NCBI GenBank assembly: GCA_900618795.1
Contig: UYJD01000020.1
Coordinates: forward strand, 308,178 to 372,177
Reading direction: 5' to 3'
Source of the DNA: Cyanodermella asteris
Taxonomy: Eukaryota; Ascomycota; Lecanoromycetes; Ostropales; Stictidaceae
Length of the DNA stretch: 64,000 bases
The notes under the pieces are model-generated. The model was not told the origin of the DNA and ran no database searches. It worked only from the letters and a program-made list of their open reading frames with translations. Position numbers and translations under genes: made by a program. Below are positions 1 through 64,000 of the stretch, one piece after another. Position 1 is the first letter of the stretch. Each line of letters opens with the position of its first letter.

Positions 1-1021
1 AAATCAGCAGTGAAAGCGAAAAGGAAGAGATGGTCTTCTGCTTCAGGTCGAAACTGGAGGCTCGTTCAAGGTGCATCTCATATCTTCGTGCCAGCTTTTC
101 TTCAGTGCCGAAGGCCACCACGTTTCGGATCGAACTGAGGACCTCTTCGGCAACACTACCGCCCTCGGCATATGCGTCGACAGTGGCTCGCGCATTCTTG
201 ACCGCCCACCAAGAGTTGAGGCTCATTTCCAGAACAATCGCAACGATAGCGGAGCTCATGATCAGCGTAAGCTTCCAATACTCCACGAAGCCAATGACGA
301 ACGCGGCGATGAACGTTGCAATGGCAGTGAGCGTGAGACCCAGCTTCTGCGAAATGCCATCTTGGAGCTGGTTTGTGTCGGCAGTGATTCGGGTGGTGAT
401 TTCTCCAGCGCCGATTTTATCGAACAGGGCTATATTTTGCCGAAGAATCGCGGCGAGGTACTGCTCGCGAATCCTCGCGGTGATGCGTTCGCCGACGTAG
501 ATGAATCCGACGGTCGCAACGTACTCTGAGAGGAATTCGACGATGGCAATGTACACAAAATACAAAGTCAGGTAGCTGAGGCTTGATTTGAACGCTGCGG
601 GATCGCCGGCGCCGTGGTAAAAGTTGCCAAAGGATTGAGCAAGTGATCCAACTAGCACGTTCATCAGGGGTAGCACGGCGCCAGCGATGATCGAGCATAG
701 AGCGCTGACGACCAGAACCACGATGTCTGCGTATGTTGCAAACCGGAAGAGCGTAAAGTAGGAGATCTTCGCCTCCTCGATATCGATCTGTCGACGAAGC
801 TGCGCATGCTCCCTTTCTGAAAGAGTCGTGGACGCTGCGTTACGAGGATTCGCGGCCGAAGTGGACATGATGGCTCCTGGCGGCCGTTCTTCATCGGGAT
901 ACGATGTCTTTTCTGTAAGCTCTGAGGGCTGTGGACGGTGTGACCTCCGCTTGATGTGCAACTGCGGTAGCAGCTGGTGAGTCGACCTTTCAAGATCGAT
1001 CTCTGGGAATGAAGGCCCCAT
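1..1021 (-). CDS. ABC multidrug exporter (ABCB/STE6 type), N-terminal part, runs off left edge
   Basis: Only the first 340 codons are present; the gene continues beyond base 1. The frame is open from an ATG at 1021 with no intron visible. A second in-frame ATG at 868 begins MSTSAANPRN; I prefer 1021 because the 51 residues between are uninterrupted and resemble the acidic/basic N-terminal tails of fungal exporters. Residues 1-95 are cytosolic and polar. From about residue 98 come the hydrophobic segments of an ABC type-1 transmembrane domain (VVLVVSALCSIIAGAVLPLM is the first), followed by the conserved stretch YVGERITARIREQYLAAILR and later a GEITTRITADTNQLQDGIS-type loop. These place it with full-length MDR/P-glycoprotein-like exporters, which use ATP to expel lipophilic compounds at the plasma membrane. 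No nucleotide-binding domain lies in the window, so substrate and completeness cannot be judged. Confidence 0.88.
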   Translation of the reverse strand, partial: MGPSFPEIDLERSTHQLLPQLHIKRRSHRPQPSELTEKTSYPDEERPPGAIMSTSAANPRNAASTTLSEREHAQLRRQIDIEEAKISYFTLFRFATYADIVVLVVSALCSIIAGAVLPLMNVLVGSLAQSFGNFYHGAGDPAAFKSSLSYLTLYFVYIAIVEFLSEYVATVGFIYVGERITARIREQYLAAILRQNIALFDKIGAGEITTRITADTNQLQDGISQKLGLTLTAIATFIAAFVIGFVEYWKLTLIMSSAIVAIVLEMSLNSWWAVKNARATVDAYAEGGSVAEEVLSSIRNVVAFGTEEKLARRYEMHLERASSFDLKQKTISSFSLSLLI

Positions 1022-2244
1022 GCTTATCTGTCACGAAGGGGAAATGTATGGGCGGCGAGGAGTTTCGGCCGTCGCCAGTGGATGGAGACCAATTGACGAA
1101 CATGATGCGCGCAGTCTCGAGGTATTAAGTGCTCAAGGGGAAGTTGTTGGGCCCGTTAGGGCGAATAATTGCAGGCTGTCGGATCGTCACGCACGGAAAG
1201 CGTATTTCTCGGGTAGGTTGGCGGCGAAGATGCCGTTGAAAGCATGTCATCGTATCTATTGTATGGAAAGCGAGTAAGCAAATAGTAGGTAACTAAGTCG
1301 ATCTGAGCGAGCCGGGGTTGAGAGAACATGCCATCCGATGGAAGTGTGGACGGGCTGTTCCCGCTAAGAGCGATCCTTCAGTTGAGGCCTCCGCTTGGCG
1401 CTTAGCGAGCTCGTCCTCGGAAACAGCAACTAACTCAGCTAATAAATAGCTGAAGCTTGCCCCTAAGTAGCAAGCCTCCCAGGTGCCTCGTCAGTCGCAT
1501 GCCAGTGGGCTTAGCCGCTGAACAAGCCGCTTCTTTCCTTTCCCAACCATAGCCGGAGACATGGTGAAAATTCCACGACCGCGACGTCTCCTCTTGGAAG
1601 ATGGCTTCAAAGGGCATCGCAACCTCATAGCCCGGAAACTCTATTTGCCTGAAGTGACGACGCTCGGCTGTAAATAACCCGCTTCGGCTGAGGCCCCTAG
1701 CCTTCCGTTAAAACACGTAACGGCCCGCTAAAACTGTCCGATTGCCCGCTGAGGCTGGAGGCTGAGGCTGTCCGCTATAGTTAGCTGTCCAGGCGGGTGT
1801 TCGTGGCTGGCGACAGGGGACAAATAGCGGGTAGCTCCAGCGGATCATGGCTGAACATTGTCCTTTCAATGAAATTCGTCGTCACTTCATAGAGTTGCGT
1901 TGTTCCCTTGGGCATCGTAGTCTTTGTGAAGTAAAGAGGTTTGCTTGTAATCATCACGCTGCTTAGACCCTGCGTGACCAGCATCACATTCGGAAAGGGA
2001 AAAAAAAGGAAAAAAACCCCCCCCCAGAACCGCAATTCTCCTTCTTCAATCATGCTTCACAGATCGGAACCCTATCCTGACTCTGTCCACGCCCTTCTTC
2101 AATTGCACCGTTAAACATATTCTCATCTTGTCACGAATTCACACGGCCGAATCGAGAAGAACATTTTCGCCCAGATAACCTCACATCACGCCTGCAATGC
2201 TCATCAAATCCGCCCAATATCACATGACAGATGGTCTTCGAAAC
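1022..2244. other. Intergenic, 5' flank of the ABC gene and 3' flank of the Sel1 gene
   Basis: No reading frame above about 90 codons and none with recognisable protein character. It holds an A-run and C-run cluster near 2000-2028 and a short GC-balanced stretch with repeated gctgaggc words around 1680-1770, too irregular to call a tandem repeat. It must contain the ABC promoter and the Sel1 gene's 3' UTR. Confidence 0.6.
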
Positions 2245-4382
2245 TCAGAATATGCCAAGCTTCTTCTTCCTCTTCTCTCCATCTTCACCAAGTCGATCAC
2301 GACTCTTCTCACTCTTCTTCTTCTCCTCCTTGTCCAATTTCTTTGCGGTCTTCTTATCGACCGGCGCCCCATTCGGAGCCGCACCACCGCCACCAGACGC
2401 CGCCGCATTGATCGCTTTGATTCGTTGCTTTGCGCGATCGTAACCGAGGTCGGCGGCTTTGACGTAGCAGACGTTGGCTTCGAGAGGATCGCGACGACAG
2501 CCGGTTCCTGTTTCGCGGAGCCAGCCGACCATGAAAATGCCCTTCGGATATCCTAATGTATGTCAGTATACAGTTAAAAGGTGATAGATTTATTTGGATA
2601 TGATAGGGCCTTACCTGTCTCTGCTGACCTCGAAGCCCACTCGTAAGCTTCCGTCTCGTCCTTCTCCAACACTTCGCATCCAAGCAAGTACCACGCCGCA
2701 AGCGACAACATGGCCTCACCATGCCCGCCCATCGCCGCCGAGTTGTAGAAATGAATACTCAGCCCCGGGTCTCTGGGACACATCAACTGGGAATGCTCAT
2801 ACGCCTGCCCCATTCTAAAAGACGCTTCCGCATGTCCCAGCTCCGACGCTCTCGTGAACATCTGCGCAGCAAAAGCCTCATCTTTGAATACATCTCCGCC
2901 GAAGCCGTGCTCATGCAGGACTCCAAGTTCGTACGGCGCCGAGTTGAACTGTTCATCTGCCTTTTCAGCCGCTCGCTTGAGCCAACGGACACCTTCACGC
3001 TCGGAGATCGGCTGGCCGAGATCACCTGTCAGACAGGCTCGGGACAGACGTGTCATGGCGCCGGGATGGCCTTTCGATGCTGATGCACGGAAGTATTGCC
3101 AGGCTTTGGGGCCGTCTCGCCGGGTGCCCCAGCCGAACTCGTAGCAGAGACCGGCTCGATAGCCTGCTTCGGCGTGGCCGTGTTTGGATGCGGCGACAAA
3201 AAGGGGCAGGGCGCGGTCGTTGTCCGGCTCTCCTGATTTAGTGAAGAGGCCCGAGGTGTATCCATCTGCGAGGTAGTACTGTGCGAAAGGATAGGATTTC
3301 CCAGCAAGGTTGTCGAAGATCTTCTGTGCTTCGTGAATCAATGTTTGTGGTTTGGACAGAGGTGATTCATCTGCAGCTCTGGACGCTGTACCCGGTCTGC
3401 TTGGTGGGTTTGCACGCGCTTCCTGCGCCATTCGGATGAGGAAGACCGCAAAGCTGTACTGAACCTGGAGGTCGGATGTCTTTTTGACGTTCGCCAGATA
3501 CATCTCAAAGGTTCTCTGGGAGGAGAGCAGAGACGCATTGAGGCCTATCGAAGGTCGCAAGGTATCGTTCTGAAGGTTGGATACTGAAGGCGCAGGTTGT
3601 GGATAAGGAGCATTCAGGAGGTCGATGTATGACATTGGTCGGTTTCCTGGCGAACGTCGACCAAGTGCACTCAACCTCCCCCGGTCAGGAGACACTCCCG
3701 GGGACGGCGAACGTCCAGGCTCCAGCATCATAGCAGACATTGGACGCGACAGACCAGTGCTTAGTCGTGATTGACGCATGCTGTCCGGGCTCGGCTGGGC
3801 TGGAGAATCTTTTGTCGCCGATGAGTCGCTAAGACCTCTCGTATGAAAGTACTGCAATGGCTCCGCCTGGGCATCTCGCTGCTGTTCGCCCTCATCATTC
3901 AGACCGGAATCCGCAATCCTACTACGAGAGCCAGTTTCATCCGTAGCAATAATCTGCGGCGAATCCGGATTCGAAGATTGCCAAGACCTGTTCAAAGATT
4001 GCTGAGACTTTGGCTTCGAGAAATTTCCAGGCGCCAATCGAACCTTATGCTGGGCTGGTGGAGGTACTCTCGAAGGCTGACTCGGACTCGACTGTGAGGA
4101 ACTCATATTTGGCAGCTGGAGCTCGTCTTCAGGAGACGGGGTTCGGAGATGGGACGAAGCCGTCTCGACTGTGGCAGAAGAGGCTGGCGTGAGCTGTTGT
4201 TGCGAAACGCCGACGCGGACGGGCGAAAGTGGAGCTGCTGACATCCTGGCCCCGGTCCCGAGTGAGAGATCGATGTGCTGGGGTCGTGAACTCCGATCTT
4301 CTTGGTTCGACGGGCTCGCTACCGATTGTCTGATTGAGGGACGGGCTGGGTCATTTGTAGGAGGAGATAGTCTCGATTCCAT
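2245..4382 (-). CDS. Sel1-repeat protein, SKT5/CHS4-like chitin synthase activator family
   Basis: Two exons, complement(join(2245..2552,2615..4382)), with a 62-nt intron (GTAAGG...CATTAG); 691 residues. The first 300 residues are Ser/Pro-rich and presumably disordered. From about residue 330 there are roughly seven Sel1 repeats (for example GHAEAGYRAGLCYEFGWG and GHAEASFRMGQAYEHS). The last repeat, built across the splice junction, reads ETGYPKGIFMVGWLRETG then CRRDPLEANVCYVKAADLG, the hallmark of fungal Skt5/Chs4-type regulators, which bind and activate or localise class IV chitin synthase at the membrane. The C-terminus is Lys-rich and ends KKKLGIF, so the CAAX box of yeast Skt5 is absent; this may be one of the non-prenylated paralogues of the family. 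It lies on the same strand as the RlmA-like gene downstream in coordinate order. Confidence 0.9.
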
Positions 4383-6511
4383 CTTGATAGGTGGCTTGTG
4401 TAATATTCAGCGAGGCAGCAGAAGAAATCTATCAAGCACGGGTTCCGCTCAGATCCCCAAGCAGGCGGTGGTGGGACGACCGACTGAAACAGTCCCGCTC
4501 ACGTGTACTTTAAAGGTCTTGTCACTCCAGGAGATGCCTGTATGAAATGAACGGCAGAGAGCGCAAGTCGCAGCAAACAAGGACAGATCAGACGATGGCC
4601 AGGCTAAGATGCAAGGATCGAAACAAGCCAAGAGCGGGCAGGGCTATCGCCGACCAAGTCTCCACAGAACTCCGAATAGTCAAAGACCAAATGCAGAAAC
4701 GCAACAGCCTCACAAAGGATAGCATGCAAGTACGATACACTGTATGGTCGTGATGATTCTTGTGTTATGAAGCGAAAGAGGTGGTCAAAGTCGTCAAAGT
4801 TCCAGAAGGGCAGGAGGAAAATCGGGCCGAGTGTGGCATGAAAGACAAAAGCGGGCAAGCGAGGTACCTTCGACTAGACAGGAAGAGTCGACCAGACGAT
4901 CCTTCGTACGAAGACCCTGAGGAGCACAGCTAGAAAGGTCAGCAAGCATGCACAAAATGCCCTCTTTGCCGTGGGGCTGCGCTCAGTGGCCAAGGGCTTG
5001 CGGACCCTCGTGTTCTTTGTTTGTGGGTTTCGGCCTGGTGATGACGAGTTTTGCCGTCTGGCAAAGGAGAGCCGAGAAGATGTCCACTCTAGTACTCGAA
5101 GCTAGCGATCGTGAAGAGAGAGCGTGGCCATGTTGACTGCTTCACATTCTGTCAGAAATCTACACGAATCTGGTCTGGCTAACGGATGCATTGGCATGAG
5201 GACTGAACCCCAGTCACCCAAATGCCGATACCAGTCGTAAAATCTTCCCACGCACCGCCATTAGACTACGTGAATGACTAGGTCGCTCCACCAGCCTGTG
5301 AGTCGTCGTTCCAATACAGTATCCAGTCTGGGCACAGTTCAGACTAATCGTTGTCCATGTTCCTCTGTTCTGTCGTCATCATCTTCACCCACCTTTTTTT
5401 GGTCAATGCCTTTTTTTGTCCGAAGCCCACAACGAACACGTGCGCAAACGAACTCTCTGGCTACATCCTCAACCCTGATCCCAGTCCACGTCGGCTGTTG
5501 CGGTCACTGACAGGCGCCGTGCGACCAACGACCCGGCGACCTGCATCTCACACAGCCATAAGGCGCAAGGTAGGCTTGATGTGCTGCGAGCGAGTACATT
5601 CGGGGCGAGCACGTCGTACGACCGTTTGGCCTGGCCTTGGTTCAACCCAACCGTCTCGTTTACACACGCCGAAATTTTTGCCCCATCGGACAGCTATATC
5701 TGTGCATAAAATGGACGTTGAGAATATACCGATACGAACCCGATCTGCGGCCAGCCGAACGAACGGGCTCTCTTTTCGCACAGATCAGTTCGACGTTTAT
5801 TTTAAGGTCCAAAAGAGATCCGAGAGCACGAGATACTGGCATTAGCTCAGGAGACCCTGCATGCTTTGTACCGTGGGTCGAGCCATGAAACCTGGAGAAC
5901 TCGCATAGCTTTTCGAGGGCACATTACGAGCGCACTGTCACTTTCAAAAGTACGTGCCCAAGGAAAGTAATCGTTTTTGAAGAAAGGTGTTCACCTGGCC
6001 TCGGGTGCAGGGACGCGCAGCCGCAATAGGGGCCGTGTCAGCGTGACGATCGGGTCGTCATGGCGTGGCTTTGACAGGCTTGTGCGGGCTTGGGGTTCCA
6101 CCAGGATCCCATACATTTGTCTCTATCAAAAGAACGGGGAGGATCGCTCGATTTAGAAGCAAAGTCAAAATTCATGGCTACTGGGCCGCAATGAGCAGAT
6201 AATTATAGCTCTCGCTACATAAAAGGCTGCAGAGCATTGTACCTTCTCACTCCGAATCTCACATTTTTTTTTGTGATTTGCATCTGGTGATTTACTTCGG
6301 TACCTCAAGAAAGAGAGTAGTTTATCATGAGTGAACTGGGTATCCCGCACATTCTGAGTAAAGAACCTTCCCAATGGGCCGTCTCGTGTCAATTTCAATG
6401 TGTTCATCCGCTCAAACGCCAAGCACCGCTTGCTTCTCGACGGTACGTCTCGCGCAGTTTCTAAAAATGAGATCAGAAGGACATAGCTCTCACATATGTC
6501 CACTGACATTG
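4383..6511. other. Intergenic, 2.1 kb between the Sel1 gene and the MADS-box gene
   Basis: Only short mutually overlapping frames (up to about 160 codons) without family character or splice-joined continuation. It should contain the Sel1 promoter and 5' UTR (near 4383-4900) and the 3' UTR of the MADS-box gene (near 6165-6511). The 116-codon minus frame at 6165-6515 touches the MADS stop and is best read as 3' UTR. No repeats were seen. Confidence 0.6.
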
Positions 6512-8370
6512 TCATGTCTTCACTCTCTTCTCCCCGCCTGAGTCTTTGTCGTCTTCTAGTTTCCTTTTCCTGTCATCTCCTTCCCCTTCCTGCGAGTTCG
6601 GATGTGCACTTCCAAAGTTCGGTCTGTTGGGCAAGACAGGAGTCGCAAAGTTCAACGGACTGGGCAGTATAGCAGATTCGTCGCCGTTCCGCGGGAAGTT
6701 CCAGTCTCCACCAAAGAACTGACTGGGCGATGGAAGATGTCCCGCGAATCGACTGGGCAAAGCTGACATTGGCGTCTGGTTTTCCATACTTATGCTCTGG
6801 TTATTACCGAATGCAGCGTTATTCGCTTGTGACGGCCCGTTATGTGGAGGAAGTGGTCTTGCAAAAGGATTCGGCGGACCAGTCGCTCCCGCACTCATTA
6901 TGGCCGATGCACTCGGCGAGGGTGGCGGGAGTACGACCCCCGAGCCTCCTGGTCCATCCTTGTGTTTCGACGGCGTCGAGTTTGTGGTCGACTCCTGGCC
7001 TTTCTGAGTGGACGCCGGTGCTGATCCGGCAGAAACCCCGTCCTCCGATGGCTCGCTTGGTATGTGAACCTTCAACCTTGGCCTCTTCGAAGCGTCCCCA
7101 CTTAACGATGTCGTCGACTGTGTTCGCTGCGGCTGGAATGGAGGTTCCGGTCTCGACTGTGCGGAACGCTCTGGGTCTGGTTTCACTCGCCCAATTGCTG
7201 GCTCCGTCGATTTCGATCTGTCCTCGGGTTCAGTCTTTACCGGTATCTCTTGCTTGTCTATCGGACTAGCCCCAAGACCCCACGAAGCGGCAAGCATCGA
7301 TCGACTATTATCGATAGGTGTGAAGATACTATTGTGCTTTACAGGCTTCGGATGATGAGGCTGTAAGCCTTCATTGTTGTGTTCTGGGTTGATTTGGGGT
7401 GGAGACATTGTCTGTTGCGGCGGTGGTTCTTGCACTTGCACTTGAGGATGCGATTGCGGTCGAGGAGGCTCCTGGAGGTGAGGCGGTAACGAGCCACGCC
7501 GCTGTTCCTGGGCATAGAGGTGCTGCATGTGAGGATGGGGGTGGGGTTGACCTTGAGGTGGGGCGAACTGGGTGAAACCTTGAGGCGGGTATCCTCCGGT
7601 ATTTGGGTGTTGCTGTGGCGGTTGCTGGTACATCATCTGTTGACCGTTGACTTGCTGGTAGACCTGGCTCGGCATACCGGGATACCCGTTCTGCGGATGA
7701 TGTCCAGGCATAGGAGGGGTGTGCATAGGCGGTGTGTGCTGGGGAGGTATCCCTGGCGTATGCCGTCTGATTATATCGTTACGGGAAGCAGGACGAGAGC
7801 CCACCATCGGAGGTTGCGGTGTTCTCTGGCGCGGCTGACACGGCATGCTCCCATTTCCAACTGGCGGCGACGCCGATGGCCCCTGCCTCATTTGAGGCGG
7901 GTATAATGGCTGACCCTGCATCTGAGGAGGACCTTGCTGAGGCTGCTGTTGAGGCTGATTCTGTCCTTGACCCGGCTCTTCAGTCTGGTCCTCCCCGTCT
8001 TCGTCATCTGATCCATCGCCACCTCCTTTGCCTGCATAGTCTGCTGGTCCCTTGTGCTCGTGCGGGCCGCCATAGTATTGATACTTCTGGATCGAGTCAT
8101 GTATGTCGTGCGATGAGTACTCGTATAGCTTCTTATTTGTACCGAAGATGATGACCGCGACCTCGACAGAACAGAGCACGGATAGCTCATGCGCCTTCTT
8201 AAACAGACCGCCCTTGCGCTTGAGAAACGTTCTGCAATCATGTTAGCACCCGAAACATGGCAACATTTAGCCTCAATGTCCGTCAGAGGAGCGGCATAAT
8301 CGATGCAAACTCACACTGAGCGATTGCGATCATCCTTGATCGCCTTGATCTCAATCTTGCGCCGGCCCAT
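6512..8370 (-). CDS. rlmA: MADS-box transcription factor, MEF2/RlmA type (cell-wall integrity)
   Basis: Two exons, complement(join(6512..8231,8315..8370)), with an 83-nt intron (GTGAGT...TTGCAG) splitting Val19; 591 residues. The protein begins MGRRKIEIKAIKDDRNRSV and continues TFLKRKGGLFKKAHELSVLC SVEVAVIIFGTNKKLYEYSS, a textbook MEF2-class MADS domain (residues 1-59) that binds A/T-rich DNA as a dimer in the nucleus. Position 1 carries the required MGRRKI start, which settles the first exon. The rest is low complexity: an acidic patch near residue 80, then a long Pro/Gln-rich region and a Lys-rich C-terminus (KRKLEDDKDS...KRVKT) that may hold a nuclear localisation signal. Family members in Aspergillus (RlmA) and yeast (Rlm1) are phosphorylated by the cell-wall-integrity MAP kinase and switch on wall genes. 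Orthology is inferred from the MADS sequence and architecture. Confidence 0.93.
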
Positions 8371-9835
8371 TGTGCTAGCAGCAGCGACGGCGAAAGCGTC
8401 GGGTCACGACTATATTCCAACAGTCTACCACCAAACCACGTTCACACGTCCCGCGCAGCCTCAAATCCGATGCAGTCCGTCAAATGCGGCGCGCCGCTTC
8501 GAGAACCGAAGGCAGGTTCTTTGTGCCTCGACTCGCAGCACCGGCGTCGCGAAAGGAGGCAGAAAGAAGCGGCAGCAAACAAGGCTGCGGCCGGTCGCGG
8601 CGACAGAGTCGTAGCCCCCTGCGCGACTGTCGGCTTCGAAGACTCAAATGCACGCCGTGTATACGCTTCGGCGCGTCTGTGACGATCAGGTATGGTGTCG
8701 CGGGTCTCTTTGCAGGTTGGCGGGCGCTCGCACTGTGGTTGCTAAAAATATCGAGGGACCCGGTTGTGGTATCAAGGACGAGTTACGAGGGATAAGGGAA
8801 AGGGAAAACGGGGAGCTCAGACCCTTGGCGGACGTGCGACAGCAGCCGAAGTCAGCTAGAAGACAGACAACAAGACAAAACGATACAAGAGGCGGCTCTC
8901 TCCGCCCGTTCTTGCGACGCACCAAGTCAGCTGAGAGTCGACTCCCAGATGCCAAGCGTGCTTACGAAATACACGCTGGGCCGACATTGGCTGCTTTCAG
9001 AAAGTGGTGTCGACCTGGGTTGCTCTTTCATGCCCTTTTCAGATGAGCTGAGAACTTGCTATGAGCGCTGATGGAGACAGCCGTTTGAGCATGCCACGCG
9101 ACCATAGGTCAGTCTCTTCAACGGCTTTTGAAGTCGGCACTGGTTGGTAAAAGTCGTGGCGCAGTAAGTGCCAATTGTCCTGCAAGCGTGAGGACATTTG
9201 TATGATAATGATTTGAACATCTATTCAAATATCCAAGGGCCAGGATCCACTCATGCTGTTCCTTGGTCTGGTGTCGGGCACGTCAACGAACCTACCGAGT
9301 GGCCATCAGTTGCGTTCATCCGTCCAGCTCTCGCAACGCCTGCGGACAGAACCACTGGGCTAGTAAGCGGAGAGGCTTCGGAAAATGCAGCAGTTGGACA
9401 AAGCTTAAAACAAGGAAATCGGGAAGCATCATCGTGGCTATAAACCTGGTCTGAAGACGCAATATCGGTTCCCAACCACTGCAAGTCAGGTTGGAGACAC
9501 GGGAGGAAAAAGGAGGATACAAGGAGGCAGTAACCGATCATGAAGGTTTGCCTGTCGCAGGTCGTTATAAGCATTATATGAAGACTTGACAGCTCGCTGA
9601 AACGAAGTGCGACAGCTACTGGACCCCATGCACCCAACTGATCGCGCGACAGCATGCAGCTGTGGCTTGGCGTTGACTGCACTCGCGCATTTGCGAGGCG
9701 AAGCTGAGTGCCAATAGGAGCCGACTTCCCAAGGCTGCCGTCGCGACATCAACCCAGCTTAGAGGACGCTCAACTCTTTTCTTCTCTTTCCTTCTGTAGC
9801 AAGATAATTTTGTCCTCCCGGCGAGGGACACTACA
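8371..9835. other. Divergent intergenic region between the MADS-box and BTB genes
   Basis: A 1.46-kb bidirectional upstream region; both flanking genes point away from it. The longest frames (about 130-143 codons, 8648-9046 and 9251-9682) show no conserved protein signal. A pyrimidine-rich stretch (cttttcttctctttccttctg) lies at 9775-9797, about 40 bp before the BTB start, as is usual in fungal core promoters. Confidence 0.6.
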
Positions 9836-11040
9836 ATGTCGCAACCACCTTTGCCAGACAGGACTTCCAACCCTGTTTCTGGACCTGCTAACCCTCGTCC
9901 TGCACGGCCACAAACAGATACTAATACTCATCAACCTGGAGTGGGAGCCTCTGCATCTTTTTCGTTCGGAAACGCTCAATCGAGGTTTCCGGGTCCCGCG
10001 ATGACTTTCTCGCTCTTTAACCCTCCTCGGGCTACTACGCCTCAGCGGCCGCTTCCTGTATCAGGCAAGCGAGATGCAACGACTTTTGGCGCTCCAGGCC
10101 GTGACTCGACGCCCAGCACTGCGTCTGGTGGACTATTCGTACCATTACCAGCAAAGAGCCCCGTCGCGGCAAAAGGAGTGAATGCCGTGCCGCGGCCGGA
10201 GAACGTGCTTTTGGCAGAGTAAGTCGCTGTCATCCGTCCTGGAAACGGGGTTGCTGACAACGTCGCAGCCTGTTTGCGAGCCCCATCTTCACCATCAACT
10301 TCTCGTGCAACAAACGCAAGTACCACCTCCACCAGACGGTCTTGGGATCAAAGTCCATGTACTTCAAATCGATGCTTGACTCTGGGATGCGCGAGTCTGG
10401 CGCCAGCGAGGTCACCTTCGACTGGCCCGAGCCCTTTGAGATTGCCTTTAGACTGATCATCGACTTTTTCTACACTGGCCTTTATCACGAAAAACACCCC
10501 GGCGTCGCAGCTATCCTCCCTCACGAGGGGTGCGCGACGAGGTGCCAGGTGACCGCCTACCATCTGCACATTTACCTCATTGCCGACAGACTCATGATGC
10601 CGGAGCTAAAGCAGCTGGCCATGGCAAAGTTTCTGCAGTCGGACGGCTTTGGCGCCGCAATGTGCCCCGCAAAGATCGGCTGGCTCGTCGACATCCTGTA
10701 TTGCAATGCAATCGACGGCGAAGATGAGACCGATCAAGAAGACCACAGAAGCGACGAGGCAACGAAAGTGAACCTCGGAAGTCTCACGTTGCAAGAACAA
10801 TCGAGCGACGGTACGGAGCCACAGACAAGCACCAATCTGGCCGATGACGCACATGATAACAATGCCGGCGATGATGACGACGGTCCGCTGCGTGAGATTC
10901 AGAAAGCGTTCGCGAGACAGGTCATCGGGCTCTTGAGCGCTGCATGGCGCAAAGACCCAAGGATCCAGAAACCCATCTTCGGTGTTCCCCAGTTCGCGTT
11001 GGACATTTTCGTCCTTGGTGCGGACAAGAATGCATTCTAG
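9836..11040 (+). CDS. BTB/POZ domain protein with FG-containing N-terminal tail
   Basis: Two exons, join(9836..10218,10269..11040), with a 50-nt intron (GTAAGT...GTCGCAG); 384 residues. The first 127 residues are Pro/Ser/Thr-rich with isolated Phe-Gly dipeptides (SFSFGN, TTFGAPG). Residues 128-250 form a BTB fold: FASPIFTINFSCNKRKYHLH, where the chain is normally seen as (V)...hLH(K), then SKSMYFKSMLDSGM, a FDWPEPFEIAFRLIIDFFYTG segment and ADRLMMPELKQLAMAKFL. Fungal proteins of this type are numerous and mostly uncharacterised; BTB domains dimerise or recruit cullin-3. An acidic insertion rich in Asp/Glu (about residues 290-345) separates the BTB from a short C-terminal helix. No MATH, kelch or BACK domain is visible. 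Function beyond protein interaction cannot be given. Confidence 0.85.
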
Positions 11041-11350
11041 AGATCATGTACTTGAAACTGCCCAAAGGCTCTCCACCTGGAGTTTAGGACTATGCTGAAC
11101 TTGCGCGGAAAATGGACACGCATCATGGGAAGATACGCACGAGAATTTGCCGGACATTGGGTTCGTCCTCTGCGCTTATTTCAGTCTACGGCACCGCCAG
11201 TTTGAGGAGCCGTTCACTCCTTGAAGTTCGCATACCGTTCAGCTTTCGGCACAGCTGAATTTGGCCTGATCCAGAGCTGATCCAGATCTGATGCCGACTT
11301 CAGGAGCTCCCTAAGCCTTTTGCGGGTCGTGCCTGTCTCTTGTTAGCATG
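11041..11350. other. Convergent 3' flanks of the BTB and DUF3140 genes
   Basis: 310 bp between two genes that converge. I see no gene; it presumably contains both 3' UTRs. The short near-palindromic words around 11270-11290 (gatccagagctgatccagatctgat) are a 10-11-bp imperfect tandem, too short to interpret. Confidence 0.5.
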
Positions 11351-12086
11351 TTACCTCGAGAAACGTCCGTCGCTTGGCACAGCTACATACCCCCAATTCT
11401 TCAACGGCCTCGCACTCTTGCTATCCGGATCCCGCTTCGCTTTCCCCTCCTGAGCAAGATGTCTATCACAACCATCAGACTAGTCGAAACACAAAAGCGG
11501 ACAAACACCACCACTCAACCTCTTGCAATACGCAGCCACCTTCCTCATGTGCGCGATATCCTCGTCGTCATACTTCTCAGGGTTCTTCTTCAGAATCTCA
11601 ATAACCTTACGGCCACTTTTCCGGGTTGGGGTGGGGGGGGGGGGGGGGTCCAGCTCAGTTTCGTTTTTCGAAGGACTCAAAATCAAGGAAAGAGGCAGAA
11701 GGGGGGTCGAAAAGTCTTTTTGGGACTTTTTGAAAAAAAAANNNNNNNNNNNNNNNNNNNNNNNNNTCCCAGCTCAGTTTCGTTTTTCGAAGGACTCAAA
11801 ATCAAGGAAAGAGGCAGAAGGGGGGTCGAAAAGTCTTTTTGGGACTTTTTGAAAAAAAAACTCACCTTTTCGTTGACCGACACTTTCGCCGGAGCCGTCG
11901 TCGTCTTTGCTCCAGCCGGACGGATTGCGAGCTCTCTTTCTCCGAGCCACTTTTTCGAGCTCGGTCGGGCGTCATGTTCACGTATTCGTTAAAGTCGCTG
12001 TCCGTGCCGTTGTCACTGGCTGGACATTCGGAAAGACCTGATAAAATAGCTCCTTACGGGATGACTTGGTCAGCGGACTTGACCAT
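11351..12086 (-). CDS. DUF3140-family small protein, interrupted by frameshifts and a scaffold gap
   Basis: Reading the minus strand, exon 1 (12058..12086) encodes MVKSADQVIP, exon 2 (11866..11997) starts DFNEYVNMT, a later exon (about 11520..11617) encodes SGRKVIEILKKNPEKYDDED then IAHMRKVAAYCKR, and the last exon (11351..11462) encodes HLAQEGKAKRDPDSKS to a TAA at 11351. Introns at 11998-12057 and 11463-11519 have proper GT-AG ends. This matches the small DUF3140 proteins shared by bacteria and fungi, whose function is unknown. Exon 2 is broken: the family motif appears in pieces in three frames (NMT; PTELEK; KWL; SEKESSQSV; GWSKDDDGSGESVGQR), which needs about four single-base indels, mostly in homopolymers. 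The next intron contains a 25-N gap. Either base-calling errors at contig ends or a decaying gene; I favour errors because the other exons are intact. Confidence 0.78.
11650..11860. repeat. 92-bp direct duplication flanking a 25-N scaffold gap
   Basis: The block 11650-11741 recurs almost exactly at 11769-11860 and the two are separated by 25 Ns (11742-11766). Both copies end in the same gggactttttgaaaaaaaaa. A run of 15 or more G lies just left of copy 1. This is the signature of two overlapping contig ends that were scaffolded instead of merged; the true sequence probably has one copy. Confidence 0.9.
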
Positions 12087-12573
12087 TTTGGCGGCTGAAG
12101 GATGGAATTGATGAATGATCTGTAGCGAAGACGAGCAGTTGAAATGATGTGTTTAGATCGCCTTGGTTGCTGTATCTCTGTAGGCTCGGCGTGATTGAGG
12201 ATCGTACCTCGACCCCAAGGTCGATGATGAATGTAGGTACTAGGCGTAATCATATACGAAGTGAAGTGACGTTACGACATCTTCGGTTTAGACAACCACG
12301 CAGAGTCAGGCACTTTCGCGTCGACATGGCTGTTGTCTGAGGATGATGAGAGCTGGCGAACAAGCAATAGATTCTCTCTGCTCAGTAAACATCAAACAAG
12401 ATGTGATATAGCATCAGCGAAGATCAGAAATTATTCGTGCGCAGTCAGAGTTGATCCAACATGTATCGTCCAAGCATGGACTGAAAGTGTATACGTAATG
12501 TACAGCGCAAAGCAAATTGGTATTTATCTCAGACAATGTGGTGGACTCAAAAGGAATACAGAATGCATCGGGC
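12087..12573. other. Intergenic between the DUF3140 promoter and the next gene's 3' end
   Basis: 487 bp; upstream side of the DUF3140 gene and 3' flank of the minus-strand gene ending at 12574. I see no coding signal or repeat. Confidence 0.5.
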
Positions 12574-15000
12574 TTAATAGAGCATGTTGGGCTGCCAAAA
12601 GTTCTCTAGCTCACGAGGTAGCTCCGCGTGCTGAAACCCCCTCCTCGAATCATGATGCTGAACGCCACCTACCGACACAAAACCTTGCTCGTCGTATCTG
12701 GGAACGATTCCAGTACCCATATCGAAGGATTCAAGCTCAAATTCGTTGCAACCGAAGACATTTCCCTCAATTGGTCCATCACCTTCCATCCACTGATACT
12801 CAAGCGAAGTGCCTGGAGCTGCTCGAACATTCTCCGATGACCTTGGCAGACGCTCATATGTCAAATCTGGGGTTGAACATCGAGCTCTGAAGAAGCTTGA
12901 CGTGGCTTTTCGCGGGCTATGCGAGCTCGAACACGGTCTGAGGCTGCCGTTAAAGAATTGAGCATGGAAGGCATTCAACGGAGGTCGGTGCGAGAGCTCT
13001 GGCGTGGACACACGTGCGGGTATCAACGGCCGCTTCCAAGTACTGACTGGGCTGAGGAATCCTGCGCTCTGACGTGATGTCGGTCGCTCATCCATTCGCA
13101 CTTGGTGCTCATAAATGCTTGGCCAAGTTGACGCTCGGGGATAAGGCGCACGATACATAGCCTGTGACATCGGCCGAGCAGCAGTCTGCATGGCACCGAC
13201 CATGGGGAGACTATCGAGTCCTGAAACTGGTAGAGACGTTTCAGCACGTGTATCGGTACCTGCAACATCAGTGGGGTTGGGATCCTCGTCAACAAGGTGT
13301 TGCGTCTGCATGTCTTCATCAGGCGCATCATGTGAAGATTCCTGTGTGAGTTTTGAGCTTTCTTCATGAATCTGTGTAGCTTCTGTCTGGGCCTCGGACT
13401 GTGCAAGATCGCTGAGCTTTCGATGTAATGAGCCGGGGTGAGTTGGACGTTGGTTTTCTATATTCTGGCTGGGTTCAGCTGCTTCTTCACCAACGGCATC
13501 GTTTCTGTATGACCTCGCACTTGGTGAGAAGACTCTCGAGGTTTCATGAGTCTTCTCAGTCTCATTCAAAGTCTTCGAAGCGGCCATTGCGCTTTGGTTC
13601 TTGGCGACCTTAAGCAACTCATCGAGGGCATGTAAGATTTGGTCTTGCTTATCAACCTTCTTCAGTGAATCCAGTTTGTCTTTGAGTTTGTCGACAATGA
13701 TCTCAGGGTCTTCAACTACAATGTCCGATGCTGCTGGAACTTTAGCATCATCTCGACACCAGTCGACCGGCGCGTCACGCGACTCAGAAACATGGCTGTT
13801 CTTGGCCTGTTGCAGCTCATGAAGCAAGCGTAAGATCTCGTCCTGCTTGCTGGTTCCTGAGCTATCGGTCTGTTGAGTGGGCTTTCTGGATGGTCCAAAT
13901 CCTCGTCGTGGTTGTTGCAGCCTGGTGTGCTGGAGTTTAGCGAGATTAAGATTCGAGGTTGGAGAATGCATAGCACGTGGGTCTTCGTTGAAGACTGCAC
14001 TGCCTCCATCAGACGGGAATCTTTCCATAGACTTCAAATTCGCTGATTGATCTTCTTTCCCCGGAAAATCCCGTGCATGATGGGGTCGTTGTTCGCCATG
14101 GCAGACTGGGGCTACTGTGGTCTGCCGCAAGGAGCTTTCTGGTGGAGCAGAAGGCCCTCTGTGGCCAAATCCGAGGTATGGTGGGCCAGGTAGCTGCAAG
14201 TCAGCGAGAGCTGGCGAATTCAACTCCGGGGTCTGCTGCCTTTGACGACAAGGCGTTTCATATGTGACATGACGGTGGACCGCATCTTCGCTGTTGGCTT
14301 GATGGTCTTGCTGCCTGTTCTCATGGACGTTCTGGAAAGGCTGCCGGAAGTACTGTGACATTTTGGCGTCCATCTCTCGTTCTTTCTGTTCTCGTCTGGA
14401 ACGTCGGGCGTCATGAGAACCGTCCTCAGGACCGTAGTGAGCGAATCCTGGGTTGATACTCTGGTTCAGTTTCAGGAATGCGCGCTCCGAAAAGCTGAGG
14501 TCTTGGAGCCCAGGCCTCGCGACAGGGGCAGACGCCTTGCCCTGTTGAAACAACCCGGTTGGTTTCTTAAGCGTAAGCCTCTCTGAGGCGACATTCCTTG
14601 CCACAAAGCGACTAGCCACATCCTTCTTCGCTCTCTTGTTCCGCTTCTTATACTGTTTCTCGACTTTCTTATCTTTCTGGTCGGTGCTTTTCTGTCGTGG
14701 CTTATGGGTCTTGTAATCGTAGCGATCTTCTCGTGTCTTGTGTCGAGGCTGACGCTCGTATTTGTGAGACGAGGAGGAAGAAGCTGAGCTGGAGCTACTT
14801 TCTTGTGCGCTGGAAATCGTGATAGGTGTTCCTTTCCTCTCCGTTGTCCACGCGCGATGCTTACGTTTACTTGTATCTGCCTTGACGTCCGGTGGAGGTC
14901 TCGAGTCGGCCATCTCCTTGAACGGAGTGAAGAAATCGAGCTCGTAGGGTACATTTCGCTGACTGCTCGCAAGCCATTGTTGGATTTTGTCGACCTTCAT
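12574..15000 (-). CDS. Unrecognised large, largely disordered protein with two coiled-coil-like motifs
   Basis: One long frame of 808 codons from an ATG at 15000 (MKVDKIQQWLASSQRNVPYE). The frame stays open 19 codons further to 15057 without an ATG, and a CCACAG acceptor falls there, so an upstream exon carrying the true start is possible; a GTAAGT donor sits near 15174 but its phase does not join cleanly. The N-terminal quarter is Lys/Arg/Ser-rich with clustered basic residues suggesting nuclear localisation. Two related heptad-like helices lie about 60 residues apart (KQDEILRLLHELQQAKN and KQDQILHALDELLKVAKN). The body is Gln/Ser/Pro-rich. The last 60 residues contain a compact acidic/aromatic segment (FELESFDMGTG) and end FWQPNMLY, a kind of C-terminus I associate with conserved fungal hypothetical proteins. 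I do not recognise the family and assign no function. Confidence 0.72.
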   Translation of the reverse strand: MKVDKIQQWLASSQRNVPYELDFFTPFKEMADSRPPPDVKADTSKRKHRAWTTERKGTPITISSAQESSSSSASSSSSHKYERQPRHKTREDRYDYKTHKPRQKSTDQKDKKVEKQYKKRNKRAKKDVASRFVARNVASERLTLKKPTGLFQQGKASAPVARPGLQDLSFSERAFLKLNQSINPGFAHYGPEDGSHDARRSRREQKEREMDAKMSQYFRQPFQNVHENRQQDHQANSEDAVHRHVTYETPCRQRQQTPELNSPALADLQLPGPPYLGFGHRGPSAPPESSLRQTTVAPVCHGEQRPHHARDFPGKEDQSANLKSMERFPSDGGSAVFNEDPRAMHSPTSNLNLAKLQHTRLQQPRRGFGPSRKPTQQTDSSGTSKQDEILRLLHELQQAKNSHVSESRDAPVDWCRDDAKVPAASDIVVEDPEIIVDKLKDKLDSLKKVDKQDQILHALDELLKVAKNQSAMAASKTLNETEKTHETSRVFSPSARSYRNDAVGEEAAEPSQNIENQRPTHPGSLHRKLSDLAQSEAQTEATQIHEESSKLTQESSHDAPDEDMQTQHLVDEDPNPTDVAGTDTRAETSLPVSGLDSLPMVGAMQTAARPMSQAMYRAPYPRASTWPSIYEHQVRMDERPTSRQSAGFLSPVSTWKRPLIPARVSTPELSHRPPLNAFHAQFFNGSLRPCSSSHSPRKATSSFFRARCSTPDLTYERLPRSSENVRAAPGTSLEYQWMEGDGPIEGNVFGCNEFELESFDMGTGIVPRYDEQGFVSVGGVQHHDSRRGFQHAELPRELENFWQPNMLY

Positions 15001-18000
15001 TCCAGTTCCCGTATATCTTGCTCTATCTTGACCTGTGGCGGTAATTGAAAGCCCCAAAATGTGAGAAATGATCTGATTCGCGAGGAAACCACCGTGAGAT
15101 CGAAAGGAAGGTGCGGCCGACAGCGCTTTCCTCTCGAACTATGGTCCCTACTACGACATCTCATGCGTTCACTTACCTTGTGTTCTGATATCTCATCAAG
15201 TCAGTGGTGATGGCCTACATCTTTGGTTGCCAGTGATCGGCTGTAGCAGTCAAGTCGGCCGGGTGCGGCCTTCATGTGTGGATATGTGGCTGGCATGAAC
15301 ACCGCGGCGAGGTTAGTGGCATTTCGAGCTCTCGGTCGATAGTGATACATCAATTCGACGAAATACTGCGTTGTGAGCCTCGATATCATCAGCAACGGAC
15401 TCTGACTGCCCAGCACCGGGATTTGTGGGCATGGCACTCTTTGGGGCGACTATTGAACCCTCGACACATTAGCGGTATCAGCGAGATAGTTATCGTCGTC
15501 CGGGTGCTGCGATTCGTTCCATTGCGCCCATCTAACGCGCGATGATGCATGGCTAAAGATCGGTAGGAGGCGGTCAGATCAATACCACAGGTAGCGAACA
15601 GTTAGAACGGTGCTGACAACCACGAGCTCATTTGCGGGGTTGGCAGCATGTGTTAGCGGGTCAGCTTGACGATCGAGGAGACCTTGAACGCAAGCGAGCA
15701 GCGTGCCATGCGACCCTCTCGTCAGAACCATGCGGTGATGATCGAAGACCATGGTCGTATACGGTGTTAGACCAACGTTCAACATAAACCTGGCGCGGAA
15801 GCATCAGGGCCCGGATCAGAAGCTGTTGAGTTGGTAGAAGGTTGAAGCATGCCGGCTAACCCCAAACGATCTTAGGGCTCAGCCAGAGCTCAGGCAGTGA
15901 AATGAATTCTGACCTGATGCCATAGGATGACAGTCTCGTATCTGAGGCATTTGGTATACGTAGCCATCTTGACAGCAATTGAGGTCACAGGCATCGTGCC
16001 AATAATCCTTTCAATTTCTCACGAGCAGCAGACAACTGTTTCTTCAAGAGTCTTTATCCCCTGACCCCACCAAAGGGTTTCTGTGGCCAGCTTTCTGAGT
16101 ACGGCCAAAAGGCTTGCAACACTTTGTACTCGTACACGTCGGTGGCCATGTCAAAACGCCAGATGTCGCCGAGGGCGCACTTGGATCAGTCGTACAGTAG
16201 TCAGTTACCACCGCATGGACTACTGACCAGCCCGCGTTGATTGGCCGTGGTTGAGTGCTGGAGGATCGTCTGTGAGGCAATTTGCGCAATCCCTGCCGTA
16301 AACTTTGTCGATCTTCATGATAGCAAATAAGGTATCGCTACCGTGCACCAGGGTTAGATTGCCCTATCGCAGATTGCGTGTCGCTTGTCATATAATGTGC
16401 AGTATACGAACACGCAGGGCGAACCGCCAATCTCGAGCACGGCTCGGTCTGGCAGGTGCCTGTCAGCAAATGAGAATGGCTGTTTCTCGACCTCATCTCG
16501 TCCGGATGAAGAGACAACCAGTTATCATCGTGAACGCAGCTCGTCGGGGCGCTGGTAATCTCACTCGAACGGCCGCAGCCGTCTCTCCGCTCTCGCAGCC
16601 TGGCGGCAATTTGACTGGGCCATGATTCGTTCTCCAACAGGTACGGTGAGGCCCGGTTCAACCACCTTATAAGCGCCATCTGCGGCACGATTGCAACCAG
16701 CCTTGGCGAGTACGGGCTAGCAGCGCAGGAGCAGTCTCCTTGCAAGGCGATTGAGCCTATGCGTTTAAGGTTGCGGCTGGGCGGCAGCTCAGAGCAGCGG
16801 GGCGCGAAGCTGCAAGCGGATTCGCCTCTCAACCTTGTATGATGTCTGCAATCTGCTGCACGCACTTTGAAGTCGCGATACGACCCTGCTTACCCGCATC
16901 GTCCGAGACTTCGCCTGTTGGGCAAGCCGCAAAGTGCCGGCGGTGAACAGCAGATCGAGATCGAGGCAAGCGGAGCCGAACATGGCGACGATTGTGTGCT
17001 GTAGCAATGCTGGTGAGGAAAACTGAGGTGAGAGTTTTTGTCAATCCGAAGAGACGACATTGGGCTGTGTATCTGGCTAGTCGCAGTCGTTGATTATTAG
17101 GCTTCGCAGCCCTAGCCTCATGGCGCACGCAATACGATATGACTGAAAAGTGTGGAAATGTAAATCAGGATGACTGGGGCTCCACCTTTGGGCGTCGCAT
17201 GCTCAACGTGTTTTGTAGCCAGATCGTGTGTCCTGGAGAGCATCGACTGGGGTCTGATGCGAATCACTGTCGTCAAAGGGGCCCTGGGGACTCTGGTGCC
17301 CGCCAATGATGGCCTCGAGCCCAAGCAGTCTGCATACAAGTCCCGACAGTCCGGACTGACACGTTCATCCAGCATGTGGCACCGCCATGCTCCAGCGACA
17401 CTCAAACGGAGACCGTCCCCGGCTTTCAACCGTTCGGTAGTCGGGATCCCGGTCTCGAGCAGCTTCGACCGGGGAAGTGGAGGCAGCTCAGTTCCTGGGC
17501 GCTGCAGGCCCAGCTGGTGGAGCACCATGACAGACGACCATCGTGGGCGTAGTGTGTCGTCCAAGCAGCGCCAGCATGGCTGCCGCTTCGTTAGTCCAGG
17601 TTGGCTGTGAAGCTAGAAACTTGCGGAGACTAGCTCAGCTCCAGCAATTTGAGATTGCTGCAATGACCATTGCAATTAATGCTGCGACCAGATGCCCGGT
17701 TTATGTCCTACGAGAATGTGCCTGCGAGTGCGCCTCATGCCGTAGAAGAGACTGAATTTGATGACCTGTCTGACCCCCACATGAGTCGGAAGTATGTAGG
17801 TGCTGGCTGATCTTAGCTTACGCCGTAATGCAGCCTTGGTGCTTACCGTGCTGCACAGCACATATTTTGCCGACGAACTCCCGGGCCAGCAAGTGTTGTA
17901 GGCGGATACAATACTGACGCTACCGACTGCCGCTGAGCAACTCGGTCTGGCCTGCTGACTCGCCTCAAGTAGCTCTGATTTGGTCCTTACTCAACGCTGT

Positions 18001-19664
18001 ACTTTCAGTGGACTAGCTGATCGTGCGTCCACTCGACTGATTGGGTTATTGCAGTCGGACCGGCGGTCCCAAGTATGCTACAGGTCGTCCTGCGGGGCCT
18101 AGCTGCCACTTTGTGTGGAGAGACTACACACTTGGTTTCCTAAGTTTTTGCTTGGTCTTCCCTGGCTCCCCACCATGGTCGTTCGCGATTCGCTCACAAA
18201 GACACCCGGTTGAAGAGATCGTGCAGGCTGATAATTGAATGAACACACCTTGAGCGCGCTTCTGGCCACGAGTGTCGACTAGAGCCAGACTGGCCTTTCT
18301 CGTTGTCGTACAATAAAGACATGCAGCTCGTGCATCGACGGCGGCGCGGGCCCAGGAGTCCTGTAAAGTCTAGTCCGTATTGCGGGAAACATAGCGTCCT
18401 CTGGAACGACCGAGCCCAAACTGCAGCCTCTGGCGCGCCAGCGAACCATGGACGCCGAGGCAAATCACCATCATGGATGGGGGACCCTCACACCGATCAT
18501 GTCGTGTCGGAGGGGTAGTCGGTCGATTGCGACGACAAGAGTGTCTCTGGTCGGCCTATGGAGTGATAGTGAGGTGCAAGCAAGCCACCAGAAACAGAAA
18601 TCGGTCGGCACAGTAGCAGCCTGAAGTGCTGTCGGCATGATAGACGAAGAAATAGACTATACAGACAAGCGCAAGGTTCCGTCCGGCTCGAGCCATGAGG
18701 GCTTCAGCCCGTCAGATCAGTCGACAGTCGGCGGGCAGCCTCAATCGGTCACCTGACAGACAGAACATGCGTGACATTGTGTGTAATCTGCTGGTAGGTC
18801 CGAGCATCCCAGGCACTGCTTGCGCTAAGGCGCCCTTTGGCGGGCCCAGCAGCCGTCCGCAAGAGGCAGTTTGCGGACTGCGCAGCAGACAGGCATAGTG
18901 TTGAGGCCCGTCATTGCAGAGATACCACGGTCGACAGGGCGCTCTGGTCGGGAGCGGGCGTGTGATCAGCAGGTGCTTAGGTGGCGCGAGTGAAGTTGGA
19001 AGCAAATCAGGAGTAGCAAATCAGGGCGGCGGCAGGCGCACGACGAGCTGCGCTACGTGCTGCTAGCGCGAGCGAAAGTATCGGCGCGGGGTCGGCACGA
19101 TTCGTCTGTTCTGTTCCGCTCTGTCTTGCCTTGTCTTGTCTGTAGTGTACGGGCAGCGCAGCGCAGGGCAAAAAGGCTAGATGCAGCTTCACTACTGACT
19201 GCTCTTCTCCCTCGCCAGGCCCTTGTTCGCACCGCATTCCTGCCCTGGAATCATTCTGCAAACCACCACGTTTGCGTCCCGAAGGTGAGCCATGTCCGTT
19301 GCCTGCCCGATTGTCCCCCTGATGCGTCGCCCACAGCCCTGCCAGCGTCGAACCAACGTCAACCACTACCGTATATACGCCGGCCTCATGCCAGCTCTTC
19401 ACCCATCTGAGCAGAAAGAGCCACCCCTCGGGCTTCGTCAAAAGGCGCAATTTCCGCTATAGCAGTCATTCATCGGCAAGCGTCCTGCGAGAACCCTTGC
19501 TCGCGCCGTGTCTCAGACTCTTTGACTTGCTTCGCCCCGTTCCCCTTCTTCCCATCCTGCACCCACGCTCAAATTTACGACATCATCTTGCGAGCCAAGG
19601 TTTTCTTCTTCGACCGACGTTGACTCTGACACTCCTTCAGCTAGAATCACCCAGTCCTTTCAAT
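15001..19664. other. Gene-empty stretch of 4.66 kb
   Basis: The longest frames are 146-175 codons (for example 16338-16865 minus and the antisense pair near 17118-17610) and none has family character or splice-linked continuation. Base composition is not AT-rich, so it does not look like heavily RIP-mutated transposon sequence, and I found no terminal repeats. Its right end (about 19490-19664) is pyrimidine-rich and must hold the promoter and 5' UTR of the glycine-rich RNA-binding protein gene. Confidence 0.55.
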
Positions 19665-20465
19665 ATGGCCAAACTCTTCATCGGGTAAGAAACATCACAC
19701 TCGTGTCGTCATTCTCTTCCGCGGCTGTACTGACCTGTCGCACAGCGGCCTGGCGTGGCATACCGACGACGCAACTTTGCGAGAGAAATTTTCCGAGTTT
19801 GGTAACGTCGAGGAAGCGGTAAGTTGTCCCGAGCAATTCTCCATTCGATCGCATGTGTTGAGTCCCTCTGGTAGATTGTCGTCAAGGACCGGGATACTGG
19901 TCGCAGCCGTGGATTCGGCTTTGTGCGCTATGCTTCCGATTCCGAGGCCGAAACTGCCATGCAGAACATGAACAACGTTGAGTAAGTGCACCCTTTCAAC
20001 AGACCGACATTGCGCCGGCGCTTACAACTTGCCAGATTTGATGGTCGCATGATTCGAGTCGACAAGGCAACGGACCGCGGCCCAGGCGGCGGTGGCCGCG
20101 GCGGTGGCTTTGGTGGCCGTGGCGGCTTCGGTGGTGGTCGCGGAGGCTACAGTTAGTCGCGATCCTTTTTCCTTGTCGCGAATGCTCATCATGACTGACC
20201 TGGGATAGGCGGTGGCGGAGGCGGTTATGGTGGAGGATACCCACCTCAAGGTCAGGGCTATGGCGCACCTCAAGGTTATGGTGGTCAACCCCAGGGCTTT
20301 GGTGGTCCTCAAGGTGGTGGGACTGACCTCGTGTTCTCTCCTTTTTGTCCTTTTTGCTGACATGCTCCAGGCTATGGTGGCCAGCAGCCGCAAGGAGGTG
20401 CTCCTTACGGTGGCGACCAGGGTAGCTTCCAGGGTCAGCCTCCGCAGGGTGGTGGCCAGTGGTAA
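19665..20465 (+). CDS. Glycine-rich RRM RNA-binding protein
   Basis: Six exons, join(19665..19684,19746..19818,19875..19981,20036..20151,20209..20313,20371..20465); five introns of 54-61 nt; 171 residues. One RRM (residues 3-80): RNP2 is LFIGGL (4-9) and RNP1 is RGFGFVRY (43-50), both with the aromatic residues needed for RNA stacking. After VDKATDRG the protein becomes an RGG box followed by Gly/Tyr/Gln-rich repeats ([20 protein letters not shown]), a low-complexity tail like those that drive RNA granule formation. It fits the cold-inducible/GRP family of small RNA chaperones in nucleus and cytoplasm. Introns 4 and 5 both cut Gly/Ser codons in phase 1 inside the repetitive tail. The donor of intron 5 (GTGGTG) is weak. 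The tiny first exon (20 nt) is fixed by the need for KLFIGG. Confidence 0.94.
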
Positions 20466-20999
20466 AGCAGCCTCTTTGACCTCCATGAAACTTGATCGAT
20501 GATCTCGCTCTTGCGACGTTGACGACGATGACGGCAGGATCTGGTCCCTTGGATTTTGAAGCTTAGACGCACCTCCGATTCCTGTTTCTTGGACGACTAT
20601 CGAGATACCCCAACCTTTCCAGTGCTCCAACTCCTGAATGTGTTTGTATAAACGGCGAGAGCTGGCTCTCTACATGGCTTGTGCGAGATGTGACGCGATG
20701 GAATGACTCTCATTAATGGTCTGGAGGGTTGGATAGTATGGTTGCACAAGACGGCGGCTTTCTGTCATGACAATGTTCGTGCTTATGTCAGGGCCTCCAG
20801 GATTGGTCTCAGGATATCACAGATTGAGTTTAATGTGCTTGCTTGACTCTGACCTGGCTGTCAATGGTCTCTTGTTCCAATACGGCGAATACGGTACAAA
20901 GTTCCGAACGCAAAGTCTCGAGCTCCAAGCAGAGCGGAGATTGGCTATGGCTTCTCACGCTCAAATGATCAATGCACGCAGTGTCGAACGCATGGACCT
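20466..20999. other. Convergent 3' flanks of the RRM and ChaC genes
   Basis: 534 bp between two converging genes. It contains only short chance frames, including one on the plus strand crossing into the ChaC C-terminus. No repeats or structured elements seen. Confidence 0.5.
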
Positions 21000-22163
21000 T
21001 CACCCCCGTTTTTCCGTCTCGGCTTGCTCAACATGCTCGCCGCCGGCTTTGGATCTCTCATGATCAACGGCGCTGCGCGCGCTCCGGGCTCCGTTGCCTG
21101 TCACTTGTTCGTCTTTGAGGTCCCGCACTCGGCGCGCAAGATCGGTGATGTGCGCGTCGCCGCTGTCTTCGCTGAGCTCATCCAGGGCTTGTTCCAACAT
21201 GAAAAGGTATTCGGTGTTCTGACCAGACGGGCCGACGCTGTCAAGGATGTGTTTGGCAAGAGCTTGGGGTTCCTGAACACCCATGAATTGGGGGTTATCT
21301 GGCATACCAATGTACACCATGCATCTGAAGGGCTTTATCGACGTTTCGGCCGGGACGAAAGGCGCATATTGGATGCTATACCCGTTGATCTCTCGGATGT
21401 CCAGATACTCCTGGACCTCTTTGACCTTGGATGCCTCTATTCGATAAGCCGTACCCCAGACGCGTTCTTCGGGAATGGTGTACTGGCGTTCGTAAGTCTC
21501 ATGCTATCAAACGCATGGTGCACTGGTACAAACTCGGTCATGTAAGCTGTCCCAGAAGGATCTTTCTATTAGTGTAACAACCCGGCCAGGTGCTTGTGGT
21601 GTTCCACGGTGATCCTCGCTGATATTTGATCAGCCACGGTGGTACAGTCGGCCTGAAGCATGCGTACCTCGCCTGATCGCCGAAAGAATTAGCTGCCAAC
21701 TCCAAAGCACAGTGAAAACGTCCACAACCAAAGAGAAGTGAAACAGCAAACAGAGATACAGCAGGCGCGTTTGCGGGCATGTTCACAAACCCACGTCTGC
21801 ACTCAGATGGGTCTAAAACCCTCCTAGGGACGCGAAAGCGCAGACAGATTTGCGATGCACGTAGCTGTCACACAGAACCAAGGAAACAGAGAGACCATGT
21901 CTTGCAGTACCTGCCAAAACCTACGAACGTAGCCATTCACATAACCCGGAACGCGGCGATCTAGGGGCTGATGGTCAGAGTCATGGCATCTATTGTGGCT
22001 ATGAGAAGGGTCTATGACATACCAAAGTGAGGTGGAGGCTTCCAGATTAGACTCCTGAACATGGGCGTCAATCAACACAGCAGACAGACTGACACCATCC
22101 GGCAAGATTGATCAGCTTGACCCACCCGTATCCAAACAGCCAGAATTCGCCAGCCTCAGCCAT
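21000..22163 (-). CDS. Glutathione-specific gamma-glutamylcyclotransferase, ChaC family
   Basis: Six exons, complement(join(21000..21482,21534..21618,21668..21672,21911..21960,22023..22054,22126..22163)); 230 residues. It cleaves cytosolic glutathione to 5-oxoproline and Cys-Gly. The N-terminus reads MAEAGEFWLFGYGSLIW (FGYGSLIW, residues 10-17, is the substrate-binding signature), then KPPPHFDRRVPGYVNGYVRR FWQASEDHRGTP, GRVVTLIERSFWDSLHD and EYLDIREINGY with the expected catalytic Glu at about 101. VYIGMPDNPQFMG and GPSGQNTEYLFMLEQAL complete the domain, followed by a 40-residue polar tail. The third intron position is odd: the conserved residues Ala-Ser between FWQ and EDHRG can be supplied only by a 5-base exon (GCGAG, 21668-21672) flanked by CAG and GTACGC. 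It is divergent from the penta-EF-hand gene, 529 bp away. Confidence 0.93.
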
Positions 22164-22692
22164 GTTGAAGACTATGGATCGGTGCAGCACTCCACGGCGT
22201 CGTTGGGCAGACTCGTGCAAGGCCAGACGTCGTCGAAAGGTGAAACAGGAGCCGAAGAGTGCTTGTCGGGGCAGTGAGCTAAAGGATGCGGCAGCTGCTA
22301 GGATTCATAAGGTTCACTACACAGCCACTGAGGAATCAGACCAGCACTCTATCTGTCAGCAGCCATGGCAAAGCAAGGGAAAGGCACAAGAAGGAATAGT
22401 AGTAGGCAGAGCCTTACGGGCGGACGAGGCGGGCGACAAGCCAAATGTGGCTTGGCACTGCGACTTTCGACCCCAAGTCATCCAACGTGGGCTGGCATGC
22501 TGCAAGCTTGGGCAACGAGGCTCATGCCTCGCACGACGCCGCCCATGACTCTGCTGTAGCTATACTTCCTCTATCCCCTTCATCCCCACGCTCCTTGTAG
22601 ATAGCCCTCCACCCTGAGCCTCTGAGCTAGAAGCACCAGCCCAGCATCATCGTCAGTGCCCCACTCTGACTTGCCTCAAGCCGTGCCGCGAT
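22164..22692. other. Divergent promoter region between ChaC and penta-EF-hand genes
   Basis: 529 bp shared upstream region. A pyrimidine-rich stretch (tatacttcctctatccccttcatcccc) at about 22561-22590 suits a plus-strand core promoter. Otherwise no sites that I can name. Confidence 0.5.
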
Positions 22693-23769
22693 ATGGCGTA
22701 CGCTTCGAACTTCAATCCAGACGCACTCCCTCCGTAAGCCTTTTCGCAGAGCTCGAACACGGTTTCAGCTGACTGACAACTTTAGACATGCTGAGCCAGA
22801 AGAGGTACGCGCTCCATGTTCCAGTCGATCGAGAAGAGGTGGCTAATACTGAGACTATGTGCAGGCGGCCCAGATTCTGTCACGGAGAAATGATGACAGC
22901 AATTCGAGCACACCAGCGAATACTGTGCCCACCGCAGCACCTCCAAAACCGACCTCACCCACGCCTTCGCAACGTTCCGACTACAGCAGTAAACCTCAAC
23001 CACCTCTGCCCCTCCAGACCAATCGCCCAAGCGGGCCCGGATATCATAGGAACACACTCACCGGAGGAGGAAGGTCGCCAATGTATTCACCGTACTCGCC
23101 AGGGGCGAACAACCGACCGGGTCCTCCAGCGTGTTTACAAGCCGGTGGACAGCAAGTAGGCCCAAATATACGACGTACGTCAACGCCGACACAACCACCA
23201 CCTGGCGGGGACGGAGCTCTCTGGCCGCTCTTCCAAGCAGTCGATCAGCGGCAGACTGGACAACTTTCTGAAGCCGAGTTGAGTCAAGCCCTAAAGAATG
23301 GAGATTACTCTTCGTTCGATCCAGCGACCGTGCGAATGATGATACGAATGCATGACCATGACCAGAGTGGGACAATCGGTTTCACGGAATTCTGGTAGGA
23401 GGCGTACAGTCCCGCAGAAGTCGGAAAGAGGTGCTGACCAAATCTCGCAGCGCCCTGTGGAACTTTCTTGGCTCTTGGAGGACACTTTTCGACCGGTTCG
23501 ACGAAGACAAATCTGGATACATCTCTTTCGACGAGTACTCGAATGCACTGGTGCAGTTCGGGTACAATCTCACACAACCGTTCGTGACCATGTTGTACCG
23601 GATGTACGACAAGCGCGGCAATCAGATGTTGAGCTTCGACTTGTTTGTGCAGAGCTGCCTCACCCTGAAACGATTGACAGATGTTTTCAAGCGGTACGAT
23701 ACCGATCGAGACGGGTACATCACTTTGGGCTTCGAAGCATTCTTGACGGAGGTTCTGCAATCACGATAG
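22693..23769 (+). CDS. Penta-EF-hand calcium-binding protein (ALG-2/peflin/Pef1 type)
   Basis: Four exons, join(22693..22733,22786..22804,22865..23394,23451..23769); introns of 52, 60 and 56 nt; 302 residues. Residues 1-130 are a Pro/Ser/Gly/Gln-rich tail starting MAYASNFNPDALPP, as in peflin and yeast Pef1. From about residue 135 there are five EF-hand units: DQRQTGQLSEAEL, DHDQSGTIGFTEF, DEDKSGYISFDEY, a degenerate DKRGNQMLSFDLF and DTDRDGYITLGFEAF. Units 2, 3 and 5 have full acidic loops, so calcium binding by these is expected; unit 4 lacks the normal acidic spacing and unit 5 is usually the dimer-forming hand. The final intron falls inside FTEFCALW, the segment linking hands 2 and 3. Members act as calcium-dependent adaptors in membrane trafficking, membrane repair or cation response. 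The tiny second exon (19 nt) encodes HAEPEE. Confidence 0.93.
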
Positions 23770-25129
23770 AGGTGAGCGATCATGCATATATTGGATTTAC
23801 GACGATATGCGATCTGCAATGCGGGCATGAGCCCAGTTTGCGCATACCATGGCGATGAGAAATGAAATGTGCTTGCCCGAAAGAAACAATATATGGCATG
23901 CACTGTTAACCTTGTTGTATAATTTTACATGCACCTTGTACTTTTCGAGCAAAGCTTTGAGCCTGAAATGGAACATACTTTACATTTCCTTCGCCTCGGC
24001 AGTGATGATCGCTCTGCACTTCGGGATAATGGTTCGAGGTTGACGGAGCGGACATCGGTGCGGCTGTCCAGCACGCCTACCACATGTGCGTCGAGGCATC
24101 CAACTAGGTCGCTCCAATTCAAAGCTCCAGCCGCCAGCGGCTGATCACGGACCAATCCATCCATTCTTCCTTGCCATCAGACGACGCAAGATGCGCATCA
24201 TTTCACTGACATCATTTGATATTCAACCAGTACTACTCGCAATGCCTCCCAACCATGTATCTCTGGTATGACTTGGGGATGCGAGGAATATGTTGCCTAC
24301 AGTACTAGTACTTAGTTTGGAATGTCAAGGGTCCCGCTTAATTTAGTACATACTGGTCGCGAAACGGTCCAGCCTCGCAGCACTGGCCCTGCGATCAGCA
24401 CCGGAAGGGCATCATCCCTCCCAGATCCGTCTAGAGTTATCAGCACTCCGCAAGGACCTTATTTGAGATCCGCAGCTCAAAGTAAGTGGCTGTGGTCAGT
24501 ATGTGGGACAATGGCGTCCACCGACCTGCTGGCAGGCATGGGCGTGCAACGATCGAAAAAGGCGCTTGCACACCATTTTCCGGATGCCACGAGCCTCACT
24601 CTGCGCGACAGAGTACAAACTTGAACACATGGTGTCGACCAGAGGTCACTGTGCTACCCCATCTCGCAGCTGACGATGCATGTACAAAGACTCGACCGGT
24701 TGATGCTCACTGCGGCGGTCCCTCGACCGATTGTCCCTGATTTGGCAGCCTGTCATGTACTCGCTCAAGATGTTTCTCTCCGGTGGTGGCGATGCTATCT
24801 TTGCCTTCCGACCCAGATTCTCTCTTTTTGCCTCTTGAACTCCAAATTCAGATAGTTGTATTGCGCCCGCCGGGCCTCGCTTGACTGGCGCACTCTCTTG
24901 TTGCGTCCAACCCACCGCGGGCGTGGGTTTTCTCTGTAAAAGAGATACATATATGCTCGCTCCTTCTCGCAGATTTGATAGAGCGATCATAACAGCTCAT
25001 TTTCTGTATTCATTCCCTCTCTTGCCCTTCAAGCATCATCATTCCATAATACTTTGGCCTCTCAACGGGCCGTGTACACACTCCTTGAAAAGGTATCATT
25101 TCTTCCGCATCGTGCATAACTGTACACTT
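23770..25129. other. Intergenic, 1.36 kb upstream of the GH16 pseudogene
   Basis: 3' flank of the penta-EF-hand gene followed by sequence with only short chance frames (up to 114 codons). I looked for a signal-peptide exon for the GH16 relic at 24950-25130 and found no ATG in a hydrophobic frame. Nothing else identified. Confidence 0.5.
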
Positions 25130-26159
25130 TCTCGCAGCGGCATTCGCCACGTTCGGCAGCTTCAAGCTTTCCAACGCCTACACGCTCGAGGAAGACTTCT
25201 TCGACGAGGGTCCCTGAGGCTTCTTCGATCACTTTGATTTCTTCACCGGCGCCGACCCGACTCAAGGACTGGTCAACTATGTTGACCACGACACTGCTTT
25301 TCATAACAAGCTCATCAGGCAGTCCGACCGAAGGGGGCGTGTGGATGGGCGTCGATCACTGGACCACCCTGAGTAGGAACCAGGGCCGCGATAGCGTCCG
25401 CATCAGCAGCAAGAACACGTGTACACACATGCTGGTTGTCGTCAACGTCACTCGGATGCCAGTCGCTTGCGGCGGATGGCCAGCGTTCTGGACTCTGGGC
25501 TCGGACTGGCCCTCGCACGGGGAGATCGATATCATCGGTACGTAATTTTTTCTTGGTTATTTGCGATTCACTTTCCATTGACTCATCTTGATGTTGTTCT
25601 CGGAAATCGAAGGCTAACATCATTATAGAGGGAGCCCACCAAATGACCAGCAATCAAATAACCCTCCACACCTCCGCCGGTTGCTCCGCCTCAGGCTCCG
25701 CCGGAGGCCTTACCTCCCCTGAACTCCGACTGCCTCGGCAACGAAGGCTGCGGCTTCGCCTCTCCCTCCTCGGACACGTACAGCACCGCTAACTCGATCG
25801 GCGGCGGCGTCTGGGCCATGGAATGGACCAGCAGCGGCATCAGCGTCTGGCGGTGGGACCCGGAGAACCTCGGCTCCAGCAACGTCCTCCGCGACGACCC
25901 CGACCCGAGCACCTTCTCGACGCCGCAGATAAATGTGCCCAACGGTGACAATTGCGATATCGATCAGCATTCCAGCGGGCATAGCTTGATCTTCGATTGG
26001 ACTTTTTGCGGGGATTGGGCGGGGAACCAGGATGTTTGGGAGAGGAGCTGGTGTAAGAGTGAGAGGTTTTCGACTTGTAAGAGTTTTGTGCAGGGAAATC
26101 CGGGGGCGTATAGTGTGTTGGGATGGTATGTCAGACATTTGAAGGTGTTTCGGCAGTAA
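25130..26159 (+). pseudogene. Glycoside hydrolase family 16 (endo-1,3(4)-beta-glucanase-like) pseudogene
   Basis: Three adjacent frames carry pieces of one GH16 protein. Piece 1 (about 25139-25320) gives AFATFGSFKLSNAYTLEEDF, GFFDHFDFFTGADPTQGLVN and YVDHDTAFHNK, but has an in-frame TGA at 25215-25217. Piece 2, one base out of frame (about 25316-25537), gives VWMGVDHWTT, SVRISSKNT, WPAFWTLGSDWPSHGEIDII, with the catalytic E-x-D-x-x-E motif completed across a 91-nt intron (25538-25628). Piece 3, shifted again near 25700, gives NSDCLGNEGCGF, GGGVWAMEWTSSGI, FDWTFCGDWAGN and ends at the natural stop 26157-26159. So the fold is represented from start to finish but broken by one nonsense codon and two frameshifts, and no signal-peptide exon was found. 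Active homologues are secreted and cut mixed-linkage glucan or laminarin. The catalytic residues survive, implying recent decay or sequence errors. Confidence 0.82.
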
Positions 26160-26664
26160 AGTTGGGATGCGTGATGGGAGGCCGGCTGGAGCAAGAATAG
26201 GACGCTCGCTTTACATTCGGGTTTTGTGTCATTATTCGCGCATTCTGCATAGAGTACATTGAGCGTTTCATACTCCATATAGCACAAACGGGGAATCTTG
26301 CCAGTCTGAAAAAATGATGTATTATAAAGGTTCTTGGTTGGTACATGTAATGGCTGCGAGAACGCCTGCTTGGAGCGCGGAGAGCATTTTCGTAGCTGGC
26401 GCGGCGACTCGAAACGTAGTCAGCCTAATCGCTTTTGATGGAAACTGGTCAATGATCGATTTCTGTGCTTGATCGTTTTCGTTACCTGCATGTTGGACAA
26501 TGTGTGATGGCGTGTCAAGACGTCGCGTCCAAGAGCTTGATTGAAGATCGACGAGAAGCTTGGACCTCCGCAGTGCGGCTCAAAGTCCGGCAAAGATTCT
26601 CAAGAGAGCATTTGGTGCATTCCCTCCCACGCGCGCAGTGGTCAGCGTCAGAGGTTACGACAAG
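26160..26664. other. Intergenic upstream of Snu114
   Basis: 505 bp. It holds the 3' flank of the GH16 relic and the Snu114 5' flank. The Snu114 frame is open 35 codons upstream of the chosen ATG (from 26560) but that extension is not conserved in character. No other features. Confidence 0.5.
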
Positions 26665-29619
26665 ATGGCTGACGACCTGTACGATGAGTTCGGCAACTAT
26701 ATCGGGGAGGATGTGGAGGACGACGACGACGACATCGGCGTGGCCGCGCCCGCAGTAGACTACCTGCGCGACGAAGACGAAGACGATGCCGAAGTCAACG
26801 ATCAACAGCTCATGCAAGTCGACGAGGGCGCGTCCAATGCCGTGGTCCTACACGAAGACAAACAGTACTATCCATCCGCCGAGCAGGTCTACGGGCGCGA
26901 TGTCGAGACCATAGTGCAGGAGGAGGATACTCAGCCGCTGAGCCAACCCATCATCGAGCCGGTCAGGCAGAAGAAATTCGTGGTCCAGGAGGCGGATTTG
27001 CCGGGCGTTTTTTACTCGCGCGACTTCATGACGGATCTCATGAACTTTCCGGATCAAATACGGAACATTGCGTTGGTGGGACACTTGCACCATGGAAAGA
27101 CGGCATTGATGGACACGTTGGTGATGCAGACGCATGATCTGGGGGAGAGACTGGAGAAGCGGCAGGGGCGCAAGAGGGACGAGCAGTTGAGGTACACAGA
27201 TACACATGTGCTCGAGCGGGAACGAGGGGTATCGATCAAGTCGGCGCCCATGAGTCTGGTGTTGCAGGGATCAAGGGGCAAGTCGCATCTTTTCAACATT
27301 ATGGACACGCCTGGGCACGTCAACTTTGTCGACGAGGTGGCTGCAGCGGTGCGATTAGTGGACGGTGTGGTTCTTGTTGTCGACGTCGTGGAAGGCGTCC
27401 AGGTCAATACGGAGCAGATCATTCGACACGCCGTGTTAGAGGGATTGCCTCTTACTTTGGTCATCAACAAGATGGACAGATTAATTCTCGAGCTTAAACT
27501 GCCACCGAACGACGCCTACTTCAAGCTCAAGCACGTTGTGGAAGAAGTCAACACAGTCATCGAGAACACAGTACCGGGGCGGGGTGAGAAATTACGACTT
27601 AGCCCGGAGAAAGGCAATGTCGCATTTGCCTGCAGCAGCATGGATTGGATTTTTACCCTCCCCTCGTTCGCCAAGATGTATGCGGACAACTTTGGCGACC
27701 TGAATGCTAAGGACTTCAGCGCTCGCTTGTGGGGCGACATCTTCTATAACCCGACCAGGAGGTCGTTCACACGAAAGGGCGTCGAGGAGCGATCACGACG
27801 CTCGTTCGTACATTTTGTCCTCGAACCTATCTACAAGCTATATTCACACACAATATCGGAAAGCCCGGGCGACCTCAAGAACACCCTCAAACCTCTTGGA
27901 ATTTTCCTCAAACCCTCACAGCTCAAATCGGATGCGAAGGTCTTGCTCAAGCTCGTCTGCTCTCAGTTCTTCGGTGGCGCACAGGCGTTCACGGACATGA
28001 TTGTGGACCATGTCCCTTCGCCACAAGAAGGCGCCAAGCTGAAGCTGGAGAGATACTACACAGGTCCCATGGATTCACAGACGGTGGCGGCTATGGAGAA
28101 ATGCGACCAGGACGGGCCCGTTGTTGTTCATGTTACGAAGCTTTTCAATACCCCCGACGCAATGTCTTTCTATTCTTTGGGACGAGTCATGAGTGGAACG
28201 GTCAAGCCAGCGCAGCAAGTCAGAGTGCTTGGAGAGAACTACACAATCGACGACGATGAAGACATGGTTCTTAGCACCGTCCTCGAGACTTGGCTGGCAA
28301 ACTCGAGATATAACGTGCCGGTAAGCGGCGTGCCAGCTGGAAATTGGGTCCTGATGGGCGGAGTCGATAATTCGATCATCAAGAGTGCAACGCTTGTCGC
28401 GCCCAAGCTTCCTGGCGATGAAGATGCCTATATATTCAGGCCCGTAAAGCACTTTACAGAGTCTGTGTTCAAGGTGGCTGTCGAGCCCATCAATCCCTCG
28501 GAGCTGCCCAAGATGCTGGACGGCTTACGGAAGATCAACAAGAGCTATCCCCTGATATCAACAAAAGTGGAGGAATCCGGCGAGCACGTTGTCCTAGGTA
28601 CGGGCGAGTTGTACATGGACTGCGTTATGCATGACCTTCGACGGCTATATGCAGAGATGGAGATCAAGGTCTCAGATCCAGTGACGAGGTTTTGCGAGAC
28701 GGTCGTGGAAACATCCGCCATCATGTGCTATGCCCTGACACCCAACAAGAAGAACAAGATCTCGATGATTGCAGAGCCACTAGACGATGGTATTTCAGAA
28801 GACATCGAGTCCGGCAAAGTCAACATCAAAGATCCCATCCGGAAAGTGGCCAAGTTCTTCCAAGACAACTACGAATGGGACGCCCTTGCAGCTCGAAGCA
28901 TCTGGGCGTTTGGGCCCGAAGAGATGGGACCAAATATCCTTCAAGACGACACTCTGCCGAGTCAAGTTGACAAGAAGCTGCTCACCAGTGTGCGAGACTA
29001 CATGCGTCAAGGCTTCAGCTGGGGCACGCGCGAAGGCCCGCTTTGCGAAGAGCCCATCCGCAACACCAAGTTCAAGATCACAGATGTCTCGCTTGCCGAG
29101 CAGGCCATCATGCGTGGTTCTGGCCAAATCATCCCAACGACCCGTCGCGCTGTTTACTCTTCTTTCCTTACCGCCTCGCCCCGCCTCCTCGAGCCTCTGT
29201 ATAGCATCTCCATGACTGGTCCTGCAGATAGCGTGGCAAGCATCTACCAGGTCCTGACCCGCCGTCGAGGGCACGTCTTGTCTGACGGTCCAATTGCCGG
29301 AACACCGTTGTACTCGGTCAAAGGCTTGATCCCCGTCATTGACAGCTTTGGGTTCGAAACCGATGTGCGGATGCACACCCAGGGTCATGCGATGGTCAGC
29401 TTGGTATTCGATCGCTGGGAAGTCGTACCTGGTGATCCTCTGGACAAGGGCATCAAGTTGAGGCCGTTGGAGATGGCGCCTCCGGGCGCTACGGCGAGGG
29501 ATTTTGTGTTGAAAACGAGGAGGAGAAAAGGCCTGGCGGAGGATGTTGGCGTTTCGAAATTCCTGGAGCCGGAATTGTGGCGGACGTTGAAAGATGGTGG
29601 AGTTTTGGACGGAGTTTGA
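26665..29619 (+). CDS. snu114: U5 snRNP GTPase Snu114 (EFTUD2/Cwf10)
   Basis: A single 984-codon exon. Snu114 is the EF-2-like GTPase of the U5 snRNP that helps control Brr2 during spliceosome activation and disassembly. I start at MADDLYDEFGNYIG (26665), which is the conserved beginning of Snu114 proteins, rather than at the in-frame ATG 26560. An acidic N-terminal region (residues 10-60) is typical. The GTPase motifs are GHLHHGKT (about 139-146; note the family's divergent P-loop), DTPGH (about 214) and NKMD (about 268). Further EF-2-like domains II-V follow, with the C-terminal RRRGHVLSDGPIAGTPLYSV and GFETDVRMHTQGHAMVSLVF signatures. Length (about 985) agrees with fungal orthologues. The lack of introns contrasts with its intron-rich neighbours. 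Confidence 0.97.
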   Translation: MADDLYDEFGNYIGEDVEDDDDDIGVAAPAVDYLRDEDEDDAEVNDQQLMQVDEGASNAVVLHEDKQYYPSAEQVYGRDVETIVQEEDTQPLSQPIIEPVRQKKFVVQEADLPGVFYSRDFMTDLMNFPDQIRNIALVGHLHHGKTALMDTLVMQTHDLGERLEKRQGRKRDEQLRYTDTHVLERERGVSIKSAPMSLVLQGSRGKSHLFNIMDTPGHVNFVDEVAAAVRLVDGVVLVVDVVEGVQVNTEQIIRHAVLEGLPLTLVINKMDRLILELKLPPNDAYFKLKHVVEEVNTVIENTVPGRGEKLRLSPEKGNVAFACSSMDWIFTLPSFAKMYADNFGDLNAKDFSARLWGDIFYNPTRRSFTRKGVEERSRRSFVHFVLEPIYKLYSHTISESPGDLKNTLKPLGIFLKPSQLKSDAKVLLKLVCSQFFGGAQAFTDMIVDHVPSPQEGAKLKLERYYTGPMDSQTVAAMEKCDQDGPVVVHVTKLFNTPDAMSFYSLGRVMSGTVKPAQQVRVLGENYTIDDDEDMVLSTVLETWLANSRYNVPVSGVPAGNWVLMGGVDNSIIKSATLVAPKLPGDEDAYIFRPVKHFTESVFKVAVEPINPSELPKMLDGLRKINKSYPLISTKVEESGEHVVLGTGELYMDCVMHDLRRLYAEMEIKVSDPVTRFCETVVETSAIMCYALTPNKKNKISMIAEPLDDGISEDIESGKVNIKDPIRKVAKFFQDNYEWDALAARSIWAFGPEEMGPNILQDDTLPSQVDKKLLTSVRDYMRQGFSWGTREGPLCEEPIRNTKFKITDVSLAEQAIMRGSGQIIPTTRRAVYSSFLTASPRLLEPLYSISMTGPADSVASIYQVLTRRRGHVLSDGPIAGTPLYSVKGLIPVIDSFGFETDVRMHTQGHAMVSLVFDRWEVVPGDPLDKGIKLRPLEMAPPGATARDFVLKTRRRKGLAEDVGVSKFLEPELWRTLKDGGVLDGV

Positions 29620-29902
29620 GCGCTGAAAGTCCGGCGATAGATTTGATATGAATTGAATATGATACCCAAGAGAGTTTTCATGTCACAACCTTTGCTAGAA
29701 TGATTTTATGCGACGTATGTGTACTTCACACTGTATGTAAATCCACTATTTTCCAAACTTATTGTTGTGTATCTATCGCTAATCTATGTCAAACGCTAAT
29801 TGAAACAGGCTCTCCGAAATGGGATCAACCCCTACTCACACCAGTCTGCTGACCAGACTCCGCCGGCCTCGTCTGAAATTCCTGGCTCGGCCCCTCCCGA
29901 CC

Positions 29903-30688
29903 TTACGCGTTCTCGTAATTGTACTCGCCCACCCTGGCCTTCGGCTGCGGCGCCGCAAGCACACCCGCCGCAAGCCAAACAATGACAACCACAAACTCCG
30001 TCAGACTGCCCATCAAGCCCCTCATCAGCACATTGCTCGAGTTCGCGAGCTGATCCTGCACGCTCCCAAACGTCGTCAACCCAGAGTAGATCGTCCGCAC
30101 AAGCAAGAACGGCAAGCTGACCACCGCAGCGCTCAAGAAGACATGCGCCCTGCGCTCCTTGAGCAGGTGTCCAGCGCGGTAGATCCACCAGGCACAGAGG
30201 ATCAGCAGGGCCAGGTACACGAAGTACAGCGCGATCCCGGCCACCCTCAAGTTCTGGCCCGTGGACCTCGTCCCGGCGTCTTCGGAGATTGCGTCCGAAC
30301 CCCCGATCGAAGTCACGATCACGGCCACTAGGGGAATGATCACCATGTACCTCACCACGTTTTTCGGAATCCGGCTGTCCTCTTGCCCGAATGTGCTGTT
30401 GACTTCCTGGATAAGGCCGCCCGCTGCGAGGAGGAGGGGCGAGAGCCCGACGGCGGCGAGGATTTGGCCGGCGATGTAGACGCCGTTGGTGGGGGGTAGG
30501 TTTTGGACGGAGGCGGCGAGGACCATGGGCTCGCCGATCAGGCGGATCAGACTGAGGATCAGGAGGAAGTACCAGGGGCCGAGTCTGCGGACGCCGTGGC
30601 GGATGCCGACGTAGACGGCGACGGGGGAGGTGAGGGCGTAGAAGACTAGGGTTGCGATTGCGAGGCCGGATTGTGAGGAGACTGCCAT
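29903..30688 (-). CDS. Seven-helix membrane protein of the fungal DUF7702 type
   Basis: A single exon of 261 codons from an ATG at 30688. It consists almost entirely of hydrophobic segments: about seven transmembrane helices starting at residues 8-26 (LAIATLVFYALTSPVAVYVG), with charged residues confined to short loops such as RHGVRRLG and LLKERRAHV. The R-L-I-G-E motif in helix 2 and the NSTFGQ loop are features I associate with the fungal DUF7702 family, which has no assigned function; members are frequent near secondary-metabolism and accessory genes but also stand alone, as here. The C-terminus ends with a short polar tail after VVVIVWLAAGVLAAPQPKA. The gene is convergent with Snu114, 283 bp away. 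No signal peptide is needed because helix 1 serves as the anchor. Confidence 0.82.
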   Translation of the reverse strand: MAVSSQSGLAIATLVFYALTSPVAVYVGIRHGVRRLGPWYFLLILSLIRLIGEPMVLAASVQNLPPTNGVYIAGQILAAVGLSPLLLAAGGLIQEVNSTFGQEDSRIPKNVVRYMVIIPLVAVIVTSIGGSDAISEDAGTRSTGQNLRVAGIALYFVYLALLILCAWWIYRAGHLLKERRAHVFLSAAVVSLPFLLVRTIYSGLTTFGSVQDQLANSSNVLMRGLMGSLTEFVVVIVWLAAGVLAAPQPKARVGEYNYENA

Positions 30689-32332
30689 TTCGGGCTTGAG
30701 AATCTAGCTTTCTTCTGTCTGATAGGAGGTGTTTGTCGGACCAGAAGGGTGTTGTGTGAGATGGACGAGAGTGATGTGTGCTGGCGAGGAGGGAGGTTAC
30801 TGGTGAGGCACTATGCTCGTACGTCGTAGAACAGATCGGCCTTTGTTCAAGCGGGTGCAGATAGGGTACAGACTCAGAGTTGAAAGACTCCCAACCGTAA
30901 AGGAAGAGTAAGAAGTAGCCGGTGATGAAGAGAAACCAAACAAAGGAGAAGCAGCATCAGCCCGGGTATCTATACTCGTCCCTCACTCCAGGCTCATCAT
31001 CTCGATCAGCCTTACCGGTGACCTCCCAGCATGAACTCCACGCCCACCGTTCAAGCCATCAGCATCATCCTCGTCAAAAACCCGCAGAACAATCTCAACT
31101 AGCACAGCCATGAGATCCCACAAGCGCTTCACGATCGTCAGCACAACAAACGAATCAAAAACGCAGTCCGGAAGCACCTTTCCCCATTCAGCAGCCGAAC
31201 CACCCGGTTTTGTCTCACGCTTCTCACTCTGGCGAGTCATCAGAGTTTAGCATTGGCTGAAGATCGCCCTAGTACCAAAGATCCCGGGCAGGCAACCTCG
31301 CGAGCAATGTAATCGACATTCAAACTCAATTCCGCGTGGGAAGGACGAAACGGCACCAGCTAAGGGTCGGAGTCGAATCCTCGCCAAGCCACAAACCCCA
31401 AAAAGGGACAATCTTGCGAAGCGTGCCACAGAATAAGCACTCTTTATATGAGCGATCTTGCGGTGTTGACACGGAATAGTGGTCAGGACTCGTGGCGCAG
31501 TTCCGACGTTGCAAGGCCCATCCTCTCTGCAGACTTGGACCGTGCTGACGCCCTGACGGGGAAAATGAGCAAAGATGAGCCGCTGTCACGACAGGCATTC
31601 GGCTGCCTCTGACCACTTGGCGGCTGGTATCGCCTGTTTGGGTAAAGCTTGGGAGACTAATGGGTTGTGGGCTGAGCAATGCTCGTCTCCCGTCGGTAGT
31701 AAACGATGGTGCAGGCATCAACGTTCTGGCATTGTTCGATGGGTGGAGCGGTCAATGAGGTATTTTCCCGGCCGTGCAGGCGCTCTTCGAACCTTGGTTG
31801 CAGATTTGGCTCTGTGGCTTCATCTTGGGTCCGATCTGCTGGCTGCTAAGGACACTGCAAAATTTGTTCGGCGGCTTGCGTGGTCGTACAGCGTTTCTTG
31901 GTGGTGGTTGTCGATCCGGCACGAATATGCGAACTATACTAACTCACAGATACTTGGCGGTCTGCGGAGGTAGTGAGTTGCTAATATATAAGCTGTGACC
32001 AGAAGCTGTCTCGAAACACACTCTACGGCAGTATTAGATTGGTTGGTTGAAGAGTGCCACGAAAGGCGAAGAATGGTCACTTTTCTGGGCGCTACATTAA
32101 CAAGAGAAGACTGTCTACCGAAGTACCAACCAGACACTGTTTGCACAGCCTCCTTTCTACCTCCCTTTGTCCTCTTTGGACCAGGCAGTCGAGATGATAG
32201 TAGTGACAGGTTGAGCACAGACTACGATGCATCCTGTGAGTCAGCCTTCGGGTGTATTGCTACAGATCGGTAAGGACATTATTTCTGTGCTTGGAAGCAA
32301 TCAGACATGTTCTCAATTCCAGGAACGATAGA
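30689..32332. other. Intergenic, 1.64 kb between DUF7702 and OPT genes
   Basis: No convincing gene. An 85-codon ATG frame on the minus strand (30983-31240) has one hydrophobic stretch (VLTIVKRLWDLMAVLVEIVL) and could be a small peptide or part of an unlinked exon, but nothing supports it further. The remaining frames are chance overlaps. The right end should be the OPT gene's 3' UTR. Confidence 0.45.
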
Positions 32333-34567
32333 TCAAAGATGCGGAACGCGTCCACTCGCCAGCAGTAGATTGACAATGCTGCCGGTTCCCTCTCCAAGAA
32401 TCAGGCCACTGGCAAGTATAACCAGAACTTCCTCCTTCCCGCCCCGCCTTTCCCACCAAAGACTGAGAAGACCTCCGACAGTCCTCGCCAGAGTAAAGCT
32501 AGGCGTGTTGTACATTCCAACAGCGACGGCAATTCCACCAGGAATATACGCCTGCCACCACTTGCCCTGACCGCGTATGCGCAGAACAGTCAGGACCGCC
32601 CAAACGGCTCCAGCGATGGCCGCTGCCTGACCAGCTTTGGGAGGCAGACCCTGTCCGGTGACAAGTCTAGCTGTGAAAATCCAGACATAGCCGGTGGGAA
32701 CCTGGAATAGGCCTCCTGGGATCTTGTATACGCTGGTGTACAACTTATAGACCAAAGATGCAATGACAGCGCCGATGCCACTTCCGATGATCTGACCGTA
32801 GAATTGGTATTTTGGCGATGCACCGAGGATGTGTCCGGTCTTGAGATCCTGCATCATATCGCCAGCTTGCAAGGCAGCACTCTCTGAGATCGCGCCAGCG
32901 ATCAAGTTTGCTGGAATCGCGGCCGGGGTGTGCGGGAGTATAGTGGCAAATACAAGCTGTGTAAGCTTCGAAATGCCCGAAACCGGGTTCAGATCAGTCT
33001 CACCGAGTGCTCGAATGCCCATGATGCTCAACAGAAGTGAGAAAATGACAGACAGAAAAGTAATACCAAACGGTATCATGCCAGGGAATGCAATGTGTGT
33101 TGCGGCCATACAGAGAATGCAAGCGACCAAAAGTCCACCATACGTCGATTTCCAGTCAGGAAGGTGCTCCGGTGGTGCATCTGCTTCGGGCAAGTCTGTC
33201 ACATCTCTGGTAGCCTTCCGAGGGCTCATAGAGTGCGAGTCGCCGCCCGATAGATCTAAGCGTTGATAGGCACCTCGCACATCAACGTTGAACAGATGAG
33301 ATGGTTTCAGAGTACCGGCCTTGTATCGGGCCTGGAGGGTTGCATACCACTCGGGACCATGGGAAATGACAGGCTTCAAAACAAGCCAGCTCAGGTTCAC
33401 GAGAGAGTCGGCAAGCATGATGGCAAGACTGACCCACACGATCCAACCTTTGCTCCCCTTTTCCCAATCGTTGACAGGGCCGGGAGCCCATCCGTTATTT
33501 TTGGAGACTGGTGATAATACGGCCCATCCCAATATGGCGCCCAGAAGCATGTGCACGGTCGTGGCAGGCCCCATGATGATGCCTTGACCAACATATGCAG
33601 GGGACGGATTGAGTTTCCATTCCCAATTATTTGCGAGGTCAAGGCCAAGAATGGGAACGCCATGGAGTTGTGGAACGAAGTAGGAAAGGAGAGTATAGCC
33701 GAGAGAGCCTCCGAAGGCGATGACCAGCCTGCGTACTTTCTTCTTCCAGTCACCACGGTCGTCTTTGCTCTCGTCGTCATCGAGCGTGGGTTCTACGTCG
33801 TGTGCTTGGCCACGATGTTCCTCACCGTGCCGTCCTGTAGCCTCCTCTTCATTCTCCAGATCCGTCTCTTTCTTTTGATCAAGAGCTTCGTCGTCGTTAT
33901 GCAGCACGCCAATCATCAGACCAGTAGCAGTGCCGCTAGGGAACTTGAGCTTCTCGCGAATGAGAACCTCCCTTCTGAGAGGCACAGCGACGAAGACACC
34001 AAAGAAGCATACACCTACGCTCCATATAATGAGCCGGCCGATTGGGATGTCAAACGGAGCGCCCTCCTCTTTCCTTGTCAAGAATTCCAGCGCTGGTATG
34101 ACCCCGACTAGGCCGACTCCCAACGGCATGGTTCCAACAGCGCCGGCAACGCATTGAACGAGTACGTTCTCAACAGGCGTGAACGGTAGCGTCAAGAACT
34201 TCGACATGGCACGGAACCAAGCAAAGCCCAGCAACGCAGATGGCATAGCCATGCCGGAGATCCAGCCGGTTTGCAGACCGAAGTAGGTATTCGACAGGCA
34301 TATAACCGTCCCGATGGCCGAGCCGACGAGGATGGCACGAAGGGTGAAGTTCTGGGGTTGAGCTGCCCGAGACGCAAGAAAAGCTGCTTGTCTCGATCTC
34401 CGTACCTCCGGGTCTCTGTCATTCTGTTGAGCAACTCCCTGGGAGGCCTCGTTGGGAAACGCAGCATTGATTAATGGTGATCTCGAGCGCGAGCGGGCTT
34501 CGACATCGAGAGCCTGGTATGATGAGTTTGCAGCAGGCGAGAGCGGGTTGCCCCGATCTGGAGCCAT
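32333..34567 (-). CDS. OPT-family (YSL-like) oligopeptide/metal-chelate transporter
   Basis: A single exon of 744 codons from an ATG at 34567. The N-terminal 70 residues are polar. Then come the OPT hallmarks: LRAILVGSAIGTVICLSNTY FGLQTGWISGM, SKFLTLPFTPVENVLVQCVA, FPSGTATGLMIGVLH, an acidic cytosolic loop (about residues 235-290), SYFVPQLHGVPILG, GQGIIMGPATTVHMLLGAIL GWAVLSP, and near the end ALGETDLNPVSGISKLTQL. I count about 14 hydrophobic segments. The G-E-T-D-x-N-P-V-S-G motif is that of the yellow-stripe-like branch rather than the peptide-transporter branch with NPG motifs. Members move oligopeptides or iron chelates with protons across the plasma or vacuolar membrane. The true substrate cannot be read from sequence. 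It is divergent from AIM21, 1.4 kb away. Confidence 0.92.
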   Translation of the reverse strand: MAPDRGNPLSPAANSSYQALDVEARSRSRSPLINAAFPNEASQGVAQQNDRDPEVRRSRQAAFLASRAAQPQNFTLRAILVGSAIGTVICLSNTYFGLQTGWISGMAMPSALLGFAWFRAMSKFLTLPFTPVENVLVQCVAGAVGTMPLGVGLVGVIPALEFLTRKEEGAPFDIPIGRLIIWSVGVCFFGVFVAVPLRREVLIREKLKFPSGTATGLMIGVLHNDDEALDQKKETDLENEEEATGRHGEEHRGQAHDVEPTLDDDESKDDRGDWKKKVRRLVIAFGGSLGYTLLSYFVPQLHGVPILGLDLANNWEWKLNPSPAYVGQGIIMGPATTVHMLLGAILGWAVLSPVSKNNGWAPGPVNDWEKGSKGWIVWVSLAIMLADSLVNLSWLVLKPVISHGPEWYATLQARYKAGTLKPSHLFNVDVRGAYQRLDLSGGDSHSMSPRKATRDVTDLPEADAPPEHLPDWKSTYGGLLVACILCMAATHIAFPGMIPFGITFLSVIFSLLLSIMGIRALGETDLNPVSGISKLTQLVFATILPHTPAAIPANLIAGAISESAALQAGDMMQDLKTGHILGASPKYQFYGQIIGSGIGAVIASLVYKLYTSVYKIPGGLFQVPTGYVWIFTARLVTGQGLPPKAGQAAAIAGAVWAVLTVLRIRGQGKWWQAYIPGGIAVAVGMYNTPSFTLARTVGGLLSLWWERRGGKEEVLVILASGLILGEGTGSIVNLLLASGRVPHL

Positions 34568-35992
34568 GGCTGCTGGAGTTCGCCAGTGACGGACCTTATA
34601 TGGTTGGGGCTGGCTTGGGGCTCAGCTCAAGGTCGTATGCATTAGAGGGCGGATGGACAGCGCGGAGGAGGCTGCTGACTCGAGATGCAATTAGGTAATC
34701 GACAGCTCCTTCAGCACCACGCAGTGAAGTGCTCCACAATGACGAACACGTTTGAAGTATCACACGATGAATTTGCTCTGTTCGTTATGTTGACGAGACC
34801 GTCACGATATCCTTGGAGACCATTGAGATGCTTTCCCTGAGCGTCAAGAGTATTAATTTTTTGTCTGCGCGAAATACGCCATTGACAGCCATCACAATCA
34901 GTATTGCGGGACATTTTCTTATCAAATCAAAATTTTGGCATCACATCGTTTATCTGTCGACTAGTTGTGGTCTTATCGTCCTACCGAAACAACTTCGCCT
35001 TCACACATGAAGATATACACCCCTTAAAGCACCGGGGGATCAGTGTGTCCATGTTCATGGCCAAGCTTCGCGTCCGGCTACTAAGCCGGCATTTCTGCGT
35101 AACCACCTACGCTTCGGCGTTGGTTTCGCCCTGTTTCCATCTCAAGAAGCTTAGGAGGAGCATGCTTTTGCTAATGTTGGACAGAGTCTAGACGACATGT
35201 CTTCACACCGCTTTTGTTGACTCAGGCCAATTGTGAGCGGCAGCTGGTTATGAGCATTGGGCTTCAAGGTGATCCTTTGAGCGGCCAAGTCGGTTTAGCG
35301 GCCAGCAGCAAACTCTCTATCGCAGGAAAGCTGGCCGAGAGCAGCAAGCACAGGCGCTCCTTTTGCGTCAGCCGATAAACAATACCTGCTGCTGCCGTCA
35401 CACACAAAGAAGACGTGCCGAGAGCTAAAGCTGAGCTGAGACATATACGTAGCATGGCGGTCCAGCCAAACGTGTAGATACGTACGTAGATACTTGTTGC
35501 TGCTGCTGCTGCTGCTTGTCTGCCCCACAGAAGACTTTGACTCTACACCCGTGTCTCCGTCTTCAACTCTTCTCATCCGCCTTCATTTCTCTCAATATCC
35601 AAATTGAACGCCTTTAGCGTACGACAACAGATCTTGGGTCCTCTCTGCCGGTTTCGGACCTTCTGTAAGTCACTGTGTGGTGCAATCATTCGGCTGGCCG
35701 TCTCGACTCCGCACACCACATGCTCCAAGCCACGGCGGAGAATCGAGCCTCCACCAACCACGTTTTCTGCAAGACTTGCTGTGGCATTGACGAGGTTTCG
35801 TCAGACATGCTACTCATGTACTGTGCCCTGGGCTGGACTGCGCAATATACCCTTCCGTATTTTCGCTCAGTCTCGAGTCGAGCTGGCCCTTCGCTGCAAC
35901 TCTGCTCCTCTCTTGGCATGTACTGACGTATCTCAGCTAGATCTCTTCAGTGAGCATCACCACCCTCTCTTCCTCCTCCACAGCGCTTCGAC
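34568..35992. other. Divergent upstream region of OPT and AIM21 with probable AIM21 5'-UTR intron
   Basis: 1.43 kb. On the plus strand a good donor (cttct|gtaagt, 35665) and an acceptor with branch site (gtactgacgtatctcag|, 35936) define a probable 272-nt intron in the AIM21 5' UTR; spliced leader sequence would then run directly to the ATG at 35993. A TGC/CTG microsatellite sits near 35498-35516. No other gene seen. Confidence 0.55.
35495..35516. repeat. TGC/CTG trinucleotide microsatellite
   Basis: About six uninterrupted tgc units upstream of the AIM21 transcription unit. It is a simple repeat with likely length polymorphism. Confidence 0.8.
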
Positions 35993-38900
35993 ATGTCGCA
36001 GCCACCGATCCCCCCTCGTCCCGCCAGATCCCAGGCGCCTCAGGGCACTACCTCGACGACTGCCGCCCCCGTTGTTCCTCCTCGTCCAGCTGGCCGACGC
36101 GATGATCGCTCGGGATCTCCCTCCTTCCCGCGTTCTCCATTGAACGACAGCCCATTTCCTGTCGATGCATCAAACGATCTTCAACGTGTTGCGAGCTTGA
36201 ACGCCTCCCGATCGACCCTCGACCTGCCTGCTCGCCCTCCGAGCGTCACTTTCCCCTCCATCGGACAAGAAGGTCATGAATACGATGCCAGCACGCCTCA
36301 GGAAGAAGAGGCCGTGGAATTAGGTGAGGCCGCCAATGTCGCGCCTACACATACCCGCAAGGTTTCGAGTGATCTGCCGCTGCATGCTCCGCGGCCATCG
36401 TTGTCCAGCTCGGATGCCAAGCAGCGTGTTGCAGCCGTTGTGCGTACCGACTCGGCCCAAACGGCTGGTCAGAAAGTACCCCACGCGCTGAAGCCAAAGC
36501 CCAGCTTCCAACGACCTGGTTCTTCGGGCTCTCACCACGAGCGTCCGGGTTCTGCATGGGAAGACGAACATGGCATTCCGCGATTCGGACAGCAAGTGCC
36601 TCTCGGATCTCAGTATGGCGATGTACAAGCACCATCTCCAGCACCAGGTTCGCCCCTCACTCCCCAAGCTCCGGGATTCGACAGCTCTCGTCCGGGTACC
36701 GGCAGAAACCACTCAAGAAAGCATTCTGGTCGCAATGATTTCCAAGCACCACCAGGTAGCTACGGCTTGCACGGTCATGGCGTTCGGGATACTGCGGATC
36801 CTTTCGAGAAGGACTGGCTGCAAAAACATCCCGACGCACTGAGAGAAGAGATTGCCGCACACAGCCCTGCAATCTTGGACAGGCATGATTACAACCTCAC
36901 CGCTGAACAGCTCAACAAGCTGGTCAAGCAACATAAGCAGGCTGGATTCGGTAAGACAAAATTCTGCGAACTTGGGTTGAAAGCTAACCGTGTATTTTAG
37001 CTGCATCCGGAAATGTAGGAATGCCTGACGAGCAGATCGGTTACCTCGTTTCTGAAAAATACTCCACCCGCGGCAGTACCCCCGCTGCTGGCAACACTAA
37101 GCCTGTACCAGCAAACGCCGTTCATGCGGACTCGCCCCTGAAGAGAGCAAGCATTTCTGCTGAAGATCTCGAAAAAGGCCAAAGCGTCGGGGGCTCGCAT
37201 GACGGAACCGTTCATACCGATGCGCCCACTCACAAAGAGAGCAAGTTCCTTGGTCGCGGACAAGCTGCGGCTGACGAACACGCGGACTTTGGTCCTGAAG
37301 GTGGAAACACTGACAGGGCCGGTGGATGGCACGATGAGAGCGGTTATGGAGTTCCGATTCTGGCTTCCGACGAAATCGATCCGGAGGGAAGCTTTTTGCA
37401 GCCAGCGATCCCACCAGAGCACAGGGGCAGCGCGCAATACGATGAATATGGGCACAGCCGGCCCAACAGTCGTCCCAGCAGCAGACCGGGCAGCATCCAC
37501 GGCATGGCTGGATTGAATCGCGTTATCAGCAGGAACGAGCACCAACTAGAAGATGTCCGGGAATACGAGCCACTATTCCCCGACGACGACGAGAAATCGT
37601 CCAAGAAGCCCGCTACACCTGCAGAACGATTCAAGCAACGGCCAGACATGAAACAACGATTCCCTAGCCGAGACATCTGGGAAGACGCCCCTGCGAGTGT
37701 CATGATGTCGGCGGAAGTCGAGACCCCCGAAGAAGAACCAGAAATTATTACGAAACCCGCTTTCGAGACACCCGAGGCCGAGCGCGCGCGCAAGGGCGAA
37801 GTGAGCGAGAATGACAAGGCACAATTACTCCCTCGAGAGGTTCGTCTAGCACAAAGCAGCTTCAAGCCTCATCTGAAGCAGGAGATGCGACCCGGCGGTC
37901 TGAAACAGAGGTTCCCGGGTCGTGACATCTGGGAAGACAGCCCCGACAGCACCTACATGACCACTACCGTTGGAGACGAGGAAGACGAAACAAACCTGGC
38001 AGATGAAGCTGGAGCCGTTGTCTCAACTTCCTCCACTCTTCCAAGAGAAGGCGCTACTTCCGGCGCACCAGCTGTGTCACTGCCTGAAGACGTCGCAAAC
38101 AAGTCTGAAGTGTCCTCACCGCCTGCTCGGGCTCTCAGTCCTGGCAAGGTACCACCCCAGATCCCGGCCCGTCCAGCAAGGCGTTCAAGTCCACAAAATG
38201 ACAAGCCATCCGTACCGCCGCGTCCCGCAAAAGCTGCACAGCTGTCAACCCAGGAGACATCCGCCGACCCTGCCGCCGAATCCGCAAGCTCTGCTACAAG
38301 CGTTGATGGCGCTTCATCCGCAAAGACAAAGCCACAGGTACCGGCTCGACCAATGGGCAACAAGATTGCGGCTTTGCAAGCCGGATTCATGTCCGACTTG
38401 AACAAGAAGCTTGGTCTTGGTCCGCAAGGTCCGCCGCCGAAGAAGGAAGAAGCCGAGGAGCAGCCCGAGGAAGAGAAGAAGCCTCTCGAGGATGCTCGAA
38501 AGGGACGAGCGCGTGGTCCAGCCCGTCGCAAGCCTGCTGCATCTCCGAGTGCTACTGCCGCCGCTCTCACCAAGGAGTCGCAGTCGCGCAGATTTATGAT
38601 AACGCCAGTGTACAACTTGTATGATATCTCACCTGGCGGAGAACTCACGGCGACACACGCGGAGACATGGGAGGAGAAACTCAAATTCAAGGACGGATTG
38701 AATGATGCAGCCAAGGATGTCGGACTCGACAAGGATGCCCCGATCAGCCAGGCTGCTCCACCGGCAGCAGGTACTAACATCGCAGGCGAAGCTGTTCACG
38801 CACCGAGCGTCACACCTGAAGCCGTGAGGGCGACAGCACAGACCGAGAGCGCCCCGGCGGTGGCTGCGGAATCTGCACTCGCTTCCGAGCCGGCTGATGT

Positions 38901-39144
38901 TGGTCATGCTGGAGCGCAGACGACTACTTCCACCGACACGGCCGGCGAAGACCTTGCCAAGCTCAAAAAGACACGGACAAGTTCATCAGGCACCCAGACA
39001 GGGGAGATGAGAATCACGCTTGACAAGTCAGGCAGCAAGCCTCAAACCATGACCGCCTACAAGGACGGCTCCGCACATGAGGAGGGCTACGCTTTCGTCA
39101 AGGAGGACGAGAAGAAAGCAGCAGCGGAAGAAAAATCAAGATAA
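35993..39144 (+). CDS. aim21: AIM21-like cortical actin-patch protein
   Basis: Two exons, join(35993..36950,37001..39144), 50-nt intron (GTAAGA...TTTTAG); 1033 residues. The start MSQPPIPPRPARSQ, and later PPQIPARPARRSS, SVPPRPAKA and PQVPARPMGNKIAALQAGF, are the Pro-rich PPRPA motifs of the fungal AIM21 family, expected ligands for SH3 domains. Central blocks KQRFPSRDIWEDAP (about residue 537) and KQRFPGRDIWEDSP (about 622) are a duplicated signature. FMSDLNKKLGLGPQGPPPKK is the other conserved segment. The rest is acidic and Ala/Ser/Pro-rich and probably unstructured. In yeast Aim21 works with Tda2 at cortical actin patches to regulate barbed-end assembly and capping; its name comes from a mitochondrial-inheritance screen. 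It is longer than the yeast protein (about 680), as is usual in filamentous fungi. It converges on the next gene with 170 bp between stops. Confidence 0.9.
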
Positions 39145-39314
39145 GCGAGAAATGATAAGAAAAATGGGGCATGCCTCAAGGGATGTAGATGACACAGCAC
39201 GCAACTTTGGTGCTAGCAGCAAGCAGCAGTTTTGTTGTCATGGGGTAGGGTTTGTTACTCAGGTTGCATTTGTACAAAAGAAATATACAAATCCGGTACT
39301 GTATATAGGGTATG

Positions 39315-41040
39315 TCATTGTTCGTCTTTCCAAGTGTTTGAAGCCTCGTCGAAAACAAAGCGTCCTCTAGCGTTTGGAAACGGAGTCGTCCCGTTAGCCA
39401 GAGTGATCCAGGCAATGCTGCTGGGCTCGTCCTGGTAGAAGAGCTGTTAAGTGTCAGCCCGATTTACTTCCAAAAAGGTCCCCTCTAACTACGAAACTCA
39501 CAACCACATCACCATCACTCCCAGCCCCGACGCTCGCAAAATCCGTCCCACCCGCAATCCCCACACTCCCAACCAGCTCGTCCCGATACCCCCGCTCCCA
39601 AAGGCCCTCAAACCCATCCTTCCTGTCGATGTTCACCCCCTGCACCCCGAGCCCTCCCCGTCCACTGTCGAGATACATCCACGGCCACAACGCCGTCCAC
39701 CCGGCCCCCGCCGCAACCGGTACGCTCGCATTCCCATGCCCGCCCTTCCACCCGGCCCCGAACGGCCAGTCCCGCGAATGCGTCGCGTTGAACATCTGCG
39801 TCCAGTAATCCATGGACGTGGTAGCGGGAGCCCGGGGATCAGCAATCTCGTCATCGTCGTCGTCGCCGTCGGATTGGGCGGGTGCGTCGCGGGCGAAGAG
39901 GACGGTTTCGTACCACGGGTTGCCGTCGCCGATGACGACGACGTGAGCGCCGTCGAGGCCCGAGGTGCCCGGGTAGGGTTCCGTGGTGTCGGACCAGGTG
40001 TCGGTGCCGACGTCGTAGGATATGCAGGACAGCGTTCCGGCTTCGTTTGAATGCCAGACCCGGCCGCCTCCGGGCGACGTGAGGCCCAGGATCGGAGACG
40101 TCACGAAGTCCAATGCGACGCGGCGTGTCCTGCCGTCCGGTAGGTCGGCCACCGATACCGTTTTGATCGCTTCCTTCCATAGCGTTCCGTACGTCCAGGT
40201 ATACTGCTTTGGACCCGAATCGCTCGGGCGGAGGGTATCCGCTAGAGTTCCGTTGTCCGCAATGTACACCAAGTGCAAGACGTGTCCATTATATGGCGAG
40301 GATCCGTTTGTCGGGGCCGTAAAAGGCCAGATCTGGGCTGAAAGAGATGTGCGGTTGGCTGGATGCAGGCCGGTGAAGGTTGCAGAACTGAGGTGGGTGA
40401 GGCGGTTGGTGGATGGGTCGTAACTGTAGGTCATGTGCATGAGGCTGCCGTTACTGGTTTGAAAGAAGAGGTAGCCTTGAGAGGAGGTGCTGTTGAAGGT
40501 GCTGGTCAAGCTGGTGCCGGGCCATGCGCCGGGGGAAAGTGGGGCGTAGGGAAGTTTTTGTGGGTAGGAGGAGTTTGAGGGGAAGGAAGAGAATGAGGGC
40601 GTGGGAGATGGGGAGGGCAGGGCTCGGAGTGAGGTGAGCTGATCGCCATAGTATCCGGCGAGGATGGCGGTTACGATCAGTGTTATCGCCACATTTGTCC
40701 AGTTGAGGATGCGACGGAATCTTCTTTGGAAGGCGTATTCGGCGGAGAGAGCGTCGGAGAGGGCTTTGCCTTGGACCTGTCCATATGCTGAGCCCATCAC
40801 AGTGTCGAAGTCTGGGGGCAGTGGTGGAAGCGGCTTTTCCGCTCTACTGAGATTCGATATTGGGCGGTGAAGCGGGAACTCGTATGCTGGCATCTCTGTA
40901 GCTCCGCGGTGAGCGGGGGAGAGGGCGAAGTCATGGGTTCCGATGCCTGGTTGTCTTTGTCTTGGGCTTGAATACAAATCGTCGTCATACTGGTACCCGA
41001 CAGGGAGTGGCGATCGTTGTGAGCCGGCATCTGATTGCAT
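39315..41040 (-). CDS. Type II membrane protein with lectin-like (fucose-lectin-type) ectodomain
   Basis: Two exons, complement(join(39315..39443,39502..41040)); 58-nt intron (GTGAGT...TTAACAG); 555 residues. Reading through the intron would end early after VVVSFVV; splicing adds LFYQDEPSSIAWITLANGTT and ends KDEQ, a conserved-looking last blade, so the spliced form is preferred. Residues 1-113 are a cytosolic Pro-rich tail; about 114-136 (WTNVAITLIVTAILAGYYG) is the single transmembrane anchor; a Ser/Pro-rich stalk follows. The ectodomain has repeated beta-strand units such as YLFFQTSNGSLMHMTYS, HVLHLVYIADNGTL and GRVWHSNEAGTLSCISYD, resembling the six-bladed propeller of fungal fucose-specific lectins, and at least eight N-glycosylation sequons. 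Sugar binding is inference; the sugar-contact residues were not verified. Its position in the endomembrane system or cell surface follows from topology. Confidence 0.75.
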
Positions 41041-41558
41041 GGCTGTAGCATGAAATTACTTGTGATGCCGTTGACAGGAGCAGGTGTGATTTTTCCATGA
41101 GAGAGATGGAAAACTTTCGGGTCGTAATCTCCTAGCCGTGTCGGTCTCATACTGAGTCAGAGCTTGTTGTTGATTGTTCGACAGGACAAGTATTCAATTC
41201 AGAGAGTGTTCAAGTGACTACAGTACGAGGCTCAGCCATAGGACTTGCTTGACGAACTGATACACTTTTAGAAATTGACATGAACAAGGCCACAGCTTTC
41301 CGTTCCACAAATAGAACATCGTCAAGTTCTGTTTCGCTAACGTGCTGTTGCGAAGGTACAGAAGGCGAAATAAGTGGAGCACAGCATCTGCGCCAGGATA
41401 ATGACCGAGACTACTTCCGGGAAATGTGACTGTTTTCTCGTGTAGTGCCGTAAACGCTGGAAACAAAGAACGGGTTTGTAACCATCACCCTACGGCCAAT
41501 TTTGAACGTCTTTGTCTGCGATACCAGATGAACGAGGCTACTGGATAAACAGCAATCC
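41041..41558. other. Intergenic between the methyltransferase 3' end and the lectin-like gene promoter
   Basis: 518 bp; holds the promoter of the minus-strand lectin-like gene and the 3' UTR of the methyltransferase. No coding signal. Confidence 0.5.
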
Positions 41559-42440
41559 TCAACTTTTTTTGCGAGCAACGGCGATCCAAACTTTGTCTTC
41601 GATTTTGACCTTTCCATCGACAGCCATCGCATGCCATTCCTCTCGGAATGTCTCTCTGACCTGCTCACTGGTGCATCCATGCTTCTCCAATTGTGTCGGA
41701 TCACTGAAGACTTTTGCATGCTCGCCCTTGAGGTTCTCATCGAGGAAGTGGTCTGCCTCATCAGTACCAAAGAATCTGGTCTCCTCGCCTGTCTGGGCAA
41801 CCGGAAGAAGCTCCTCGACGACAAAGCCGGCGCCTTTAAGGTAGCTCGAAACAGATGCCTCATCTTTGACCCAGTCGCGGGTATACGGAATTGGAAGACC
41901 CAACCTCTTCGCAGTACGTTCCAATACAAGACCAGGAGTTTGGTTGTACGGGGTGGTCACATCAACGACAAAGATGCCACCTGGTTTCAGCAAGCTGGCC
42001 CATACTTTGCCTGCCCGCAGCCGGTCATCATTAGTCAACAGCACAAGAGCTGACGCCATGATTATCACGTCGAAATGATTCATTGGAAGTGTTTCAAGTT
42101 CATCAAGTCGTGCAATGTCGTGTCTCAGAACGTTCACGTTTGTCAAACCTTCTTGTTGTACCTTTTTGCGGGCCTCGTCGAGCATGCCCGCTGATACATC
42201 AATGGCTATCACATGGCCGTTTGGGACCGCCTTGGCCGCGGGAATTGTGGCGAGTCCGGTGCCGCATGCGAGGTCGAGGACATGGTAATCTGGTCTGAGG
42301 TTCGCACACTCTACCATGCTGAGGGCGAATGCGGGGTGCCAGGAGTCATCGTACTTGGATGCTCTTTTGTCGTACATGCGTTGGGCTGCGTCGCTTTGAC
42401 TCTCGGCTGGAAGAGCGCCTTTCGAGGTTGTCTGTGCCAT
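41559..42440 (-). CDS. Class I SAM-dependent methyltransferase (Methyltransf_11/25 type)
   Basis: A single exon, 293 residues from the first ATG at 42440 (MAQTTSKGALPAESQ). The open frame extends to 42542 but lacks an ATG there, so that extension is not used. A Rossmann methyltransferase is clear: AQRMYDKRASKYDDSWHP before motif I, VLDLACGTGLATIPAAK (motif I, residues 54-70, the SAM-binding Gly loop), VIAIDVSAGMLDEARKK (motif II with the acidic ribose ligand Asp), NVLRHDIARL, FDVIIMASALVLL (motif IV) and LLKPGGIFVVDVTTPYN. It is related to the UbiE/arsenite and polyketide-type small-molecule methyltransferases found widely in fungi. The substrate cannot be deduced. It sits between the lectin-like gene and the SET gene, all on the minus strand, with no shared pathway evident. 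Confidence 0.87.
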   Translation of the reverse strand: MAQTTSKGALPAESQSDAAQRMYDKRASKYDDSWHPAFALSMVECANLRPDYHVLDLACGTGLATIPAAKAVPNGHVIAIDVSAGMLDEARKKVQQEGLTNVNVLRHDIARLDELETLPMNHFDVIIMASALVLLTNDDRLRAGKVWASLLKPGGIFVVDVTTPYNQTPGLVLERTAKRLGLPIPYTRDWVKDEASVSSYLKGAGFVVEELLPVAQTGEETRFFGTDEADHFLDENLKGEHAKVFSDPTQLEKHGCTSEQVRETFREEWHAMAVDGKVKIEDKVWIAVARKKS

Positions 42441-42826
42441 GTTCAGGTCGATTGAATCGGGGGTTGGAGCTTGATGCGCCAATGCTTGGCGTGATAGAGT
42501 GGCGTTGGTATTGAGGCGTTGAGTTTGAAAGTCAGAAATCAAGAGCGTGCTTTGAAGTAGCAGCTTTGATTTCTTCGTTTTTTGCGACTTCCCTTATCAT
42601 TCTTTAACCAAGTACGCCGCCCTAGTGATAAGCCAGAATTTCTGGCATTGAGTCATAGAATGCCGGAGGATCCCCGAGCTGTAATCATGATCTCGTGTTT
42701 CTCGGTCCAATGAGCCGACTTGATGGGCTAGTCTCGGTATGTCAGCGACTAAGCAAGGAACGTTGTCGATAGAAGCGAATCTCGCACTTGCCCCTCCACA
42801 CGTGCCGAGTCAGATTTATTGGTACT
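42441..42826. other. Short intergenic, methyltransferase promoter
   Basis: 386 bp between same-strand genes; 5' flank of the methyltransferase and 3' flank of the SET gene. Nothing distinctive. Confidence 0.5.
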
Positions 42827-43477
42827 TCAGTCGGCGTCGTCCTTTCGATGATCCCAGAAACCCTTGCCGTAGCTCACCAGAATTTCTTCTCCTTTCCGGA
42901 TACCCTTGACTCGTGCAGAATCCTTGCCTTTCCCGGCACTCAACACGAAGATGCCGATTCCTTTCATTGCCTGTCCGGTGCCCAGGTCGATCCAGACGTC
43001 GCAAAACTCGGCATTGGGGCCTCTGTCTCGCACGCCTCTATAGTCGTTTATGAATCGTGCTTCGTTACCTGTTTTGGCTGCGTCGATGCCTATGCTCATT
43101 TCTCTGTCGAGTGAGAGATCGTAGTTGCTATCCTCCCTGGGATCGTCTGATCCATGCATGTCCCCACAATAGAGGAGTACGAAACTATCGGGAGGCAGAT
43201 TCTTGAGCGCGAACAGGCCATGCTGGCCGTCCGCTGGGTGTTTGGGATCGGTTATCGCTTGGATTTTGATATGAGATACTGGCCCTGCAGGAGCGTCGAC
43301 CACCAGGTGGCTAGTTCCGATAGCCAAGATTCGAGTCAATGGCTGACAGAGCTGTGGGACCTTGGAAATGTCCAGGCCTAGAGGTCTGGGCGTATATGCA
43401 ACCCCACCAGGCCAGTTTTTGGGCAATTGCACTGAGTGCGAGGAGAAGGTTGATTTCATATTGCGGAGTTGCTGCAT
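42827..43477 (-). CDS. Small SET-domain protein
   Basis: A single exon of 216 codons from an ATG at 43477; an in-frame ATG at 43459 is an alternative start. After an N-terminal stretch the SET core appears: HGLFALKNLPPDSFVLLYCG (residues 86-105), NYDLSLDREMSIGIDAAK (118-135), GNEARFINDYRG (137-148), which corresponds to the RFINHSC-type pseudoknot half with D in place of H, PNAEFCDVWIDL, and KGEEILVSYGKGFW (the ELFFDY-like segment) at the end. This compact type without pre-SET or post-SET zinc clusters is common in ascomycetes as uncharacterised putative protein-lysine methyltransferases. The target, histone or other, cannot be stated. The C-terminus ends soon after the SET core. Confidence 0.85.
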   Translation of the reverse strand: MQQLRNMKSTFSSHSVQLPKNWPGGVAYTPRPLGLDISKVPQLCQPLTRILAIGTSHLVVDAPAGPVSHIKIQAITDPKHPADGQHGLFALKNLPPDSFVLLYCGDMHGSDDPREDSNYDLSLDREMSIGIDAAKTGNEARFINDYRGVRDRGPNAEFCDVWIDLGTGQAMKGIGIFVLSAGKGKDSARVKGIRKGEEILVSYGKGFWDHRKDDAD

Positions 43478-46053
43478 GTGCGAAATGGCTGTTCGTCTTT
43501 GTCATGACAATGTTGCTAGCGGGCTGGTCACGTGGACGCCGCTGTAGCTTGCAACTGTCTCACGTCGGTACTTGTCAGCCCCGGGTGCCCAGTTCAGGGG
43601 TTCTCCGTGGAGCTGCGGGAGATCCAACTAAGTATGACCAACCAAATTCCCAGATAAACGCCTAGCCAGGTATCAAACGAAGTACAAAATTGTACGTCTA
43701 CCCAAGGAAAAACATCGACATTTCAATAGCTATATTGTATTTTGTTTTCTTCATAGGATATGCCGGCAGAGATAGCTTTCTACTCGCCTAGCAGGCACCA
43801 CGACAAGTACCCCAGGCAAAGAGCGAGCATGCACACGCCCATGACTCTTCTCTGAAGATATTCATTCACCGGCATCTTGCCATGCCGACGTTTTGCACTC
43901 CTTCGAGTTCAAGGCGATCGAGGGGCCTTCCTATCCATCTGACATTGGTGATACTAGTTAATCCTTTTCTGTGCGGCCTATCATGCGGCGTTGCTAGTTG
44001 TGAGCCTCGCCCTGGAGGCATACCCTCTGGTACGCTGTTGATCTGATTTCATTCACCAGGGCCGTGGCTGGTAAGGGAGTGGCAGTTCAGTCACTTAGTC
44101 AACAGAGGCAAAATGGTGTGCACGGAGAGCTGCCAACTTGAGGACTCCCAAATTTCCAGCGCGAGTTACTTGAGACCACCGCGGCGACAAGACGAGATAC
44201 CGTGAGCACAAGCACAAAATCACAATTATATGATAATTTTGTTGCCCACAGAACAGGTCCTCGCTTCATGATCCAGCCAAGTGGTACACAAGAGGTAACG
44301 TCAATGAACAGGAGAAGCGCAAAGAGCAGTATTTCGAAGACAAAGGCCAAAGCCTGTTTGGCCGGACGAGTAGCAGAGGATAGATAATTCGATCTGCCAG
44401 AATGCTCAATACCTTGCAAGGAGAGCTCCATTTACACATGTTGTTCAATGGGTACAGACCGAGAGTCTGAATGCCAGCAGACAACCGACAGATGCCGAAC
44501 TCTGGTTGCAGGTTGGAAAGAAAATCCAAATGGTCGACGAGTATGGGATTTCAGATATGAGTTGATCGAGAATTCTTCCCGCATACAACGTTGTAGGACA
44601 TGTGACGAACGACGCAGTGCTTTCCGAGTTGCTCGCATTAATGAGACCAACAAGTTCTGTCCGAGTACGAGGTGGAGTCTACCTAGGTACCTGACGAATC
44701 ATCGATGACAGCATGCAGTACCGAGGGTGAGGAAGGAGAGAAGATTGTGATTGACACGACAAGAGAGCAAAATGAGCAGCAAGCCATGAGGCTTTCGTGG
44801 GCTGCATCTAGCGCAGCGTTCGGAACCACAGTCGGTGCACAGAAGTCAGCTTCCGGGCGCTTATGCACATGGACCCCAGCATCACCTCAGCAAGCACACC
44901 GCAGAGCTGCTGCAAAGCAGACAGGCTCGTCACACTTATCGTGCTCGACGTGTCCGAAGTCGACGTTTACTCATATGACAATAATCCCGACGGGACGAGG
45001 TCGCACGGCGACAACCCGAAATGGTGGACGGCCTTTTTAGAGTCTTGGACAGCCTTTTAGAGTCGTGGACAGCGTTTAGCTGGATTGAGATGGATACGCA
45101 ACAAGTCCCGGCTTCCGCGGGCGGCGCAGGAAGACATCAGCCGATTCCTGCGCCGCGGATCAGGCCAACAGGATGGACACAGTTGGCTCTTATGTTCCGA
45201 GGGAGCTTGGTGCTTCCCACATCCCCGGCGCGCCCTCGCCATGGTTCTGGAGCGCCGCCTCCAGCGTCCCGCCTCCCGGCGACGGAGGCACGAGAGTGCA
45301 GCGAGCGATGGCGAACAGACGCAGGCATGGCGTGAAACAGCGATTGGAGTGATTCTTGCCGGGTGTGGAGAATGACGAGGGTGCAGTGTGCAGTGTGGAG
45401 CTCACAACGGCTTGCTGGCATGACTGCTATCTGGTCGTCTCCTCAGCTCTTCTGCAGGCCGGCGACTTCTCCCTCCTCACTGGCCCGCCCGCAGAATCAG
45501 GAAGGACACACAAGACGACGACAAGTCTGGACCCTTTGCGACAGTAACAACCACCTGCTGCCCTCTGCTCTGACCTGATCTGCTCTGCTCTGCTTTGCCT
45601 CGCCTTGCTCTTCTCCTTCGCATCATCCTAACTCGCAAACTCACTGTACGTACCGTGCAGACCGACCCCGGCTCCTGTTCCTTCACGGCCAGCTCCAACT
45701 GCCGGGTTCCAGGAACAGCTGTCGTTCCCTCTCGCCCTCGAGCAAGCCGTGCAAGAAGATAGACTGCAACCGAGGCAGTTGTGTGGGTTTGCCTTTCTCA
45801 GCCTCCAGAGTCGAGCCGGAATCCGCTGCCTGAGGGATCCGGAGTTGCCCGCCGACGCGATCCATCTTTTGGCGCGAACGAGCACATTCATCCAACCGGC
45901 CCTCTGCACGCCGGCATCAGAGGCGTCAACTGGGCGCGAGCCACCTCCAGCCTGACCTGCTCAAGACACAACTCCCTCAGTGCAGTGCTGTGAGGAATGC
46001 CCCGGATCAGATCGCCACACCGAGTGATCACCCACTGATCATAATCGACCGCC
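43478..46053. other. Intergenic, 2.6 kb between divergent SET and RSR1 genes
   Basis: No supported gene. It contains a 20-21-bp triple tandem repeat at 45024-45080 and a pyrimidine-rich block (repeated ctctgct words, about 45570-45630), the latter plausibly in the RSR1 promoter or 5' UTR. The longest frame is 111 codons (44705-45040) without family character. Confidence 0.5.
45024..45080. repeat. Three-copy tandem repeat, unit 20-21 bp
   Basis: Units begin at 45024 (gtggacggcctttttagagtc), 45045 (ttggacagccttttagagtc) and 45065 (gtggacagcgtttag, incomplete). They differ by one to three bases. Non-coding. Confidence 0.75.
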
Positions 46054-46895
46054 ATGGCCCAGAGGTGAGTCGGCGTGCCGGCTTCTGACACACCGTTGTC
46101 GCCTCCGCCGTACAGATGGATATATACTGATTGTGCGGCTTCAGGCGCGAATACCACATTGTCGTCCTCGGCGCTGGAGGGGTAGGCAAGAGTTGTTTGA
46201 CAGGTATGCGATTCCTGCGATATACATATGGCGCAGGCGGACGGACGCGTTCGATGTCAAGGCCCTTGTCCAGATGTTGTCGTCGCAGCTCAAGGCTCTC
46301 AGCTGTCATACTGACCTGCTATCCAGCCCAATTCGTCCAGAACGTCTGGATCGAGTCCTATGACCCCACCATCGAAGACTCGTATCGCAAGCAAATCGAA
46401 GTCGACGGCCGACAGTGCATTCTCGAGATTCTCGATACTGCTGGCACGGAGCAATTCACAGCCATGCGAGAATTATACATGAAATCGGGTCAAGGCTTTT
46501 TGCTAGTCTTCAGCATAACCTCCAAGTCCTCCCTTCACGAGTTATATGAGCTGCGAGAGCAAATCGTGCGCATCAAGGATGACGAAAATGTGCCGCTGGT
46601 GATTGTCGGCAATAAAAGCGATTTGGAAGAAGACAGAGCGGTGAGCAGGGCACAGGCTTTTCAGGTTAGTGAAAGCTGGGGCAATGCTCCATATTACGAG
46701 ACAAGCGCGAGGAGAAGAGCAAACGTAGACGAGGCGTTCGTTGACTTGTGCCGACAAATCATACGGAGAGACGTGCTTGCGGGCAAAGACCGTCCAGTCG
46801 AAAAGGAGAAGACGAAAAGCAAAAGACCAAAGAGACCTTCGCATCGAGGGCGATCCGAACGGAACAGAGACAGAATTGGTTGCACGATTCTTTGA
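46054..46895 (+). CDS. rsr1: Ras-like GTPase RSR1/BUD1 (Rap1/Krev type)
   Basis: Three exons, join(46054..46064,46145..46203,46327..46895); introns of 80 and 123 nt; 212 residues. The 11-nt first exon encodes MAQR and is fixed by phase and by the usual M[11 protein letters not shown] beginning. All five G motifs are present: GAGGVGKS (13-20), effector loop [28 protein letters not shown] and ETSA. The effector region matches Rap/Rsr1 rather than Ras ([16 protein letters not shown]). A Lys/Arg-rich tail of about 40 residues ends in CTIL, a CAAX box whose final Leu predicts geranylgeranylation, so the protein should be at the plasma membrane. Rsr1/Bud1 recruits Cdc24-Cdc42 to sites of polarised growth; in hyphae it helps set tip direction and branching. 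The second intron is twice the usual length here. Confidence 0.95.
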
Positions 46896-47938
46896 CATGT
46901 ATCTCTTCACAATACTGAAGAGCATCTTCGACTCGCGCGCAAAGCTTGAGCGACTTTCATTGTCGGTAAATCACAACAGGAGGCTGCGAGTGAGAATGAT
47001 GGAACGGCCGAACTCATAAACATCAGTCGCATCTGGGATGCTGGATTTGCGTCATGGCTCGGGTGGAATTGGTCGAAGACGCTCATGAGGTGGTACAACT
47101 GTCATGTTGACCTGGGTAGAAACCCAATTCTGCAGCATTCAGTCGATTTGCTTGATTTCTGATGGGTGTTGGCTCATTTTTTGGGGGTTGTTTTTTGCAT
47201 GATACCCTTGTATATACCCCTTTCTTGGGTGGTTGAAATCCTTGACTTTGGCTCTGACTTTTCCAATCCCGACCACGGCAAACTGCCTTGTCAGCGGACT
47301 CAAATGCAGCTGCAAACGCAAATCATTATGGTCGCACATAGTATTGCAGTGTTGTTCTTTGGTTTGCACTTGTTCGTGGACGTCCTCCTTAGTGTGGAAA
47401 AAAGTCTTTGTTTCAATCCGCGAACGCCGCTAAGTTCTAGCCTGGGATCAGGAGCTTTCGAGACACAATATCTCCTTAAGTAGGAGCGACTTACATCGCG
47501 ATTGGCTCCGAATGTCTGCAGTTGCGCCGCTTCTCACTCAGGTTTTTCCCCATGTCAGTTCGTTCTGAAAGCCATTGTTCCGGCGGCTGTTCAACGTTGT
47601 TGCCTTTTCGAGGTTCTTTGACATAAAATGTACTAACAATGCAAACAAAAAACTCGGGGCCTCTTCAACGGCAGTCGCACGGCGACCATGGATAGACACC
47701 AGTCGACACTGCAATTGTCGCGTTACTGTAGAGACAGGACGTTGCTATAAATCAAATAGTCTGCCAGACCTTCAACACTTATACTCACAACTTTTGCTTA
47801 ATCCGAAACGGCTACACAACAACTACGTCCGATTCTTGACCCGAGTATCGTTAGCGTCTGCATCGGAAGGAGTAAACACATACCACCTACGATCTGGTTC
47901 GGTTCTCTCGCGTCTTTTGGAACTTTCAGTAAAGCACC
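46896..47938. other. Intergenic, 1.04 kb
   Basis: 3' flank of RSR1 and 5' flank of the next plus-strand gene. No coding signal, only chance frames up to 105 codons. Confidence 0.5.
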
Positions 47939-49447
47939 ATGTGTCGCGAAGAACGCACCACCCTTTGCGCCTGCACGGAGTGCCCTTGCACTGGCGTAAC
48001 TTGCCTGTATCCCTGCGGCACCTTTGCGCGGACGGGCTTTTGCTCTCGTCGCCGGGTCTACGCTTTCGCAGACCCCATCATCTGCCCCGACTGCCTCTTC
48101 GGACAACACAATCAGCACCCGCTCACCATCTCTGAAACAGGAGCACTGGTTCATTCCTGGCGCATCCAGGACTCCACTGTCATGCCATGGAATGGCTATG
48201 ACACGGATGATCAGGTACTTTACTGCGTGTTTCAGCGACCCGGCTTGCCGCATTTGCTAACTGGAACGTCTCAGGTTAACAACGGCACTGGACGGGGCTG
48301 GGTGTTCAAGGAGGATATATACTTCCAGTTGAAGCCTGGGATGACAGCAACGCCGGTGAGTCAGGTTTGGGAGAGTGGATGGAGGAGCGCAAATGGCGCT
48401 TTGGTAGGGACTACGGTCAAGACTGACTTTCATGGCATCGTGGTACCACCACAGTTGATGGCTCTTCCGCAGACTAACATTCGAGTGCAGGCTCCGCCCC
48501 ATCAGCAGTTCCAGAATGCGGCCGTTCATATGGCTTACGATCCTGCCTTTATCGCGCACCATCATCCTCAGACAATGCCTTTCGGCCTTCCGCCTCCAGC
48601 GGCGGTCCACCCAAACCACCAGGCGGGCTTCTCGAACGGCCCTGGCTACCAATCGGTGACATTTCCGAACATCCAGTTCAATCCTCAGCTCCCAGCCGAG
48701 AGTCCTAAGTGGCCGGGGGAATACGATCCTTATACTCCTCCTACACACCCGTCAGGTGAGCAAACCCCAACCACCAAACTCGCAAACAAAACACAGTCAC
48801 TGACCCTACAGGCCGCTCGTCATCGAGCCAATACAGCTCGACTCCTCCAAGCTCAATTTCCGCAGGATTCCAAGGTACAGTACCCGTCGCCGAACGAGAC
48901 CGCCCCCTTTCCTTACGTTTCGCCGAGAAGTGTGCTGACGAACCCGAGAATACGAGTGGACAAAGAATCTGACGTCGGAGGACTTCGAGCAAGTAGACAC
49001 CAGGAAGGCTCGACCACCCCGAGCAAGGAAATCGACGTCGTCGACCGTGCCATGTCCGGCACGTCCGCGTTAGTGTCTTTGCCAACTACGCCCGAACCGA
49101 CTCGAATTACGAGGCCGCGAAGGGCGAAGATGGCGAAGACATATGCGGAGTCGGAGTCGGAGTCGGGGGAAGACTCTGAATCAATAGGTGAGGACACCGA
49201 CGACTCCGATTCTGAAGATGAAGAAGAAGCTGACGATTCTGACAATGATGCAGACGACGACGACGATGCGGTAGGTGAAGATAAAGATGCGATGGAGCTA
49301 GATGAGTTGGCGCGAGGTTGGGCGGCAGCCCAGGTCGCAGATTACCGTGACGACAGCCAGGCATCGCGCAAGCGAAGGAAGGTTGATGCTCCGGTACTTT
49401 CTCGACCGAGAACCAGGGCGCAGTCGAGGGCTGTAACGGACCTGTAA
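47939..49447 (+). CDS. Unrecognised protein: Cys-rich N-terminus, acidic C-terminal region
   Basis: The frame is open from the ATG at 47939 to 49447 (502 codons) but contains clear introns. A 60-nt intron (48215-48274; GTACTT, branch GCTAACT, CTCAG) is a multiple of three, so retained or removed forms both stay open. A 56-nt intron with strong signals (48756-48811; GTGAGC, CTGAC, TACAG) shifts the frame and needs a compensating one, best 48875-48956 (82 nt). With all three, join(47939..48214,48275..48755,48812..48874,48957..49447) gives 436 residues. The first 60 residues hold about ten Cys in C-x-C and C-x2-C patterns (LCACTECPC, CPDCLFGQHNQHP), which could bind zinc. The middle is Pro/Gln-rich; the end has a long Asp/Glu/Ser run (ESESESGEDSE...) followed by KRRKVD, a possible nuclear signal. 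I do not know the family; homologues would decide the splicing. Confidence 0.68.
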   Translation: MCREERTTLCACTECPCTGVTCLYPCGTFARTGFCSRRRVYAFADPIICPDCLFGQHNQHPLTISETGALVHSWRIQDSTVMPWNGYDTDDQVLYCVFQRPGLPHLLTGTSQVNNGTGRGWVFKEDIYFQLKPGMTATPVSQVWESGWRSANGALVGTTVKTDFHGIVVPPQLMALPQTNIRVQAPPHQQFQNAAVHMAYDPAFIAHHHPQTMPFGLPPPAAVHPNHQAGFSNGPGYQSVTFPNIQFNPQLPAESPKWPGEYDPYTPPTHPSGEQTPTTKLANKTQSLTLQAARHRANTARLLQAQFPQDSKVQYPSPNETAPFPYVSPRSVLTNPRIRVDKESDVGGLRASRHQEGSTTPSKEIDVVDRAMSGTSALVSLPTTPEPTRITRPRRAKMAKTYAESESESGEDSESIGEDTDDSDSEDEEEADDSDNDADDDDDAVGEDKDAMELDELARGWAAAQVADYRDDSQASRKRRKVDAPVLSRPRTRAQSRAVTDL

Positions 49448-49992
49448 CGGACCTTGACTTGCTTCACTGCCGACTCGACTAGTACCTCGAGTCTGAAAGA
49501 TGCACTCCTCAAGGTGGATCGATCGTCTGCTACGAGGAGATGGCTGGGCACCATGGGGAGGAAGACTAAGAATCCTCTCTGTAACGTCTAGGACACTTTG
49601 AAACACGGAAGTGAGTCCTTATTTTCGAACAGTTGTTTTGCCAGGTGCTGTTCCCTGAGAAAGAAGAAAAACATACGGAAAGGTAAATAGAAAGAGGAGA
49701 GAAAAAAGAACATCCCCCTTGTTCCTATGTCAAAATAAAGTCCATTATAATCTGTTACACGCGTGAAAACCTTGTGCGAAACAGCTTTCATTAACAATGA
49801 GAGTTTGCTTTGCTGGCCCTGTAGATCCGCGAGCAGCTCTGCTAAACACGAAGCCGAATTCCACATCCACCAGCGATGCCATCATTTGGGCGGAGCCTGG
49901 ATTCTGAATCTTCAGTGCCTCCAGCCGGAGTGAATGATTGAGTAGGAGCCTAAACTAAGAATCAGGGAGTCCACTTCCCTCAGCTTTTGTTC
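49448..49992. other. Convergent 3' flanks
   Basis: 545 bp between the converging unrecognised gene and Naa20 gene. An A-rich purine tract (gaaagaagaaaaacatacggaaagg) near 49659-49683. No gene. Confidence 0.5.
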
Positions 49993-50823
49993 TCAAGCAC
50001 TGTAAATATCCGCAGGATCAATCTCATAATCCTCGCCATTCTCCCGAATATGCTCCCTCTTCACATCCCTCTTCAGCGGCTTCCTCATGTCAAAGGCATC
50101 CTCCGCGGGCCCACCATTAATCGGATCATCAGAGTAATAGTCGGTGACCTTACGATAAACACTGTATCTGTGGTCGAATCCGTCAGCCACACAATGAACC
50201 TCCAAAACAGACTGAAAGATTCCCATTTCGCATATGTGGGAGGGGAGATTCTTTGTTTTTAACTCACCCCATTCCTTTGTACATGTTCACGGCGGCGTTG
50301 CTTTTTCGGACGAACAGATCGATGAACCAGGCGTTTTGCTCTTCGCAGGCTTGCTCGAGCGCGACGGTCAGTTTCTTGGCGAGGCCCATGCGACGCCAGG
50401 AGGGCGCGACGGTCAGGGCTGTTACGTGGCCGTGCCAGGGCATGTAGTTGGGGGAGAAGCGCATGTGAGCCGGATCTTCTTCGAGCTTTCCCATGACTGA
50501 GAGATGGGTTAGTCAAAGACTTAGATCCCTTGGCATTTTTAGGACCCTGCTTGGAAGGCAGTAACTTCTGATCTCGGTTTGACGAAACAGAGACAATCAG
50601 AATAAAATGCAAGACTAGGAATCGGAATTGAGTGGAAGCTTGGTGAGACTGTACCGTAGGCGATGACATCCTCGTTCTGGTCCGTGATCACGATGAAGAG
50701 CTTGGGCCACGTCGCCAGATAGTGGTTGTAGAAGCGAATATCATAGTTCTCAACCAGGGGGTCCAAATTGCACTTGCTCATGCGGAGGAGATCCTGAGGC
50801 CTCGCAGGCCGCATGCTCGTCAT
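49993..50823 (-). CDS. nat3: N-terminal acetyltransferase NatB catalytic subunit (Naa20/Nat3)
   Basis: Three exons, complement(join(49993..50167,50268..50496,50655..50823)); introns of 158 and 100 nt; 190 residues. NatB transfers acetyl from acetyl-CoA to N-termini starting Met-Asp, Met-Glu, Met-Asn or Met-Gln, including actin and tropomyosin, on ribosomes with Naa25. The protein begins MTSMRPARPQDLLRMSKCNL DPLVENYDIRFYNHYLATWP, a Naa20 signature. After YVMGKLEEDP comes WHGHVTALTVAPSWRRMGLA (acetyl-CoA loop R-R-x-G-x-A at 91-96), then FIDLFVRKSNAAVNMYKGMG YSVYRKVTDYYSDDP, joined across the second intron, and the Naa20-specific tail DAFDMRKPLKRD, HIRENGEDYEIDPADIY. Both introns are longer than average for this window. 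Length matches fungal Nat3. No sign of damage. Confidence 0.96.
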
Positions 50824-51371
50824 CTTGTCTTTGATCCAGGTACCATCTGTGGGTGCGCGAAGAGCGGTTATCGTGAGATCATGTTGCGATCATTGTTTGC
50901 TTGTGAAATCCAGCCCCACAAACACTTCTCAGCACGGACATGGTGGGAATGTGGGCATGAAATTCAGTGAGCGGAGGTCGGAACGAGACTCCGGGGTCAG
51001 CAATACGGCGGGTCCGGCCGGCCAAATCATTACTACAAGCGAATCAGCGAATTGCGCCTCCAGCACCTTCACCGAAACACGTTTCCCTTCAACTCCATCC
51101 ACGACGTTCCATCTGTCTAGCCCTAGGCTTGTCGAACATCTCGCTGCTGTGCGCCTTTGCTTCACTGCTCGTTCTTTGTCGAGTCACTCGCTCCTGCTGC
51201 CCTCGCTGTTCTCGCCTTCCCTTTGTTTGCTTCCACAGACATGATACCCCCAACATCGATACACTTCGAGGTCTAAGACCGTTGAACGCACCCACAGTTC
51301 ACATATAGCACGGTACAGCATCTAGACTTTGCGCACCTCCCAAGTACACGCACGAGTTCGTTTTCTACAGC
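50824..51371. other. Divergent promoter region between Naa20 and the next plus-strand gene
   Basis: 548 bp. Pyrimidine-rich near 51180-51230 (tcactcgctcctgctgccctcgctgttctc), as expected in a plus-strand 5' leader. No other site recognised. Confidence 0.5.
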
Positions 51372-52517
51372 ATGTCAGATCCGCAATCGTTTGCGCAGCG
51401 GCGCGCATCGGGCTTGAGCGTCCGCTCGCCGTCTTACACCACAATCCCCCCACAGTGGCAGACTCACAGTCGCAAGTCTTCGCAGAGTTCTTCGACGAGT
51501 ATGGCTTTGGGTCGTCCGGGCTCGGAGATGCATGGTGACATCAACGACAGCATGACTGGGCTGGGTGCCACGAATGGGCTGGGCAGCTTGGCTGACGAGT
51601 TGCAAGAAGGTTGGGACGAGGAAGAGCTCGGCGAGGACGGCAGCTACATCGAGGGTACGCTGGGGGATGAGATGGGCTATCAGCATGCTTCGGAACAAGA
51701 GATGTCGGTGCCGGGACTGGTCTTGCCTCTGTCGCCGTCGAAAAGGAAGCCGGGCGGCCCCAAGAAGCATGGTCACGGTCATACTGATAGTGTTTATGAT
51801 GGATCGGAGTATGGAGACGAGACGGACTTGGAGCCTGCGGCGGGCATGACACCCGGATTGGAGAGGCAAATGGCAGATATCGAGGCACTGGCACGTCAGG
51901 GGGCTGATCTCTCGGATGTGGTGTGGTCCCGCTTCGCTACCTCCCTGAAGGAGTTGCCTTCGCAGGCGGAAATCGAGAACAATGCCGGACGTCTGGTCAC
52001 CGCCTATTCGGCCGTCACGTCGCACATCAACAACCAGTCGCGGGTGTTCGCAGCCACGACGCACTCGTTGGTATCGCCTTTCCAGCCCCTCCCAGATCCC
52101 AACGACATTGAAGAGATCCTGCCGCTCGTCACTACGCTAGTCACGATGCTGCCAAAGCCACCAACAACCTCACTACAGACGTTGCACACTCTCAACTCAC
52201 AGACCACAGATCTACTCTCGACTCTCTCAACACTCTCAGACACGCTGTATATGGTGCGGCAAACATCCTCGACCGTCTCTCGACGAATGCGCGCAGCAAA
52301 AGAGGTTGTCGAGACGATGAGGAAGGAAATCGACGCCGCAGAGCAAGGCGAAAAGTGGCTGGAGCGAGGCCGCTGGGACCAACGCATCCGGGAGCGCGAG
52401 GCGCGAAGAGTGTGCGAAGACGTTGTTGGCGGCTTCGAGGAGGTATGTAATGGCTGGAGGCAGCGACTGGTTGAGATGAACGGCGGGCTCGAAGTACTAG
52501 ATACAGCAGCGGCATAG
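51372..52517 (+). CDS. Unrecognised conserved-looking fungal helical protein
   Basis: A single exon of 381 codons from MSDPQSFAQRRASGLSVRSP. Residues 1-60 are Ser-rich. Then come an acidic segment with LADELQEGWDEEELGEDG, a Ser-Pro motif with basic residues (PLSPSKRKPGG), a His/Gly patch (KKHGHGHTDSVYDGSEYGDE) and, from about residue 155, an all-helical region: LERQMADIEALARQG, RFATSLKELPSQAEIENNAG, TSHINNQSRVFAATTHSL, and a coiled coil to the end (SSTVSRRMRAAKEVVETMRK EIDAAEQGEKWLERG, then GFEEVCNGWRQRLVEMNGG). The layout of tail, acidic LADEL motif and helical bundle looks like a single-copy ascomycete protein, possibly a structural or scaffold component, but I cannot name the family and claim no function. 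It has no signal peptide or membrane segment. Confidence 0.75.
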   Translation: MSDPQSFAQRRASGLSVRSPSYTTIPPQWQTHSRKSSQSSSTSMALGRPGSEMHGDINDSMTGLGATNGLGSLADELQEGWDEEELGEDGSYIEGTLGDEMGYQHASEQEMSVPGLVLPLSPSKRKPGGPKKHGHGHTDSVYDGSEYGDETDLEPAAGMTPGLERQMADIEALARQGADLSDVVWSRFATSLKELPSQAEIENNAGRLVTAYSAVTSHINNQSRVFAATTHSLVSPFQPLPDPNDIEEILPLVTTLVTMLPKPPTTSLQTLHTLNSQTTDLLSTLSTLSDTLYMVRQTSSTVSRRMRAAKEVVETMRKEIDAAEQGEKWLERGRWDQRIREREARRVCEDVVGGFEEVCNGWRQRLVEMNGGLEVLDTAAA

Positions 52518-53252
52518 ATGGAGAAAACCCAAGGATCCCGATGAAGAAGAAACAGGACGAGACGGGCTGCATTGACGACTTTTTGCATTTGCGCATACTC
52601 AAGGCGTTTGGAGAGGATTGAATGAAGTGACGCGAATCAACACGCGGTAATGGGTCTCCTTTAGTTTTGGGCTGATTGGAGGATACCCTCATGGATAAGG
52701 ATGCATCAAGGAACGGAGAATGACCTGTTCGATCGGTCATTGGCAGATATTATCGCGTAACACTACATGAACTCTGAATCCTTCTCACGGCGCGCTGTGG
52801 CGTAGTTCTCACCGTTGTATCGTAGCTTCTGGTATATCCGCCTCGTTATGTCCGTTTTCGGTGATAACGTGGGCGGATATCATGGCTGGTCACGGGGTTA
52901 GTGCTACAGGACGCTGTTCCCGAGCTTTGTTGAAGCAAGAGTAGAGCGACGACGTCAAAGAGTGGGTTCGAGGCGGAGATCCTCCGTACAAATCACCATA
53001 AACCTGTTACACCAAAACCCGTTCAGGACAAGGCTGAACAGGGACGTGAAACAGCCTCCGATTACTGCGCGGCTCATCGCTGATCGCGGTGCTCACTAAT
53101 ACCATCCACCAGAGTTTGATCTTCCGAGGGGGGCCAGAAGAAGGATGTCATATATCAAAGAACCCCAAGCCCCGCATGACGTTTGACCCGATTAATACTC
53201 TACACATTCACTTTGCTTTTTGCCACATCTCAATTAAAGTATTTCACTCATC
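52518..53252. other. Intergenic upstream of the aldo/keto reductase
   Basis: 735 bp. 3' flank of the helical-protein gene and promoter of the reductase gene. No coding signal or repeat. Confidence 0.5.
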
Positions 53253-54799
53253 ATGGTGAAAACTATCCGTTTCGGATCCATCGAGGTCCCCTCCCCGGGC
53301 TTCGGCGCCATGGGCATCAGTCACGGCCTGGGCAACGACATGAGCTACGACGAGGCCGAGCCCGTGTTGGTGAAGGCCCTCGAACTCGGCTGCACGTTCT
53401 GGGACACGGCCGTGAGGTTTTTTTTTCCCGCAGAACCTCACTTCACAGCTCACACTCTCCGTGTGCGAGCGAAAACTCAACGGAACGAGACTGATTTGAT
53501 TTTTCTTCGATTTCCAGGCAGCTTACGGCGCGGGCGTCAATGAGAAGATACTCGGCGAGTTCGTCCGCAAGCACGATTGTCGAGATAAGCTCTTCGGTCA
53601 GTCAATTTAACATGGGACCCCCCCCCCCCTTCCAGCTCAAAGACAGCAAAAAAAAAAAAAGGGGGGGGGGGGCGCGTTTTTTTTCTCTTTCGGTCATATC
53701 TATATACTGACAACACCCCTTTGTGGGCGTGCAGTCGCTTCGAAATGTGGAGTCGTCGGCGGCATCCCCAGGTCACCGGAGAACCCGGACGGTTTCAAGC
53801 CACGCGTGGACAATTCGCCAGCACACATCCGGGAGTACATTGATCTCAGCATCTCAAGACTCGGCTTCGCGCCGGATTTGTACTATCTGCACCGGATCGA
53901 TCCTGGTATGTTTGCGCGATCCCCCCCCCGGTGATTCCCAGCGACCGCAGAAAAAAAAAAAAAAAAAACTTGGAAAAGCAATAGGATATAAATAAACCTG
54001 ACGAGTTCCTCTTCTTATGCACGCAGACACGCCTCTGGAGGAATCGATTCCGGCCCTTGATGGGATCCGCAAGGCGGGCAAGACGAAGTACATTGGCATC
54101 TCCGAGTGCGCGGCCACGACGCTACGTAAAGCCAATTCGAGTAAGTGTTCACCAGACAAGGGGAAAAGGTTCAACTTTCTGATACATTTGACGAATTGGG
54201 AGCTGACAGAGATGGGGGTTTCAAGTTGCCAGGATCGATGCTATTCAGGCCGAGTATTCTCCATTCGAAACCCTCCACGAGTCAGACGACCTGATCAAGA
54301 CGGCTGCCGAGCTCGACATCGCTTTCGTCGCTTACGGCCCGCTCGGCCATGGCTGGCTGGTCGACGATTGCCCGTGGAACTCTCCCGAAGACATCCCGGA
54401 GCACGACTCTCGTCGTACAAGTAAGCTTCTCCTTCGCAACCGACAACGCATCACATCCGCCAGCTATCTCTGACCGGCCGCTGACATGCCCTTTCTGGAA
54501 TAGTCCCCAAGTTTCAGGGCGAGAATTTTCACAAAAACAAAGCCATCACCGAAGAGCTCAAGAAGCTCGCCGTCGCAAAGGGTTGCAGGACGTCTCAGAT
54601 CGCGCTCGCGTGGGTCGCGGCACAGAATATGATCTCGATCCCCGGCACGACCAAGCCGGCGAGGTTGGAGGAGAATTGGGCGTCGAGGGATGTGGAGTTG
54701 ACGGAGGCCGAGAAGAAGGAGTTGCGCGCCATCATAGATCGTGCGAAGCCGGTCGGGAATCGGTACGGAGAGTATCTGGCGAAAACAGTTGGACACTAG
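53253..54799 (+). CDS. Aldo/keto reductase
   Basis: Six exons, join(53253..53411,53518..53596,53735..53905,54027..54140,54226..54420,54504..54799); introns of 106, 138, 121, 85 and 83 nt; 337 residues, usual for the family. It reduces aldehydes or ketones with NADPH in the cytosol. The catalytic tetrad is complete: Asp51 (FWDTA), Tyr56 (AAYGAG, joined across intron 1), Lys83 (VASKCG) and His132 (YLHRID). Further motifs are [47 protein letters not shown] and [15 protein letters not shown] (cofactor phosphate binding). It is closest in pattern to the AKR13/YakC-type reductases of fungi. Introns 2 and 3 carry long homopolymers (C10, A13, G10, C9, A18). The carboxylesterase gene converges on it with 47 bp between stops, so the two 3' UTRs overlap. 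The substrate is unknown. Confidence 0.93.
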
Positions 54800-54846
54800 T
54801 AAGGACGATACGATCGCTGCCAGGCGGTTTGGGTAAGTGTGTGGGT

Positions 54847-56652
54847 TTAGATTCTCAATGAAGACACCTTGTCCATGATGTAGTCTGAGATTTCCTTGCG
54901 GTACGTGTCCGGGATCAGAGAGTTGGCCAGCGCACCAAAGTTGTTCAGCGTAGGTGAATCGACGGAGTAGGTCGGCCACTGGATTAGAGGCGCGGCCGTG
55001 GTATCCTTGTTCGGATCCAAGTTGTTGACAAAGTTGATCACGTAATCCTGATGCGTCGTCTTCGGCACGCCCTGACCGAATCCGAACGAGTAGACAAGGT
55101 CCGAAGCATGGAAGGTTCCCAAGACGGGTAAGCCGTGAAAATAGGAAGACTGGAAGCTCCAGCTGGGGACAACGGACGACAAGTGGGATAGCAGAAAGCG
55201 GCGCGTAAATTGGAACGTAATGTCTCCGAAAACGGCCGCGAGGCGCTTGAATTCCGGGCTGATGTTGTTCAGGGCGCCGGTGTCGAAGGGCGATCCTGCG
55301 GGCTGGCCTAGGAGCGGCTGGTCCGGGTAGTAGGCGAGCAGCGCCGTGAAATCCTGGACGGCATTGGGGTTTCCGGGGAAGTACGACGATAGGTACGTGA
55401 TGACCTTCGCGTTGTTGGTGATGTTGTTGAGCGTCAGACTGAAGAGCGAGCCCTCGTCTTGCTGGTCGCCGATGATAAATGGGACTTTGGCGTATTGCCC
55501 GTTGGTGACGGAGACTTCGGGCGATTTGCTGAAGAAGTTGTCGTTCGGGTCGAAGCGAGGGAGGTAGGAGAGGTCCAGAGCACGGTAGCTGGAGATGCTC
55601 GGCACCGAGTTGACGGCGTTGAGTAACGTCGTGTAGTCCGTGCTGCGCAGACAAGCGAGAGAGTCAGAGGCCTGAGAGCAGCCGGCCGCAGATACGACGG
55701 AATCGTAGATTGCCTGTGCTTGCGTTGCGTTGACCGCGTCTGCTGGAACAACGGAGCCGGAGTGCATGATGGCACCTCGGAATAGGGGTTTGCCCTTGTA
55801 AGTGTTGTCACCTCCATTGATGATCATATGATTGAGTACCGAAATACTTCCGGCCTGTGCTGATTAGACATGTGCGGTACTCAATTGTATAGGCGACACT
55901 CACAGATTCTCCCCAGATTGTGACCTTGTCTGGGTCTCCTCCAAAGACTTCAATGTTTTCGGCAACCCATTGCAGGCCGAGACGTTGATCTCGGAGACCA
56001 AGATTGGTGGAGCCTTCAGCGGCAAGCTCTTTGCCGGCCATGAACCCGAAACCGGCAACTCTGTAGTTGACAGCAACATAGATCACCGGCTCGTTCAGAC
56101 CGAGCGACTCCTTGACGATGCTGGATCCATCATACGTCTGGGTGCTTCCGAATTCGCTGTCTCGCCGTCAGCAACTCGAGTTGTTTCCGGGGGTCAGAAC
56201 ACTCACAATCCACCTCCGTATATCCAGAAAACCACAGGCAATTTGGACGAGGGGGTGGCATTCGCAGGCCGCTGGACATTAAGAGTAAGGCAGTCTTCGC
56301 CAGAATTCGTCACAGCCTGGAACAAAGGCGAGTCGAGGAGCTTGCCAATAACGTCTTTCGGAAGGTTGCTCTTGTCAACTTGAACCAGGAGTTGAGGGCA
56401 GGCCTTTGCCGATCCTGTCGCTGTGATGGTGCCATACGGAGCAGTAATTGTTTGTGGAGGCTTCAAACGCAAGTTTCCCACGGGCGATTGAGCGAAGGGT
56501 ATGCCCACGAAAGAATCCACGCCACTCGAGCTCGATCCAATGACGGTGCCGTTCTTGATTGTCACAGACGGTGGTGGTGCAGCTCGAGATTCTTGTACCG
56601 GTGCTGCAAACGCAGCCGGCAGCAATGCGGTAAGATACAATAGGTTCTTCAT
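54847..56652 (-). CDS. Secreted type-B carboxylesterase/lipase
   Basis: Three exons, complement(join(54847..55854,55904..56156,56207..56652)); introns of 49 and 50 nt; 568 residues. A signal peptide ([16 protein letters not shown], 1-16) precedes the mature chain. The fold's landmarks are [30 protein letters not shown], oxyanion hole IYGGGF (about 145-150, completed across intron 1), [26 protein letters not shown] and the nucleophile elbow TIWGESAG with Ser233 (completed across intron 2). The acid is likely Glu367 in QQDEGSLF and the base His482 in TFHASDLVY. So the triad is intact and the enzyme should hydrolyse ester bonds outside the cell. Fungal relatives act on lipids, aromatic esters or plant cell-wall esters. 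At least four N-glycosylation sequons. It converges tail to tail with the aldo/keto reductase. Confidence 0.95.
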
Positions 56653-58855
56653 GATTGCGGGCTAACAAACGAGAAACGGCCGTGGAAGGTGAACAACAAT
56701 GCGCAAAATGACACGACATCGGACCTGTTTTATATCCACAGACATCTTAACTTAAGAACTCACCATCTTGGGTCAGCTCGCGAGGTACGCGCATAGCCAT
56801 ATCCCGTAAGCAGTATCATATTTCTGTTGCGCCTCGGTTCATATCAGGTTCACTCGCGGGGAACACGGCATTATTGCGCGTACATCGCCAGCTGACCCAA
56901 GATGGTGAGTTGAGAAGTCGTTTGAATCTCGAACTGTGTGGAGTCCGACGCAGCCGGACGTTCGCGCTTTCGGGCGTGTTTCCTGCTTCGAACAGGTAAC
57001 CAAGCGCCGCCCTTTGGACCATCGATGTGCAAACGGAGGAACCCGTCATCGAGTTTGATCAGAAATCCCGAAGGATTATCACTGTGCAAGGCGGGCCGAA
57101 AAAGTCGTTATGCACGTACTTGCCTACCTCCTTCGTATGCTCCTTTATGAGTCTTTCTGTAGGTACGGGAGTAGATAGTCGTAGAGCTATGCCTTCAGCT
57201 ACTTCTGTGGTTCCTCGGCACGTACGTGAATGAGTCGTCGGAAACCTGTGCCGTTGGCAATTATATCGCCCGCCTTCCAGGTACGTTGAATAGTATTGAC
57301 GCACTAGGTAAGGAGGTAGATGATGAAGTGTTCCGTCAACACTTCTGTCGGCCTGCCTTGTAAACTCTGTCAACTGTCAACGAAGCACGCTATAATCGAT
57401 CTGCTGTCAGCCAGCCCAGAATAATGAACAAATGCCCATCGCTATTCAGTAAAGGTGAAGACTGTCTTCGTCGGGAGAAAGTTCTTTCCAACCCACCAAG
57501 TTCTCGGGCTCAGTTCCTGACCGACCGGCGTTTCAAGGACCAAAAGGCAACGCGGCCCTTACGTTGCATGGCAGTCGCAGGTCAGTGACCAGTGCATAAA
57601 TGCACAGCTCCTGGCGTTGGCTTGTTCCGTGAAGGAATACCGTGGCAGGTAATGCTAATCACTGCACCCAGACATGGTATGTGCTGTTGCTAAGAGACGT
57701 TCGATCGGGACTTTCCATCAAGCAAGATCTCGCCGTCTCGGCCAAGAGGCTCAGATCTGCATAAAAATCGACTGCGTGAGGGCCAGTGGCAGGCGTGTTT
57801 CGTCTGACTGGGGCATGCTAACGTGGCTGGACTCGAAAAGCCGCTTTGGTCATGAGCCCGAGATCGTGGGGACATATGCGGGGAACCCTGGTTGTACGAT
57901 GGAGCAATTCCCAAAACTCCCCGTCTCGTACTCCTCGGGAGGTTTCGTATCGCGCACGGACACGAATCTCAGGTCAGTTGAGGCGGAAGGCTCGAGCATA
58001 ACTTTCTGCATTAGAAACACCCAACGTCCTTCTCATGCTCTCTTGTGCGGCTTGTCTCTTTGCTGCACAAGCTCCCTTCGTGCTCCACACGTGACAAAGC
58101 CGCATGCATAGTAAGCACCCTGGAGATTGCGCGTGTTACTGAGGGAGTTTGGCCAGATGGAGTCTGGAGAGTTATATTTGGTCGTCATGCCCAAAGATAG
58201 CTCCACTTACAGCATCTTCGCTAGCCGCAGCCTCTGCAGTGGCTGAAGGTCACGCTGCTGAGCAATATTGAATCCGGTGGCGTACTCGAGGCAGCTGGTG
58301 GTTGCTCAGCTCGGCGATCGTGAACGCCACACGCACTTGTTCACCGATTGTCCCTGCTCATCCATTTTGGCACGCCGTCACGATGAGCAGTCATATATAC
58401 CGGGCTTGACCCTTGTTGGTCATGTACTTGTCTCGAGATCATCATTCCACGTTCATTGTCATCGCGTGGACACATCGCAACAGCTCAGCTCCGTGGTTGT
58501 CGACGCCCAGTCAGCCCAAACACCGATCGTGGCTGCGCGCGTCGATTGAGCTCTAAGTGATTGGGCTGAGGTGTTTAGCCTGAGATGCTAATATCTTCTG
58601 CTTCCGTTCAGCTCACTCCTAACAGCGCCATCATGGCGCTTGTGGCAGGCTTCCAGGTCCTGTGGACGCCAAAAATAGCATCGACACCAACTTTCGTGGC
58701 GTGAGAAGTGCTGTCCGCGCACGACAGGATCTCGTGGCAGCCTACTTTGTACAAAAGGATGAAACCCTCCGCCTGTTCTGCGTTCTGGTTTCGAGAATTT
58801 CTCCCGCTTGAAGCTTTCCTATTCTACCATCCCTGTGCTGCCTTCGATTTCAGCC
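56653..58855. other. Divergent intergenic region, 2.2 kb, containing an inverted-repeat element
   Basis: 5' flanks of the carboxylesterase (minus) and the orphan ExK gene (plus). It contains the inverted repeat at 56757-56911. Remaining frames (up to 145 codons, 57674-58111) lack family character. A pyrimidine-rich stretch lies just before 58856. Confidence 0.5.
56757..56911. mobile_element. Short inverted-repeat element (MITE-like) upstream of the carboxylesterase
   Basis: The arm at 56757-56792 and the arm at 56876-56911 are reverse complements over 36 bp with two mismatches; the outer 22 bp (aactcaccatcttgggtcag ct and its complement) match perfectly. The total span is 155 bp with an 83-bp spacer. 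This is the size and shape of a small non-autonomous element or a stable hairpin. I see no clear target-site duplication and no second copy in the window, so mobility is unproven. It lies about 100 bp upstream of the carboxylesterase ATG, within its likely promoter. Confidence 0.6.
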
Positions 58856-59713
58856 ATGGATGACCGTCGATCGCCCTATCAAGATTGGGGCACATTCTTC
58901 AATAAAGAGTGGCGGGTGAATGGATTGTGGAACAAGATCCTACAGACTACGTTTCCTGATAGCTGGCTCATCTGTCCAGAGCCTTTACCACATCCTCAGA
59001 ATAGCACCCAGGGCAAAAAGTTGGATTTCACTGTACATCGACTGCCAGATGCCATCCCCAAGATGCTACCGTGGCCGTTCCTGGTATATGAAGGCAAAGG
59101 TCAGCGACAAGATACATGGAAAGAGATTGAGTCCGTTCAGATTCCAAATTGGTTCAGCGATGCCAAAAAATTCGCACTGGGAGTCACGAATCAGCCTCGT
59201 CCTGGGTCCGCGCCGAACCCCGAACTTGGGGAGACACTGTCGCCACCGCTCAATGGGGAGTTTACTGCTTGGGTTATCGTCAGCAGGGGCAGCAAGGTCC
59301 GCTTCTACGTTTATGAGAGCGCATACGCAACCGAAACCAACAACGGGCTTAGCTTCTGCCAGGTGGAAGGCGACTCGTTAGCTAAGGTGCGACCCGTGCT
59401 CAACGCAGCAGGCAACTGGAGTGATACCGATTATGGTGCGAACAAGCCATTACGCATCACATATGATCTCGAGAAATATGACGTCGACGAAGCCAAAGCA
59501 AGCAGTTCTCGGGCTACTGTAGAAGATAGAGAAGGAGGCTGGGTTCAAATCCAGATTGCGTTGGAGTATCTCCAAATGGTTGGTCAGATATATCTCGAAG
59601 CTGAGGCAAAGGCAGAAGCGGATGCTAAGGCACGAGCTGAGGCGGAGGCGAGGGAGAAGGCCGAGGCTGACGGAACGGCAGAGTCTGAGCCAAAACGAAG
59701 ACGTCAACAATGA
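58856..59713 (+). CDS. Orphan fungal protein with a D...ExK (PD-(D/E)XK-like) signature
   Basis: A single exon, 285 residues from the first ATG at 58856 (MDDRRSPYQDWGTFFNKEWR). The frame opens 16 codons earlier without ATG. Residues 1-40 have conserved-looking aromatic motifs (DWGTFF, LWNKILQTTFP, WLICPEP). Then KKLDFTVHRL (Asp57) and, 20 residues on, PFLVYEGKGQ (Glu79-Gly-Lys81) give the hydrophobic strand-D...E-x-K arrangement of the restriction-endonuclease-like fold. A later segment, FTAWVIVSRGSKVRFYVYES, fits further strands. From about 225 onward the chain is a Glu/Ala/Lys-rich coiled coil (EAEAKAEADAKARAEAEA) ending SEPKRRRQQ, a possible nuclear signal. The fold assignment is inference from a short motif; I do not know this family by name. 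Its nearest neighbour on the right is the HET gene. Confidence 0.68.
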   Translation: MDDRRSPYQDWGTFFNKEWRVNGLWNKILQTTFPDSWLICPEPLPHPQNSTQGKKLDFTVHRLPDAIPKMLPWPFLVYEGKGQRQDTWKEIESVQIPNWFSDAKKFALGVTNQPRPGSAPNPELGETLSPPLNGEFTAWVIVSRGSKVRFYVYESAYATETNNGLSFCQVEGDSLAKVRPVLNAAGNWSDTDYGANKPLRITYDLEKYDVDEAKASSSRATVEDREGGWVQIQIALEYLQMVGQIYLEAEAKAEADAKARAEAEAREKAEADGTAESEPKRRRQQ

Positions 59714-62088
59714 AAAGACGAACCGAAGCTGTAGTAGAGCAGGCAAAATCGAGTCGAAATTATAACCGGGAAAACTTCAAGCTCGATTCGTGTGAATTAT
59801 TGCGCTGGGGTTGTAAGAGCCAGCCAGTTCTGTATACTCACTGAGCTGGCAGCAATCACAATCGGTGTGAGCAGATGTCGTGTGCGCCTCACAGCAGCAC
59901 CAGGCCTCGCAGCGAGCATGCTAGGATAGCGTGAAGACCATAGTGAGGACGTCAATGTCAGTCCTGAGTCTGCTGAGTCATGCAGCCCCTGATTGCATTT
60001 GCTCGGCAGGACTCGATATGGTTTCAGCCATCTCTTATCCGCCTGCAATGTCAATCCTCATTTCCTCCATACTTCCTCCATATCGGGCAGTGACATCACT
60101 TTGCAAAGGCTGCATCATGCGTGTCGTTGAAAATTTGCTGGCTGTATCGGCTTTCTGCTTTATCGGGGCCATATCCTGCTGCTGTACCCGTCCAGTGCAC
60201 ATGTGTGGAACTGGGAGGCGAATGGAACAAAAAAAGGAAGGCAGAGCGAAAAGAAGAGAAGAAGCGAGAGAAAGCAGAGAGAAAGGAAAGGAAAGCGTTA
60301 CGAAAGAGACCTGGATCATGTTCAACCTCGCGACATACGGTCCAAGCCCCAGCCTTACGGACGCCAGCAGCGACTGCGGCGAGACAGGGTTGGATTCCTA
60401 CATCTGAAACTCCTGCGCAAGGCTCGGCGTGCGGCTGCAAGGTCACCCTCGTCGATTGTGCCGTGCCGTACTAGTCAAGTTTGGCCCAATATACATCCTG
60501 TTATTATCTCCTTCATGCCGCAGACCTCAGAGCAACACCTTCAGACTTGACGCCGACCTTCATTGGCCGCCTACATAGTCAACCACCCCGTGCCCGCGTT
60601 ACAACTGGCATATCATGAAATACAATGGTGCTCCTCGACACTGATTCTGCAGCGATGTGCAAATGCCAGGGGGCAGGGACTCTGGTCATTCGTTTTGTTC
60701 CTCCGGAAGGTCTTGTGTCTTCAACATGGTGGCGCTGGCCTGCACCAACGGTCACTGATCTCCATAGCAGAGCAATATCGGTGGCCGCCAGCTCCTAGGT
60801 ACGGACTCAGAGATCATTACTCAGCCTGTCGGAGAAACAGGGATTGGCTGAGAACGGGCGGCTGCACCGAGCCCGTTATTGGTCAGGATCTTCAAAGAAC
60901 GGACGATGGGCGGCCGTGCCGCGCTACCTGATGGCTCGTTCGTATCCGCTAATGGCTAGCGCGCAACAGAATAGTCAATCAGCTGGTATCGCCTCGCGCT
61001 GCTCACTGCCAAGGGGTGAGCCGCTGGTGTCACAGGGTGCTCAAAGGTGAGATCCAGGCTCAAAGCGGCGGTGGGCTCACCAAAAGTCCACCTGGTGTGC
61101 CGTTCAAGGATTCGGGGTCATAGCGAATCTGCCGCTTGCCGCTTTGCCCGAAGTCTCACCCTCGCTCACCCTCTGCTCACCTTCAGCTCAACCTGCGGTT
61201 GTGGCAAGCCAGGAGTCGTGATTTCAATACCGGTGATCTGACTATAGTGCCGCAAAGCTAGCGCTGGCTCATGCGACGAGAGACGGCTCTCGATAGCGCT
61301 GATCCAGAGCTGAGCGAATCAGAGCATCTCCGCAAGCGCCCGTCCAAATCCTTCCGGACCCTGAGCATGGGTCGCCAATGACAAGCTCTTCGACGAGCTT
61401 GGCAGAAACAGCTTGCTCCAGGTGCTGCCACAGCTCGTCTCTGCAACTCTTGTCACGAACTAACCAGTCTTACTGCTACCAGCAGCCAAGGGTGACTGCA
61501 GTTGGTGATGCATTCACCAAAAAGTGGCCATCATATATGCTGACCAGTCATGCGAAGACATAATAGATGGTCATTGTAAGCCACTTCCAAAGCATTTTGC
61601 TGCACCGCCCACCTCTACACGAACCCGCGGCCAATTGGAGTTGACCACGATCGAGACAAAGACCAGCAAGCGCTTTGTTGCATTGAATAAACATTGGTCA
61701 TACACCCAGGCAATCAAATCGCCCCGCGCTGATTGGCGGATAGTGAGGAGGCAACCCACGACAAACAAGCGAGACCAATGTGGACTTCGACAATGAAAGT
61801 GGAGTTGACCTCTTGTACTAGGTCACCGTAGCTCATTGCAGCCAGCAGTGCTGAGCGCGTGATCGAACGGAAATATGGTCATGACTTCAGTGGAAGTAGG
61901 AGCTTGTCTCCCGCATTAGCATCTCGGCTGTGTTCTGCTTGTAAAGTTGACTGGAAAGACGGACGAACTAACCAAAGAAGAATGCGATTTTGTCTGGCAT
62001 TGCCTTGACCGCCGGTGTGTATCTGGAGATGTAGGAATGACCGATTGCCTCGACGCTCAAGTCGATGTCAGGACGCCCAGGGTGCACA
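59714..62088. other. Intergenic, 2.4 kb between converging genes
   Basis: No supported gene. It contains a long purine-rich tract (about 60227-60305, gaa/aga words on the plus strand), and a cluster of ctcacc words near 61154-61185. Frames up to 158 codons (59931-60407) overlap each other in several frames and look like composition effects. Possible remnant of older accessory DNA, but I see no transposon motif. Confidence 0.5.
60227..60305. repeat. Purine-rich low-complexity tract
   Basis: An imperfect A/G-rich run of about 80 bases (gaagagaagaagcgagagaa and similar words). It creates spurious Lys/Arg/Glu-rich frames on the plus strand and Ser/Leu/Phe-rich frames on the minus strand. Confidence 0.75.
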
Positions 62089-64000
62089 TCAAACCAGGGA
62101 AATTTCAGTCACGTTAAACCCAAATCTGCCGACTTCTCCGTACATACAACCCTCAGCAAGGGCTTCTCCAATGAGTCTATATTTGTTCGCCTGTGGCATT
62201 TCACGGATCACGAATGGCACTTTAGCCCCTTCCAAAACGCACAAGAGATCCGAGATGTGGATGTAAGGTGGCCCAAGTCCGAAACGGGGAGATTTGCCGT
62301 ATGGAACGAATTTGAACAGTTTGCGTGGGGCTGCCGCCGAAACCTGGCCTTCCGTCAGTATTTCATCACGAGGAATGTTTCTAGGAAAGTCGCACCCGAG
62401 CATCAATTGCAAAACGTGAAACGTTACTCAAAATGCAGCGCAGAAACTCCCGTTGATCGGACTCGGATTGTGCTTCTCGCTCCAAGACCTTGTCGATAGT
62501 TGCTGAGTGGTCACGCAATAAATCATCCGCAATATCACTAAAGAAGCCAGGCCCCTCCATCTGCTGGGACCTTTCGAAAGAAGCGACCATACTAAGCCAT
62601 TTTGCAATACTATCTGCAGCTGCTATGCGCTGCGAAACGTCGGAAATGCGTGCAAATATCACAGCTGAAACTCGCAGTTCAGAACAACCATATGACAGAG
62701 TTTTCCTCGAACAGAAAGACCACAAAGAGCCGGAAGCGTTGAACTTGGTAAGGAGCAAGTTATCAATCAGTGATGCAGACCCAGCGATGTCGAATCGTGG
62801 TATCCAGGAAGGCAGCCCCATGGTCTCGGAGCCAATGTGCGCATGTCCACTGATTCCATTTATTTCAGAGCACCGAGAGAGAATATCGAGGCACTCCGTT
62901 GTACGGATCATGAAAATTGTGAAGCTTTGGTAAAGCTCCGCGATGGACATACGACGATCGAGCAACCTGCGAGCCGAGCACTCGACGGGAGCGAATGTTT
63001 CAGCGTTAGCTGGAATGAAACCCTTGTCCAAGGCAAATGCCAGGGGAGCGGCTATTTTGTCCTGCAAACGCTGGCATTGACGTGGTCGCGACTCGTGGAC
63101 AAGAAGCTCCAATGCGGTAAGCCACTTCGTTCTTTGCGATACTTGCAAGTCGTGGTCCACGGTTGGATACCTCAAAAAAGCTCTGGTTCCAAACCCTCCG
63201 GCAGGCCAAGTCACACCCAACCAGCCTGCCATACAGGCGGCCCCTTCAATCCCTGCTACAAGCAGCGGATCATGACATTGGTGAAGTTGACTCGACTCTC
63301 GTCCAGTTTCCGATTCTTTGAGCAGTTGACTTGCGCATAGAGCTACAACGCTGATGTCAAGTTCGTGCGGACCGCACATGCAAAGAGTCCTTCGAGGCAT
63401 GAGGACCTCTTGCAGGGTCCAGACCCTGCTAAACCATCTGCGCCAAAACAGTTGAACAAGTGCACTCCAATTGTGGTAGTGGATTGAATCGTAAAAGCCG
63501 CCATCCTCCGTAGCTATAGACTGGCCCAATAAGAGATGAGCCACGGTCCCCTGTGCTTTGAGCAGCTGAGCTACTTTCAGCGTATATGGATCCTCCTGGC
63601 CCAACCATATCACCACCCAAGCAGCTCGAGAGTATATCAGAGGCATCAAGGGTAGTTGCTGGTTGAGTTCCTCAACGCTTCCCTGGTCAATTGAAATTGC
63701 ATCAATCCAGTAAGCAGACGTTTCCCGACACTCGCGTAGCTGTACAAGGGCTTCGTAAAGGTTTTGCAAGATGCGAAGATATCCTGTGCCACATTTGACG
63801 TGGTACTCCGAAGTATCGTATTCACCGTAAAATGGTGATTTCTTTTGGACCGGGTTTCCCCAAGTGTAGGAGAGAGCCTTGAAGGCCGACTTTGTGGACA
63901 GATCCACAACTGTTGCGCTCAGTTCTATAATAGTATTCGACGGACCTGGATGAATAGTGAAAAGCCGAATGGAAGACGCAGTTGGCAGCGAGCACTCTGT
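62089..64000 (-). CDS. HET-domain (heterokaryon incompatibility) protein, N-terminus beyond right edge
   Basis: Probable structure complement(join(62089..62380,62448..64000)), open at the right edge, so the start codon is missing. The frame is continuous to base 64000, giving IRLFTIHPGPSNTIIELSAT VVDLS before FKALSYTWGNP, the HET domain opening motif. YLRILQNLYEALVQLR, YWIDAISIDQ, LIYSRAAWVVIWLGQED and WFSRVWTLQEVLMPRR complete the conserved core. HET domains trigger regulated cell death after hyphal fusion between unlike strains and show a TIR-related fold. Without splicing the frame stops at 62381; a 67-nt intron (GTTTCT...CCTAG) restores a conserved C-terminal region with DLLCVLEGAKVPFVIRE and YRLIGEALAEGCMYGE, typical of HET proteins. 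The donor is weak, so that junction is less certain than the rest. The total visible length is about 615 residues. Confidence 0.92.

Follow-up and report, generated by a model that had tools for sequence, protein, structure and literature searches.

A ChaC-like gene on the minus strand of the window (22163-21000; the window is the whole 64,000-nt stretch of Cyanodermella asteris DNA that was analysed) very probably carries a constitutive 5-nt microexon, GCGAG, as the fourth of its six coding exons. The upstream exon ends with CAG at 21911, the pentamer occupies 21672-21668 between GATCAG and GTACGC, and the downstream exon begins at 21618 with C-GAGGATCACCGTGG. The two flanking introns are 238 nt (intron 3, 21910-21673) and 49 nt (intron 4, 21667-21619) long. 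These positions and lengths are as reported in the initial annotation of this DNA. Bounded by AG and GT and no longer than 15 nt, the internal exon also restores the frame as was claimed, giving RFWQ-ASE-DHRGTP within an open frame of 230 amino acids. When the exon is skipped and the intervening 292 nt are removed up to the acceptor at 21619, translation changes frame and runs into a stop after 26 residues; inclusion of the microexon therefore appears to be constitutive. The microexon interpretation draws its support from residue conservation and branch-site placement. It gains nothing from the exclusion argument originally offered for it, that no GT-AG pair joins the flanking exons in phase, as this is wrong, and frame restoration is weak by itself. 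A GT-AG pair at 21910/21615 (296 nt) is in frame and yields FWQ-DHRG, with three residues lost.

Gene structure and linker conservation

The six exons splice into a single open frame, and a search of the 28.5-Mb genome gave this single ChaC match, leaving no paralogue for comparison. In size, short introns and branch motifs the genome looks fungal. The spliced protein belongs to the ChaC family (PF04752) and scores 196.8 bits where the cut-off is 21, the match running from position 2 to 174 of the 176 in the profile. Its alignments to human CHAC2 (6k95) and yeast Gcg1 (5hwk) have E-values of 1.1e-43 and 2.3e-33, and both the GYGSL motif and the Glu of the REINGY block, presumably the catalytic residue, are present and invariant in the alignment of the three sequences. 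The gene is best explained as an intact ChaC-type gamma-glutamylcyclotransferase (Gcg1/CHAC2-like) with a predicted role in glutathione degradation.

Exon 1 (22163-22126) encodes MAEAGEFWLFGY and ends two bases into a Gly codon, with a 3′ boundary on which the spliced model and the spliced aligner agree. Intron 1 (22125-22055; 71 nt, GTGGGT...CAG) is backed by the spliced model, the aligner and splice-site scoring, as is intron 2 (22022-21961; 62 nt, GTATGT...TAG, branch CTGAC). Between them lies exon 2 (22054-22023; SLIWKPPPHF), and beyond intron 2 lies exon 3 (21960-21911), which holds the end of an Asp codon and then RRVPGYVNGYVRRFWQ; both exons come from the spliced model and the aligner. 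Intron 3 (GTACTG...GATCAG) has a branch motif, CTAAT at 21692-21688, whose A lies 16 nt from the end of the intron. Exon 4, the proposed microexon, would supply an Ala codon and the first two bases of a Ser codon, and was returned by parse enumeration, the spliced model and the aligner alike. In intron 4 (GTACGC...ATATCAG) the branch motif CTGAT lies at 21633-21629. The initial annotation had rightly seen a branch site here, placed it 14 nt before the acceptor where the A is in fact 11 nt from the intron end, and missed CTAAT, the first of the two motifs. Exon 5 (21618-21534), whose start is also given by the aligner, has the last base of the Ser codon followed by EDHRGTPQAPGRVVTLIERSFWDSLHDR in the spliced model. 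Intron 5 (21533-21483; 51 nt, GTTTGT...CAG) was placed by eye, and the aligner with the shorter human template chose 21578 instead of 21533 as its donor. Exon 6 (21482-21000) runs through the stop codon TGA in the spliced model.

Within the gene span 22163-21000 there are just two copies of the hexamer GCGAGG: at 21672-21667 (minus strand), as the microexon and the first donor base, and at 21619-21614 (minus strand), across the intron 4 acceptor, each time after ATCA(G). This pair is a hint that intron 4 may have arisen through a short local duplication. Elsewhere in the window, a Ras-family GTPase match (PF00071, 154.3 bits) lies on the plus strand at 46314-46763 (contig C17, 354491-354940).

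At the linker coded with the microexon, human CHAC2 reads RFWQ-GST-DHRG and yeast Gcg1 reads RFWQ-SST-DHRG. A three-residue linker with a central Ser is found in 80 of 80 bacterial loci, with Gly as its first residue in 74 and Ala in six; these are the best 80 of 579 from a search with the three-protein alignment, and the sample is biased in that the ranking follows similarity to a query that itself contains ASE and that FWQ[AGS]S[TE]DH was part of one of the two patterns searched with. Among the loci, 51 have the other pattern, GYGSLI[WY]K, and these show the same linker. Pattern parsing covered 74 of the 80 loci (69 G-S-x and five A-S-x), one (L060) was taken from its printed sequence (GST after FYQ), and the five loci without a literal GYGSL anchor were read separately (four GST, one AST). 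A search for bacterial relatives with the single ChaC protein gave zero confirmed relatives, and a plasmid search gave 114 records with a match. The initial annotation had described the spliced product as the exact conserved ChaC sequence. This holds for the middle Ser, which is invariant in the sequences read, and not for its neighbours, the first residue being G or A (S in yeast) and the third variable.

Splice signals and chance expectation

Splice sites were scored with small position models built from 19 introns of E2-enzyme genes in the same genome (lengths 44-114 nt, median 54 nt). From 20 E2-enzyme loci, two of which (L036 and L037) are one gene, the aligner proposed 28 introns (10 + 18), and 19 were kept by eye from the better conserved alignments, a choice that may favour the usual motifs. 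Those dropped were two from L021, one each from L030, L033, L028 and L031, two from L034 and the L037 duplicate; the L021 pair was dropped because a GC-AG intron fits instead. Searches of 234 kb for homology-free training introns gave none in one case and 221 candidates without a donor consensus in another, and a strict-motif intron search (234 kb) returned 14 matches, compared with 4-12 for six decoys.

The microexon is flanked by donors and acceptors with low scores, and this counts against the microexon reading. Intron 3 scores 1.3 for its donor and 1.4 for its acceptor, and intron 4 scores 3.4 and -1.1; the donors of introns 1, 2 and 5 score 7.5, 4.7 and 5.8 and their acceptors 3.6, 3.4 and 5.0. 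When the training introns are scored by leave-one-out, the intron 3 donor stands above 2 of the 19 and the intron 4 donor above 4 of the 19, with the respective acceptors above 1 and 0 of the 19. Intron 3 is also more than four times the training median in length and outside the training range. In favour of the microexon reading, intron 3 is T-rich (34.5% T vs 19.6% in exons). The rival parses depend on at least one of the same worst sites, or on sites no better backed by a branch motif.

The branch motifs score 6.9 bits for CTAAT in intron 3 and 7.0 bits for CTGAT in intron 4. The YTRAY motif occurs in 17 of the 19 training introns, and in those 17 the nearest one lies 9-16 nt from the intron end. 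The 292-nt interval holds only two YTRAY motifs, each shortly upstream of one proposed acceptor, and only one AG-N5-GT placed at least 40 nt from either end. For the acceptors of rival introns of 46, 114 and 211 nt, the best branch scores are 1.8, 3.2 and 1.0.

Chance expectation was assessed in 20000 shuffles, in which 6 bases at the start and 30 at the end were kept in place and the interior was shuffled with dinucleotides preserved, and in 6078 overlapping 292-nt windows from both strands of 234 kb of the genome, coding sequence included. AG-N5-GT alone arises in 11725 shuffles (59%) and is no more than chance. When [GAS]S must also be coded the count is 382, and the added demands of a branch score of at least 6.9 bits, and then also of a donor score of at least 3.4, leave 41 and 7 (genomic windows: 3166, 133, 18 and 7 for the same four criteria), the last two figures being somewhat flattering, as the branch and donor thresholds were taken from the observed case. 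With [GAS]S and the branch motif required, chance stands at 0.2-0.3% across shuffles and genomic windows.

The spliced aligner picks the GCGAG microexon with both templates at seven of seven intron costs. On shuffled sequence, under six settings, it places an internal exon of at most 10 nt in 225-307 of 400 cases (56-77%) and equals or passes the observed score in 47-93 of 400. In the RAD6-like E2 gene L021 (1264-1381; G000 contig C12), an apparent GC-AG intron, AAG/GCAAGT...CTGCAG/CGCATGCAG, was read by eye. There the aligner, limited to GT-AG introns, made a false 5-nt exon, and the GC-AG intron yields RMQ, which we take to be the residues expected from fungal RAD6 sequence. Because shuffles and L021 alike yield false tiny exons, the choice of the aligner and the repair of the frame are weak evidence alone. 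Tiny exons that restore a frame are so easily found by chance that any case of this sort has to be backed by residues and branch sites, or by reads.

Alternative parses and probable order of splicing

Parse enumeration found 28 two-intron parses besides GCGAG that are also open and in frame. Further in-frame GT-AG joins exist, in which other donors yield in-frame insertions or losses. GCGAG is the only enumerated parse with GT-AG at each boundary and a three-residue linker with Ser. It also has the best Pfam ChaC score of seven variants, the others ranging from 179.6 to 194.2 bits: a GC-AG intron scores 194.2, a 2-nt exon 189.8, a 6-nt exon 188.5, the 296-nt intron 185.8, a 32-nt exon 183.1 and a 64-residue insertion 179.6, the last matching in two pieces.

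It is improbable that a single 296-nt GT-AG intron (21910-21615), with its acceptor at CGAG four bases past CAG, is removed to leave an enzyme without the three residues. The linker found in human, yeast and 80 of 80 bacterial loci (the best 80 of 579) would be dropped at a cost of 11 Pfam bits, CAG would be skipped in favour of a GAG 4 nt downstream, and the arrangement CTAAT/GATCAG/GCGAG/GTACGC would be a coincidence (residues and branch together, 41 of 20000 shuffles). These points are set against an in-frame product that still reaches 185.8 bits, a donor in common with the microexon parse, use of the same CTGAT branch motif and an acceptor score of 1.0 vs -1.1 for intron 4.

A single GC-AG intron (21905-21619, ACT/GCAAGA...CAG) is also in frame and gives FWQ-VLE-DHRG, a linker of the correct length. 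Its score is just 2.6 bits under that of the microexon, so that Pfam hardly separates the two, and one such intron seems present elsewhere in the genome, in L021 as read by eye. It is the invariant Ser that separates them: the GC-AG product has Leu for the Ser kept in 80 of 80 loci (best 80 of 579), human and yeast, and Val for G/A/S. GC donors require a strong exon side, and this one has no AG preceding the GC. The probability of the GC-AG intron is judged to be very small.

About as slight is the chance that the assembly is wrong here, that splicing is non-canonical or that another very small exon is used, such as AC at 21796-21795 (FWQ-TE-DHRG, 189.8 bits). The other in-frame two-intron parses number 28, and the acceptor of the 2-nt exon scores 7.2; its linker is one residue short, and only CTGAG, 6 nt before the acceptor, stands in the place of a branch motif. 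As for an assembly error, a one- or two-base indel alone would presumably leave the linker codons missing.

Least probable of all is a parse in which a 46-nt intron (21910-21865) precedes an exon of 197 nt (21864-21668), so that FWQ and ASEDHRG would be 64 residues apart. The stretch keeps an open frame to its end and finishes in the same phase, and the intron is of the usual short size, with an acceptor (TGACAG, 3.4) that outscores that of intron 3. Against this parse, 658 of 5000 shuffles are open as well, and the stretch is T-rich like an intron (34% T; exons 19.6%; introns 1, 2 and 5 together 27.7%), follows an intron without a YTRAY branch motif (best 1.8 bits) and interrupts a conserved block, with the fall to 179.6 bits in two pieces. 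The coding-potential score of the stretch is negative, as are those of exons 3 and 5, and so this score is not decisive. The segment 21864-21673 is taken here to be intron. Its 64 codons (minus strand), open in the microexon phase, could be a source of misannotation or an alternative isoform. A stwintron, defined in abstracts on the subject as nested introns excised as one unit with zero exonic bases between them, was also considered and rejected, since excision of all 292 nt in a single step puts the downstream exon out of frame.

Under the microexon reading, the 5-nt exon would be too small for both flanking introns to be held by spliceosomes simultaneously, and introns 3 and 4 should therefore be removed sequentially. 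By analogy with plants, intron 4 (49 nt, better donor) would probably be removed first, ahead of intron 3 (238 nt, weak donor GTACTG). Plant introns on either side of a microexon seem to leave one after the other, the upstream one tending to stay longer, and this downstream-first order is reported for the majority of the microexons examined there (PMC8831610). Splicing to the acceptor at 21615 may in addition give a small share of in-frame product without Ala-Ser-Glu.

A further proposal, considered unlikely, is that the microexon acts as a switch on glutathione breakdown. Inclusion would give the active enzyme, skipping a frameshifted product, and use of an AG nine bases downstream an in-frame product minus Ala-Ser-Glu. 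This last form would arise once intron 4 is gone, with Ala-Ser-Glu lost at the conserved block, and retention of intron 3 would be the rate-limiting step. Within CAG-GCGAG-GTACGC, intron 3 could end at the second AG with a donor recreated, which would amount to a zero-length recursive site. No sign of regulation of the microexon was found in Rfam matches at 21600-21930 (zero up to E 1, and zero in the whole window at gathering scores) or in the folding of intron 3, where there is no excess (z 0.16).

Comparison with known microexons

Tiny exons are known but rare, and are easily overlooked by gene-finding software. If confirmed, the ChaC microexon would rank with the smallest exons proposed for nuclear genes of fungi, here in a housekeeping enzyme, and would be a clean test case for gene finders, with predictors probably losing three residues, truncating the gene or calling a pseudogene. 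Human CHAC2 (6k95) and yeast Gcg1 (5hwk), compared as proteins, are of the same family and share the GYGSL and RFWQxSxDHRG blocks. In the literature on ChaC and microexons, no ChaC microexon appears among the matches listed, going by titles and the start of abstracts, and two more fungal papers mention a microexon search setting (PMC3990503, PMC8022950).

The CYP621A P450 genes of Fusarium have a 1-nt exon, documented in 20 orthologues and by RNA reads (PMC12940212). As in ChaC, an ultra-small internal exon of a fungus was inferred from out-of-phase flanking exons at a conserved motif, and the interval exceeds the median intron length (PMC12940212). The two differ in that the Fusarium exon is 1 nt long, in a P450 and RNA-backed, whereas the ChaC exon is 5 nt long and proposed from sequence alone (PMC12940212). 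In plants, microexons of 1-15 nt, among them one of 5 nt in rice, have been established by RNA-seq and RT-PCR and form conserved clusters (PMC8831610). The ChaC microexon resembles them in size, in the frequent misannotation of such exons and in the consecutive removal of flanking introns, which is here proposed; it differs in being fungal and in being proposed from its DNA sequence (PMC8831610).

Among filamentous fungi, Xlr2 of Trichoderma virens has a 20-nt microexon that is regulated by glucose and absent from the gene model (PMC11121469). Its length, like that of the ChaC exon, is not divisible by three; unlike it, the ChaC microexon gave no indication of regulation (PMC11121469). The P450 genes of Phanerochaete chrysosporium contain microexons of 2-10 codons, with a shortest exon of 6 bp (PMC1184071). 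These again combine very short exons with small introns in a fungus, in a different species and gene family and with larger exons than the one proposed here (PMC1184071). With exons of 1 nt (Fusarium) and 5 nt (rice) already published, the ChaC microexon would be a further case of a known kind.
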